Under the pieces are notes generated by a model. The model was not told where the DNA came from. It was given only the letters and a program-made list of their open reading frames with translations, and ran no database searches. DNA of 64,000 nucleotides from Karstenula rhodostoma CBS 690.94 (taxonomy: Eukaryota > Ascomycota > Dothideomycetes > Pleosporales > Didymosphaeriaceae), in assembly GCA_010093485.1 (NCBI GenBank), contig MU001497.1, positions 1,675,031 to 1,739,030 of the forward strand, written 5' to 3'. Made by a program: the position numbers and the translations under genes. Positions 1 through 64,000 of the stretch are shown here, in pieces; position 1 is the stretch's first letter; every line of letters starts with the position of its first letter.

Positions 1-492
1 CGAGCAATTGCGCACAGGACGGTTAATCGTAATGCTATTTCTTCCACATAACAAGCCATACCTCATGCCCCATGGTTGCATAGTCGGCGCGTGGGACGAC
101 GGGGTCATTCTGTCCCGCACTATGATGATGCATACAAGTACTCTTCGAATTGGGTTAGGCTCAGGGTCTCTACATAGGCTGTATCTGTTGTTTCCTTTCT
201 CGCCAACATGCACATGCAGGGCATCGGGTTATGGGGCGGATGGAGTTCCAAGGATTCATACTGCATTGCGAGGGGTAACGCGGAAATTAGGCATGCTTTT
301 CTTTACTGCAACGTTTGATTCTTCTTGCTTTTACGATAGCTGTTCACGCGATCTACTACAAACTTATTTCACTTGGTTGTTCGTGACTGCCTCGATCGAG
401 CGAGACCGATGAGGAAGTCGCGACAACCGCCACTCGATCCTCGTCACTCTTTCCCACTCTATTCTCTTCCCATTCATCTTCGCAACCCTCAG
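1..492. other. 5' flank of the SPO22 gene
   Basis: No reading frame here resembles a known protein. The stretch ends at the start codon of the meiotic gene and probably holds its promoter and 5' leader. The window begins inside intergenic DNA, so an upstream neighbour cannot be judged. Confidence 0.4.
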
Positions 493-3400
493 ATGGCACC
501 GTCTCACCCAACAGCACGATCCGAACGCGAAAAGAAAGTCAAGTCGGTTTGCGGTTCGCAATCCCCTTGTGCACCTTCCTCCGGAGTCATCTTAACACCT
601 GACAGCTTTCGCATCGACTCTGGCAGACCGGCTTGAAATTTCGCGCGATAGAACGCTTGCGGAGGACCTCCAATCTCAAATCCGCAGCCTACCGCTTCCA
701 GCGACCTCCGCCGTTATTGCGAAACAAGACGAACTTGAGAACCTTGGAACCGAGCTCTGGAACACGTCCACTCGCTTGCGGCGTGACTTGCCACACACGA
801 ACGCCAGGATTACAGAGGATGCCTCCAGGAAGAATCATGAAGCAGGGCTCCTGCGCGTTTTCTCGTTCTTGCTCCTGGACTCGGCGGGCAGCCAGGCGGT
901 CAAGGGCCGGGAACGCAAGAACTGCATTCGGCTGATGAAAGTTGCGCTCAAAGCTGCGAAGTGGTGCGTTGAGAACAAGGAGGTTGACAATGCGACGAGA
1001 GTGCTTGAGCGCGCTGCTGAGTATCAGGAGATACTGGGCCAAGAGGGCGAGATTGAGAGGGGTGAGGCTGAGCTGGGAGAGCGGCTGCGCGTTGAGTATT
1101 ATGCTCTACGAACGGCCCTGGTAAGCCCTTGCCTTTCTTTGTGAGCTCACACTTACTTTGCGTAGGCGTGGAGATCAGATCGACTGGATACTGCAGAGCA
1201 TATGTTTATGAAGTGCAAACAACTTTCACGCTTTCTCACAGCGTCGCTAGCAGAGAGCGTCGCTGACCTGCTCTACGAGATGTGCAAGGACCTTCTCAGC
1301 AAGAACGACTACGAAGCTACGACACGATGGTTGGAGAGAGCTTATGACATTATCGGAGAGCAGAGCCTCGAGATGCTCAGCGCTGAAGCGGGAGAACTAA
1401 AGCTGAGCATCATGCAGAGTATAGGTATGTGAAGGCATATGTAACTGATCGATGTATCTCACGAGAAGGCAGTCCAAGCATACATGAAACTCAAGACCCC
1501 CGAGGCTCGCACGAAAGCATGGCATATGCTCCAGCTACTTGAAGCAGTGGGTATAGATTGACATTTCGTAGCCACGATGCTAAAGGTTTCAAAGGATCAT
1601 GAGGACAAGATGTCTATATGTCTGCTCCGCCTTGAATTATTATACTCGGAGACCAAAGTTGATCCCGAACAGGTCTATTTAGGTAAGGAAATATGGGCTC
1701 TGGTAGTTGCAAACTTGTTAGAACTTCGCTAACGTCATAAGTCGTACATCGTCTGATGCACTTCGTGGTGCTCAATGATAGAAACTTCAAGACGTACGTT
1801 GAGCGTGTCACAGGGCAGACATGGTCAATAACACGATTTCAGAATCATGCACCACGTCCACAAGCTGAAGGACCAGAGGTGAGGGTAATGCACGATCTAG
1901 CCTTCACTCGCTGATCACACAGTGCCGCTACCGCTTGCAAGATCGTCGACGAATTGATTAGCACCCGGCTGTTCCGAGAGGAGAAAGAGGCTTGGATCGA
2001 GAAGGCAGTCATCACAAGAGTATGGATCACTTGCACCTCGTTCGTTGCAGAAGGAACATTGATCCACCTTCGGGATTTCTTCGATGAGATCCTTCGAAAT
2101 GCAAAAGCCCCGCTTTCTGCTCAGGCAACTCATGCGGCACAGACTGTAAGTGGGTCGAGTCCTTCATTCTCCGCGTGTGCTGATTAAATCCACGTAGTTG
2201 CTTTGGAAACAGGTGGAGGCTACCTCGAGCCGAGGACAGCATGAAGAAGCCGAAGCATGGTGTGGAATTTGCCTTCATTCGTTATTCAACCTGGCTGGCG
2301 AGATTAACAAATCTAAGATTGCGAGGTATTCCTTCCGAAATTAGTGTATGCAGGCTCTGTGCTCACATGCAACAGGAAGATAATCATGTGCGCTCTGGCA
2401 CGACATGACTATGCAGCTGCACGGGACATTTTCTCCAAGATGTCCGATCCTGGTCGGGATGATCGCGTGACCCGGTATCTGATGTACAAAGTTGCGCTAC
2501 ACAGCAACGATCCAGATCTCGGTAAGACCACCGGTCGACGTATGTCACGAAAACTAAACCAATCCCTGCAGCTGCCGAATGCCTTGATGCAGTATGCCGG
2601 CAATCATCGAAGGACACTTCCCTGCTTTATGCATGTGTGATCGAGGCACAACAATCTGGAAATAAGCGAGAGGGGATAGCAGCGCTTGAAAAGCTGCTCG
2701 AGAAGTACAATGACCATACACCTGCTGGTGTACATCTGCCGGCGCTTTTGCGGTGAGTATGCTCCGCTAGGCTGGGGCTACATTGCTGATGAACACAGTA
2801 TGACAGTTCGTCTTCTCACCTCAGAACTGGTCAAGGACGGCGTTTTTCACGAAGATACATTCGGGCAGATCTGTAAAACCTTTGACGGAGGTGCGATTCT
2901 GATTTTAACAACTGAGCGGAGCTGATCCTGAATAGCATCAACACATGCGAAGGCATCGCGGCGCCGACCCAGTAATCCCAGCAGAGAACAGTTCAACAAT
3001 GGAGAGATTGAGTGGTTTTCGAAGAACTCGTACAATCTGGCTATCAAATACTGCGCCGAAGTCCCTCCGGCAAATCTTGTGCGACTGTTATCCGCGTGCA
3101 TCGAGGTACGTGACCACGCGCACCGTTCCTATCCGCTCCTTGGACTCATTGCTTCCATAGTTTATCAAAATCCTCAAAGATCAAGATCATGCCCAAGACA
3201 AAAGTGATGACATTTGTCTACGGTTGATGTTCTGTCATTACTTGTCCGTCTGCACCTTCACTGCACTGGCTCGCGCAGAAGACAGTATGCAAGACTGTGT
3301 ACGCCGTATCCACTACCTCATATGCTCGGTGGCTGAAAAATACAGATCCAACACTACCTTCAAGTTTCCAGGCACGGGCGAGAATTTCGCCTTCTTGGTG

Positions 3401-4228
3401 CAGACTTTATCGACAAGCTGCGCGGGTCTTCAAAAGCCGATATGATAGCAAAGCACTTACAGGTTGTTAAGCTGGAGCTTGAAGCTACGCTCAGACGAGA
3501 ACAATGGGATGAACTGGACAGTCTGTTCTACGAATGTTGGAAATATGGCGGTCCAACGCACTACGACACGCTTGCCGATCTTGTGCTCATCATGTACTCC
3601 TCCATGGCAAAAGACAACGTGGACAGAAAGTATCAGACCAGTAAGTGCGCTTCAAAATAGTTGCGTGGAGTCTCCAGCGCTGACGGCCGATGTAGAGGTT
3701 CTTTCCGCGCTCCAGAAGATCATCAATGCAAGTGGGAAAGGCGCAGGCTTTGATATCGTCAAGATGTCTCGGTGGATCCGCTGTCTTTTCCAACTCGCGC
3801 TCACATACGACGAGACTGTTAGCTTGAAATGCCTTGATCATGCAATCCGCATAGCATCTACGCGCAAAGGGGTAAGTTCCGTTATTCGTCCCTTCTACCG
3901 AACATCTTATTGAGCACCAATACAGGTGACTCACCATCTGCCTGCAACCCCACCTCCGACATCGCCCCACGCATCTATGGATCTGGATGCACCGATGACT
4001 GACGAGTATGTCAAGGAGCCCAACCATTACCCGGCTACCGAGCTTGAGTGGCTTGCCACGACGGCGTTCAACCATGCGGTCGACTACTACGTGCAGGAAA
4101 AGGACGACAAGTGTAGATTATGGGCTGAGAAGGCGCTTACGCTCGCTGAGTGGGCTGAAAAAGGGAATGGGTTGAGGGATGCGCTGGTGGAGAAGTACAC
4201 GGGCCTTACTTGGGATGAGGGGGGTTGA
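493..4228 (+). CDS. SPO22: Meiosis protein SPO22/ZIP4-like, multi-exon
   Basis: TPR-like helical scaffold of the synaptonemal-complex initiation (ZMM) group, which promotes meiotic crossovers in the nucleus. The first exon is 493-553; a 52-nt intron to 605 joins it in frame to a long second exon (606 to about 1119) rich in helix-pair repeats. The segment around 1165-1425, with AWRSDRLDTAEHMF and later WLERAYDII, matches the SPO22 domain, and 1579-1681 carries LLRLELLYSE in the right phase after another intron. The C-terminal exon (about 3926-4228) has ELEWLATTAFNHAVD and CRLWAEKALTLA, the usual end of fungal ZIP4 proteins. There are roughly a dozen exons separated by short introns, giving about 1,000 aa, the expected length. 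The exact middle exon borders were not all fixed. The first donor (GTTCGC) is non-consensus but is the only one that keeps the frame. Confidence 0.88.
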
Positions 4229-6637
4229 GGGTGTGTGCTGGTAGTCTACGGGCGAAGTGAGTGTATGTATGTCTATCTATCGAGCAAATAGAGGAGAGGA
4301 GGCGGCGGTGTGTTGGTGCCTTCGAAACAATGAATAGAGCTTGACTGAGTTGTCGATCACGTTCAATGCCATTGCACAAGTTTGACGTTGACGTTGTTGA
4401 ACGTCGGGAGAATATGCGCCCTGATATTTACAGCGAGGCAGATCGCTTGATTATGGCACCAGCTTTGCATATACTTGAGATCAAACCACGAAGTTAATGG
4501 TTCCTATCATTCCCTTTTTTGTGCCACAGCTACATATTGCAAGCGACAGCTCTACTACGATTTCATCTCTACCTGTCACTTTCAAGTTCTAGTTCCAGTT
4601 CTAGTCCGATTGCCCCCCTCATGTCCCCATCCAATAAACCCACACCCTAGATGACGAGGCCGACGCATCAAGCCGTCCCCTTCCTATTTATTCTTGCATA
4701 CCACTGCCATCGCCGCAACCGGAAAGTTGCATCCCGCACACACGATGATCCTGGCCGGGGTGAAGAAGGCGAAGGGGCCTTGGAGGACGACGTCAAGGGT
4801 GGAGGCGGGGTGGTGCAGGGGCGAGCAGGGTTGTAGGTGGTAGCCGCCGCTAGTCGCGGAGGGCGACGTGGGCGGTGGAGAGGTGGTGTCTGGGGACTAA
4901 GAGGAAGCGTACGCGGGTCGGGTAGGGTAGTCTGGAGGAAGGACCAGACAGACAGGGATGTTGTGGGGTTGGTTGGTTGGTTTGGTCTTTCTTTGCGTAT
5001 TGATATTGCAGGGAAGTGGATGGCAAGGGGACCTACGCACTTGGATGATGAACAGCCACCCGAGCCCCCCCTCAGGCCGCCGAATGCACCGGCGAGATTG
5101 CAGAAGATGCGTATGGCGCGGCGCGTTCGTCGTGCTGGTGGTCAGATGGACGATTCTTGAATCTGAATCTGTTAATACTCCCCTTCATAGCAGCTCAGCT
5201 CTGAATGAGACGTGGGAAGAAACCTACCTCGAAGATATAAACGCCACCACCGTCGCGAAGTCCTGCACGCCCGCAAACCTGCACCGTCGCGTCAGTATCG
5301 CGCCATCGCCACCAGGTCAACAATACACATACCCCAGGAAGTGATACGTACCTCGATTCCATCGGGAAAGAAAGTTGAGCAGGTACGTACACCCATATGA
5401 CGCGTACGTCGAAGCCGCCTTTTCACCGTGTGCGTCTGTCTTACATCCCCCTCCTCCTTGAGTTGCAGGCAGCTCGTGCGAAACGTGCTCTAAGCGTCTA
5501 CTTTATCCATCGTCAACACCGACACCGCCAGCATTATCATTTCTTTCGTTTCTTTCTTTGCACCACGCAATCCCAAATCCTGGATCCAAGCGAGGGTTAG
5601 CGGTAGATGGATGGCACAGCTCTCGAAACCACACTGGAATAAAGAAGGTTGTGGTATACAGAGGAGGTTTAACTCTGGCTATACGACAGGCATCCGTCTG
5701 TTGCAACCGTGGACGTCATGCTCGCGCGGAGATGGTGCTGCAGATCGCACCGTGCAAGGGGTAGGCAGCGGTCTGCGTCGGTGATCTCTCCGCGTGGGAG
5801 AGCGCAGTATGTATGCGGTCTACTTGCAAATGGGACAGCTTGAAAGCTTGTTGCTGTCAGTAGGGATCGCAAACTCGTCACAAAGATTAAACACATTCAA
5901 GTTCATGGAATGAAGTGCATTGTGTTAATCGGATATTGCCCTGCCTCGCCGCTCAAACACGACCCGGGCGCAGAACAACCGCAAAGAAAAAACTATTGCT
6001 ACATCGGACCGGAGGCATACGCAGTTGGTTGTGTGGGAAAGCCCTCCCTCCCATCGAGCGAGAGCAAGACACAAACTCGTATTATCCATTTGAAGTGATG
6101 TAGCCTCTTTCTCCCAAGTGATTATTGCACGAAGCAGATAGTACCGTCAACGCCAGTGTGAAGCACATATTGCACTCCGTGTTTAGCCAATACAGTTGAA
6201 AACGTGAGCAAGCCACTGAAGAAGAAACGCATAGTCGATGTTTTTCCATAGAAGTTTTGAGACAAGGTGTGTCCAGGAGATGAGTCGTGGTGGAGAAGTA
6301 ATTGAAGCATCGTAAAGAGGCTGCGATCCAAAGCATTGGTGAGCCTAGACATAACATGTCTCACAAACGCCAGATTATGTGCATGCCTGCGCGCGGATGC
6401 GACGAACAGGTGCCAGGTCGATGAGATAGGTCATGCTCATATGTTCCATAAGCAAGACAGACATCGGTAGGCTCTAGCCGTCAAGTAAGGCGAGCAAGGC
6501 ACGAACATCCGTGAGAGGAGAAAAGTTCCGAGTAGTCATGTCGCACAAGAGGTGATTCCTGAACATCGGTCATGCAAGCAAGCATCATTCGACAGTCTCT
6601 CAGTGACATGTGCAAGAATCACGATGGATCGAGTCTT
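4229..6637. other. Intergenic stretch, no gene seen
   Basis: About 2.4 kb between the 3' end of the SPO22 gene and the 3' end of the KH gene, which converge here. The reading frames are short, low in complexity and unlike any family I know. It probably holds two 3' untranslated regions and spacer DNA. A small unrecognised gene or a noncoding RNA cannot be excluded. Confidence 0.5.
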
Positions 6638-8474
6638 CTATGCACCGGGAGGCGCTTGACCGGGCTGCTGTTGTGCTTGGTAACCTAATGACGAGTACCA
6701 CAGGTTCAGGTAGTTCTGGTAGCCACCATACGCAGCATATGGATCAACAGCTGCGGCATCACCTTGGGCGGCTGGTTGAGGTGCACTTGCTTGAGCGGCG
6801 GGCTGTCCATAGGAGGGCTGTTGCTGTGAGTAGTCATTGTAGCCGCCGTTGTCACGACCGCCGCCACCACCACCGCCACCGCCGCCGCGTCTACCGGCGT
6901 TCTTCTCTTTCTGCATGGCGTTAGAGGGGCACTACACAGCGCAGCGAAACACTTACCACTTGGTCTACCTTCTCCCAGATAGCGCGCTTCGCATCGTCAA
7001 TGGCTTGGCGCGTACCGACGAGTCCTATCTCGCGCTCGATATCGGCACCGCTGGCTTGAGAGACATTGATCTTGCATCCTGTAGTGGCTTGCATGTCCTT
7101 GATGGTCTCGCCGCCTATGCGATGATTAGAACAGGATACTTTATAAAGCGCACAAGAAACTGACCTTTGCCGATGATCATGCCAACGGCATCGGAAGGAA
7201 CCGTGACGCTGTCGTTGATCTTGCCAGCGCCTCCACTGTACGGGTCGAAGTTGTCACGCCTAGCGGGCTGCTGTTGCTGGGCTGCGGGAGGCCCCTCATT
7301 ACCCCGGGTATCACTGTCGACGATCTCCATGATGAGCTCCCTGGCTTTGGCGGCAGCGGTGGCACTGCCGATGAGGTTCACAGGGCGCAGTCCGTTCACG
7401 CTCTTGTTTTCACCAACAATGTTGACATGGCAGCCACTTCGTTCTTGGAGATCACGGATAGTCTCACCTCCACGACCAATGATCAGTCCGACAGTACGAT
7501 CAGGAACCATGATTTGAGATTGTTCCTCGCCATCGCGCAAAGCAGGTTGATTGGAAGCAGCTTTCACGGCAGCGCCGGGGCGCGCATTACGGCCAGTTTC
7601 ACGGGCAGGATTACCACCGTTTTCTTCAATGATGCGGTTGATCTCGCGTTTCGCAGTGATACGAGCACCTGGACCGCCAGTAATGCGGCACTCACGGGTG
7701 GGCCCGGTGTTGGGGCCATTGATGAACTGGATCCTAGTACCTGACTCCTGTTCGATGCGACGCAGGCTTTCGCCCTGGCGTCCGATCACGAGGCCAACCA
7801 AAGACGAATCAATGAGAATCACTTCGGAGTTGTCATTCTGAGGTGGAGTGCGATCACGACCGCCATATCCGCGAGGCTGGGGGGAGAATTGATTGCGTCT
7901 AGGGGGCGAGCGAGAGCGCTCACGATAACCATGACCCCGTCGCTCCTCTCGGTACGGGTTGTAACCATCACGCATGTTATCACGCTGCGGGGACCGGGAG
8001 CGCGACCGGTCTCGGAAGTCACGACCGCGCAAACGAGGATCATCTTGATGAGCTGGGACTGCGTAAGTCGATGGCGGCGTTGCAGAGTGATGCATGTCAA
8101 AGCTACCTGGACGCTGCTCGTAGCTCAGACCCTTTTGCGCCGCAAACCCGCGCGCCTTTGCAAGCGCGTCCTGGATGCTGACAGAGCCTGAGCTACTGGG
8201 TTTAATGGCGCTTAGATCAATTTGTCCTTGGTTCGTCGGAGGGGGGAAGCCGTAGTTAGTGGGCGGTGTCGCAGTTGGCAGCGCACCCGGAAAGCCGGGA
8301 GGCAGGCCTTGGAGAGCCGGCATCTGCGGCGCGGTTTGCTGCGGCGTTTGTGAGGGAGTCGTCGTCGCGGGTCGGGCGGCTGCGAAAGTGTTAGCAAGAC
8401 GGTTGAGGGCGCAAGGAAAGCAACAGCTGCGTACCAAGCGCCGCCAAGATGGCGTTGATGTCGGGTGTCGCCAT
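6638..8474 (-). CDS. Triple KH-domain RNA-binding protein (FUBP-like)
   Basis: Predicted RNA or single-stranded DNA binding protein with three KH domains, related in layout to far-upstream-element-binding proteins. The start is at 8474 (MATPDINAILAAL), followed by a short intron (8434-8380) with a perfect GCTAAC branch site. An RS/arginine-rich stretch precedes KH1 (VILIDSSLVGLVIGRQGESL), KH2 (PDRTVGLIIGRGGETI) and KH3 (VPSDAVGMIIGKGG). KH3 is split by a phase-compatible intron near 7160-7112. A further intron lies near 6916-6955. The C-terminus is glycine-rich (a run of ten G), then Q/A/Y-rich, ending QPGQAPPGA. GXXG loops are intact in all three KH domains. Likely acts in mRNA processing or stability; the target is not visible in the sequence. 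Confidence 0.9.
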
Positions 8475-8683
8475 GATGTGCGCGACTCTTGCAGCTAGGT
8501 TCAATACTTCAATGCAATAAGAATCGCACGGGTTATAAAGAGTTCGAAGAAGTAAGATAGCTCGCGCAGGCGGGTGGTTGGCTCGAGGCGCGGTGAGTCT
8601 TTGTAGTGTGTCGCGAAGAAAGAGAAAGGCAGGCGAGAGCTAAGAAGGTGGAGAGTAAGAAGCTAGCTGGAACCGACTAGCGC

Positions 8684-8693
8684 ATCACGTGAT
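8684..8693. promoter_or_regulatory. ATCACGTGAT palindrome upstream of the KH gene
   Basis: A perfect 10-bp palindrome with a CACGTG E-box core, 210 bp upstream of the KH start codon. Extended CACGTG sites are bound by bHLH factors of the Cbf1 type in fungi. Function here is inferred from sequence and position only. Confidence 0.5.
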
Positions 8694-8715
8694 CAGGCTC
8701 CAGCCCTCACCTAAT

Positions 8716-8732
8716 CCAATGAATTTGATTGG
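8716..8732. promoter_or_regulatory. Inverted pair of CCAAT boxes
   Basis: CCAAT at 8716-8720 and ATTGG at 8728-8732, separated by seven bases, about 245 bp upstream of the KH gene start. CCAAT is the site of the HAP/CBF complex; the paired inverted layout next to the E-box supports a real promoter. Confidence 0.45.
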
Positions 8733-8842
8733 GTCACTCAAGTGCTCTCGGTGAAAGACGTGGCACAATTAACTAATATTCATCCTCATACAAGTTCTGG
8801 ATTCACAATAAGAGTCCACATGTATCTCGAACAAAACCGTAA

Positions 8843-8862
8843 CAACACACACACACACACAC
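8843..8862. repeat. AC dinucleotide microsatellite
   Basis: An uninterrupted run of about ten AC units in noncoding DNA between the KH gene and GYP5. Likely length-polymorphic; no function seen. Confidence 0.85.
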
Positions 8863-9397
8863 AAGCCCAATCACTACGTGGTCTGGCTTCAGCTGTGAAA
8901 TAAGAAATCCATTCGGATCTATCTTGATAACTGAGACTACAACTACAGACTAGAAAACTACCAATACGAGCAATCCATGAGTCCCCCCGAAACTATGGTT
9001 TGTCTTTATCTTTTCCCAAGAGCAAAGCACCGTTTGCGCCATCCAAGCTAGCCAATGAATGCAGACATTATCCAAAAATGAGCGTGCAGAAGTGCAAAGA
9101 AAAGTGACTAAACACCAAGGGAGGGTCTCTCCTCATTCGGCCGTGGGTATATGATGAGATGCGTGTGGGATACAAATCGAGCGTCGTCCATGAGCGTGCT
9201 GTAAAGTGAGAAAATGAGGTGCTTCTCCCGATAGGGCGGGTCTAGCGGTAATATGGACATGAAGAACCAAAGTAAGAGGCGGTGGTCGCTTTGAGAGATT
9301 CGTATTTGATGCGTGTTGCAGCATATGCAGATGTTGCGCCGGTTCAAATGCTATAGGGTCGCGGAAGTGTACGAACAGATGCATGGCCGTAAGCCGG

Positions 9398-12307
9398 TTA
9401 CTGCGCCATCATATGTGTGACGGTATTCCACTTCTGCTTGAGCTGCTCATACTGCTGGTTAATCTAGAGAGATTGTTAGTCCAGAGAAGTCAGAGCGAGA
9501 TGATGATACTTACGTCCGCATATTTCATCTTCGTGTCAACGAGATCCTTTTCCATCTCGGCCATGTTCTCCTCCAACATGCGGTTCTCGTTGTGGACGCT
9601 GATGTTCTTCTGCATGACAGTGTCCATCTCCGTTCGCATCCTCTCCTCTATCTCCGCGGGCTGCGTGTCCACGATCTTCTGAAGCTCCTCGACCTTGGTC
9701 TTGAGTGTTTCGTTCTCCTCCGCTAGCGTGTCGTTCTCAACTTTTGTCTTGATGAGTTCGGATGCTACCTGGACGTGCTCCGTATCAGACTGCTCGGCAC
9801 GCCGTTCCAAAGTGCGAACCTTAGTCTCAAGCATAGCAGTCTTGTCCTTCAGACCTTGCAACTCAGTCTCTCGCTCCTTTTCGACCCGTTGCTGCTCCTT
9901 CCACTCGGTCGTGTATTGCTTCACTATCTCGGGCGTGAGCTTGACCTCGACCGCATCCTTGACGAGGACATCGGCACGGTAGACCTCTTTGTCGATGCCA
10001 CCAGTAGACCCGAAGAAGCCACTTTCGAGGATGGAAGACGCCGAGGGAGCCTTGTCGATATAAACATCGAAAATCTTCTCCTTCAGAAACGTCGTCAGGG
10101 TAGCCATGTCTTTCATACCCATCAACGCCTCTGCGTTCTTCTGCATGAGAACAATGCCGAACCGGAGAATGGCAGTCTCGAGACTTTCGCTGAGAATGAG
10201 GTCATAGATCCGGAGGACCAGTTGGAGCGGGAAGCGGTATGCGAAGAGGGTCAAAAACCACTGTGTAGCATAGAGCTGGGGTTTGACATCCTTTCTTCGG
10301 AGGTGGCAATACAGGGCGGGCTCAAGATCTTCCAGAAGGCGCTCGAATTGGTAGAGGTGCAGATGCAGTCCAGGCATATCTGCAACGAATAGATCTCGCA
10401 GGCCGTACTTGTTCATAAGAGTCACGAACAAGCTGAAGGCCTCCTCTTCGGGCATGTTGAAGAGCAAGGGCATGGCGACGAAGTTCATACCTTGCGCGTA
10501 CCCAACAGCTTCGTCGTACAGGGCGTATGCCTTGCAAATGCCGAAAAGCCCATCTTGCAGACCTGCAGCCATAAGGTACTTGGAATAACTGGTGCGTGCA
10601 CCGAGGTCGCGTTTGATCGTCTTCTCAAGTCTCTGGATCGCGGCGATCTCTTGCTTGGTACTCTTCTGCTTTTCGGCAGCAAGCTTCAATTGAAGTTTTG
10701 TCACGTCATCATGGTTGTCCGATGGAAGAGAAGGCGATCCCATGGGAGCACTACCGGTTGTCGTAGCGGGAGTTGAATAGTCGGAGTGGATGGAGGATGA
10801 AGACGAAGCTATCGAATCCTTCTCCTTGCTGTCTGATCCAGTTAGAAGTTGCGAAGTCTTGGCCTTGGTTGTCTCCTTGTCTGTGCCACGGGCAACCAAT
10901 TCTTTGTACAGAACCTCCAGATCGTCGTTCTTGCTCTGCGCCAGAACCTGCCAGATGACACCACGAATGGCCTGAGGAATACCGCTCGCAATAGCTCGAT
11001 TGAGCTCCTCTGCGCTGGTGCGTGCAACAGCAGCAGGTCCTTCGTTGACAACGTTCTGCCACAGGTCCCAGTCGACCGGTTCGGTGGCATCCACAGCGGG
11101 ACCAGCAGCGAAACCAGCAGCAGTGCCAGGAGCGAGATTTGGGTTAACAGTGGGCTGCTTGGCGAGGGTGGGAGGTAGGGGGCTAGTCGGTTCATCGCCG
11201 GCTACGCTCGACGGGCTGGCGAGGCCAATGCCCAGGCCAGTTGGGGCTGCTCCTTGTCCAGGTTCACCGGCCTCATCTATTGTGATGCCGGCCTCTTCCC
11301 TCATTCGCAGAAACTTGAAGCGATCGCGCAAGCTGCCCTGGCTTGACCGGTTGCCCTTGATTGTGTCCTCATCTTCAATTTTTCCGAGCTCGGTATGGCT
11401 GCCGATGGTTGCGAGGGAGGAATTGGTGTTTCTCCTGTCGGCTGTGGCGAGCGGCGGGGACTCGGACAGTTTCTTGCTGGAGCTGTTCCGCGAAAGCCAC
11501 GAGAAAGGGCTTGTGAGCTTGCGCGACGTCGCTGCCGGCGGAGGCAACGAGGCGTGCTTTTCAGAAGCCGGCGGCGGCGGCGGTGGAGGGAATTTGACTG
11601 GTGACATCTTGCCAGACAGACCCTGAAGGCTGCCTGTAGAGTCGCGGGGCGGTAGCTTGGGTGGCCCCCCGAGGTTGGGGCTTTTTGCGGCTTCTGGTGA
11701 TTGTCAGTCCACCGAACCGAAAAGGATAGATCTACTGCGCTGGGAGGGTATGGCGGTGCAGGAGAGGCTGCAAGGGAGAGAGGTCGCGTGATTCGCGGTA
11801 GAGCATGCTCGTGTAACCCTCGCAGCCACTTCGCAAAGGGCAAAATTACCTTCTTCGAGCGAGACATCATCCATGGATGTCACGGATATTCTATGCGACG
11901 TGAGGTTTGGGGACTTGGGAGCGTCGTCGCCGGAGGGCTCAGCGGGCGTCTCCTCAGTTGGCGGTGTGGTATGTGTCTTCTGCTCGTCGGCCTCTGGGAC
12001 GGGCTCCTTCTCCTCGAGCGCCCCGTTGATATCTGGTATGCCGGGTACTTCGGGCACCTCGGGCACCTCTGCGTCTGCGTTCTGCTCTGCCGATGCCGAC
12101 GACTCGCGCCGGCTGATCAGTGACCGCGCGCGGGAGGCGGACGTTGGTCGCGGAGTGGTTTCGGTGGCATCTTCGAATGAGTCCTGAGAGCAACACCAGG
12201 TCAGCCACCGCTACGGAGGTGCATGCAAACTGCGAGCGGGTACTCACGGCGTCCGCGTTGGAGCTGTGTGTGCTCTCTGGCCGGGCGATGGGCTTGGTGT
12301 CTTCCAT
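9398..12307 (-). CDS. GYP5: Rab GTPase-activating protein, GYP5-like TBC
   Basis: GTPase-activating protein for Rab/Ypt proteins in ER-Golgi and exocytic traffic. Exon 1 starts at 12307 (MEDTKPIARPES). Exon 2 is acidic and proline-rich. An intron of about 150 nt (near 11852-11698) leads in frame to the main exon, whose N-terminal part has a proline run and serine-rich segments. The TBC domain runs from IASGIPQAIRGVIWQVL through RDLGARTSYSKY (arginine finger) and AVGYAQGMNF (glutamine finger). After the TBC domain a long heptad-rich coiled coil (KEQQRVEKERETELQGL onward) matches Gyp5/Gyl1 architecture. A last small exon after a short intron (about 9512-9460) ends in VTHMMAQ, with the stop at 9398-9400. 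Length is about 880 aa, normal for fungal Gyp5 proteins. Both catalytic fingers are present, so it should be active. Confidence 0.92.
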
Positions 12308-14240
12308 AGTATGGGTGGAGTGGCGAGTGCAGCTGTCGAGTTGTCAAGTTAGGGTGCGGATACAGAGGCGGCGCTCGGTGCGGCGTGCATGCGAGGGGGG
12401 TGCGTGCCGGGTGCGTGAATTGTGGAAAGGAGAGAATGGAGTCTTGAAGTCTGTGGGCCTCTTCGTCGTTTATCCTGGCATCGGGCGTGGTCGGGGGTTG
12501 TTGCTAGAGGGACTAGCTTTGCCCGTGAATAGGTACATGGTCTAGTTCGACGCCAGAGCCACTAGGCAAGAGCAGCCACCCGGCGGTCCTCCACCTACAC
12601 CGCTGCAAACTCCGGCGCGGCTTGGTATACACCGCAGCCCCATCTGCGCCCCTCGACTGGCCACCAGCGCTCGCCCGGCCTGCGCGCTGGCTGCTTCGAG
12701 AATCGAGGGCACCTTCTCCGTCTGAAACTGAAACAACGCCTAGGCACACGCAGCCCACAGCTCCTTCGCTATCTACCTATTGCACCCCACACGACCAAGG
12801 GCCTCGCCTCGCCTCACCCCCGCCCTCCACGAGCTAGCAGCGAAAAGGAGGTGACGCGGCCGTCTTCCTTCATCAGCGCGCGCTGTGAATTCCGCACCTG
12901 AACACATTCGCGCACATCCAACGTCACGCAAGCGAGCGAGCACGCATTCACCCCACCCTCCAACCGCCGCGGCTGTCTCCGGCACTGCTCCTTCACACTG
13001 TGCAACTGCTCGCGCTGGCTTGGTGATATTACCCCATCCAGTTGCCCGAACCTGCTGCGACTGCCGACGTCTGACCTTGAAGTTGGAATCCCATGCCCGC
13101 GGGACTTGGCCTCTACGGACTGTGGCTGTCAGGACACCGCGGGTTTGCAAAGACACGTACGAACTGTGAGCAGCGACCCTGGTATACGCCCCATGTACGA
13201 GGGGCAATCACGAGCCCATCTGCGGGAGTGTTTGTCCAGGGGGTCGCCTGTACACAGTATGTATCGCATGAATGTCAATATCAATCCCTGCACGCCTTCG
13301 TCACCGATTCCCAAAAAGTCCTCTGCTACCGAAGGTATTTTGGAAGGACTTGAAAGAGGCCATGTGTACGCAGGAAGAGGCCTAATATGCAGCCTCCCGG
13401 GAACATGGTATACTAGGCCCGAGGCTGACGTTGCTCAGCCTTCAGCAACGGTGCCCGAGCACCGATGTAGGTACTTGGTACACTGTGTACACCCATGCTT
13501 AGCGCACTCGATCGGGCATCCTGATCTGCGCCTCCCGTCCGCGTACCTGGTTACAGACTTCGCTATGGTAGTCGTGCCGTATCTCACTCTGTGACATTTT
13601 GATATGTTCTGCATTCTATACCTGCATTCCAGCCGCCCCCTACTATTGAACCTACTTTTAATATATTTTCTCTCTTCGTGATTTCTCTTCGCGGTTTGAC
13701 AGTTGACCACCACCCAGGCCCAGCACGAAAGTCCACCCATTCGCACAAAACTCATACAAAACAAACCAGGCAAGTCTCAAGACAGACATGCATGCCAACT
13801 GACTACTCCTATACATTCAATGCATATTTCTCAGTGCTTCGCAAAGCAATAGTCGGTATGTGGAACGGAAGCAAGCATCCCAGAAGACAACGTAAGCAAG
13901 GCCATCTACACATTTCTTGGCTACCTATGAAACCTACTGAACCCAGAAACATACCTGTGCGCAACATCCAGAAACGCTCCATTACAGGGTATACTAGGAA
14001 AGAATACATACTATGTCGCATCTTTCTCCACACACTCTATCCAGACTGAAGGTGAAAGTATTCTACAACGTCTTTCCTCGTTAACACGCCTTGACTCCAA
14101 GACTTCTTTCCCGTACTTACTCCCTTCAAATAGCGGAATTTCCAGTTCTACTGTGATTATCGCGTGAGGCGCAGCCCGCCATCTCGTTTTGGCATGATGT
14201 TCTAGCTTCGCTGGACTCACGGTTAGAATGAATCTTTCAA
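12308..14240. other. Intergenic, no gene seen
   Basis: About 1.9 kb upstream of GYP5. Frames on both strands are short and compositionally odd (Arg/Ser/Pro-rich), with no recognised motif. The first few hundred bases must carry the GYP5 promoter. I see no tRNA, repeat array or mobile element in it. Confidence 0.45.
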
Positions 14241-15014
14241 GTTACTCCACAAGACCTGGTGAATATACTGTGCCGTGAATTTGTTCGCGAGCTCCTGCGG
14301 ATCTTATCGAAAGATGTTCGGTTGGAAGAACTGGCTTCCGTTGATTGGCGCTTGAAGCAGCTCGTGACGGACTACGACTACTGGGCCAGCCTTCGGACGA
14401 CCATGTGCACGAATTAGGGGGAACCAGTGGGGTGGAATGTAAAGGGAGCTGCTGCGTCGACATGAGTAAGCACGGGTTCTCCGCCGCCTCGGCAGCTATC
14501 CGCTTCCTCAGCTCACGCCCAAAGGCCTAACGGGGACATCTTCGGTGTGTCTTTGTCCATGAAGACTATCAAGCCTTCGCTCGATCTGAGAGCCATGCTC
14601 ATAGCTTCATCTCGTTGTGTCAAGAGAACCCCCATCTACGCTTCGAGCATCGCGGTGGACGAGAGGATATTACGCCCTACCATTCGCAACATCCATTGTA
14701 CCGTCCGCCCTTACCGCAAATTGATGGATTAGAGGTATGTTAGACCGTACGACCTATGACACGATTGATACTTGGAACACGCCGAGCCGACTGGTGGGAG
14801 ATGCCTGGATCCACCGGTTCCTTCTCCCAATTACAACCAGCATTGGAACCGACTAGACAGCTTTCCGCAAACTATCGCAGATATAGTTAATGGAACGTCG
14901 TTCACCCATTGCAATTTCGACACAAGCAAGGTACCCGACATTGATGTGTTGATTGAGTTCATGAAGAATGCAGGACCTCGGGGTTGGGAAGACATTCCAC
15001 AAATTCGGGCATAG
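14241..15014 (+). pseudogene. Broken remnant of an unrecognised protein gene
   Basis: Three protein-like pieces lie in order on the plus strand in different frames. The first, 14241-14417, reads as a helical segment (DLVNILCREFVRELL, later VDWRLKQLVTDYDYW) ending in a stop. The second, 14531-14733, reads GHLRCVFVHEDYQAF and SFISLCQENPHLRFE and is preceded directly by TAA. The third, about 14790-15014, reads NRLDSFPQTIADIV and ends WEDIPQIRA. The last two can be joined by a GTATGT donor at 14734, but no acceptor lies between the TAA and the second piece. The pieces read like one protein broken by frame changes. I do not recognise the family. Alternative: a real gene with introns that I have not resolved. 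Confidence 0.35.
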
Positions 15015-15348
15015 GAGGTGCTGTTTCGGACTTAGCGTGGCTTGCTTTCATATTTATGGATTAATATGATAAGGAAATCTTGCCCTGATCGTAGACACAG
15101 TCGTCGCGAAAGTAACCTATAGATTAGCAAAGACTTAAGCTCACGCATCACCACGGTGAAAGTGAAAGAGCAGCTCGCCTACTCACTGCAAGCTAACAAC
15201 GTTCCCACTCACCCACTACCCACTGCAAATCGACTTCTACACACCACACCTTTCCCTTGACCGCGACTTCCCACCACTGCGCCATTTCCTTTCCTCTTCC
15301 TCGTTTTTCCCAATACCACCAAATCAACCGTACGCAAACACCGGCAAA
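15015..15348. other. Promoter region of the IFI6-like gene
   Basis: A 334-bp stretch with no coding frame. The last 100 bases before the ATG at 15349 are pyrimidine-rich (CCAC/TTCC runs), as is common in fungal 5' leaders. Confidence 0.45.
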
Positions 15349-15905
15349 ATGTTTGGTGCCATCGGCGACCTCTTCTCCACCGCGGCGAACCTCTACTCTT
15401 TCTTGGGTCCAAAACTGGCACCCTTCAGCAGTGAAGCAGCCGCGAGCTTCATCTCACAACTCTACAACAAGATTATAGCTCTTCTCTCCACCTACATCGC
15501 CGAACACCCGTTCTGGTTCGCGTACGACCTCGTTGCCACGACACTGTTCTTCGTCCCAGGCACACTCATAGGACCAATTCTGCGAGCCATCGGGTTCACT
15601 CGCACTGGGCCGGCCATCGGTGGGTCACGCAATGCAGTAACGGGGTATCTACGATACTTACCATCGTCTAGGTACATGGGCTGCTCGTATGATGTCCAAG
15701 TTCGGTCCTGTCGTAGCGCGCGGTTGGTACGCGATCTGCCAGTCATCTCAGGTAGGCTGTGAATGGTGAGAACGTAAGTGTCGAGAATCTGACTGATGAA
15801 ACGTAGATGGGTGGATATGGCCTTGCTATTGCTAAGAGCGTTACCAGGGCCTCTGCGGTTGTGCTCCAGGGGATCGGCGCTGCGTTTAGGATTTGGGGAT
15901 CGTGA
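15349..15905 (+). CDS. IFI6/ISG12-like small membrane protein
   Basis: Small hydrophobic protein with a C-terminal segment like the interferon-induced 6-16 (IFI6/IFI27) family, which in animals sits in mitochondrial or ER membranes and affects apoptosis; the role in fungi is not established. Exon 1 begins MFGAIGDLFSTAANL and carries a hydrophobic stretch (VATTLFFVPGTLIGPILRAIGF). An intron (about 15622-15671) joins GPAIG to TWAARMMSKFGPVVARGW. A second intron (about 15752-15806) joins YAICQSSQ to MGGYGLAIAKSV. The reading ends AFRIWGS. Both introns have GT/AG ends and keep frame, and the joined Gly/Ala-rich repeat fits the family. It converges on the thioesterase gene. Confidence 0.7.
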
Positions 15906-16286
15906 ATGAGTGAGAGTTGCACGTGAAATTGGGTCATGGAGTGTGTCCAGAGTTCATTGGAATGAACGACGTCTTCGCGGACATGTTCAGGCTACGTTCC
16001 TTCGTGAACCAGCTGGATTTTCATCAAGGGTGTCGGAAATAAGTAGATAAGAATGAGATTGGTCTAACGCGTTCATCTCTTACCAAGGGCTGTTGCCTGG
16101 TCTCGGGGGAAATGACTCAGGTAGGGTATCTGTGTGTGCGCGGCTTGCCATGTCTACAGCCTATGTATGCTTCTGCTCCTTCACATCTCGCTGCTTGAAC
16201 CAGGAAAGCCATGCTATAAGAAATGCAACAATCAAAACCAGTGCTGTTGTAAGCACGACAAAGGGACTAGATGTGTTGCTGGGCAG
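15906..16286. other. Convergent 3' spacer
   Basis: Between the ends of the IFI6-like gene (+) and the thioesterase gene (-). It should hold both 3' untranslated regions. No other feature is visible. Confidence 0.5.
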
Positions 16287-17154
16287 TCACAGCGATTGCT
16301 CAGGGTTCTTGTCGCCAAGAGCTGGCAACTGCTGGGTGAGATAGGCTTCGAGATGGTCGAGCTCTTCTTCGTCGGCAGAGTGCACCAGATCCCTGGAGAT
16401 GGGTTAGCAGCAATCCTTGAGGGGTTCCAAGTCAAACTTACTTGTATGTCCGGAAGTCGACGTTGTAGCTCATCTCGGTGAGGGCATCTGCGCTCATCTT
16501 TCCGTACTTGTATGCCACCACCTGGTCGCTGTCACCGTGGCCCATGAAGATGGGTGTCTTCTGGTTCGGGCTGTGCCCAGGAATCAGGTCCTTGATGCGC
16601 TTCTGCAGGAGCAGGTAGCAGCTCAGGCCGAAGATGCCGCCCAGCTGTTCCTTGTAGGTAGTTCCAGAGAGCAGCGCCATGGCGCCGCCCTGGGAGAAGC
16701 CGCCGACGACTACGCGGTTCGCGGGGATGCCTTTGGCGACTTCGGCGTCGATAAGAGAGTGGAAGTAGTCTCGCGACTTGAGGATGCCCGCTTCGTCCTC
16801 CTCGCGGTCCTGGAGGGTGCTGAGCGACTTGATGTCGTACCATCCAGGCATGTGCATGCCCATGTTCTACTATCGAGTCAGTTTTGTGTGCTTTCTCGTC
16901 GCATGCGATAGGCGTACCAGGGTGATAGGAATGTTGGGCGCATTAGGGAAGACAAATGCGACTTCCTCGAGCACAGATCGCCGGCGGTAGTTCTCGGCGA
17001 GGAACAGCCTGGGAGTCGTTTATTAGTACTGGAGCTGTTTTCGTATCTGAGTAACCTACCAACCTGCCCCGCTATCGCCGAGGCCATGAGCAACTATGAC
17101 AGTTGCGGTGTGTCGCTTCAGGGCAGGGACAACAATCGGGGCTCGGCCGGCCAT
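16287..17154 (-). CDS. APT1: Acyl-protein thioesterase 1 (phospholipase/carboxylesterase family)
   Basis: Alpha/beta hydrolase that removes palmitate from proteins and can act on lysophospholipids in the cytosol. Exon 1 (start 17154) reads MAGRAPIVVPALKRHTATVI then the oxyanion-hole loop HGLGDSGAGW. A middle exon reads FLAENYRRRSVLEEVAFVFP and PNAPNIPIT. The main exon reads MGMHMPGWYDI with the nucleophile elbow GGFSQGGAMA and the acid loop GHGDSDQVV. An intron after NVDFRTYK leads to the last exon, DLVHSADEEELDHLEAYL, with the catalytic His. The Ser-Asp-His triad is complete, and the length of about 240 aa is normal. The divergent neighbour starting at 17602 shares a 447-bp promoter region. 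Confidence 0.95.
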
Positions 17155-17601
17155 CTTCGAGTCTAGAGATGAGGTGGAATGAGGTTTAGGGTGGTGAGGG
17201 TAATTGTTGATGCGCGGAGCAAAACGCGCTGCTTGATGCCTTATGTGGGGTTGTCCGCAACCTCGGAGGAAGGATGGACCAAGCGCTACTTCCGTCCCTG
17301 CGTTAGGCAGGGGTCCAAGCGCCAATCAGATCGCAGACGTCATCCATTCACCTCATTTGCTCTCACTGCATCTCTCATGGACGTTTGCAATCCTCCCTCT
17401 CTCATTCACACTTCCCATTCACCGTTTGTAGCATCAGGCGGATAGTACCTTCCTCACTGGTGACTTACTTTTCGCCCTCACAATCACCTCTTTTTGCTAC
17501 TTGTATAGCCCAAGCTGTCGCTCCCAATCCGACTTCTTCAATCGTCTTTCCTTCCTACAACTTGTCATTTCAGACCTTCAGTGTACATAACTCGAGTCTT
17601 C
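17155..17601. promoter_or_regulatory. Divergent promoter region, APT1 and DNA glycosylase
   Basis: A 447-bp noncoding stretch between two divergently transcribed genes. The half nearest the glycosylase is rich in TC runs typical of fungal leaders. No specific factor site is claimed. Confidence 0.5.
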
Positions 17602-19164
17602 ATGGCGAGGGTCACTAGAGGCTCGGCAGCCAAGGAGCAGGCAGCTCAGTCGCCCGCAATCGCCACCGAACAAAATCCCCAGTTGTCGAGTCCTCCCGAT
17701 ACACCTGACAAGCTGCCCGTAAAGATTTCGAAGCTAGTTTCCACACAAAAGAAGGCCTCCACTGCCAAAGCGTTGTCCATTACTCCCAACAGCGCACGGA
17801 AGCGGTCACGTGTACGTATCAAGGATGAAGATGACGACATCAATGAGCTTCCGCACAACCTAGGCAAGTTCCCCCAGCTATCTCCTAGCGAGGAGAATCT
17901 CGATAGTGAACCGCCAGCGAAAAAGTCTCGAACAAGTGTCCCGAAGAAGATCGTTACACCAAAGATAGAGAGTGTGCAAGATGTCATCGACAAGGCAACA
18001 GGCATTGCAGATTCTCCCGCAAAGAAGTCGAAGAAGACCAACAACTACGGTGTGGTCTCAGGCACAACTCCGTATCCCGATTGGCCTCATCCGACGCACG
18101 AGGAGTGTGAAGAAGTCACCCGTCTCCTCTCGAGCGTTCACGGGGAGGTGAAAGCTCCCGAGGTCGTGCCTCCCCCTTCCCTCGAGGTCACGGGCTGTGG
18201 GGAAGTGCCGTCTGTTCTCGATGCACTTATTCGCACCCTGCTTTCCGCCGCGACGACCGGTACCAATTCCAGGCGCGCATTCCAAGGTCTCGTCAAACGA
18301 TTTGGCATACTCGAAGAAGGCATCGGCAAGGGTAGTGTTGACTGGAACAAAGTCCGACTAGCTGACCAGAAGGAAGTCTTCGAAGCCATCAAGAGCGGCG
18401 GTCTGGCTGACAGTAAGAGCAAGTACATGAAGGGGATCTTACAAATGGTCTGGGAGGAGAATCAAGATAGAAAAGCCAAGCTCGCTGCATCTTCGGAGTC
18501 TGTTGCCGGTTCGACGAACGAACCACAAGAGGAGAAGGATGCGGAGATATCAAAAGCCGAAAACAACGTCCTGTCCCTCGACCACTACCACCTCCTCTCT
18601 ACCGACGAAGCCTTCAAAGAACTGACCAAATTCCCTGGTATCGGTGCAAAGACCGCTTCCTGTGTCACGCTGTTTTGTTTGCAGCGCCCATCGTTCGCCG
18701 TTGACACCCACGTGTTCCGCCTCTGTCAATGGCTCGGCTGGGTCCCGCCGCCTGGCCACCCGGCCCTTCTCCCACCCGGGAAGAAAGGGAAGTTGGGTCA
18801 GCCGACGCGTGATAGAACGTACGCCCATTGCGAGGTCAGAATCCCTGACCATCTCAAGTATCCGCTGCATCAGCTCTTCATCAAACACGGAAAGACCTGT
18901 CCAAGGTGCCGCGCTAATACCAGCGAGACTTACGGAGACTGGAAGAAAGGTTGTGTGATCGACCATTTGGTGAAGCGGACCGGTGTGAGGAAGGGTGATG
19001 ATGCCAGCCCCGTTAAGGGTGCAGACGTTATGAAAGCGAGGAGGCAAGCGAAGCAAAAGGTGTGGGAGCACGAGAACGAGTCCGAGAGTAGTGACCTCTC
19101 AGATCTTGGCAGCGACGAGGAAGAGGCCACCCTTTCAGCAGAAGAAGACGAAGATTTTGTTTGA
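17602..19164 (+). CDS. HhH-GPD family DNA glycosylase (endonuclease III-like)
   Basis: Base-excision repair glycosylase/lyase of the helix-hairpin-helix superfamily, expected in the nucleus. Single exon of about 520 aa. I chose the ATG at 17602 (MARVTRGSAAKEQ) over an upstream in-frame ATG because it begins the basic, low-complexity N-terminus. Residues 1-150 are disordered, with basic NLS-like runs (SARKRSRVRIKDEDDD, PAKKSKKT). The catalytic domain includes ALIRTLLSAATTGTNSRRAF, the hairpin LTKFPGIGAKTASCV with the Lys expected of bifunctional enzymes, and the catalytic Asp in FAVDTHVFRLCQWLGW. TCPRCRAN and a further Cys follow, but the four-Cys iron-sulfur spacing of Nth is not clearly kept. 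The C-terminus is acidic (ESSDLSDLGSDEEEA). Substrate preference is unknown. Confidence 0.87.
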   Translation: MARVTRGSAAKEQAAQSPAIATEQNPQLSSPPDTPDKLPVKISKLVSTQKKASTAKALSITPNSARKRSRVRIKDEDDDINELPHNLGKFPQLSPSEENLDSEPPAKKSRTSVPKKIVTPKIESVQDVIDKATGIADSPAKKSKKTNNYGVVSGTTPYPDWPHPTHEECEEVTRLLSSVHGEVKAPEVVPPPSLEVTGCGEVPSVLDALIRTLLSAATTGTNSRRAFQGLVKRFGILEEGIGKGSVDWNKVRLADQKEVFEAIKSGGLADSKSKYMKGILQMVWEENQDRKAKLAASSESVAGSTNEPQEEKDAEISKAENNVLSLDHYHLLSTDEAFKELTKFPGIGAKTASCVTLFCLQRPSFAVDTHVFRLCQWLGWVPPPGHPALLPPGKKGKLGQPTRDRTYAHCEVRIPDHLKYPLHQLFIKHGKTCPRCRANTSETYGDWKKGCVIDHLVKRTGVRKGDDASPVKGADVMKARRQAKQKVWEHENESESSDLSDLGSDEEEATLSAEEDEDFV

Positions 19165-20055
19165 TCGACTTAAAACACTTCCGACAGGGAGATTCTCAAA
19201 ATTCGCCTCCAGCAGATGGGCAATCTGGTGCATTGTACGAAAGAGGTACATTCTCAACTGCAACAGGGTACTATTATTGGGTCCGATGCACCACCCTTTC
19301 TACCTTGTTCACGACGAGCATGCGGATATTTCTCGGACCTGATCGGGTCTAAGTTATGTTCATGATATTTCATATATTGTCATATAGTTCAATGTCTATA
19401 TTATACCAATCTTGGCGCGTGTCCCCTTCTTTTCACTCTGGTCTTCTTGTCTTCACTACTATCTCTTATCGTCCAAGCCCTATCCATCTACACCTGGATG
19501 TTTCTGTACTCGGCGTATTACTTATGTGGGGCCACCTTCCTCGCCTTCCAGAAAGCACTCGGCAGAAGGGACACCCCGGTAATATACAATGCCGCACGCC
19601 AAGACCGTGAACGCCAGCAGCACAAAGCTTCATTCGACGTCAAACTATGCCTTATCTCATACAGACTGCATTCGATCTACACTGTCCGACCACGGTATTG
19701 GAGGAACATCTATATTGTCTGCCTCTTCGCAAGATCGCTCATACGAACCAAACCCTCAGCTCGACACCCAAGTACCACTATCCCCGGCTATACTAACCCC
19801 ACATTATACGACCACGACCATACAACCCACCACTTCCATATCAAGCAATTTACCCAAGATACGCACGTGCGTCCATCTCCCATATGAACGCCGTTGCCTC
19901 CACCACACACCATAATAGCCCGTAATCCGACGAAAAGTGAACATCCCCCCTCCCGCCATCACACACAACTCCAACCGATTGTTAACTCTTCGCGCGCTTT
20001 TTCAAGCCGCGGCAAAAAGCAGTACAGGAACTCGTGGGGGTGACACAATTCCACC
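19165..20055. other. Intergenic stretch, promoter of the DUF1996 gene
   Basis: About 890 bp without a recognised gene. A frame at 19447-19887 has a hydrophobic start but no family resemblance. The last 80 bp before the DUF1996 start codon are made of one copy of the dispersed repeat listed separately. Confidence 0.45.
19973..20040 (-). repeat. Dispersed repeat, copy A
   Basis: On the minus strand this reads GAGTTCCTGTACTGC, then TTTTGCCGCGGCTTG, then GCGCGAAGAG, the same order as a copy at 32553-32612 and a shorter match at 25790-25870. Copies A and B share a core of roughly 48 bp with only a few mismatches. Both read EFLYC.LPRL.K.REE.TI in one frame. Copy A lies within 20 bp upstream of the DUF1996 ATG. 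Confidence 0.75.
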
Positions 20056-21339
20056 ATGATTCCCAAGCGCCTCCTCCTCGCGCTCCTCGCGCCCCCCACC
20101 CACGCGCTCCTCCGCTTCTCCTGCTCCCAGCTCGTCGTCGAGCGCCTCGACCCCCTCGTCAACCCCGGCCTCCCGCAATCCCCCCACGTGCACCAAATCA
20201 TCGGCGGAAACGCCTTCAACGCGTCCATGGACCCGGCCATCGCGCCCCCGGACACAGCCACCTGCACGACGTGCACGTTCGCCGAGGACTTTAGCAACTA
20301 CTGGACCGCGACGCTGTATTTCCGCGCGAAGAACGGGACCTTTAAGCGCGTGCCGCAGCAGGGGAATGTGAACTTCGAGGCGAGCAACGGGGGGATGACG
20401 ATTTATTATATCCCGAAGAATGGGAACGGGGCGGCGCCGGGGGCGGTGACGGCGTTTAGAAAGGGGTTTAGGATGCTTGTTGGTAATCCCCCCCCCCCCC
20501 GCTTTAGTTCATTCCACTGTCTCTGGGTGTGTTTTGGCTGCGCGATGGTCGCCTGGCTGCCTGGCGTGGTATACGGAGGGAGACAAGCTGATGGGCGTCC
20601 CCCAGGAAACCCCACCTACCGCACCGAAGCGCAAGCAAAGCAGTTCCGCCAGCTCACCTACACGTGTCTGCAGGACGCGATGACACGGACAGGCGAAACG
20701 CTGGATTTCCCCAAGAAAGCGTGTCCGGCGGGTATCATGGTGAACGTGCGTTTCCCCACGTGTTGGGATGGCGTCAATCTGGATAGCCCGGACCATATGA
20801 GCCATGTGGCGTATCGTACGTTTCCGTTTCTTCTCCACCTTCCTCTGGACAAGCGCGAGGGCGAGGAAGGGTATGGTATGGTATGGGCGAATGACTAAGT
20901 CCCGCCAGCATCTTCCGGCACCTTCGAATCCAACGGGCCATGCCCCTCCACGCACCCCGTCAAGCTCCCCCAGCTCTTCTACGAAGTCATATTCGACACG
21001 AAGAAGTTCAATGATAAATCACTCTGGCCCGATGACGGGAGTCAGCCTTTCGTGTGGTCGTTTGGGGATAAGTGTGTCACCCCTCCCCCCATCTTAGTGG
21101 ATAGTAGTTACTAACAGGGCGTGTGTACTAGGACCGGCTACGGCAACCACGGCGACTACGTGTTTGGGTGGAAGGGCGACGCGCTGCAGAAAGCTATGGA
21201 TACGAATTGCAACATCAACTGTCCGCAGCTGAAGACGCAGAGTATCGCAGCGGCGAACAAGTGCGTGCAGAGTCAGAAGGTGAAGGAGGATGTGGATGGG
21301 TGGGTGAGTGAGTTGCCGGGGGGTATGCTTGTTGGGTAA
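20056..21339 (+). CDS. DUF1996 domain secreted protein
   Basis: Secreted fungal protein of the DUF1996 family; biochemical function not established, often extracellular. The signal peptide is MIPKRLLLALLAPPTHAL. The domain begins with the conserved LVVERLDPLVNPG and HVHQIIGGNAF, then CTTCTFAEDFSNYWTATLYF. Exon 1 ends at MLVG, and an intron with a long C run joins it in frame to NPTYRTEA. Exon 2 includes DFPKKACPAGIMVNVRFPTC and LDSPDHMSHVAYP. Two more introns (about 20818-20910 and 21072-21131) were checked for phase and restore SSGTFESNGPCPSTHPVKLP and GDKTGYGNHGDYVFGW. It ends at GMLVG. The length of about 345 aa is typical, and no C-terminal WSC or anchor domain follows. Confidence 0.9.
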
Positions 21340-21850
21340 GGGGAGGGCAGGTTTGGGATGTGGTGTTGCGAGGAATGGACTTGCCGCTTTGGGCTCGAGT
21401 ATTGTTTGCTGTGCTGGAAGATTTGATGACTGTGAGATTGGTGTGGGGTTTTAGAGTGAAGGGAATCAACTGCTTGAGCCTTAGTCCCGGGCTAGTGGTG
21501 TGCGATTGTATGGCTTTCAGACACGCACCTAGGACTCCGCCAGTAACCAACACCGTACTTTGGATTTTTGGGAGTTGCGTGGATGCTGATTACACATTGA
21601 TATTGCTTTCCACGATACAATTTTAATCTTCGAGTTAAGTATGCTAATACCTAGTTTATCTGTTATGATCAAGACAGGGTTTGAGACTACACTGTCAAAT
21701 AGTCTTAGTCATAACAGTAATAGCAACATCCTTAGGTCACTCTTGCATACCTATGAAGTAAATCACTCCAAGCAACACCACCATCCGCATCAAAGAAATA
21801 GACACTACGATTAACCTCCTACTCTACTCTGCTCTACTCCATCAAACCCT
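21340..21850. other. Convergent 3' spacer
   Basis: Between the DUF1996 gene (+) and the GH76 gene (-). No coding frame is supported; it should contain both 3' ends. The middle is AT-rich compared with the genes. Confidence 0.45.
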
Positions 21851-22954
21851 CTATGACCTACTCGCCGCAAGCAGCACATCAATCCCACTCGCGTGACTCG
21901 CCGCATTCGCATTCCCACTCCCGTCAAACAAATCCTCAATCACGCCGTCGCCATTCCTCGCCTTGTCCCAAACGGAATCCGCGTTCGCCTTGAAGAACGC
22001 CGCGAACTCCGGCTGTGGCTCGTTCGCGTGCAGCGTTAGCAGCCCCGCGATGAAGGCTCCCTTGAACATGGAACCCTGCTCGTCGAGTGGAGAGGGAAAG
22101 GGCTCCGTGAGAATGGAGTTGGTGGTGAGTTTGGCAAGGGAGCCGCGGGCGAGGGTGTAGGCGTGCTGGGTGGGCGTTAGAAGAGGTTCCAAAGGTGGAA
22201 ATAGGGGGGGGCTTACGTTGATGAATCCGCCGTCTGAGAACGCCTTTGCGAGCTCAGAGAGCCCGGCGAGGACGACACCTTGGTTGTACGTGTAGATGGG
22301 TTTCCCGTTGTTCTTGCACGTCCCCATGTCGACGCCGTCGTTGATGAGGTTGTCGCTATTGATGACCCCGCTGTTGAAGATGAAATCCCACTCCTGTTGC
22401 GCCCAGTTCTTGTAGTTCTCCTTCTCTCCATCGCCCACGCGGTTAGCCAAATGCGCGGCGACAGATAGGAACAGCTCGTTGGAAATCGACGCGATCCCCG
22501 TCGCGGCCTTGCTCCAGAAGATGCCGCCGCACGGCGTGTGGTACCCGCCCGTCATATCCTCGAACAGGTCCTTCGCGGTGTCGAGGTACTTCGCGTCGCC
22601 GGTGAGGTCGTAGGCTGCGATCCAGCCCTGGGCCCACCAGCCCATGTCATCGTAGTAGTCGTTGTGCCAGTTAGTGTAGCCGATCTGGTCGCCCGACTTG
22701 GCGTACGTGTTTGCGACGATGTCGGTGGCGGTCTGCTTATAGGACTCGTCTGCAATGCCGAAGCGTGCGATTGTTTCTAGGATGTGCCCTGATTGCCACC
22801 AGAGGTCGCCAGTCGCGCCTTTCCAGAGGCCCGTGTCGACATTGTAAAATTTGTCTTGGAGGAGTTGGATGGCGGTGTGGGTGTTCTCTGTGTAGTCGGC
22901 CGAGGCCGGGCTGATGTAGAACAGAGGAAGTAGGAGTGAGAATTGGAATTTCAT
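21851..22954 (-). CDS. GH76 endo-alpha-1,6-mannanase, secreted
   Basis: Glycoside hydrolase family 76, which cleaves alpha-1,6-mannan and in fungi acts on the cell wall (relatives of Dfg5/Dcw1). The signal peptide is MKFQFSLLLPLFYISPASA. Conserved segments include DLWWQSGHILETIARF, NDYYDDMGWWAQGWIAAYDL with the catalytic Asp pair, TPCGGIFWSK and NELFLSVAAHLA. A 51-nt stretch coding VSPPLFPP onward has a GTAAGC donor, a TCTAAC branch site and a CAG acceptor, so it is almost certainly an intron that happens to stay open; removing it gives GGFINHAYTLARGSL. The protein is then about 350 aa. There is no hydrophobic C-terminal tail, so unlike Dfg5/Dcw1 it is probably not GPI-anchored. Confidence 0.9.
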   Translation of the reverse strand: MKFQFSLLLPLFYISPASADYTENTHTAIQLLQDKFYNVDTGLWKGATGDLWWQSGHILETIARFGIADESYKQTATDIVANTYAKSGDQIGYTNWHNDYYDDMGWWAQGWIAAYDLTGDAKYLDTAKDLFEDMTGGYHTPCGGIFWSKAATGIASISNELFLSVAAHLANRVGDGEKENYKNWAQQEWDFIFNSGVINSDNLINDGVDMGTCKNNGKPIYTYNQGVVLAGLSELAKAFSDGGFINVSPPLFPPLEPLLTPTQHAYTLARGSLAKLTTNSILTEPFPSPLDEQGSMFKGAFIAGLLTLHANEPQPEFAAFFKANADSVWDKARNGDGVIEDLFDGSGNANAASHASGIDVLLAASRS

Positions 22955-24886
22955 GATGAATAGGAAACTATGCGCAAGTACGCTTGAAATACTACGAAGG
23001 ATCTAGCGACTGTGAAGTGAACAGAGCTTAAATGAGGGAGAATAAAAGACTGTTTATCAGAATACCAAACAACACAGACGAGATGAGGCCGGACGGCATC
23101 TTCTATATTAAAGAAGGCAGGCGTCCGGCTGATGTTGCGGAGTCGGCTGTGCATGGGCGCCACATGCAGAAAAACAGCCCAAAACACCACCGAACGCCTA
23201 TTTTACTCGCGCGACAATCAGAAATGGCCGAGTTTGGACAAGGTAGAGCTTGCGCACTAGTAGTAAGATATGTGGTGGAATGGTCATGCTGACGATTGTC
23301 GTAAGCATCTTTGAGGCTGTAGCAGAACGTAGTCAGTTTGCTGCGTGGCTTTTAGTATTCTCCTGATAACATTTTGGTCATGCTCGTGCAAACGGGCGCT
23401 CGCTGGGTCTTGGCGTTCGTGTATCGGAAATTGGATCAAATCGCCCTATCGTGCGAAATGGTGTGCAGGATCGCAACATGAAAATCTGAAACGTTCAACG
23501 GCGCTCATTGGTCGACATGGTATAGGGAAGGGACCGGAAACTCCGGAGAATTGTTCAACCTAGACCGAGCGGAAAGTTTGAGCGAGTTGCGAAATGCGGA
23601 CTAGGGTGCTTAGTTGCGGTGAATCTAGACCAACTAGCACGTAGCCCTTGCTCCTCATTGCAAGCTGTATCTTCAGGTCGCGTGAGAGGTCTCGTAGACA
23701 TGAGGTCGTAAGGCCTTGGTGTCAGCGCCTAGGAGTTTTACGCGATAGTTATCTGCGAGCAGCATCTCAGGCTGACTGACGGCTGCCCCGAAACCTCTGA
23801 TAGCACCACATCAGGCCTTGGGTCCAACCTCGGAGGGGCCTCTTCATCAGCACACCGTCCTACATGATCAACTCAAGTTTGATCGTGCAACTCAGAAGTG
23901 ATTCGGTGGGCTGGCGTCGACCATCTAGCTCTTCTCAGTTTTGCAAACGGAATGGTCGAACTGCTCCTGCAGCCCTGGAGGCTTGTTTTGCAAGTGCGGT
24001 TAGGCAACGGTCGTGGAATATGATGTGATTTGACAAGAGATTGTCGGTCACGGTCGAAGTTGTGGCACATGCGGTCTCGGGAGATGCAGAAGTACATATA
24101 GTACAATAGCCGAATGAAGTCGTTCCTCATGATTTCACCCGAGGCAGACACCCATCTTAAGTTTGAGCTGGAAAGTTGTCGAGGCGTACTTCCTGCCACT
24201 TGACTGGATGCCATACATACACTGCAGCTCCTCTCCTCACCAAATGACACACACATGTCGGCCTAGGCCAGCGCCCATAAGCGGCACGCCATACGTGCAG
24301 TGTACAGCCGAGGCTGTGAGAATCGTCGATTTGATTCGACACGCGGGCTGAGTGCGCAGACGTAGCGTTGCTTGGTGGAGAAGAGGGAGGGGTACGGTGG
24401 CGTTTCTTCTCCACGGAGGCACGTCGTTGCGAGCTCGGAGCGAACATGAAGTGGGTAGAAGGGAGCGACAGACGGAAGAATGAGCGCATAAATGTGGATG
24501 GCGGAAGCATATCCACTGTATATGTTGATCTGTCTTGTTGTCACACGACACGTCGCGACTGCCCCTCGATGGCGCGCCGAACGTGCGGGACGTGGGTCTG
24601 ACGTCAGTCGCGGGGTATGGTCAGGTAGTGGCAGATGCATGGCGGGATGCAATTTCAGGGCCAATTTCCATTCCCAAGCGCGACATTAGCATATGAGATT
24701 TGCGTGATCGACCAATAGTGCAGCCTTGCGGCGTACGCTTGCATGCGCTTACCTGCGCCTGCTCGGCTGCTTCCAGACTCGTAGACTTGCCCAGGCGCGG
24801 GCCCTTCACCTGTGACTGCCGCGCAGCAACCACCATGACGTACCGATGACGGTCCGCTGTTTGCAGGCACGCCTGCCGTGTCACTA

Positions 24887-24891
24887 CCCCT
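24887..24891 (+). promoter_or_regulatory. STRE-like CCCCT stress element
   Basis: CCCCT lies eight bases upstream of the TATA box and 126 bp before the HSP12 start codon. CCCCT/AGGGG is the Msn2/4-type stress element known in HSP12 promoters of yeasts. The single copy makes this suggestive only. Confidence 0.45.
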
Positions 24892-24898
24892 CTGCCTG

Positions 24899-24906
24899 TA
24901 TATAAA
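24899..24906 (+). promoter_or_regulatory. TATA box of HSP12
   Basis: TATATAAA, 111 bp upstream of the ATG, a canonical TATA element for a strongly inducible stress gene. A leader rich in CA and CAA runs follows. Confidence 0.65.
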
Positions 24907-25016
24907 CACTCTTCCGCCGCTTCGAGGCTTGCTTTCCATCACACTCATCCGCTCTCATCAACTCACAACAACAAACACTTCCCCAAAACAACAAACCACC
25001 CCCACCAACAAACAAC

Positions 25017-25418
25017 ATGTCTGATCTCGGGTACGCATCACTTCTGCTACCTGCCGTCGGAGTCTGTCCCTAACATGCTGCAGTCGCAAGGGTCTCGGCG
25101 AGCAGGCCAAGGAGAAGGTCACCCCCGACTCCCAGAAGTCCACCCTCGACAAGGCCTCCGAGTCTGTCTCCGGTCTTGGAGATAAGGCTGCCTCCTCCGT
25201 CCAGCCCGGTACGCTCCACCCCACCATCGCATCCTGTAGCTCTCGCTAACAGACACGCAGAGGGCGACAAGTCCGTCACCCAGAAGGCCGGCGATGCCAC
25301 CCGCAGCGGCGGCGACAGCGCCCAGAACGAGGGCAAGGGCGTTCTCGCCAACGCTCAGGAGACCCTCGGCAACGCTGCCCAGTCCGTCCAGGACGCCGTC
25401 TCCGGCAACACCAAGTAG
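25017..25418 (+). CDS. HSP12: HSP12/HSP9 family stress protein
   Basis: Small, hydrophilic, intrinsically disordered stress protein that binds and stabilises membranes under heat, osmotic and starvation stress. A tiny first exon (MSDLG) is joined by an intron (about 25031-25082) to RKGLGEQAKEKVTPDSQKS, the family signature. A second intron (about 25210-25259) is followed by EGDKSVTQKAGDATRSG. The reading ends QDAVSGNTK; total about 98 aa, the normal size. Both introns have GT/AG ends and keep frame. The promoter has a TATA box and a CCCCT element, consistent with stress induction. In family members the helices form on lipid contact; the repeated Lys/Ala/Gly segments here fit that. Confidence 0.93.
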
Positions 25419-26011
25419 ACGCTTTCGCTTGATGCGGGTGCTCTGAGTCTTGGGCTTTCCTTTCGACAAAGACACGAACATTATGGCATGAGTTTGGGGC
25501 TTCCGCTTTCTCACCTGTGGTCGAATTTGTATCCGATACCCTATAGCCTAAGCTACGATGAATGATAATTCATGAACTCAACTTTCATTTCCAATATGCT
25601 GGTGATGTTGACGCTGTGCGCCTTGAACGTGAGTTGGCAGCATGCTGGATAGATTCGTCACATGTTGCCAAAAACAGGCTTACGCTCGCTCGTGATGGGT
25701 CCGAATTGGGTAACAGAGTCTCTCCATTCCTTAACTCTCGCGTTCCTACAGATTTGTGGTTACCTCACTTCATCGCGATCTCGATGCACTCTTTGTGTTT
25801 CGGCACACCATTGAGTTTACTGCGGTTTGCTCCAGCTTGCAAAAGCGCGCGAAGAGTCAACAGTCGATATCGATGCACACTGGGTGCTGGAATAAACGGC
25901 AGTTCTTGCCCGGGGTTCCTCACTTAAAAGGGCTCCCGTTTATTCCTGCACCCAATGTGGTGTCTGAAAGTGACAAGTGTTCATTCGATCCTGGGTATCA
26001 TAGTTCAGTAT
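25419..26011. other. Convergent 3' spacer with repeat copy
   Basis: Between HSP12 (+) and the WBP11-like gene (-). It holds the two 3' regions and one diverged copy of the dispersed repeat at 25790-25870. No coding frame is supported. Confidence 0.45.
25790..25870 (+). repeat. Dispersed repeat, copy C (diverged)
   Basis: Starts TCTTTGTGTTTCGGCAC like copy B at 32530, then GAGTTTACTGC and CTTGCAAAAGCGCGCGAAGAG, then a CAACAGTCGAT end matching the CAACAATCGAT of copy B. Compared with copies A and B it has a small internal deletion that breaks the shared reading frame. Confidence 0.6.
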
Positions 26012-26956
26012 TCAATAGTCTCCCTCGTCTTCCACCTCCTCAATCTCCACGTGTCGTAGCTTGTTCTCAGCTACCCTGCTTTCGCCCTCCAGATTCTGTA
26101 TCTCGCCTCTGTCTTCGGCTGCCATCATCTCGTATTCTGCCTCTTGCACTGCAGCTTCAGCAGCGTTCTCCGCAGCATCCTTGGCCTCTTGTGCTTGTAG
26201 GAACCGTTCCAACTCTGGGTCTGCCTCTGCTTCAGCTGGAGTCTCGGTATCAGCTTTAGCCCCAGTGGCCTTCTCTTCGCCTTCTCGCGTGGTGTTCATG
26301 TATCCCTCCTGCTGCAGCTTATCAAACTCCTCGGGCTCCAACAATCTCCCTTCTCCCTTGGCCAGCTTCAACTTCTGCGCCACAGCCGCAGGCATAAACC
26401 GCGACGTGACCTCCTTCTTGAAATCGCGCACCTGGGGCGCAGCTTCGTACACGAGCGTAGGCTTCTTCTCCTCTGCCTGCGCATCCCCCCCGTACCGCTT
26501 CGGTATCGGCGGCGGCGTATCCCTCGGCATCGGAATCCGCCTCACATCCGCATCCGTATCGCTGCTGTCCGCGTCCTCCCCGTTGCCCTTCCTCCCCGCA
26601 CCCCTCGACCTCTTCCCCAGCACGCCGCCCCTTCCCCCCCGTTCACCTCCATCATCCCTCCGCTCCCGCTCGGGCTTGAACTGCGGCGCTTTCTCCCCCA
26701 GCGCAGTGCGCGCTTTGTTCACGGCCGCGAGGTCCTTTTCGAGCTCATTGAGGCGCGTGCGCTCGTGCGGGCGGAGCGCGCCGGTCTGTTCGGCTTCTTT
26801 AAGGGCGTCGATGTCGCGCTGGATGCGGGTGGGGTTGCGGCGGGCGAGTTTCTCGGTGCGCTGGGTTTGGAGCTGGGCTTTTTGCTTTTTGACGGCTTTG
26901 GCTTTTTCGGCCTTTTTGGCGGCTTGGACGGGGTTGAAGTTTTTTTCTTTGGCCAT
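26012..26956 (-). CDS. WBP11: WBP11-like pre-mRNA splicing factor
   Basis: Nuclear protein of the WBP11/NpwBP type, associated with the spliceosome. Single exon of 314 aa. The start at 26956 (MAKEKNFNPVQAAKKAEKAK) is the conserved family N-terminus; an in-frame ATG 27 codons upstream adds only a low-complexity lead and is not used. Next come the RNEK-like segment TEKLARRNPTRIQRDIDALK and the helix GALRPHERTRLNELEKDL. A basic, Arg/Gly-rich middle contains a short proline motif, PRDTPPPIPKRYG, the kind bound by WW domains. The C-terminal part has VTSRFMPAAVAQKLKLAKGE and an acidic end, EIEEVEDEGDY. It is shorter than the human protein, as is usual in fungi. It is divergent from the gene at 27175 with 218 bp between start codons. 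Confidence 0.87.
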   Translation of the reverse strand: MAKEKNFNPVQAAKKAEKAKAVKKQKAQLQTQRTEKLARRNPTRIQRDIDALKEAEQTGALRPHERTRLNELEKDLAAVNKARTALGEKAPQFKPERERRDDGGERGGRGGVLGKRSRGAGRKGNGEDADSSDTDADVRRIPMPRDTPPPIPKRYGGDAQAEEKKPTLVYEAAPQVRDFKKEVTSRFMPAAVAQKLKLAKGEGRLLEPEEFDKLQQEGYMNTTREGEEKATGAKADTETPAEAEADPELERFLQAQEAKDAAENAAEAAVQEAEYEMMAAEDRGEIQNLEGESRVAENKLRHVEIEEVEDEGDY

Positions 26957-27174
26957 TGTGGTGGTTTGGCGTGTGTGGTTTGTGTGAGAGGGTGGTGAGG
27001 GTAGAGATGGTGGTGATGTCAAGGTTGGAAGCGCCAAGACCGGAGGGAAATAAAGTGGGTCTGCAACGTGACTTCGCGTCGTGGACGTTCGAGCGTGGTC
27101 ACGCGAACTCTAACTGGACTCTTCTGGTTGAACTCACTCTCACCCAACCTTGATGGGCAATTCTCGCGCCTAGA
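26957..27174. promoter_or_regulatory. Bidirectional promoter region
   Basis: Only 218 bp separate the start codons of the WBP11-like gene (-) and the unrecognised nuclear-type gene (+), so the two must share or overlap promoter elements. No specific factor site is claimed. Confidence 0.55.
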
Positions 27175-28278
27175 ATGTTCGTCCCCCGCGCTCTCCGGCT
27201 CAAGGGCGTCAAGGAGACCCAAAAGCGGAAGCCGAATCAACCAACGGGCTCGGACGTAACAGAAGCGTCAAATGAAGATGCACTCGTGCAGGCTATGCAG
27301 AATGCAAGCACCAATTCAGCTGCACCATCCCCTGCAGCTCAATCCGAGGAGCATCTGAATGAAACGAAAGCGTCTAAGAAGCCAAAGACGACCACGACGA
27401 CAACTAGCTCGGAGTATCTTGCTCAGTTGGTTGCGGGTATAGAGTTGATTTTCACGGATTATGCGCATCAAGATAAAGAGGGTGCGAAATGGCTTGAGGA
27501 GCGGTATAGGACGGTCGATGGGGAGGAGAAATTTATCCATCTCACAGCAATCCTCGAACACCCCAACATCTCAACCCTGAAGCCGCAAGCCACCCAACCA
27601 CTCCTTCGGCAGGCCCTCCAAGATATCCCCAGCTCAACTCTAGATATCTCGCCCTCAGGCTTCTACATCCGCCGCCGGCCCTCCACCTACCCTGCCCCCT
27701 TCGTCCCGCCGAACTCCTTCTCGGTCGTCGACGACGAAGGCCTCAGCTTCTGGGACCAACGTACCATCTACGTCGAACCGCACATCCGCCACCTATGCAA
27801 GACGCCCGCCAAAGTTGCGCACTGGCTCAAGGAACATGGACAGCTGAGAACGAAGTGGCTGCCTGTTCAGGCGGTGCACACGCTGTATAATAGCTGCGCG
27901 TTTGTGGTGCTTAGTGGAAGTGTCATGCATGAAGATCAGTGGGGGAAGTGGAGGGCAGCGGGGAAACCGGAGGATTGGAAGGTCATGACGAAGGTTGAGA
28001 ATTTGAGGCGGACGGAGGAGTATGAAAAGTTAGTGAGGGGGAGTAGGGTGGAGGCGGGGAAGCAGCGGCAGGGTAGTAGGGGCGAGGATGGGCAGGGTGA
28101 TGTACGGGATGCACTTAGTGCAGGTGCTGCAGGCGATGATGAGCAGGCAGCGAGCAAGAAGAAGAAGCGGAAGCGGGGCAAGAGCGCTGCAGGTGCGGCG
28201 CACGACGAGGCAGACACCGAGGCTGGAGAAGTTGCATCGAGTGGCGATGGAGAACGTAGCATTAAGCGGAGAGCCTAA
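27175..28278 (+). CDS. Conserved-looking protein of unknown function, basic C-terminus
   Basis: I do not recognise the family. Single exon, 367 aa, starting MFVPRALRLKGVKETQKRK, a basic lead suggesting nuclear or nucleolar targeting. Residues 35-75 are low-complexity and threonine-rich. A compact middle region (about residues 80-290) looks folded: SEYLAQLVAGIELIFTDYA, FIHLTAILEHPNISTLKP, SPSGFYIRRRPSTYPAPFVP, FWDQRTIYVEPHIRHLCKTP and VHTLYNSCAFVVLSGSVM. The tail is charged and carries a KKKKRKRGKS nuclear-localisation-like run. It is divergent from the splicing-factor gene and may be co-expressed with it. A role in RNA or ribosome biology is possible but is inference from composition and neighbour only. 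Confidence 0.8.
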   Translation: MFVPRALRLKGVKETQKRKPNQPTGSDVTEASNEDALVQAMQNASTNSAAPSPAAQSEEHLNETKASKKPKTTTTTTSSEYLAQLVAGIELIFTDYAHQDKEGAKWLEERYRTVDGEEKFIHLTAILEHPNISTLKPQATQPLLRQALQDIPSSTLDISPSGFYIRRRPSTYPAPFVPPNSFSVVDDEGLSFWDQRTIYVEPHIRHLCKTPAKVAHWLKEHGQLRTKWLPVQAVHTLYNSCAFVVLSGSVMHEDQWGKWRAAGKPEDWKVMTKVENLRRTEEYEKLVRGSRVEAGKQRQGSRGEDGQGDVRDALSAGAAGDDEQAASKKKKRKRGKSAAGAAHDEADTEAGEVASSGDGERSIKRRA

Positions 28279-28628
28279 GCCACGTTCGAATTCCACAGAC
28301 GGATGATACGCTCGAGGGATGCCTCGATACTAGCCGAACCAAATACGTTTTCGCGGTCAAATCACCTCAAAAATATACTTTCCGGTCAAGCGTGGGCCCA
28401 CTGCAACGAAGCAAATCACACAGCCTAGCGATCACCCATAGACTTGCCCTACGCAAAGTGTGCATCACGAGGCAGATACTGGGATGTACTGCAACCTTCA
28501 TTGGTCTCGCTATGTCCTCCAACCAACGGGCAGGGTTCAAGCTCAGCTCAGCCTCGTCGCAGCCACTTCCCCTCCCTTACAGCATATTCTTCATCACTCC
28601 ATCCTTTCCCTTCAACTTCGCCGACGCC
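28279..28628. other. Promoter region of the STAND-type gene
   Basis: A 350-bp spacer. An open frame extends upstream of the chosen start but begins without ATG in good context and has no domain, so it is treated as leader. Confidence 0.45.
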
Positions 28629-31600
28629 ATGGCGGATCCGTTGTCCGTCGGCGGAAGCGCGGTAGGCGTGGTATCCCTCGGCCTCGTTGTATGCAAAGAA
28701 CTGCACTCCTTTATCAGCGACGTGAGAACTGCGGCGGATAAGGCTGAAGACATACGCGCCAACCTTGAGAGCTTGGAGAACCATCTCGAACGACTTGAAA
28801 CTGAGCTCGGCAAACTCGATCCCACTACTTCTACTGCCGCAGCAAGTGCTGACGTGGTGGTTTGTGTGAACGCGCTCAACAGGATCAAACAGAAGCTTGC
28901 AAGTACTGCGAGTGGTAGCGGATCTATAATCCGCCAGCGCCTGAGGTCCATCAAGTTCCACCTGTCCTATCCGTTCAAGACAGACGATCTTGATTACCTG
29001 CGATCTCTGTTGAAGAACATCCGAGATGATTTGCATTTGGCGCTACAGACTGTGAACCTGTAAGTAACCTAGAATCAAACCCGACTTGACTGACACCGAG
29101 CAGAGAACAAAATCGGATGAACACCGAGACGCTTCGAAACCACATCTCACACGAAACAAGACTGGTGCAGCGTACTGTCGTGGGCCAACAACGCATACTT
29201 GAGAGTACCATCGACTCGCAATTTTCCCAGCAGACATATCATATCCAGGGTGGCTTCCAGGATGTTGGATCGGAGACGTCGCTGATACGCACAGAGATCT
29301 CGCAACTCCGATCAACGATTGAGCCCGTAGCAAGTCGCATCTTTGATTTATCGCGGCTAGAAGCAAGCTTGAGCAGATTGGTAACACCGAAGCTCTTGCC
29401 ACGTATTTGCAGCGACGACTAACCTTTATCAGCAATCTCGAATTGATCACCTTGACCCGGTCAATATAGCACAGCGCGCTAGTCATAGCGACTTTTCAGG
29501 AGCTCAGAGACTCAATCGCACTCTGAAAAGCTATGAACATACTGTATCCCAAGCTCGAAGAAAAGTACTGTCATGTGGATGTAGGACACGAACCTCGAGC
29601 GTCGAGGTTACGTTGTGGTCAGCTGTCCTATCCAGTACCGTGACCAACTCGCATGCTTCCGGGTGCCCTTACAGCGCGTTCGGCAATGCACTCACAGACA
29701 TAGATCTGAGGATATCTCTATGCTCGACTCTTCTACGCCGGAAATTTACTTTGGCCATGGGAGTTTCTCGCAGCTTGATGAAGGGAATCGCTATACGAGC
29801 AGGGCTCAGGGCAATCACCATCGTGGGTGAAAACTCCGAGGCATTCTCTCTGATCACTGAATATACCTATTGGGAGAACAGTGAGTTGTACCAACCTGGC
29901 TCTTGGGACATTGTTGCCGCAAAACTTCACAAACTCTTCGGGACCCGTCGAGCATCCCCACATGATCGTTTGAGGGACGGAAGGACGATTCTACATGTAT
30001 GCTATGATTCTTCGTGCCTATAGTGGTGCTAATAACTCCCTCAGCATCTTTGCCATCGCCAAAAGAGTGTCGGGACCGATGTTGAAAGTCCAACTCAACT
30101 ACAGACAGTAGTGGACAACCTTCGATGCCTTGCTAGTTATCTTTTAGAGCACATGGAGGGTACCGCACATGTGACGGATAACTCAGGAAAGTAAGTGCTA
30201 CGATTTCATATCTCTGGGTTGCGGCCAATCGAATGGGCGCGACAATGCACGTTAACGGAAACTCACGTACACTACACTGTGTGTAACGTATGATAGATCA
30301 AGATGTGATGTTCCTTGGTTACCAAGTTGGCATTCCAAGTCCCTCCGCAACGTAACAAAAAAGTTGTTTGATTACTCACAAAACCTAGGACATGTCTAGA
30401 GTTGTGCACGGTCGATCGGCAATGGTCACCGTTTATTACACAGCTTCTGGAACACGATGTATCGATTTCTGCAAGGTATTTTGACGACTTTGTCGTATAC
30501 GGATCAAAGGGGCTACGGCAACACAGCTTCTATGGGTACGAGCACTTGATCGAGATATCGGATACATACATTGCCATCATCTTCAAGGATGCCTCACGAT
30601 TCTCGGAACTATTGTCAAACGGACAAGCATTGCAAGATCAGGAATTAGAGATATTAAACCTGTATGAGATGGCTGTCGCAATGTCATGGACAGAAGGATT
30701 TGGATTGTTGATAAAAAATCGGGTGAGGTTAAGAAGGACTGAAAGCGGACTGTTCAAGTCGGTGGTCAGATATTGTGACATTGACCTGTTACGTTTCTGG
30801 CTCAATATCCGACCTTCTCTGGACCCATCCGACCTTAAAATCCTCGGAGCTTTGGAACTTGCTCTCGACTATACCATTGAGACTGAAGATTCCGAAAAGA
30901 TTGATGCAGTCATTGACGCTCTTGCCAGACAACGGCGCGATTTAGAAGCCCTTGCCGTCAAACACTTGTGCGAAGCGGACTACTCTCCAGACCATGATAG
31001 ACTCCTCGATCTCAATGCCTGGACGATTTGCGATATTCTCGAAGACCAAGGCGTTGAGGTGCCTCCAGCACTTATACCTTCTAGGACCTCCATATATTAT
31101 TTTGAGAACTTTCCACGTCGAAATCTTAATACTGGCGTTCTAGATGCTTTGTACAAAGCTGGCTTCAAGGACCTCTCTAAAAATGACCAATTGGACGCCA
31201 GTACCACTTTTCTAACGCCGCTAATATGGAACATCGCCGGAGGCTTATTATTACCATCATCTTGGAATAATATCCCGATCCCGCTGAGTTGGTTCCTGGC
31301 GAAAGGTTTGGACCTCGATGAACTTTGGCCAAACTCTCACACCAAAGGCAGTCATCTTTTGGCGTGGCTGGTAGGACGGTCTGTCTACCGGGAGGAGCTT
31401 GCGCGAATAAGGCCGGGAATACATAGCTCTCCCAACTTCTATGCTTGGATCTCAATTCCAACCACTTCAACGCAAGTAGTTGCTGGGGTAGTAATGGAGC
31501 AAGAAGAGGCTCAGCGCGTCTTGAATCAAGAGGTTGACGAAGCTAATCTGCGATCTTGTATCATAGACGCTTTAGCCGACGAGACATCTGATCTGTGCGA

Positions 31601-32267
31601 ATGTCATTGTAGCCCGTCCGGCTGCATACCTATGAGTCTGCTTTTTAGGTCTCTCAAGGATGACGGGTGGTACTATTCATCACTTCAGAGCTTAGGTATT
31701 CACCCCACCACGAGATTTTGCTCAATGCCGTTATTTGCTGATGATCTTACAGACATTGCCGTCCAGGCTGTAGCGAAACGCATCTTGCCCTTTGTACTTA
31801 CGAGTTCCAACAATCGGCACAAATTCACAATCGCCATTCGGATTATCATATTTTGGAAACTGGAGATCAGACATACTTGTTGCGATCTTGATAGGTTCTC
31901 TCATCGGTTGACGTTCAAACCGGAGTCTATCGGCACATGCAAGCCTGAACCATTGTACTCGCCCAAAGACACCAAACGAATCCACAACGAAGACCGTCAC
32001 CTCATCGACGTGCTCGAAAAGCTAGTACCGGAACTGGACCAGGCATACGATGACCTGGGCCTGCCATTCGATGACTTTGTCTATTCGCACATGCTTCCCA
32101 GAATCGACGAGGAGCTCGAGAAACTGGCGAAAGACGACGAGCAGTTTGCAGAGGGACGCAGGGCTCTAGGTGTTATCATGGAGTCGTTGCCGGGTCATGT
32201 ATCGGATGAAGAGGTTGAGAGTGGTAGCGAGGGTGGCGAGGATCAAGAGAGCAGTGATGAGGATTAG
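28629..32267 (+). CDS. Fungal STAND-type N-terminal domain protein with ankyrin-like C-terminus
   Basis: Resembles fungal NLR-like or Fungal_N proteins linked to self/non-self recognition; no direct function known. The start at 28629 (MADPLSVGGSAVGVVSLGL) is the typical N-terminus of these proteins, followed by a helical bundle (ADKAEDIRANLESLENHLER) to about residue 145. After an intron (about 29061-29102) comes a coiled-coil segment. Another intron at about 29381-29430 leads in frame to a Cys-rich middle (CGCRTRT, SGCPYSAF) and GENSEAFSLI, HDRLRDGRTILH. Two more introns (from 29998 and from about 30191 to 30388) join to a large last exon of about 620 codons with weak ankyrin-like helical repeats and an acidic tail (DEEVESGSEGGEDQESSDED). 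No P-loop of the form GxxxxGK(S/T) is visible, so a NACHT/NB-ARC ATPase seems absent. About 1,040 aa. Confidence 0.72.
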
Positions 32268-32529
32268 TTGGATTGAGGGGTGGGATTTTAAGAATGCATT
32301 TCGGGTGCTAGTAATTTTCAACTTCACAAATTGATAATCACGTTTTCCCCCTCTATTAGACAATATCCGCTACAGTTCTGTGATCATGCCGGCGCACAGT
32401 GGACACGCCTAGCCGCTTTTGTGGTCCCTTCGTGCATTGGCAAAGCACAACGCGCCTTTTTGTCCCCCCTACTTAATTGAGTCACCCTACCTCATAGTGA
32501 ATCTCTACAATATATAGAGCTGTTTGAGA

Positions 32530-32613
32530 TCTTTGTGTTTTGGCACTCTACCGAGTTCCTGTACTGCGTTTTGCCGCGACTTGCAAAAGTGCGCGAAGAG
32601 CCAACAATCGATT
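32530..32613 (+). repeat. Dispersed repeat, copy B
   Basis: Best-preserved plus-strand copy. It begins TCTTTGTGTTTTGGCACTC, shared with copy C, then GAGTTCCTGTACTGCG and TTTTGCCGCGACTTG, shared with copy A, then GTGCGCGAAGAG and CAACAATCGATT. One frame reads EFLYCVLPRLAKVREEPTID. It lies 260 bp past the stop of the STAND-type gene. Confidence 0.75.
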
Positions 32614-33328
32614 CATCTGGAATGGAATACCGTTTTCAATGTACAGTAAGATGCTTTCCGCGAACCCTGAAAATTTCAGCCTACAAGCATCATCAACTCC
32701 CTCATGCAGCGACTCGTACCAACACTAGATCTTCGCTGATTCATTTACTCCGGCTGGTATATCATTTCCAAAGTTAAATCCTTGGAGACGACTTACAACC
32801 ACTGCAAGTCTGACCATACTAGTAGCAAAGTCACCAATCCAATCGTTCACACCTCCTTTTCCAAGCACACCCTCTCCCTCCTTTCTCCCTTCACAGACAT
32901 ACGCCACAGCACCGCCACAATCCACAATCCACACTCGACGCCACACTCAAAATTACTCTCTCTCCCACCCAACCACACTATCCCCAACCAGCACCACCAC
33001 CGAAACCACTCTTCACTGCACAACGCCTCACTCCTAACTCCTCTACCACGTATTCGCGCATTGCATTTCCTCAGCCCATCAGCCGAATCTACACCGCCTA
33101 ACTACACTTCACCTCGCTCCAGCTTTACCTCATCCACGTGCGATCCCACCTCGGACGCCCCCTCTATTTATAGCTTAGCTCGTCCTACCGCACGTGCCCC
33201 TCCAAAGCGTCTGAACATGGTCTGAACACCAAGTGGAGAACCTACGAAACGAGAACGAGCGCGAGAACGAAAACGAGGGGCGCAGGCGTTCCAGAACACC
33301 GCCGTGTCACAATTTGGTTTGGTGTCGC

Positions 33329-33480
33329 GGGTGCGGTGCGGTGCGGTGCGAAACGAAGCCGGAGACGCAATCGCGATCGAATCGAATCGAATCGAATCGA
33401 TAGCGAAGGGTTGGGGTTGGTGCGCTAGGACGGGCGGGACGAAACGGAATGGAAACGGAAACGGAAACGGAAATGGAGAC
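33329..33480. repeat. Cluster of three short tandem repeats
   Basis: Within 150 bp there are about four GGTGC units (33329-33350), about five CGAAT units (33377-33400) and about four GGAAAC units (33450-33475). All are noncoding. Such neighbouring but different arrays usually mark slippage-prone spacer DNA. Confidence 0.8.
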
Positions 33481-34490
33481 GCGGGTGAGGGATGGGATAG
33501 GATCTGTGTACGTAGATAGGTACAGTACGCGTGGTCTGGGCTGGGAGCTGCGCTGCTACAAAATGTACATGCCGCGGACTACATGGGCACACGTGCATTG
33601 TGCCGCACGCACCAGCCGCGAGGAAGGGAGGGGGCACAGATGGATGGATGGCGAATCCCCCTCTCCACCCCACCCACCCATCGACCATCGGCGCGCATGC
33701 AGTGCAGAGCACCAGCACAGACAGTCAACCTCCGCCCCACTGCACTGCACCTCTTCCCTCTCGCGTCCCCTCTCCAAGTCGAGTCCTCAGCTCCACCGCC
33801 ACCACTCGCCTCTGACATCACGCGTCCTCGCTTCCCATCCACGCCTTACATATACCGAGATGACCGCCCCGTACTCGCCTCCCACCTCCCCCTCGCCGCG
33901 TGTTATACCCAAGGGTCGCGCGTGCTAAAACCGCGTTGGGAAACACGATGTGCAGATCGGGGATGGGGTGGTTTGGGGCGCCGGCGAACATCGGCCAGTA
34001 CGCTGATCGTCATGTGTGAGAGCGGGAGGGCGCGTGCGCCTGTCAGATGGCGAGATGTGGACAAAGTCGCGTGCGATCGCGGCCAGGGTCCGGTGGCGAT
34101 CGCCGGGTGGGACGGGGGAGGTTCGGAGATTTTATTTTGCTTGTGAGCGTGATGGGCATGGGTGACGAGGCACGGGGAGGTCATGGAGAGAGGATACGAT
34201 GTGGTAATGTTGGTGTTTGAAGGGCATGTGTATTTACAGGATTAAGTAGGTGGTAGTATGTATGTAACGTGATGCTAGCGCGCTTCGCTGCCGCGTTGTG
34301 GTATGCCAGCCAGCCATGCAGATGTGGTATCATGGAAAGACGCAACACCGTAAAATGCTCATGAGTAGTCCCCGTAAGTGTGCAAAAGATTGAAAAAGAA
34401 AAACGCCAAAGCCTGTGCGTGAGCCCGAGCTCGTGCCGCGTAATGATGCTGCGTGCCTCCAAACGCCGTCCGTTTCGTTTCATGATGTGA

Positions 34491-35438
34491 TTACGCGCTG
34501 TCCTCGCTCGTCGCCTCGCTCGTCGATGCCGAGGGCGAGGTCGACGCGTCAGACGGGAGCGGGCCCAGTGTCCACCGCCAGTCTCGCCTGCGTTTCCGCC
34601 GCCCGGCGACGGGTGTCTCAGGGCAGGAATCGCTGTCGGAGTCGGACGAGTCGCGCTTGTCGCCTGCACGTGGGCCTCCGGGGCGAGGCGAGGTTTGGAG
34701 CGAGGCGAACGAAGAACTGGATGAGGATGAGGATGACGGGATGGATAGCGTGGGTGATGCGGTTGAGGTGGGCTTTGTGTTGATTGAGAGGGGGGTGGCG
34801 GTTTCTGACTCTTCTGAAGAGGTGGTTGCGAGGGAAGATATGGTTGAGACCGAGGACTCGATGTCCGAATGCGCCAGTGTGTATTTCACCGTCTTGATCT
34901 CCTCTTCCAAGGGCGCGCGGAAGGATACCCGCTTCTCGGCGGGGAACAGCGGTCGTGCGGAGGCCATCTTGCGCGGGGTCGGGCCGTTGGAGAGGATGGA
35001 GCGGACGTTGTGGGGCTGCTTGTAGGGGATGATGATGGCAGCAGAGTCGGTAGAGGCCGATGTGAGGGCAGAGGAGAGCGTGGAAGCGGAGCTGGGTGTA
35101 GATGCGCTGGTGGGTGCGTTGCAGCTGCTGTCTATGGAGAGGCGCAGTTTGGATGGGCGACCAGTGGCCGGTGCTGCAGAGGCCGGGGGTGCATAGGCGT
35201 TGGAGAAGGTGTTGCGGGCGGTGGGCGAGACGGCGCTGAGGGTGTCGAGCCGCAGACTGGAGCCTTTGCCAAAGGTGCGGAGCTGCTGGGTGTCGAGGCG
35301 GAGCGAGGGCCGCTGGGACAGAGCGGGCTGGCGCGGGGTTAATATGGGCAGCTGGGCGGTGCTGGTGGCCATGATGTGGGCGGGGGGGTCTCGTGCACTG
35401 AGGGTGGGCGGCATGGAGTGTGATATAGTCGACAACAT
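34491..35438 (-). CDS. Low-complexity fungal protein with PP1-docking-like RVxF motif
   Basis: Unrecognised by name. A 315-aa single exon, Ser/Thr/Pro-rich and largely disordered. Short conserved-looking islands stand out: repeated SLRLDT/KLRLSID motifs (three between residues 40 and 105), NVRSILSNGPTPRKMA, then LFPAEKRVSFRAPLEEEIKT and, near the end, RRKRRRDWRWTLGPLPSD. KRVSF fits the (K/R)(K/R)VxF docking motif of protein phosphatase 1 regulators, and its placement before a conserved acidic stretch supports a regulatory subunit or adaptor; this is inference. The start at 35438 is used, but an in-frame ATG at 35372 is also reasonable. It is divergent from the polymerase iota gene. Confidence 0.7.
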   Translation of the reverse strand: MLSTISHSMPPTLSARDPPAHIMATSTAQLPILTPRQPALSQRPSLRLDTQQLRTFGKGSSLRLDTLSAVSPTARNTFSNAYAPPASAAPATGRPSKLRLSIDSSCNAPTSASTPSSASTLSSALTSASTDSAAIIIPYKQPHNVRSILSNGPTPRKMASARPLFPAEKRVSFRAPLEEEIKTVKYTLAHSDIESSVSTISSLATTSSEESETATPLSINTKPTSTASPTLSIPSSSSSSSSSFASLQTSPRPGGPRAGDKRDSSDSDSDSCPETPVAGRRKRRRDWRWTLGPLPSDASTSPSASTSEATSEDSA

Positions 35439-36043
35439 GATGCGGGCAGGTGTCGATGGCGATGGCGCAGATAAGAGGCAGGGAGGGGAGCCGTCGGTGG
35501 TGAGAGGGTCGTGTGGCGGCCGGGGGCACCTCGTGTTCTGGTTAGGCGTCGTATAGCTGGCTGGTGATGGTAGTGGGACGCGAGAGGCAGTCTTGTGCGC
35601 ATCGAGGCCGGCGGGCAGCGTAGTTTATAACGCGGTGCGGGCAGGGCAAGACGACGCGGGGGGGCAGGATGCAAGCAGGCGTGTGGAGCGCAGGAGCGCA
35701 ATGACAATGGACATTCGCCGGGGGGGCCCACACGCCCACCGGCCCACCCTACCAACGGGCGCTGAGGCGCTCCAAGAATAAACGACTCGATTGCTATTTT
35801 GGACGTGGCAAACTCTTGGCCGCCCGCCGTATTCTTTGTAGCGCACATCACAGCGACTGGCACCGACGCGCACCCGCTGGCTTGCGATATTGCCAATAGC
35901 CGTCCAGCGCCATCTGCACCCACTCCTCGAGCCCTTGGCGCCCGCTGCGTTTCGCATCTCGACCCGCGAGGGCGCTTCTGTTCCAGCGCGGCCGTCTCGA
36001 CAGTCCCACCATCAACCCGCCCATCCTCCGTTCCACCCACGCC
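35439..36043. other. Divergent promoter region
   Basis: About 600 bp between the start codons of the RVxF protein (-) and the polymerase gene (+). GC-rich frames on both strands run through it without any recognised domain. Confidence 0.45.
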
Positions 36044-39000
36044 ATGTCCACCAGTGGCCCTCGCCCGCCTGCCATCGACGCCCGCCTGCCACTGCACAGG
36101 AAGAGGCTCAGGCGGCCCCTCGACTCCATCATCATCCACTTTGTAAGCACAGGCCCCAGCTGCACTGCCTAATCTCGCAGTGCATGCCAGCTGATGATAC
36201 GCCAAAAGCCCCGAGCCCCGAGCCTCACCCATCGTCGTAATCGCGACGCCGCCCGGCTCTACCCCCTACCCTCTCAAGGAGCCGAGCTTGCTAACCTCGT
36301 CCGTCGCCTCTCCAGGACTATGTATGCACTGGCACCCTGGTGACTGCTGCCATTCACGACCCCCGCCCACTCCGGCCTAGCTCACTCATCCCCCGGTAGG
36401 ACGCCTTCTACGCCAGCGTCGTCGAGGCTGAAACGCCCTCGTTGCGAACGCGGCCGCTGGCGATACAGCAGAAACAGATCGTCGTGACTTGCAACTACGA
36501 GGCACGCCGGAGAGTAAGACTTCCTTTGCGTACCACCCCTGTCGCGTCAGCCAACTGCGCGAATTGCACCCTTCGGATCGTAACAAGGCCGACTCGCCAT
36601 CCTGCCAGCCCATGTGGGCCCGTTCACGCTATCCAAGCGAACGCCCATCGTGTGCTCCTTCATCACCATCTCTCCGTATTCTATACGCGAGTCAGCCCGC
36701 TGACCCTCACAGGGCTTGTACAAACTGCAGCTCATCAAAGAAGCAAAGCAAATATGCCCAGACGTCGTCATCGTGCTCGGCGAGGATCTGACGCGGTTTC
36801 GCAACGCCTCGAAGGAGCTTTATGCCTTTCTTCGCTCCTTCTCGTGGAATTCCCGCTGCGAGAGGTTGGGCTTCGACGAGGTAGGCGCATTCTGCGGAAC
36901 AATCCGTAAGCTTCCTTCGTCTTGGCACCGCCATCCTGAATTCCCCGCTTTTCCGTCCGTAACGCACGATTTCCCTCTTCGAGGTCCGTACGTCACCAGC
37001 ATAAGCGAATACTAACATGTGTCCCGTAGGTTTGGATGGACGTGACCGATATGGTAGATCATAACCTGGAACTTCTGAACCAAACGGATTGGACGTCTTC
37101 CTTTTTTTGTCTCTCCAAGACCGACCCATCGATTGGTTTTGCTTTCGATGCCTCAAAGGTGGCTGGTCAGACATATCCAGAACAAGTGGATACCTCTTCA
37201 GGTAAGAGCGGCCAATCTCCATTTCGAGTCTTTGTCCCAGGAGCCGAGTACGCATCATCTACCCTGGTCAACACTAGCCATGTAAATGCTTCGCACGGCA
37301 CAGCTCAGCTGTTTCTCTCTTCTGCTTTTTGCAGAACATTCTGTTTCGAATGTTCAAAGGAAGCATAGTCCGAAGCTTCCAATCCTGCGCTCGGTTGTGG
37401 TGACCAGCCTTACCACGCCGCAGGAGCTGGGACGGCTACACCGTTCACGTAGAACACGGTTCTCAATACGGCGTGAAAGCGAAGTAGGCCAATCGCATCG
37501 ACCAGTCATATACTTTGACTCGGATAACCCAACACGTATTGCCGCTGCCGCGGATCACATGGGGTCGAGATACAAAATAAGCGCCGTGCGATATTCGCAC
37601 TCGCGGAATAATCTTTATAAATAAGCCTTGCAGCGGCCGTACGCCTTAAGCCAGTCTCCGTGGTTGCAGATTGCGGGGCGGTCATTGTCTCATCAGAGCG
37701 CTAATGTATCACAGATGGCCCGTCAGATGTATTGCGCTTGCGTCTTATACTCGGCAGTCATCTCGCCCATTATCTGCGCGGGAGGCTTGAGTCAGAAAAA
37801 AACCACACTTGTACCGCCGGCATCTCGACAAATAAGCTTCTAACCAAGCTTGTAGGCAGTATACATAAGCCTAACGACCAGACTACTCTATTTCCGCCCT
37901 ACAACTCTGAGGACGGTCAGGACAACGTCACTTCGTTTATAGATAGCCACGAGGTCGGGAAGATCCCTGGCATTGGCTTCAAAATTGCGCAGAAGCTGCG
38001 CGCGCTTGTGCTGCAAAGCCCAGCAGGTTTTGTCCAAGGTTTAGTTTACGGCGGCACCAAAGAGAAAGTGCTTGTTGGTGACGTGAGGAAAGTCCCCGAT
38101 ATTGGACCAGAAGCGCTTGAGCACATTCTGGGAGGCGCGGGCGCACCGCATGGTATCGGCGCTAAAACATATGGCTTACTGTCTGGAGTCGATGACAGTG
38201 AGGTTGGACAGGCTCGTGACGTGCCTACCCAGATCAGCCTGGAAGACAGCTACATCCGCCTCGATACCATTTCTGAAGTGAAGAAACAGCTGCTGCTGTT
38301 GTCTGGGAGCCTGCTACGTCGGATGCATGCCGACCTCTTAGAGGAAGACGAAGATGTTCTTGCTTCAGTCAAGACGATTACCGACACTGCAGAGCCGTCG
38401 GAACTTCGCATAAAGCGCTGGATGGCATTCCCGAAAACACTGCGGCTTACGACTAGGCCACGTCCTCCACAGAACTCAGACGGTAGTCGTAACCGCTCAT
38501 TTGCTCGTACATCTCGCTCAGGGCCAATGCCGAACTTCGTGTTCAACTTGAAGGACGACGTCGATACGCTAGCTGAGCGCTTAGTTGCAGAGGCTCTTCT
38601 GCGGTTGTTCCGGAGACTGCACCCTGAGAAGAGCGGGTGGAACCTTAGCTTGGTCAATGTTGCAGCAACAAACATGGTAGACGCAGCAAGTGAAAAGGGA
38701 GGCGTGGGGCGCGACATCAGCAAGATGTTCAAACGCCAGGATCGAGTATTGAAAGACTTCCAGGTCACTGAATCGGATGACAGTCTTCAGGTCGTGCCAA
38801 GACCAGAGTATGAAATGATGGACGCCACAGTCGGCGACACGAATATACATCGATTAAGTGATACTAGAGGCGGCTCGGAAGACCTACCTACACCGTCCCA
38901 AGAGGCCACCTTTGCCACACAAGGTCACTGGGAGTCGGAAGACGATGACATGCTCGATGAGGACGGGTACGCTTGCGACGAGTGTGGCGCGGTGATGCCA

Positions 39001-39045
39001 CTCTTTGCTATGGGCGCGCATGCACGGTGGCACTCCCACTCATAG
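36044..39045 (+). CDS. POLI: Y-family translesion DNA polymerase, iota-type
   Basis: Error-prone polymerase that copies past damaged bases in the nucleus. Six exons are inferred: 36044-36142, a 6-nt microexon 36316-36321, 36400-36513, 36713-36880, 37030-37201 and 37715-39045. They total 1,890 nt, an exact multiple of three (629 aa). The joined N-terminus reads IIIHFDYDAFYASVVEAETP, the metal-binding motif I, then KQIVVTCNYEARRRGLYKLQ, DVVIVLGEDLTRFRNASKEL and the second catalytic motif LGFDEVWMDVTDM. The thumb carries GISTNKLLTKLVGSIHKP and VGKIPGIGFKIAQKLR. The little-finger region follows to about residue 560. The C-terminus has a UBZ3-like finger, CDECG then HARWH, spaced C-x2-C-x11-H-x3-H, for binding ubiquitinated PCNA. 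The introns are long for this genome (173, 78, 199, 149 and 513 nt). Confidence 0.92.
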
Positions 39046-39793
39046 TCATAAAGCCATTGCATTATTGAATCGATGAAAGAGATTACGACACCCACTCCAC
39101 TCCACTCCACTCCGGGGTCGAGGCCTCTGAGAATCCTAATTTGCGAATACTAGACAGCTTTGCAATCGATAGTGTGAGCTACGCCCCTTGCGTGGAGTTG
39201 GCGACAGTTATTCGCTTGCGTAGCCCCTAGACCCGCCTAATCTTGGAAACGGAGGGTCGAGTCATAGAGATTCTTTGTTTACAAACGGTAGTGATGCTCG
39301 ACTGCGCCTTAGAGACTGAAGTTGGTGTTGGTGTTGCCATAGTAAGCTTTGGTGTCTGCTGCAGTTCTTGCACTGTTTAGGGGTCTCGCAAGCCTTTCCC
39401 GCCTGGGCAACGTACGAGGATAACTACAGCTTCGCCACGAAGACTTTCAGCAAGCCCGTGGTATAAAAGGGAAACAAGACCGTAGCATAGGGACACTTCC
39501 TGATTGACCATGGTTTTTTATGGTGCGATCTACTATCGTCGGCAGCGACAGGTGCGCGCGAGCTTCCATTGGCCTTCCAAAAGGCGGGAGAGCCTCGGCA
39601 AGTGTGCCCACGGCGCCTGGTTTCCCGCCACTAGTCCACTGCACGTGAACCTCTTCTGTAGATGCACCTTGACGTAGCAACTATCCAACAAGCCAACGCC
39701 CTCGCACGGCCGCCTACTGCTTGACCTCTTCTACGGATAATGCTATCGCTGGCATAGAGCCGCACACCGCGCGACCGCAATTGACTGCGCAAC
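39046..39793. other. Intergenic stretch before the S1P lyase gene
   Basis: About 750 bp holding the polymerase 3' region, a short CACTC array and the lyase promoter. No coding frame is supported. Confidence 0.45.
39093..39113. repeat. CACTC pentamer microsatellite
   Basis: About four to five CACTC units in the 3' flank of the polymerase gene. Noncoding simple repeat. Confidence 0.8.
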
Positions 39794-41556
39794 ATGCCTG
39801 GATCTTCGCGCCTTCCCGTCAGTCTCCGCGAGACTTTCAACGCCCGCGTTCGCTCGGTTAGGGGCCAGCAGCTCGCGGCACTGAACGTGGACTTGTATGT
39901 CTCGATCGATCAAACGGGCATGTGCGTATGCTGATCCGGCTGTCCCACAGGCTGCGAAACATCATCTTCCTGCTCTTCGTGCTCAGATGGACGCGCAAGC
40001 TCTTCTACCAGCTTAAAGGTCGCGGAATAACCGGATCCGTCGTCGACGTGTACACCTCCACGCGCCGCACCCTCTATGGCATCTTCCTCCAACTCCCAGG
40101 CGTCCGCACAAAAGTCCAGACGCAGGTCGCCGAGACGATCCTGAAGCTTGAGCGCAAGCTGGTGCCTTCCGGTCCCGGCGTCGAACGCATCACATCACTG
40201 CCGGCCGAAGGATGGAGCGAAGAGGATGTACGGAAGAAGCTGGATGAGCTGGCGCAGATGGAGCACACGAGGTGGGAGGACGGAAGGGTCAGTGGAGCGG
40301 TATACCACGGTGGCGACGAGTTGATGCGCCTGCAGACGGAGGCATTTGGCAAATTTACCGTTGCGAACCCGATTCATCCGGATGTATTCCCCGGTGTGAG
40401 GAAGATGGAGGCAGAAATCGTAGCCATGGTTCTGTCGCTCTTCAACGCACCCGAGGATGCCTGCGGAGTCACCACCAGCGGTGGCACGGAGTCCATTCTT
40501 ATGGCTTGTCTGTCTGCACGCAACAAGGCATATCACGAACGCAGTGTTAGGGAGCCCGAGATGATCCTACCGGAGACAGCGCACACGGCTTTCCGTAAGG
40601 CGTGTGAATACTTCAAAATCAAGATGCACCTGGTAGCATGCAAAGCGCCTTTGTACAAAGTTGACCTGCGCGCCGTCTCGCGCCTCATCAACCCTAACAC
40701 TGTCCTTCTCGTCGGCTCTGCCCCCAACTTCCCCCACGGCATCATCGACGATATCTCGGGACTCTCCAGACTGGCGCACAAGAAGAAGCTCCCGCTTCAC
40801 GTCGACTGCTGCCTCGGCTCCTTCATCATTCCTATGCTCCCCAAGGCTGGCTTTGAGTTCGAGCCCTTCGACTTCAAGCTCAAAGGCGTGACCAGCATTT
40901 CCTGCGACACGCACAAGTACGGCTTCGCACCCAAGGGCAACAGCACCGTCCTCTACCGCTCCGACGTCTACCGCAAGTACCAATATTTCATCAGCCCCGA
41001 TTGGTCAGGCGGCGTCTACGCATCCCCCTCAATCGCGGGATCCCGCCCTGGTGCCCTCATCGCAGGCTGCTGGGCGTCGCTCGTCAAGCAAGGCCAGAAC
41101 GGATACATCGACGCGTGCCACAAGATCGTCGGGTCCATGAAGAAGATCGAGTCCGCGATCCGCGAGCGCCCCGAGCTCTCGACCGACCTGAAGATCATCG
41201 GGCGCCCGCTCGTCTCAGTTGTCGCGTTCCTCTCGCCCACCCTCGACATCTACGACATCGCGGACGGCATGAACGCGAAGGGCTGGCACCTCAATGCCTT
41301 ACAATCCCCGCCCGCTATCCACATCGCTGTTACGCTGCCGATTGTCGCGGTCGCGGACCAGCTTGTGTCTGATCTGGTGGAGGTTGTAGAGAACGTCAAG
41401 GATGAGGAGAGGAAGAGGATTGCGGAGGGCAAGGGGGCGAAGGGCGCGGTCAAGGGCGATACCGCGGCGTTGTATGGCGTTGCGGGGAGTCTGCCGAACA
41501 AGAGCGTCGTGGTGGATTTGGCGAAGGGGTTCCTGGATACGTTGTATAAGGCGTAG
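39794..41556 (+). CDS. DPL1: Sphingosine-1-phosphate lyase, PLP-dependent
   Basis: Cleaves long-chain base phosphates to a fatty aldehyde and phosphoethanolamine, the exit step of sphingolipid breakdown, on the ER membrane. Exon 1 starts at 39794 (MPGSSRLPVSLRETFNARV). A GTATGT intron ending at the CAG before 39950 joins NVDL to LRNIIFLLFVLRW, the single membrane anchor. The catalytic domain has HTRWEDGRVSGAVYHGG, FTVANPIHPDVFPGVRKMEA, VTTSGGTESILMACLSARNK, HVDCCLGSFIIP and the PLP-binding lysine in SCDTHKYGFAPKGNS. It ends FLDTLYKA. All family landmarks are present and the length of about 570 aa is normal. A longer open frame starting at 39922 lies partly in the intron and lacks the N-terminal exon. 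Confidence 0.95.
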
Positions 41557-42205
41557 TACTGCAGGGAAGGGACAAGCGAGTTTGATAGCGTTTTGGTATT
41601 GGTGTGGAATTGGATAACGGGATTATAAGGTTGAGTGCGGCGTCCGCCTTTTGGTGATGATCAGTGCGCATTACGATCAGCCTCTCGTGACGACGTGAAG
41701 ATCGGAGATAAGCTGAGGTCTTTGTGATGAACACGATGGTCGGCCTGGGGGTGACTGAAGCTACTTTGAGAGTGAGCAATCAACGTGATACTGCATCGTC
41801 GGCGTTCACGTTCACGCGAGAGCACGGTTCATAGCGATACAGCAAGTCGACGGATATCTCAGATACTTTGTCAAAAATACTTATCAGCATACGGCGGAAT
41901 CATGTGAAAAGACCCTGCAGACGAATCGTGGCGGGCACGTTTCGAACGCAAGCTAGCCCGTTTCAGGCAAGCGCAACGACGTCACCGCGACACGACGATT
42001 GTGATATTGGGCAACTGCAACGATTTTCCACGCAGGAGTCACTGACCCACCATATCTGCGCGAGCCTGCTCTCTGCCGTCATCCCAGTGATCTTCCAGCT
42101 ACATCACACAACTCGCAGCATTCACTCACGCATATTATCCTATCACTTGGTGCATCTTACATCGACCACTCGCTAACTAGCCCAATCGCGAACCACCGCT
42201 GCGCC
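41557..42205. other. Intergenic spacer
   Basis: About 650 bp between two plus-strand genes, with the lyase 3' end and the promoter and leader of the next gene. No other feature is seen. Confidence 0.45.
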
Positions 42206-43959
42206 ATGGCGTCGGGTCACAGTTCAGACAATTCGCCGGGTGCAGGTTCGGGCGCGTCTTCGGATCCGGAGGTGATTACTCCATCCACCCCAGACAACGC
42301 GGATATCGTGCAAGACAGGCGCGGAAGGAATTCCGAAGACGCAACGCAGGCGCTTGCCGACGCGGCGGCGAACTCGCCGCTGGCTAGGAAACTTAAGAAT
42401 AGAGACACTACGCAGACTATAGATAAGCCGACGCAGGAGTTTAGGCGCAAGCGGAATAGCTCGGCGAGCTCAGTGGGGAGCCAGAAGATGGGGGATGAGC
42501 GGCTTGATTTGGCGGGTTTGGTTGGGGAGTTGACGCCGTTGACGCCGGCTGCGGATGTTGTGAGGGACGAGTCGGGGTCGAGCCGTGAGCAGGATGTGGG
42601 AAAGCAGGGAGAGGAGGCGAAGGAGAGAGCGGGGAGGGGGTCGCCGATTGATCCGAGGGATATACCGCCGACGAAAATGAAGAGTTCGAAGTCCGGAACA
42701 TTGGAGGAGAAGGCGGTGGCTGATGCAGGGGAAACACAACCTCTTCTCGGACCGCAAGATCGTCCAGAGGAAACGAAGAGTGGGAGAGCAGAGCAACACC
42801 AAAAATCTCCTCCTCGTCACGTTGCGGCACTCTTTGATGCTCAGCAGCTCGGCAAATTCTACAGGACGGTTCGATTTATATGTACCATGCTCGAGAAGTT
42901 CAATCCGATCGTATGGAACAGGTCGATTAGGTGGTTCGAGATATGCGATTTTCCTTCGACGCCTGACATTATTCGAAGAACATGCCAGGATGTACTCACA
43001 AGAGAATGGACGCAGAAAGTCCCTCTCTTCACTTTCCTTCAGCCCGCGCCCCCGGCATTCACGGCTGCCAAAGGACTGGATTCTGTTATTCGCGAGGTAT
43101 ACGAGAAAGACACGGAACGCAATTTGGAGGTCTTCGAGTTTTGTGCTGGGAGTAGTGGGCCCACGCCAACGCTCGAGAAGCTGATCAACCAGCATCGCCT
43201 GGATAACAATGAACGTCCGATCCAATTCACAATCTCGGATCTTTACCCCAATCAGGAGGCCTGGGACCGACTGAGAGGCTCATCAGAATGGCTCAGTTTC
43301 GAGGATAACCCTGTCGATGCGATTAGTCCACCCCCAAAAGCCATGAGCCGGGGTAACGCTCTCAATAAGCAACCGGATGCATTGTGAGTGAGACCAGTCC
43401 TGCAACCTTTCTTTTACTAACGACGCCTAGGATAAATGGAAGCAGCGGGCGTGTCTTCAGACTCTTCAACTGCTCTTTTCATCACTTCGACGATGAAATC
43501 GCCAGGAAAATCTTGGAGAGCACAATGGAGACATCGGATGGGTTCGCCATTATCGAGCTCCAGGACCGTCGGCTGTTCATGCTCGGCATGATGTTCGGCA
43601 ACTTTTTCTTCGTCGTTCCCCAAGTCGTCGCCGCATGTCGATTACGTGGGCACTTCTCCTATGGTGTGCCTAATGTCCTGTTATACCCCTTCGTGTGGGT
43701 CGCTACCGTCCTCACACTCACGTTTGATGGCCTTGTGTCTTGCCTACGCACTCGAGAATTCGGGGAGTTCACTGAACTGGTCAAACAAGCAGCGCAAGAC
43801 GAAGGCAAGATCGTCACCAGGACTCGCGCCCAGGGCGACGAGCGTCTCCAGGTGTACGATGTGCCGTCGTGGGAAATACGAGCTCATGAGAAAGTGCTGC
43901 ATACGCTGCCTTTTGGGTATGTGCGGATGATCACGGGTGTCCGGACGGTGCCTACCTAG
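42206..43959 (+). CDS. Putative methyltransferase-like membrane protein
   Basis: Not named with certainty. Two exons, 42206-43383 and 43431-43959, joined in frame across an intron with a TTACTAAC branch site; 568 aa. Residues 1-210 are disordered. The folded part begins near HVAALFDAQQLGKFYRTVRF. FEFCAGSSGPTPTLEKLIN followed by IQFTISDLYPN looks like motifs I and II of a class I SAM-dependent methyltransferase, and RLFNCSFHHFDDEIARKILE with GFAIIELQDRR fits later strands of that fold. The C-terminal part has two hydrophobic stretches (MLGMMFGNFFFVVPQVVAA; VLLYPFVWVATVLTLTF), so it is probably membrane-attached. Substrate is unknown. The stop TAG is followed within 33 nt by the next coding frame, so this end is not fully secure. 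Confidence 0.72.
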
Positions 43960-43992
43960 GAGATTGAGACACCTAGAACTATCCGTGAAGTG

Positions 43993-45836
43993 ATGAAATT
44001 GGTCCACGATTTTGGTCGCATGAGAAGGGAACGGGATCAGTTTCACAAAGATATCGCGAAGACCGGAAAAGAAACCGGTCCTGAAGATTTAGGAAGCATC
44101 AGGCGATATCGACGCTCCATACCTGAGCGCGGAAGTTTGAAGAGGGCTTGCTCTGATTCATGGGTGGAGGGTTGTCCGCGCTTCATTCAATCTGGTGCGC
44201 CTGGTGAACAAACATTACTGCTAGAAGGTAGGCAATACCCCAGCCGATAGCAACCCCAGTTTTGGCTTACTGTATCATAGGCGATCAGGATGTCGCAGAC
44301 GAACCATTCTCGCAGGATGGCAGCCTTGGCCTCAGCCGACATCGACTTTGCAGATCATCCTCCGTCGTAACCCTCGAGCAGTATCATCTCTTAAGCAAAT
44401 ATCCTTGTGCTCAAAAGAAGAGGTTCCCATACGCTGTGCAATTCCTCCGCGCATCTCTTGACGACTGCGATGAAGTCACTCGTACTTGCATTCTCGGTGA
44501 CTTTCGCACTACCCCTCTCTGGGATCCACTCAATTGCCAAACTGGTCCTTCTGAAGAGAAGGAAAAACTACAATACGTGGATATTCTGGCATGGTACCAG
44601 GCGCAGGTCTTCGATGCTTACTTGGGAATACCACAGAGCGATCTTTTCCCGCGTCCCTACGTTACTTTCGAGCACGAGAGTGGAAATTCAAGTCATCTGT
44701 CTGTTTCAAGCTCATCGAGCTCAGGCAGCGGGACATGGGAGCGGGTGAGCACTGGGTTCTACGTTCGGAGAGAGCGACGCAGTTCACTACCGCTGCCGAC
44801 TGGACGAAGTGATTACTAGGGGGAATCCAAACAATCGGTCCCGCCGAAGCAAACGGGCTCCAGCTCTTCCCATCGACGGACTGTTTCCACTCCAGCAATT
44901 ACCAATTCCGATCAGGATCCGCACGCGACGAAGATCGTCAAGGGCGGACATGGGGACGCCATGCTGGCTGACCCGCTGCCTCATGGGCCCGTCAAAATGA
45001 ATATTGCAGATGCGTTCGCGGAGAGAATTAAGTCTGAGAGGCGGGATAGTTTCCTCGCTCATACGAACGACGAGAGCATTGCAGTGCGAGTAAGCGAACA
45101 TATATCTCGTTTTGAGCGTTTGTCAGCCCCGCCGGAACGGCCCGTCAACAACCCTGCCATCATCAAGCCGAGGACGGTAGGAGCGGATACGTCAAGTTCT
45201 TCCTGCGAGGAGAGCAGCGAGGAGAGCAGTGAGGAGGATGAAGACGCTCGTGTTTTGCGGACATGGCTGACTGAATGGGACTTCACGAAGCAGACTGTTG
45301 CGGCGCCGGTACTGAAATCTCAGCTCCCGGATCCGGAGGCCTTTGCAAGGTTTGAGGAGGGGGTGGGCGGGGAGACGCAGAGTGTGGTGGAGGCGGTGGT
45401 TGACGTGGGGAATGGGAGGAGTGTGGTGGGGAGGTTGGAGAGACCGACGGTGCCGGCTGTTCCGCAGTCGTCGGTGGTTACGCGGGGTGCGGAGGCTACG
45501 CAGACTACACAGACTACGGAGCCTACGGAGAATACGCAAGATACCGAGGCTACGCAGACTGCGCAAGATACGGAGCCTACACAAACTACGGAGCCTACGC
45601 AGGGTGCAGAGGCTACGCAGGGTGCGGAGGCTACGCGGACTACAGAGGCTACGGAGGCTACGCAGACTACGCAGACTACACAGACTACGGAGCCTACAGA
45701 GAATACGCAAGATACTGAGGCTACGCAGACTGCGCAAGATACGGAGCCTACACAGACCACGGAGCCTACGCGGACCACGGAGCCTACACAAACTACAGAG
45801 ACTACGCAGACCCAAGGGCCGGGACTTGGTCTTTAA
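43993..45836 (+). CDS. Unrecognised protein with Thr/Gln/Glu/Pro repeat tail
   Basis: I do not recognise it. Three exons fit: 43993-44227, 44281-44744 and 44820-45836, totalling 1,716 nt (571 aa). The second intron ends with the in-frame triplet TAG, which otherwise looks like a stop. The first 250 residues are polar, with KLVHDFGRMRRERDQFHKD, YAVQFLRASLDDCDEVTRT, FRTTPLWDPLNC and LAWYQAQVFDAYLGIPQSDL. Then come a Ser-rich linker, an acidic run (CEESSEESSEEDEDA) and LRTWLTEWDFTKQT. The last 115 residues are tandem repeats of the type TQTTEPT. The frame starts 33 nt after the stop of the gene before it, in the same frame, so both may be one transcript or one gene. After the final TAA an acidic frame continues to 45956. 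Confidence 0.5.
45482..45815 (+). repeat. Coding minisatellite (Thr-Gln/Glu-Pro units)
   Basis: Degenerate 9- to 21-nt units such as ACGCAGACTACGGAGCCT are repeated throughout. On top of this, a segment of about 110 nt near 45490-45600 recurs near 45655-45765 (ENTQDTEATQTAQDTEPTQT in both), so the array also grew by a larger duplication. All unit changes keep the reading frame. Confidence 0.85.
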
Positions 45837-45956
45837 CAGGATCCGTACCCGCAAGACGATTCACAGTATTTGTTAGGGGAGAATACAGATGAAGAGGATG
45901 AAGAAGACGAAGACGATGGAGATGATGGAGATAGTGAAGAGGGGACAATGGCGTGA

Positions 45957-46411
45957 CGTGGATGAATCGGAGGACGATGGGGACGACGGAGGAATCAGAT
46001 TAGATCATCGATAGCGTATTTCAGCGCAGGTTCGGGTGTAGCGCTTCTCGCATAGACATAGAGTACAGCATGGAAAGCTCGAGCACGATTACCTTCGGTG
46101 TTATTTGCAATCGGGTAGGGGCAGTGTGATTGTGCTTTTGAGGAAGCGCTGTAGGTTTCTGGTTTGATATGCTTTCGAGCCTTGTGCGGTGGGAAGTTAT
46201 GACCAAGTGCCATATGTTGCGCTGAGGTGACGCAATGAACGTACCGTACTAAGCTAAGCGAGCGCACTTTTCTCGTCGAATTCCACGCGCTAGCCTAGTC
46301 CGTCCCCGCACTTCACCGCCGAATACCACACCAATTTTCCCCCTTCCCCCTGCCCTAAAACCCCCGCTATATATATGCAACGTTAAACATAATTGTCACC
46401 AAAACAAAGCA
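45957..46411. other. Spacer before the tRNA gene
   Basis: About 450 bp with no coding frame of note. A TATATATA run lies about 40 bp upstream of the tRNA start, in a position used by TFIIIB at some fungal tRNA genes. Confidence 0.4.
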
Positions 46412-46581
46412 GTCGCTTTAGCTCACTTGGGAGAGCGCCAGACTGAAGCAATCCGCCCCTCGGGGTCGGCAAACTTCGGTTCAACTCGAATATCTGGAGG
46501 TGTAAGTCAATCTGCATATGGATCGATGCATCGAACAAAAATTAATAAATTCTAGACTGTGTTCGATCCACAGAAGCGACA
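46412..46581 (+). tRNA. tRNA-Phe (GAA) with two intervening sequences
   Basis: The acceptor stem GTCGCTT (46412-46418) pairs perfectly with AAGCGAC (46574-46580), with discriminator A at 46581. The D stem is GCTC/GAGC. The anticodon stem CCAGA/TCTGG flanks the anticodon GAA at 46445-46447. The T arm is CTGTG TTCGATC CACAG (46557-46573). A normal-position intron follows G37 (46449-46491, 43 nt) and contains a CCGCCCC/GGGGTCGG hairpin and TTC able to pair with the anticodon. A second insertion of 54 nt (46502-46555) splits the variable loop. Removing both leaves a 73-nt cloverleaf with a 5-nt variable loop. The A box (TAGCTCACTTGG) and B box (TTCGATCC) are present but about 100 bp farther apart than usual. 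Position 15 is C, unusual for a tRNA. Confidence 0.85.
46502..46555 (+). other. Variable-loop insertion with GTAAGT...CTAG ends
   Basis: A 54-nt AT-rich segment between AGGT and A-CTGTG of the tRNA. It starts GTAAGT and ends TTCTAG, with TTAATA about 12 nt before the end, so it looks like a small spliceosomal intron. It also holds a palindrome (CGATGCATCG). Shifting the borders by one base (46503-46556) would leave G at position 48 opposite C15, restoring a Levitt-type pair, so the exact borders are open. Confidence 0.6.
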
Positions 46582-46588
46582 TCTGTTC

Positions 46589-46595
46589 TTTTTTT
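46589..46595 (+). terminator. RNA polymerase III terminator
   Basis: A run of seven T starting eight bases after the discriminator base of the tRNA, a standard pol III stop signal. It supports transcription across both insertions. Confidence 0.75.
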
Positions 46596-46841
46596 GCGAA
46601 TTTTTTCGGGGTGCGGAGGAACACGTTTGATGTGTGTGGTGCTTTTTTGAGGGGTGGGGGTTTGATTGGGTTAGTTTATTTAGTACGCGGGACACTGCGC
46701 CTATCTATCTATGTTCGCGACGTTGATTGGGTTCCTCAAATCTTTGCACTTGGTTGGGACCAGCCGTCGCGGCCGCTTGGGAATTGTTAGTATGCCGTCA
46801 CTCACTGCAGTGGAACTTACATTATGTTACTTGCCCACAGG

Positions 46842-47520
46842 TCAGCTCTGGTAGTACGCGTACAGCTTCGCGCGAGCATCCACCACAGCCATCGGATTCT
46901 TAGTAAGAAAGAAAGAGCCTTCTCGAGAACCGGTATCTTGTGATTCGCCGGTACCAGAACACGAACGAACACATTGCCCCAGTTCACCGTCCCGTTACCA
47001 GCAGAAAATAAGCGTCAGCTTGGGTGATAAAGTTGCCGAATTTTCTGTCTGTCGAGCTGGCTACCGCGGCGATGCTCACGACCGATGAGGTGTTAGATTG
47101 AATAACGAGTCCTCCTCCTCCACCAGTGGCTAAGAACCGATTCAGGGAAGCCGACAGGTCGGGCGCGAATAATGACACGTGCACGAGGTCGCCGCGGCCA
47201 TCGTGGGTGTGAAAGAATGTGATGTTGCAGTACGAAATTGCTGCGTCGAGGTAGAAAGTGATGTCCTTTACCGCGAAGTATCCTAGATTTCTGGTGCGAA
47301 AAGCACTAACAGCCCGTCCTGTTGAGTTTGACATCAGAGGTCGCACGGCCTGGGTAGGTAGATTGTGTGATCGGTTCCACGATTTTCTGATTGTTGACAC
47401 GAACCACAAAGTGGAGTCCCGTAAAGTAGTAGGCAAATATGGATAATACTTCAATGTTCGGTTCTATGATATCTTGGCCCTCTACGACCGCTGTACGCTC
47501 AACCCATCCTTACTTGTTTC
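46842..47520 (-). CDS. Unrecognised gene or frameshifted remnant
   Basis: Protein-like readings in more than one frame on the minus strand. From about 47506 one frame reads ERTAVVEGQDIIEPNIEV and IFAYYFTGLHFVVRV, ending near 47332. The next frame takes over with NLGYFAVKDITFYLDAAI, FFHTHDGRGDLVHV and GGGGGLVIQSNTSS, to QADAYFLL near 47000. A GTAACG donor there can join, in phase, a last exon reading NPMAVVDARAKLYAYYQS with its stop at 46842-46844. The join between the first two frames is not resolved; GT/AG choices there do not keep phase, so a frameshift or a missed intron is possible. I do not recognise the family. Confidence 0.35.
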
Positions 47521-47577
47521 TAATAAGGAATTCTTTGCGTCCGCTTCTACATCTACGTAACCAAAATCCCCATCGTC

Positions 47578-49281
47578 TTAGTGACTGGTAGTATTTCGCA
47601 ACCCTGCATTGTATGCGAAGAGGCTCGCTATGATCGCCACGGTTGCGATACCGGTAGACGCGGCGAATGAGTACCTGATCCCGTCATAGTAGATCAATCG
47701 TGCTTTCAGCTGGATTTCTGGAGGTAAGCTGCGGAGCGCAGTCACTGAATGCCGGATGCTATCGATGGCTTCCTGCTTGTTTGGGATTCCGTCCAGGGCG
47801 TCTGGGAGTCGCCAGTTCAGAGTGTTTTGAACAATGGCAGCACTGATGGCTACACCCCACACGGTCCCTAAAGATCTAATCAAATAGACAGTCGATGCAG
47901 ACACGGCGTGATCTATGTCTGTGAGCGGATGCCGTGCACATGAGTGAAGTCTAGCAGCTTACCTGAATGACCGAATGAGGCCAGTGTCGTGAATAGAGTG
48001 GCTGGATAGATGATGCCTTGCCCCAGATTGGCAGGGAAGATAAACACCATGTACTTCCACGTCTTATCATGGAAGGATAGAGAAGTCACCATGGCGTTAC
48101 CGGCAGCCAAGAAAAGAGCCCCTACTCTTACCAACGGGATCAATCTGCCCCAACGCGACATTACAATGCCTGCAATGAGGCCACCCACAGGGGTAGCAAG
48201 CGAGGGTATCGCAAGCCGGGCGCCAGCTTTGGTAGCAGAGTCCAGCAGGACCACCTGGAAGAAAAGCGGAAGCATGAAAAGATACGCATACGCAGCCGTT
48301 CCAGCGCAGATATTCGCGGTTTGGATCGCGATAGGGTTCCTGCCACGCAATTGACGCAGAGGAATGACAGGAATCGCAGTCGTCCGAGACTCAACCCAGA
48401 TGAAACCTCCAAGCAGCACAAAACTGCCGACGAGTGAACCAATGACCCACGCGTTGCTCCACGGTAGTTCGTTGCCACCCAGACTTAGGCCCACGAGCTG
48501 CACCGAGATGCCAGTCACTAGCAGCAGAGCGCCCAGGAAGTCGACCTTTTCCCGTATCTCTTTCCAAGTGGGATGGAGTTCAATTGGATTCTTGACAACG
48601 AGCCAGCCGAGGATAAACGCGATGATGGAGATGGGCACTTGGACGAGAAAACACCAGCGCCAGCCAATGTAGTCGGCAATGGAACCCCCGAAAGAAGCTC
48701 CGCATATCGAACCGAATCCAAAGATACCGTTCTGCAGCGCTTGGTACATGCCGCGCCTTCGAAAAGGAATCATGTCCGAATTGACAACCGTTGCTGGATC
48801 GTTTGGTCAGTCACGTGTCAGGTCTCAGGCGCACGGGCAACATCTTACCCATCGTCATCAATCCTCCGCCTCCAAATCCCGTCAACGCTCGCATCAGATT
48901 AGCGACAAGCATACTGTTAGCCAGACCGCAGCCCAGACATCCTGCCGCGAACGTGGTAGTCGACACAAAGAAGCAGACGCGCCGTCCAAAGATGTCGCTA
49001 AACCGGCCATAGAGCGGCTGAAACGCCGTGCTGGTGACGAGATAAGACGTCGTCAGCCACGACGCGGTATTCGCAGCATCAAACTCGGAGCTGATGACGG
49101 CATATGTCGCTGCTGTGATGGTACTGTCGAAACCGTACAAAAATACGTTTGCGAAAATGGCCAATTCGATCCAGAAGAACCCTCGCGGCGGCTTCCAATT
49201 CTCTTCTTCCGGCGGCCGGAGCAGCAGAGGCGTAGCCTCGTTGGGCTCCTGGCCGGCTTCTTCAGCGTCGCGCGGCGACAT
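47578..49281 (-). CDS. MFS transporter, DHA2/vacuolar amino-acid (Fnx/Vba) type
   Basis: Proton-coupled major facilitator with probably 14 membrane helices, most like the vacuolar basic amino-acid or drug transporters. The start at 49281 (MSPRDAEEAGQEPNEATPLL) gives a cytosolic N-terminus with a TPLLL dileucine-type vacuolar signal; upstream in-frame codons look like leader. Exon 1 contains GFDSTITAATYAVISSEF and LYGRFSDIFGRR, the motif A loop. An intron (about 48847-48788) joins in phase to ATVVNSDMIPFRRRGMYQAL, then GASFGGSIADYIGWRWCFL (motif C region). The second intron (about 47959-47909) joins FGHS to DHAVSASTVYLIRSLGTVWG. It ends LRNTTSH. Length is about 530 aa. Substrate cannot be read from the sequence. 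Confidence 0.88.
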
Positions 49282-51855
49282 GTTTGTGCAGCACCATGGC
49301 GACCTGCTGTTGAGGGCTTTTGTTCGTTGCTGCCGTCTTTTCTCGGCTGGGATATTGCGACATCTCACGAGTTCTGAGGCAAGCGCTAACGGGCTGTGGT
49401 CTGCACGCTGACGTGGGGTCCTTGTTGAGCGCTTGCACCACGATTCAATGATATCACCAGCACAGTTCTTTTCACAATATGCAAGTGTGGAACTACTATT
49501 CATCTCCTTTCCTCTCCACGGTCCCTACAAACCCTGCCACGTCGACAACCGGCCATGAAATCGAAAATCGCTGTGGCATACCCCATGTAGTGCCCGCGCC
49601 TTGATCTCGTCATGATCTGAATTTACTCCTCATACCTTTGGTGAACTCAAAAGGAACATATCGTATCTAATACATCGGCTCCGGACAAGGTCTATCCAGC
49701 AGTAGATTCTCTTCCGTTCTAGCATATCTCTGTCACGACCGAAACGATATGCTGACGATGGTGTACGAACGACCACGCTACCCTAGTGTGCGACCGCAAA
49801 GTGTTGCTCAACATTGAGCGTAGTGATGTAGAAATTGACACTTTGCCCTGGGGCAAACCCGCACAGTGCTGGCCGAAACTGAGCGCCACTTCCCTCGGCA
49901 TAGCTATACTTGTTGAGGGATTTCGATGGGGCGGATTCATATCTTGTATGCTCACAATAAGTATATCGGACTCGCCCTTCCTATCGATCGACTTTTGAAC
50001 AGGCCAGAAATATATGTCTGTTCGTCAGCAGGATTTTAAAAGACGGCGATGATGAAGAGAAAAGAAGTATATGGTCGTCAGAACCAGGTGGTAAAAAGAA
50101 CCGCGCAATCGTGTGGTCTGAGAATTTCCCTCGCGTTATGGACATCTTGATTTTGCGTTCTGTGTCTGGTCTCTCTGGACCTGTATATATGGACGGAACT
50201 TGAAGAAATCAATGGAGGTGGGGCTATGTTCTGTGGGTCTACTAGAGTATCTTCGTTATTAATCTATTCAAGCCAACTAATGTGTCATTAAAGCCCCTGC
50301 CGCTTCTGCACTCAAGTACAAAAACGTGGTCCGGACAGCTGGTGTCGAAGATGACAAAACAGCTTATCAAGGTCAACCTAACGAGGAGAACGATCGCCTG
50401 TGGGAGAAGCTTTACAGCTGTACGCCGAGAGCTTGGAGTTTTGCGCATTAAGCCTTCTGACTATGTTTAGTCGGTATGACGGAAATTCCGATGAAAGACG
50501 CCTCCCAATTGGCAAATCCAACGGTACCCATCTCAGGCGACCCAGTGGCCACTATATATGTATTCCACGAAATACATTGTCTGGTTTGTAGCAAACAGTC
50601 ACTGAGATAGCCACAGCAGAACATGGTGCGCAAACGTATCTTTGGAACGACACCATGGGAGACATGGGAGACATTTACTCTCTTCGACACATAGGTCACT
50701 GCACCGATCCGCTGCGACAAAGCCTCATGTGCTCCAGCGACATCACCCCAATTTCATATGCTTAGTACCCAAAGTACAATCAAGTTCTACCGACGACCGG
50801 AGTCACGCATACGTGCCGAGACTTCGATGCGATAAAGGACTGGTCCAACGAGCGGTATACTTCCGTGTGGAGCTTAAGATGCTGTGGAGGATCTGCTAGG
50901 TAATGTTGTGCACGACTCATGAGGCACACCATAGATGTCTATATAAAGTGATGGTCCTTGGGGCTAACAATGTGGGGCGCTTAGACTCACCATCTACCTC
51001 CATAGTCTATCAGATATCTGTTGCTGTGAAGTTTTTGGAAGCCATAGGAAGTCAAGCGTGGACGATGACCATGTCGTTGAAATCTAGGGATTGACATCGG
51101 CATGAGATCCAAGGATCTTGATATGTGAAATTTTGCTTCCATACAATCTGTTCCTCTTAGTGTCAACTCCATGTAGTATGTGCATGTTCATTGTATGTTA
51201 CCGTGTAGGATCAAATGGCACTAGCGCGAAAGTGGAAGGTGAAAGATACGTCGACACACCACTCTCGATTGAAGCTTAAGCACGCTAGCCTGCATTCAGT
51301 CTCATATTGAAAAGGTATAAAGTTCATAATTCTGATCAAAATTATACAGTAGCAATCTTCCTCTAGGTTTTTCTGAGACAATTCGCGACGTACAAAGTCA
51401 TTTTACAAACTGAGTGAGTGCTTTTCTGAGCTCCTACCCAAATTGGAAGGTATCTCTGTTATCGTGCAGATACGGATGCGCCTAGAGGCACCTGCATCGA
51501 AGGAAGCTGGGCAATGGACTATGCGGTCACAAGTATTGAGGGTTGTTCAAGCACCTCGAAGTTCCTCCCTGGCGTGTGTGAATGTTTCCTTAGGCCATAG
51601 TCCTGGACCTCAGAGTGGTTATCTCGATCGTTAAACTTCCTCCCGCTCGACTCGTGACCCGCGATAAGCTTAATTACCAGGTAAAAATACTGAGGGCACG
51701 ATGATACGATACCCTAATCTCTCGTGCGTAGTGGCGGGGATGCGGGGCGCTTAGCGAACAATAGTCGGACCTGCTGCATACCATACGTAGCCCTTATACG
51801 TAGAGCCTTACTATGCGTCGTACTTCTATCGCTATCACACTTTGAACCTTGAACG
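49282..51855. other. Long intergenic stretch, no gene seen
   Basis: About 2.6 kb between the divergent MFS transporter and UstYa-like genes. The frames are short, broken and without motifs. The composition is more AT-rich than the genes, compatible with old decayed DNA, but I cannot identify a transposon. Confidence 0.45.
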
Positions 51856-52554
51856 ATGGCGACCGAACGAGACCCCGCTCTCACGACTCTTAACGACGAA
51901 GAGAAATTCAAAGACTTCTCAGATGTAGACTCGGAAGAACATGGCATCGGCCCGTACCTCTTGAAGTCACGATCATGGCGAACGGTGCTTTTGGTCGTGT
52001 CCGCCGGCATAGTCGTCATCCTACTTGCCTTCGTCGCAATATCCTGGACGAGGTCACCGCACCTAAAGTATGACCACTGCGGCACGAACGCAGACGAGGC
52101 TCGCGCAAGAGGGTGTGTGTTCGAAACAACCGGATTTACCTGGCTCGCGCCCGAGTGCGCCGACCCTGCTACTGAAGCCGAGTTCCTCGACTACATCGCG
52201 AAGAACGAATTCAAGTACTATCGCACCGAGAACTACACGGAAGAAGTGAGCGTTGAAGAGATAAGAAAAGGCAACGGTCCGGGCTTCTTCGTACGCGAGA
52301 AGTACCACTTGACGCACTGCTTGTTCTTGATGAAGAAGTTGCATCGGATGAAGGACAAAGGCGCGATGATTGACGGCCAGATCATGCCGCTTCATCACAC
52401 AGAACATTGCATGGGCCAGAACCTGAAAGCGCTGGAGGATACAGAATTCAGGAAGCATGATGTGCAGTTTTCCTACACAAAATACCCATACTGTGGAAAG
52501 CCAGGCGGTTACAACCTGGAGTGGCCGGAGCAGGGCACATGGACGGATTCCTGA
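51856..52554 (+). CDS. UstYa-like (DUF3328-type) membrane protein
   Basis: Single-exon protein of 232 aa, most like the broad UstYa family, whose studied members act as oxidases in fungal ribosomal-peptide and other secondary-metabolite pathways. An acidic cytosolic lead is followed by one membrane segment, TVLLVVSAGIVVILLAFVAI (about residues 45-64). The lumenal part begins with the usual CGTNADEARARGCVFE, then WLAPECADPATEAEFLDY. Two HxxHC motifs, HLTHC and HTEHC, lie about 35 residues apart, as expected for the metal-binding core. No precursor peptide with Kex2-type repeats, no S41 peptidase, cytochrome P450 or synthase lies nearby, so its pathway is unknown; the next genes are an arylsulfotransferase and a beta-galactosidase. 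Confidence 0.78.
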   Translation: MATERDPALTTLNDEEKFKDFSDVDSEEHGIGPYLLKSRSWRTVLLVVSAGIVVILLAFVAISWTRSPHLKYDHCGTNADEARARGCVFETTGFTWLAPECADPATEAEFLDYIAKNEFKYYRTENYTEEVSVEEIRKGNGPGFFVREKYHLTHCLFLMKKLHRMKDKGAMIDGQIMPLHHTEHCMGQNLKALEDTEFRKHDVQFSYTKYPYCGKPGGYNLEWPEQGTWTDS

Positions 52555-52886
52555 AGTGTTTCAATGAAATGACAAGATTTGAGATGATTAGGGCGGCTGC
52601 AATGCAAAAGTGTGATTGTTTTTCGCCGCTATCTGATGTTCACAAACGTCATGAGGCGCATGCAACTGTAAGCACGCCATTGGAGGAATGACTGACGATT
52701 AACCCTCCATTTAAGGATGCCCCCCCATTACGATTTCCTCATCAAACACAACAACGCCACAACGCCTTATACGCCCCTTCATCTAAGAGAGCCCTGGTAT
52801 AGTTCGAAAGCCTCCACAAGGTCAATGTACCCTTCCCGAAATGACGGACTCATCAAGTTCTGACCACGGCAGTGCCGTCCAACACC
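52555..52886. other. Spacer and promoter of the sulfotransferase-like gene
   Basis: A 332-bp stretch between two plus-strand genes. No feature beyond the expected 3' end and promoter. Confidence 0.4.
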
Positions 52887-54605
52887 ATGAGACACGTTAT
52901 TGCCTTAGCAATTGGACTGCAATTCGCAGCAGCCGACTGGCAGTACAAGTCGCGCCCTGATTTAGCACCTCCCCGCTTGAACATCACGATTCCAGCTGCC
53001 AAGAGTGTCGAAAAGGGATATCTCTTCGTAGCCCCATTTGCCGGTTATCCCGACACTGCGACCGAACAGCATGGCCCTAGACAGGCTGGTCCGTACATCT
53101 TCCGAGATGATGGTGACCTAGTTTGGTCAGGTTATGGGATATATTCCATCTGGGCGACCAACTTTCAGGCCACAAAGTGGAAAGGCCAAGATGTCTTGTT
53201 CGGTTTCGAAGGCGACCACAATGCGGGCTATGGGCATGGCCACGGACATACCACGTGAGTTGAGAGGTTGTATAGGCTCAATATACCAACGTCGACTAAC
53301 TTTATACTAGCATCCTGGATCAGCACTACGAGACTATTCGCGAGTTGCGCGCTGGGAATCACAAGTTGACCGATAAACACGAATTTCATGTTGTCAGCGA
53401 TAACACTGCGGTCATCCAGATCTATCAACCCATTCCGCAGAATCTGACGGCTTACGGCGCAAGCGAGGAGCAGCAGTGGATAGTGAATGCGATATTCCAG
53501 GAGCTCGACATCACCACAGGAGAACTGCTCTTTGAGTGGGCTAGTCTTGATCATGTCACTCCAGAGGGTAGGGGAAGCCAGCGCTGGTGAATTCAATTGT
53601 TACTAACCTTTCGCAGAAGCCATCTTGCCGATCAACCCGGGCCAAGCTGGTTCAGGCTACAACTCCTCTGACGCTTGGGACTACTTCCACATCAACAGTG
53701 TTGACAAGAATTCTGAGGGTGATTACATCATATCTGCGCGTGACGCATGCTCTATTCACAAAATCGATGGAAAAGATGGCTCTATCATCTGGCGACTGGA
53801 CGGTAAAAACTCCTCCTTTACTTTGGGGCAGAACGTCACGTTCTGCTTTCAACACCATGCTCGATTCCATCCACAGTTGAAAAACGAAGACGAGGGAAAG
53901 AGCATTGAGTATATCTCTCTATATGACAACTCTGCGCATGGCACTGAAGATGGACGTGGTAAAGAGGTCGCTACCGCCCCGACCAGTAGCGGAAAAATCA
54001 TCAAGCTGGACACGGAAGCTTGGACTGCTGAGCTAGTTCAAGGTTTCTATCCGCCTGACAATCTTCGTTCGAAGTCGCAGGGCTCGACGCAACTTCTACC
54101 AAACGGCAATGTCATCGTCAACTGGGGCTCTGAGGGTGCTTTGACTGAGTACGAGGCGAAGGGTAGCATTCTCTTCCATACGTACATGGACTCCGGTTAC
54201 CTCGGTCTTGGTGTCGAGAATTACCGTGGGTTCCGCTTCAATTGGACAGGTCTGCCCAATGAAGAGCCTGCTATCGTGTCTCTCCAGAATGATGAAGGCA
54301 CTGTTGTCCATGTCTCGTGGAATGGGGACACGGAAACGAAGACATGGCGATTCTTTGCTGTGGCTGGCAAGTACGGTCGGAAGCATTTCCTGGGAGAGGT
54401 TCCCCGCAAGTCTTTCGAGACTAGCTTCAAGGTACCCGGAAAGCAAGTTCACCACGTTGGTGCGGAAGCTCTGGACGCTAGAGGAAAGGTTCTAAGAATC
54501 ACCCGCGTGGCCAAGCTGCAGCCTGAGATCTCGCCCGCGATGAAGAGCAAGGCAATTCCGCCAATGGGGCTGCGGACCCAGAGTCAGGCTTGGATGGAGC
54601 TATGA
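52887..54605 (+). CDS. Secreted arylsulfotransferase-family protein
   Basis: Member of the fungal arylsulfotransferase (ASST) family, a beta-propeller related to bacterial enzymes that move sulfate between phenols; activity of the fungal proteins is mostly untested. The ATG at 52887 gives the signal peptide MRHVIALAIGLQFAAA. Exon 1 contains FVAPFAGYPDTATEQHGPRQ and GPYIFRDDGDLVWSGYG. An intron (about 53254-53311) joins to ILDQHYETIRELRAGN; a second (about 53567-53616) joins LDHVTPE to AILPINPGQAGSG. The central block has WDYFHINSVDKNSEGDYIIS, GSIIWRLDGKNSSF, FCFQHHARFHPQ and GSTQLLPNGNVIVNWGSEG, all family landmarks including the conserved His pair. About 535 aa. No membrane anchor is seen at the C-terminus. 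Confidence 0.88.
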
Positions 54606-55279
54606 TGAGGCTCGAAAACTTGACTCGAGGTGGATCAGCTGCTTTGACGACTTTTCCTATCGCCAACACGTCGCACGAGCACATGATCGATATTGTTGTG
54701 GCTATGAGGCTGGAGGTCTTTTGCTTGGAACATTGGGTTCCTAACCCTCAAACGCACCGCCACACTCTTTAGGTATAATTGTTATAGTATATACATTCTT
54801 TTACTCCAAGCCATTGGGGATTCCAGGAGAACGTTTTGGTGTGTCGAGAGTTAGTCTTCATCGGGCTAGCCACCATGCCCGCGACATCGGAAACCATGCT
54901 TACTGAGGATATGCACCCTCTATAGACCTCGCGTCAATTCTTCCTTCTCGCCCCAAACTTCTTTCCATCATCAGTTCGTCCCAGAAACCGGGGTTCCGAC
55001 AGACCTCGGTTCTATTGCATTAGCTGGTCGGTGCGGCCTCTCGGTCGCCCACGCGTTAGCCGTTAACTTCTGCCGCTCCGGGGCACGGCCAGGATAATCC
55101 ACCAATTCGATTGCTTCGTGACTGTGGAGTCCCCGCAGCTACTGTCTTACGACTTCGTCATATTCTGCTAGTACTTGCACTATAACCTAGATCGGAGTAT
55201 AGCTCCGCAATGGGGTCGGTGAAATTGCACAACAAAATGGCGTGCACAGCCAGTCTTGAGCAGCTGCGCGATCGCTACA
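54606..55279. other. Intergenic promoter region of the beta-galactosidase
   Basis: About 670 bp without a supported coding frame. It should contain the sulfotransferase 3' end and the GH35 promoter. Confidence 0.4.
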
Positions 55280-58200
55280 ATGAAACTCCTCAGTAGCATT
55301 ACGGCTTTAGCCCTCCTAGATTCGCTCGTGTCTTCTGGTGTACATGCGCAAGCAGATACACCGAGTCAATACCCGCTTCACGACAATGGCTTGAACAAGG
55401 TAGTCCAATGGGACCACTATAGCTTCAAGGTCAACGGCCAGCGCCTGTTTGTCTATTCGGGAGAACTGCATTACTGGAGAATTCCCGTCCCCGAAGTTTG
55501 GGATGATCTTTTGGAAAAGATCAAGGCAGCGGGATTTACAGCTTGTGAGTGTTTCAGATCACAGATGTTGCTATAGTCTAGTCTGATTTTTCAAAAGTTG
55601 CTTTCTATGGCAATTGGGCCTGGCACAGCGCTAGTAACCAAACTCTGGACTTCGAGACTGGGGCTCACAACTTCGAGCGGCTACTCGAGACTGCGAAGCG
55701 AGTCGGTCTGTATGTGATTGTCCGTCCAGGACCATACGTCAATGCCGAAACAAATGCGGGTGGCTTTCCTCTCTGGTTGACCACCGGAGCGTACGGAGAG
55801 CTTCGCGACGACGATCCTCGTTATACCGCTGCTTGGAAGCCGTACTTCTCCAAATTCTCCGAGATCACCAGCAAACATCTAGTCACGAACGGTGGCAACG
55901 CCATAGTATATCAGATCGAAAACGAGTACGGTGAACAATGGGAAAACGTCAAAACGAAGACTCTGAATGCGGCAGCCGGCCGTTATATGCAGTCGCTCGA
56001 AGACACTGCCCGCGAGCACGGAATCGACGTGCCTTTGATTGCGAATGATCCCAACCTGAACACCAAGAGCTGGTCGGAAGACTTTGCTCCAAATGCAACT
56101 GGCAATGTTGACGTCGCAGGCCTGGACAGCTACCCATCATGTTGGAGCTGCAACCTGGACGAGTGCACGGGAACCAACGGCAAATATGTTCCATACCAAG
56201 TAATCAACTATTACGACCACTTCCAGGACGTCAGCCCGACGCAACCAAGCTTCTTCCCAGAATTCCAGGGAGGATCCTACAATCCCTGGGGTGGCCCCGA
56301 GGGTGGATGTCCAGCTGATATCGGAGCAGACTTTGCTAATTTGTAAGATATTATCTTGGGGATACAATAATAACGAACACTAACCAGATACCAGGTTCTA
56401 CCGCAACTTGATTTCTCAACGCGTTACAGCCATATCGCTTTACATGATGTAAGTTGGCTTATGCAGATCACATGACATCACAGCTCACTGTTCAACTAGG
56501 TACGGCGGCACTAACTGGGGCGCTCTCGCTTGCCCCGTTGTCGCTACCAGCTACGATTATTCCAGCCCAATTAGCGAAAACCGACACATCGACAGCAAGT
56601 ACTACGAGACAAAGAACCTCGCCTTGTTCACCCGGGTCGCAAAAGATCTCACAGTGACCAACCGGGTCGCAAACAGCACCTCCTACTCTGATAACGCAGC
56701 CGTTGCGACTAGTGAGCTTCGCAACCCTCACACAAATGGTGCTTTCTACGTCACAATTCATTCAACGTCGTCTTCTGGTACACGGGAGTCGTTCAAGCTC
56801 AACGTCAACACATCCATCGGGAAATTAACGATTCCGCAGCACGCTGAATCGATCGTGCTCAATGGTCATCAGTCCAAGATCATAGTGACCGACTTTAGCA
56901 TCGGCAAGCAAAAGTTGACATACTCTACCGCAGAGGTACTCACGTATGCTGTGATCGACGGACACCCTACGGTTGTTCTGTGGGTTCCGACTGGAGAGGC
57001 AGCGGAGTTCCACGTCAAGGGTGCGCGCAAGGGCTCGGTCCAGACTGCTAATGGATCGAAGGCAAAATTCTACACAGATCGCCAGGGTGTTACCGCAAGT
57101 TTCAGCGCAGTCAGTGGCAAGACTGTTCTGCAGTTCGATAACCATGTCAAGGTTGTGGTCGTCGATAGGCCGACGGCATACCTCTTCTGGGCGCCTAACC
57201 TCTCCGATGACCCGACCGGACCTGTCGACAAGTCTGGTAAGATTTACCTGTCTTCTCATTAGCGTGCATTCAAGCTGATTACGCCGCAGTGCTCGTGCAG
57301 GGACCATATCTGGTTCGGGATGTGACCTCTGATGGCAGCACATTGGAGTTTACAGGCGATGAATCGAACGCGACCGCGATCGAAGTCTTCGCTTCAAAGC
57401 ATTACCAATCAGTGACATGGAACGGAAACAAGGTCAAGGTTTCGAAGACCTCGTACGGTAGTCTCAAGGGAAGCATTGGTTTTTCCAAAACCACCATCAA
57501 GCTCCCGTCTCTAGCTTCCTGGAAAGCCCGCGACAGTCTTCCCGAAAAGCTGGCAAGCTACAACGATTCCGGCCCAGCCTGGGTGGACGCGAACCATCAA
57601 ACCACGTCGAACCCCACCAAGCCAGCAACCCTGCCTGTGCTCTACGTCGACGATTATGGCTTCCACAACAGCTTCCACCTCTTCCGTGGCTACTTCGACG
57701 GATCTGCCACAGGCGTGAACCTTACCTTGCAGGGTGGTATGGCCTTCGGCTTCTCCGCCTGGTTGAACGGCAAGCTCGTCGGATCCTACATCGGCAACTC
57801 TACAGTCGGCAAGACCAGCCTCGTTCTTCCTTTTGCAAACGCCACGCTCAACAGCAACGGTTCCAACGTCCTCCTCGTGGCCCAAGACAACACGGGCCAC
57901 GACCTTCGCGATGGCGCGACCGACCCGCGCGGCATCCTCGGCGCATCCCTCCAGGGCGGCGCCTCCTTCACCAAGTGGAAGATCGCAGGCGAAGTAAACG
58001 GTGAGAGGCAACTGATCGACCCCGTGCGCGGCCCATTGAGCGAAGGCGGCCTCACCGCCGAGCGTCTAGGCTGGCATCTCCCCGGCTTCGACGACTCTGC
58101 TTGGAACGCTAGCTCGCCTTCCACAGGCTTCTCAGGAGCGGGTATCCACTTCTACCGCACGGTTGTGCCGCTCAACGTCCCCAAGGGCGTCGACGCCGCG

Positions 58201-58506
58201 TTCTCGTTCGTCTTCAACGCGCCGGCATCGAAGGCCATCCGTGTGCAGCTTTTCGTCAATGGATACCAGTATGGGCGGTTCAATCCGTCCGTCGGGAACG
58301 AGGTGCGCTTCCCGGTGCCGCCCGGTGTGCTCAACTACGCGGGTGATAATGCTATCGGTGTCAGTATCTGGGCGCAGACAGAGGAGGGTGGAAAGGTTGA
58401 CGTGAAGCTCGAGCAGGACTATGTTTTGGAGAGCAGCTGGAGTCCGAGATTCGATGGAGATTATCTGAGACCTGGGTGGACGGAAGAGCGGTTGAAGTAC
58501 GCGTAG
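55280..58506 (+). CDS. GH35 beta-galactosidase, secreted
   Basis: Extracellular beta-galactosidase of glycoside hydrolase family 35, releasing terminal galactose from plant polysaccharides or galactosides. The start at 55280 gives the signal peptide [20 protein letters not shown]. Exon 1 has [20 protein letters not shown] and [20 protein letters not shown]; an intron joins, in frame, [11 protein letters not shown]. Exon 2 holds [20 protein letters not shown], the acid/base Glu in [10 protein letters not shown] and the nucleophile Glu in [10 protein letters not shown]. Introns near 56345, 56446 and 57237 lead on to [20 protein letters not shown] and the beta-sandwich domains. The last exon, from about 57289, carries the C-terminal jelly-roll domains to 58506. 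About 1,000 aa, the usual size for Aspergillus LacA-type enzymes. Both catalytic residues are intact. Confidence 0.94.
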
Positions 58507-59016
58507 ACGGCTGATAACGTGGCAAGTGGTTGGTAGTATAATCTATGCTAACTAATCCGGCAACCCATGCTATGCACATTGCAACGGTGTTGATGTACGT
58601 GAGTTGTTGACCGTCGCCCAATACCTTAGCGTTGGTGGCTGATATCAGCATCAAGAACAGGTAACCCCGCGCGGGCCGGACTACCTAGAGACGTAACAAA
58701 TTCCAGAAAAAGTACAATGTGCGTACGGTTCCGCACTAAAAGGACAATGTAGACCAAGAAAAGTCTTTGCCGGTGTAAAAAAAAAAAAAACAAGAACTGG
58801 AACGAAAACGACCGACTAACGCCAGCAGCTCCCGCAACCCTGTAGTAGGGGTGACGCAGGCACGGTAGCGCATTTTTGAAATGTCATTTTCTGGTTTGTT
58901 GTTCGTTTTGAACTCGAAGCCGTGCGAATAAGAGGTTGAGGACCATGTATTACCCCATATTCCAGACCAGACAAGGCGATGCTCCAACCTTCTCCCTAGC
59001 TCTGCAACAACCAACC
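58507..59016. other. Convergent 3' spacer
   Basis: Between the GH35 gene (+) and the F-box-like gene (-). It includes a 14-nt A run at 58777-58790. Nothing else is recognised. Confidence 0.45.
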
Positions 59017-60222
59017 CTATAGTATATAGTGGGGTATGTAATGCAGCCTGCTAAGGATCTTCCAAGCAACGGATTGAGAGCGGTGCTGCCAGATCAGCCT
59101 GTATCGCGCCTGCTGCTTGACGGCCTCCATGCGCTCTTTGGAGAAGCCGTACCCATTCATGTTGAGACCACCGGACAAGTCCCCATAAATATCCGCGAAG
59201 AGGTCGTCCAACTGTCTCGTAGTCTTGCACTCCGTCATGCGATGGATGATGATGGCCGAGACCTCCGTCTCGCCCTCTTGCAAGGCAGCCAGTATCGACA
59301 CACCCAGAAGAATGCAGTCGCCCTCGTGTGCAGGCGCCGTACCAGCGTTGACCGGCGCCATAACAGCGCTGAGTGTCCTCGCCAGGATACCACACGCAGC
59401 TGATGTTGGGTCTAAGTCGGGGCGGTGTAGGACGGCTGCCTCGATGTATGGTCGCAGCGGGATGTGCTGGAGTTTGCTGCCCAGCTCGGCGAAGATGAAA
59501 TCGAACATGACGCGGTCGGTCGTGATGGCGAAGCTGAGGATTTCGTGCGTGAAAGCGAGCTCCCACTGTGCTGGCACACGTATTGACAGCAGGGTCCGCA
59601 CTTTTTCCATTATGAAGGGAACGCCGGAATGCCAGCATTGGAGGAGGAGATAGAGAGCCAGGGAAATCGTAGCATTATGATATACAACGTGAAACAGCCG
59701 GTCGTACATCTGGAGCCCCGAGCGCATTTTTTGGTCTTGTTGGAACAGAACCCAGTGATAGTGGTAGAAACGAGGGTCAAATATCCATAGTTGCACGTGG
59801 TCCACGTGCCAGCGTAGATTGCGTTCCCGCTTAGACACGGTTGCGTCATCGGTATCGGTCAGTGAGACGTTGTGCTCTATCAGGTCGCGCTCGTGAGTAC
59901 GGTGGACGATAGTTGAGAAGGCCGACGGGCGACCGCGGGCGTGTTCATCCACGGCGAAGTGCAGGTATTCACACTTAATTCGGTCGGACAGGGCGCCGAA
60001 GGTATTGTCGCGGGTCTTGATTTCATGGCTTATGCGTCCGTTTCGAATGGCTACGCGAATGACCTGGACGTCGAAGAGCCCTGTGTACTTTTAGCCATGG
60101 TCCGCCGATGACCGAGGACACTTACTGTTGACCAATCGTAGATCAAAAAGTTTCTCTACCGACAGGGTATTTCCCACCATCTCCAAGACGGAGTAAGTGA
60201 TCTCGGGTGGGAGGGTCTCCAT
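59017..60222 (-). CDS. F-box-like protein of unknown target
   Basis: Two exons. Exon 1 starts at 60222 and reads METLPPEITYSVLEMVGN then LSVEKLFDLRLVN, a degenerate F-box (LPPEI...L..LRLV). A short intron (GTAAGT donor, CACAG acceptor, about 60125-60080) joins in phase RLFDVQVIRVAIRNGRIS. The rest is helical, with DEHARGRPSAFSTIVHR, LRWHVDHVQLWIFDPRFY, YDRLFHVVYHNATISLALY and VMFDFIFAELGSKLQHIPL. It ends LHYIPHYIL. About 385 aa. F-box proteins recruit substrates to SCF ubiquitin ligases; the target cannot be told, and the body is not a recognisable LRR or WD40 domain. Such lineage-specific F-box proteins are common in Dothideomycetes. Confidence 0.68.
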
Positions 60223-61397
60223 GTTGGCTTGTGTTGTCTGCGTGCTTAGTTAGAGTCTGCTGAGTGGGGGTAGCGCGCGGTGCAGGGCAGATTTGAGTCG
60301 AAGGTAGAGAGAGCAGAGAAACCCGGCTTGGCCAGCGTGCTTTTAAGTGCGAGTGCTTGCAGATGTGAAAGTCAACGCTGATGCCAAGCTTTCAATCATG
60401 TGACCAGCCGTTTCACTGCGCTAGCCAAGCTGTCGCCTATGGTGACCACATCCAGTCACCCGGTCGATATTGCTGCTCAAAATTTCGTTATACGTTAGAG
60501 GTTTAATGCCCTGATGGAAAAAAGCTGCACATGTAATTAAGGCTCGATTATCGTCTCAGGCCCTACCTAAGCTATCACTTTCTCTTCTGCACCGCTGGAA
60601 GGCCAGACGTCGCGAGCTGCAGTCATTCATACCGTCCTAATCCATACAACTTCCCGACTCTTAGTATATATATGCCACAAAATGCGAATACTGACAACAT
60701 CTTCTCAATCCTTTTTACAGGCGGTAGAAAAAAGACTCACTATCACAAGGACGACGTGACGCGTATCCGAGCCACCTAATCAATAACACCCCATTGCTTT
60801 ACCACGACACACACCAAAACATCATCAATCCAAAAGCCAAGCTTCGAATCTGGTCCTGCCCTTCCAACCAAAGGCCTCAGACGTGCATCTTCTATCCAGC
60901 ATCGCCTAAGTAGAGTGCGCTTACATACGCAACCACCACATCCCCACTATTGCCAGGAAGCCCACACAAGCCTCGCAGTCACCCCTTTACGCCCTGCTGC
61001 GCGGCATCCAGCTGGAGAAAGCCGTCCGCGCAGCTGCCCGAAGTACAGGCAAGCGAGTCCCTGCGGCGTGGCGTGCTTCGGGCACCCGACGCCGTCGCTT
61101 GCGCCGCGGGGGGTCTGTCTGCGCGTGCTGGGGCGGCTCTCTGCGCAGAAGGTGGAGGTGAAGGTCCGGTCGGGATCGTGAGAAAATGATTGGAATATTG
61201 CGAGGTTAGGGGTACCGGGGCGATGATGCGTAGGGTGTATCATAGTTGAGTTGAGTGTGGGGGGAATGGGAAAGGAAGGGGGAGGATGGATGGTTGGTAT
61301 GGATGGATGGATAGTACTAGATTGTAACACCTACATGGCGGGGGATGCTAGAGGTAAAAGGAATGTTTCTAGGTGTCCTATCCTAACCTGACCTGCC
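60223..61397. other. Intergenic stretch, no gene seen
   Basis: About 1.2 kb with the F-box gene promoter at one end and the arabinanase 3' end at the other. Frames at 60915-61190 are compositional and show no motif. Confidence 0.45.
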
Positions 61398-62495
61398 TTA
61401 CTCCACCACCTCAGGCCACCCGGAAGAAAAGTCGAGCCAGTTATATCCAAACCGGAAGTCGTTGTACGTCCCATCTGCTTTATTCACTGTTGCACGTCAG
61501 CTCACACCCACAGCACTCCTGCGTCTCAATAACTCACCATACATATAGTACAGCGCGACGCGATCGACATCGGGATCGTGCGCTAACCCCTGCCCGCCCG
61601 GCGCATACACATCGCCGTGACTCCCCAGGACCAACGACCCCCCGTTCTCCGTCAGACAGTTCCGTCCATCCTTATCCGTGAACGGACCCGTCACGCTCCC
61701 CGCCCTACACACCATGATCTTGTACTCGTCCCCGGGCGCCTCGAGACCCTCCTGGCTCTGCGGCGTGTTGCAGCACGCGCCCGAGGAGAAGAAGAGGTAG
61801 AAGTACTTGTGGCCGTTGACGTTGGGCAGCCACCACATGAAGGCGCCCTCCATGATGGAGGGATACGTCTGCGGCACGGAGGGGTACGACGTGTTCCTCG
61901 CGATGTGGACGGGTGCCTCGCCGCTCCACTTCAACAGGTTGGACGTCAGCGACGTCTGGAAGAGGTGTTCCCAAGAGGATCCAAAGTTGAGGTACGGCGT
62001 GCAGGTGGCGCACTCGCGGAAGAAGTTCGCGTCGATGCGGTTGTAGCGGGGGTCGGCTGGCAGGCCGATGCTGCCGTGGTCGGTCCAGTTGCCCGGCTCA
62101 CCCGTGATGCTCGTCGCGACGCCGATGGCCGAGTTCTGCGAGCCGATGGTCGACACGCTGTAGTGGCAGTAGAACTGGCCGTTGCTGAAAAACACATTGG
62201 GTGCCCACAGCCGCTGGTCGGGGTCGAGATCTATCACCGAGCCGCCGGGGAGCATGGCGCCGGCTTCGCCGCTTTTGCTAACCCAGGGCCCGCTGAGCGA
62301 CGGTGCGGTTGCGATGCGCAGGTTGCCTTCGGTGGTGAAGCGCAGCCAGGTGCCATCGTCGCGACGGAGGACTGCAGGGTCGCGGATTGTTCCTGTGCAT
62401 AGGCCCGAGCAGATGGGGTCGGGGACGGCAGCTGTCGTCGTTGCCAGCGCGAGCAGAGACAGGATGGCGGTAGGAAGGCGATTCATGTTGGACAT
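61398..62495 (-). CDS. GH43 endo-arabinanase-like secreted hydrolase
   Basis: Glycoside hydrolase family 43, most like endo-1,5-alpha-L-arabinosidases acting on pectin arabinan. The start at 62495 (MSNMNRLPTAILSLLALATT) gives a good signal peptide; a second ATG nine bases on would serve equally. A longer open frame to 62765 is not used, as it has no signal or domain. Blade 1 has GTIRDPAVLRRDDGTWLRF with the base Asp, LWAPNVFFSNGQFYCHYS follows, then RIDANFFRECATC with the pKa-setting Asp, and YPSIMEGAFMWWLPN with the acid Glu. An intron after LYYMY (GTGAGT donor, AAAGCAG acceptor) joins DGTYNDFRFGYNWLDF and ends GWPEVVE. About 340 aa, single five-bladed domain, catalytic triad complete. Confidence 0.9.
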
Positions 62496-62856
62496 CTTGA
62501 GTCCCATCGCGTTCGTCGAGGTGGGTTTTCGCAACCGCTCATGCAGGGCGTCATCCGTTACCTTAAGTACATGGGGTACGGAATTCGAGCCAGGCCGTAA
62601 ATGGTGAACAAGTTGGCCGTTGTGATGATCCACTTTTCTATTAATGTCAGAGCTGCTGGAGGGGCGGAAAGCACGTTGCGTTGGGCAAACCCTGCGATTT
62701 TCCATTGGTAGCCAATGATCTGCATACAAGCCTTGGGGTTCAAGCTTTAGGCTTATGCACGACACCTTGAAGAGTAAAAGCTTGCAAACATGTCGCGGTG
62801 ATTACAAGTCACAGGAAGGTCCGTTTGGAAACGATTGGACTGTGTGACATACGGCG

Positions 62857-62902
62857 GTAAATACTCCGTTGGTGTGGGCGTAAATACTCCGGTGGTGTGG
62901 CA
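62857..62902. repeat. 23-bp tandem duplication
   Basis: Two adjacent copies starting GTAAATACTCC, differing at a few positions (GTTGGTGTGG versus GGTGGTGTGG). It lies about 360 bp upstream of the arabinanase start, so it could carry duplicated factor sites. Confidence 0.75.
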
Positions 62903-63015
62903 GTAAAACATACGATGGGCGGTCCTGTGGGGGCCGCATTGGATGCGCGAAACACCACTAGTACCGCTGCTTAAACAGTTAACAGCTGGAAGAGGAGCCG
63001 TCTCGCAGCGGCGGT

Positions 63016-63121
63016 CCGTCGTACATTGTTCCTTTCCTGCGACAGCCAAAGGGAATCCAAGTACCCTACCGTCGTACATTGTTCCTTTCCTGCGACAGCC
63101 AAAGGGAATCCAAGTACCCTA
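63016..63121. repeat. 53-bp perfect tandem duplication
   Basis: Two head-to-tail copies starting CCGTCGTACATTGTTCC and ending AATCCAAGTACCCTA, with no mismatch that I can see. The absence of divergence points to a recent event or an assembly artefact. Confidence 0.9.
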
Positions 63122-63248
63122 TCAACGTAAGCTGGTTCAACAAGGATCGCCGAAGTCCTCCAGGCGCGAATGTAAATGGCTGTTGCATTACTACCAGATG
63201 TGTATTAGATTGTTTCTTTCTTCCTAGTTATGGTCAAAGCTCTCCGCG

Positions 63249-64000
63249 TCAGTTATCCGTCGAATGCTCGCCTTCCCAATCCGTCAAATTCTGCACCTGG
63301 ACCCCTGCACAACGTCAGCGTTTCACTCCCATAGCCTCGATTTCCACTTACCCCAACCCTCCAATTCCGCAATTGCACTGGCCTTGTCTTCGGCCGAAAA
63401 GCTCTCCGTCGCATCTTCAATGAGAATAACCTCGTAGCCGAGCTTGATGCCGTCGATGGACGTGCCTCGCACGCATGCGGACGTGATTAAGCCGGTGATT
63501 ACTATCGTGCTGATACTGTGCAGCGACAATTCCGAGTTGAGTGTCGTGAAGCGGTGGTACTGGTTGTCTGCGAAGGCAGAGTACGAATCCACGCTGTGGT
63601 CTTGGGCTTTCTTGATGTAGTGCACGGGTGCGCGGTAGCCTTCGAGGTCCCACAGCCGAGACTGCACTCCGTTTTCGAGCTGCGCACCCCACGTACCGGG
63701 TACGCAGTGATCGGCGTAAAGGCTTTGGTTTTCCGTCTTCAGCGGCGTCTCGACAAACGGGATCTGAACACTGCCACCGGGCTGCGATTTAGGATGGGCC
63801 GATGCAAAGGAAACGTGACCTTTAGGGTGCCAGTCTTGCGACGCTACAATAAATGGCCAGTCATGGTCGTCAAGCAGTTTGTACACCTTTGGCAAAATGG
63901 CCGGTGCGCGGGGGTTGTTGAGCGAGCCGTTGATGAAGTCGTTCTGGATGTCGATGAGGACCAAAGCGGTACCCTTGTGCAGACTGGGTGAATACTGCCA
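63249..64000 (-). CDS. Nicotinamidase-like isochorismatase-fold hydrolase (5' end outside window)
   Basis: Cysteine hydrolase of the isochorismatase superfamily, closest to nicotinamidase/pyrazinamidase, which turns nicotinamide to nicotinic acid for NAD salvage. The reading enters from the window edge as SPSLHKGTALVLIDIQNDFI, with the catalytic Asp. The metal site is in VASQDWHPKGHVSFASAHP; then VPGTWGAQL, the Lys-containing IKKAQDHSVDSYSAFAD and the nucleophile Cys in GLITSACVRGTSIDG. A short intron after ELEGW (GTAAGT donor, TGCAG acceptor) joins GVQVQNLTDWEGEHSTDN, with the stop at 63249-63251. All catalytic parts are present. The true start codon lies beyond base 64000; only a few residues should be missing. 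Confidence 0.88.

Follow-up and report, generated by a model that had tools for sequence, protein, structure and literature searches.

The question raised by the tRNA-Phe(GAA) gene at positions 46412..46581 of the window (the whole stretch of DNA analysed here, 64,000 nt, C6:1675031-1739030 of one assembly, that of Karstenula rhodostoma CBS 690.94, an ascomycete of the family Didymosphaeriaceae in the Pleosporales; 44.3 Mb in 29 contigs) is how a tRNA gene that is interrupted twice, the second time by an insert with the appearance of an mRNA intron, could yield a tRNA. The first-pass annotation of this DNA had placed here a tRNA-Phe(GAA) with an intron at 37/38 and a second insert at exactly 46502-46555, and these coordinates are confirmed. 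All elements of the locus lie on the plus strand, and the gene consists of a mature tRNA of 73 nt plus 43 + 54 nt. Exon 1 (46412..46448) encodes tRNA positions 1-37 and contains the A box, TAGCTCACTTGG. It is followed by IVS1 (46449..46491), an ordinary 37/38 tRNA intron of 43 nt containing CTTC, which is complementary to positions 34-37; by exon 2 (46492..46501; positions 38-47); by IVS2 (46502..46555), an mRNA-type intron of 54 nt at 47/48; and by exon 3 (46556..46581; positions 48-73), with the B box, GTTCGATCC, at 46561-46569. The GTAAGT start, the TTAATA and the CTAG end previously reported for the 54-nt insert are all present, and TTAAT within it is branch-like. A TATA-like element (46368..46376) starts 44 nt upstream of the gene, and a run of seven T (46589..46595), which resembles a polymerase III terminator, begins 8 nt past it.

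Removal of both introns leaves a 73-nt sequence with a minimum-free-energy fold that is a perfect cloverleaf with a variable loop of 5 nt, which bears out the earlier description of the product as a tRNA with a normal variable loop. No part of the window scores above the threshold of the Rfam tRNA model. ARAGORN, with introns allowed, reads the unspliced gene as tRNA-Ile(AAT) and, once IVS2 alone is removed, as tRNA-Phe(GAA). The unspliced RNA of the window copy with IVS2 (the 37/38 intron being omitted) is predicted to fold with a z-score of -2.89, the insert being paired to the T arm; this pairing, within 46502-46569, involves the stretch GGATCGATGCATCGA of IVS2. We read it as a probable accident of one copy, although it implies that some structure around IVS2 is possible in this precursor.

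A search of the genome with a pattern spanning the D arm to the anticodon (up to three mismatches allowed; no match in the reversed control) provides the count of tRNA-Phe genes that the first-pass annotation had proposed: there are four, on four contigs. All four carry an insert at 47/48, of 54, 53, 51 and 50 nt, so that the insert in the window, now assigned to a defined tRNA position, is not unique to this gene. Three of the four (C11, C17 and C18) contain, in addition, a second mRNA-type insert at 53/54 (55, 52 and 55 nt, respectively), and the two inserts are separated by an exon of only 6 nt, ACTGTG. The site of this additional intron, IVS3, corresponds to window position 46561/46562, within the B box. 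The exons of the four genes are identical (72 nt compared, position 38 omitted); the inserts show pairwise identities of 42-57% at 47/48 and of 47-73% at 53/54. A TATA motif is found within 60 nt upstream of three of the genes and is absent from one. A run of at least five T follows all four tRNA-Phe genes and also five interrupted tRNA-Gly genes. No uninterrupted tRNA-Phe gene is found in the assembly: the 73-nt spliced tRNA, used as a DNA query, matches only positions 1-37, in the same four genes, and detects no copy of contiguous positions 38-73. A like query with tRNA-Gly did recover the uninterrupted 3' half of tRNA-Gly. Thus, the intact, insertion-free tRNA-Phe genes that had been envisaged elsewhere in the genome are not among the matches of the spliced-tRNA query.

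Inserts of the same type extend to other tRNAs. Altogether, 15 mRNA-type introns are present in 12 of 91 located tRNA genes, in five tRNA families and at six positions (13/14, 25/26, 38/39, 47/48, 53/54 and 60/61), none of which is the canonical 37/38. The 91 genes comprise 81 distinct genes recognised by ARAGORN (L068 and L069 included), four Phe, five Gly and one Glu; the figure of 81 refers to the loci scanned, and a few of the isotype labels are wrong. The tRNA set of the genome is larger than 91, the Rfam search having scored 62 of 1177 candidates. For initiator tRNA-Met, two genes were located, one of which (L068) has a 53-nt insert at 38/39; without the insert, it is identical, letter for letter, to the uninterrupted L010. 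Among the three tRNA-Glu(TTC) genes located (L245, L246 and L247), only L246 is interrupted, by 51 nt at 13/14, and its exons recur without the insert in L245. The tRNA-Ala(CGC) gene L069 contains a 50-nt insert at 25/26 together with an ordinary 37/38 intron. Eight loci match tRNA-Gly(GCC); six are full-length, and five of these six have an insert of 49-52 nt at 60/61, in the T loop, the only uninterrupted full-length gene found being L093 (also L060).

The tRNA-Gly(GCC) family also includes fragments. L249 (C7:227180-227420) and L250 (C6:746950-747210) are decayed 5' halves with altered D loops and no 3' half seen in the stretch examined, and were left out of the gene count; one decayed half lies approximately 210 bases from the only uninterrupted tRNA-Gly(GCC) gene found. 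An extra uninterrupted 3' piece of tRNA-Gly, GTTCGATTCCCGGCCGATGCA (L095), is located a few dozen bases downstream of the interrupted gene at C7:935628.

Comparison with insert-free paralogs reveals the empty site of an exact insertion for the Gly, Met and Glu inserts and for Phe 53/54, which makes four positions out of six; searches yielded no such paralog for Phe 47/48 or Ala 25/26, and at these two sites the boundaries were set by tRNA structure. The boundaries of the Gly, Met and Glu inserts cannot slide and coincide with GT...AG, and that of Phe 53/54 slides by one base. With the inserts removed, ARAGORN assigns the expected isotype to all 12 interrupted genes; unspliced, to one. An anticodon-loop intron is recognised in 62 of the 81 ARAGORN genes (about three quarters), the mRNA-type introns of Met and Ala included. 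These genes provide an internal control, in that GTRAG(C/T) occurs in only L068 and L069 among the 62; the introns of the remaining 60 have lengths of 6-38 nt. Genes for tRNA-His, tRNA-Arg(ACG) and tRNA-Leu(AAG) were not located, the dedicated search having covered His alone; they may be interrupted or simply missed, so that the count of interrupted genes may be too low. An interrupted tRNA-Asp was sought since Asp seemed to be missing; five tRNA-Asp genes were found, all ordinary.

The inserts share a uniform set of signals. Each of the 15 starts with a GTRAG(T/C) donor (14 GTRAGT and one GTAAGC; 0.0006 per insert in shuffled sequences), ends with a YAG acceptor (0.028 per insert), is 49-55 nt long and contains a branch motif YTRAY with the A 9-11 nt from the 3' end (0.033 in shuffles, or 0.039 when the ends are kept). 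The weakest branch motif, TTAAT, is common to the window copy and one Gly copy. The insert in the window was nominated through its splice motifs; those of Gly, Met, Ala and Glu were encountered as interrupted tRNAs, independently of the motifs. For comparison with mRNA introns of the host, six candidates were picked for GTAAGT and examined for an open frame upon removal. Five of the six yield an open frame and are 47-65 nt long; their branch-like motifs are CTAAC, CTAAC, CTGAC, CTCAC and CTGAC, with the A at a distance of 9-11 nt from the end. The sixth candidate, L112, gives no open frame and was dropped. Two of the five test little, as three frames of L114 and two of L115 are open. The intron of the annotated protein P0001 (39895-39950; 56 nt, GTATGT...CAG) has CTGAT with the A 16 nt from the end; of 13 introns derived from window ORFs, a noisy set, eight contain a good motif, with distances of 10-17 nt. 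By this small and partly weak comparison, the inserts resemble mRNA introns of the host, with branch distances that are among the shortest observed. The original view of the window insert as an mRNA-type intron is thus supported both by its splice-site and branch signals and by its likeness to host introns.

These observations are best compatible with the hypothesis that the inserts are U2-type GT-AG spliceosomal introns residing in nuclear tRNA genes and that the supply of tRNA-Phe depends on the spliceosome; we assign this interpretation a probability of roughly 0.87. The structural claim for the inserts is strong, and from it we infer the mechanism, namely transcription by polymerase III, spliceosomal removal, the order of the steps and the dependence of tRNA-Phe on splicing. 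The gene structures, the splice signals, the empty-site paralogs, the identical exons and the finding of no uninterrupted tRNA-Phe in the assembly can be read off the DNA itself. Under this hypothesis, RNA polymerase III would transcribe each gene with the insert included, and the spliceosome, which would recognise a GTRAGT donor, a branch site resembling CTAAC/CTAAT and a YAG acceptor, would excise an intron of 49-55 nt. In three tRNA-Phe genes, two such removals would take place, with the 6-nt exon ACTGTG retained between them. The two removals would have to be sequential or carefully coupled because joining of the 47/48 donor to the 53/54 acceptor deletes one strand of the T stem; an internal exon of 6 nt is very short for the spliceosome, which is a point against the proposed scheme.

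The ordinary 37/38 intron of tRNA-Phe would be cut by the tRNA endonuclease. The endonuclease, RNase P and tRNase Z all read the folded tRNA body. Since the endonuclease measures from this body, the spliceosome probably acts first in tRNA-Phe, and removal of the 37/38 intron and end trimming would follow. A ruler model for the tRNA endonuclease is given in PMC4090602. It appears probable that the spliceosome is an obligatory tRNA-processing enzyme in this fungus. It would have to process the entire tRNA-Phe pool, together with some of the Gly, initiator Met, Ala and Glu tRNAs; tRNA-Phe would undergo this step before the tRNA endonuclease can act and in many cases two times, on either side of a 6-nt exon. 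Translation capacity would then be directly coupled to mRNA splicing.

Three of the six insertion sites fall within internal promoter elements, the A box in the case of Glu 13/14 and the B box in those of Phe 53/54 and Gly 60/61, so that transcription of these genes might be weak. The placement of some inserts within A- or B-box sequence would fit a different origin of the precursors, whereby the spliceosome does remove the inserts, but the functional transcripts are made by RNA polymerase II or are parts of longer transcripts rather than products of polymerase III. We consider this unlikely, given that the four Phe genes and five Gly genes are each closely followed by a run of at least five T. 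Furthermore, TTTT is found in none of the 15 introns, against 2.5 expected, which points in the same direction without being significant (P = 0.065), and at Phe 53/54 the terminal AG of the intron places a G before TTCGATCC, so that the core of the B box is kept. For transcription by polymerase III of the Glu gene, in which the insert splits the A box, an upstream TATA-like element may help.

As to the enzyme, the first-pass annotation named both the spliceosome and the tRNA endonuclease as candidates. It is quite improbable that the inserts are non-canonical tRNA introns that the Sen complex and a ligase remove, as in the bulge-helix-bulge-directed processing of Cyanidioschyzon merolae. Precedents for such an arrangement do exist: PMC4090602 describes single tRNA genes, tRNA-Phe included, that are interrupted two or three times at unusual sites in the nucleomorph of Guillardia theta, where one tRNA-Phe gene has two non-canonical introns, and similarly in C. 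merolae; an ordinary 37/38 intron is also present in the tRNA-Phe genes of K. rhodostoma. However, the introns of G. theta are 3-24 nt long and those of C. merolae are bulge-helix-bulge directed, whereas the introns of K. rhodostoma are 49-55 nt long and possess donor, branch and acceptor motifs. The 4-bp central helix of a bulge-helix-bulge, formed by the intron start and the following exon, is absent in 14 of the 15 inserts, and the single match (C18 IVS3) is incidental. The inserts folded alone are no more stable than shuffled sequences (mean z 0.10). The constant motifs and the narrow length range would be useless to an endonuclease, and the sites in the D arm, variable loop and T arm are off the position that the ruler measures. 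The Sen-complex type of intron is exemplified by IVS1 of the window gene, with its anticodon-complementary stretch, and IVS2 and IVS3 differ from such ordinary introns in position, length and signals alike. Three features therefore speak for removal by the spliceosome rather than by the endonuclease: the inserts bear splice-site and branch signals, they match host mRNA introns, and a bulge-helix-bulge is missing.

Self-splicing introns of groups I and II were considered for the window insert as well, and no Rfam family reaches its gathering score there; the weak, unrelated matches (mir-684, snoZ5 and snoR120, with E up to 10) are far under the gathering scores. For the 15 inserts in general, a self-splicing core is unlikely because 49-55 nt is too short to hold one. 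Least probable of all is an origin of the working tRNAs in uninterrupted genes, the interrupted ones being decayed or silent: unlike Phe, the Gly(GCC), initiator Met and Glu(TTC) families do include intact, insert-free copies elsewhere, and two decayed Gly 5' halves are present in the genome, but GT...AG ends with a branch motif in 15 of 15 inserts are not a product of decay, terminator-like T runs are retained, and for tRNA-Phe, which the first-pass annotation had suggested might here be a recently disabled copy, this reading is rejected because four sets of unchanged exons, combined with inserts that have diverged and yet keep their splice signals, form the pattern of working genes, with no intact copy found elsewhere.

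Spliceosomal removal of these inserts would not be the only case of mRNA-type splicing outside the transcripts of polymerase II. Spliceosomal introns in ascomycete nuclear rRNA genes, notably those of lichen fungi, were reportedly described by Bhattacharya et al. in 2000 and Cubero et al. in 2000. According to PMC8527467, spliceosomal introns are present in ascomycete rRNA genes, and yeast splices them out of transcripts made by polymerase I. This case is similar in that the introns reside in a gene class outside polymerase II, but it involves polymerase I and long exons, whereas the tRNA exons of K. rhodostoma are as short as 6 nt. In Schizosaccharomyces pombe, splicing removes an mRNA-type intron from U6 RNA, a product of polymerase III (PMC10484740); the U6 gene is comparable to the tRNA genes of K. 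rhodostoma as a polymerase III gene with a spliceosome-type intron. It differs in that U6 is itself a part of the spliceosome, with an intron thought to derive from reverse splicing near catalytic nucleotides; in K. rhodostoma, five tRNA families and six positions are affected. No precedent for spliceosomal introns in nuclear tRNA genes was found in the portions of open-licence PMC full text searched, a collection outside of which preprints and most subscription papers fall.

If spliceosomal removal of these introns is correct, the textbook division of labor, in which the spliceosome processes mRNA and a protein endonuclease processes tRNA, fails in K. rhodostoma. The four sites with insert-free paralogs would then constitute a clean system for the study of intron gain or loss, and would also be suited to the study of the splicing of very short exons in presumably uncapped transcripts and of the order of tRNA processing. 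ARAGORN misnames or misses 11 of the 12 interrupted genes, so that counts of tRNA genes in related fungi may be too low.

Searches for further cases were made with patterns. With a generic pattern for introns that precede a T loop, 76 matches are obtained in the genome versus 77 in the reversed control; three of the matches are tRNA-Phe introns (C6 IVS2, and IVS3 of C11 and C17), and six others that were inspected contain no tRNA. An exact pattern for relatives has no match in the wider collection of genome contigs. A looser pattern matches one viral contig and at least 117 stretches of the genome contigs, mostly with archaeal titles, and the five matches displayed, from six loci, are all uninterrupted tRNAs. 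Four of the loci studied in K. rhodostoma (L070, L091, L097 and L103) are very AT-rich stretches with chance matches to the A box, and resemble the outcome of repeat-induced point mutation. In the window itself, the region upstream of the tRNA-Phe gene contains an ORF (44820-45836, plus strand) with a low-complexity tail of threonine/glutamate-rich, TEPTQTTE-like repeats.
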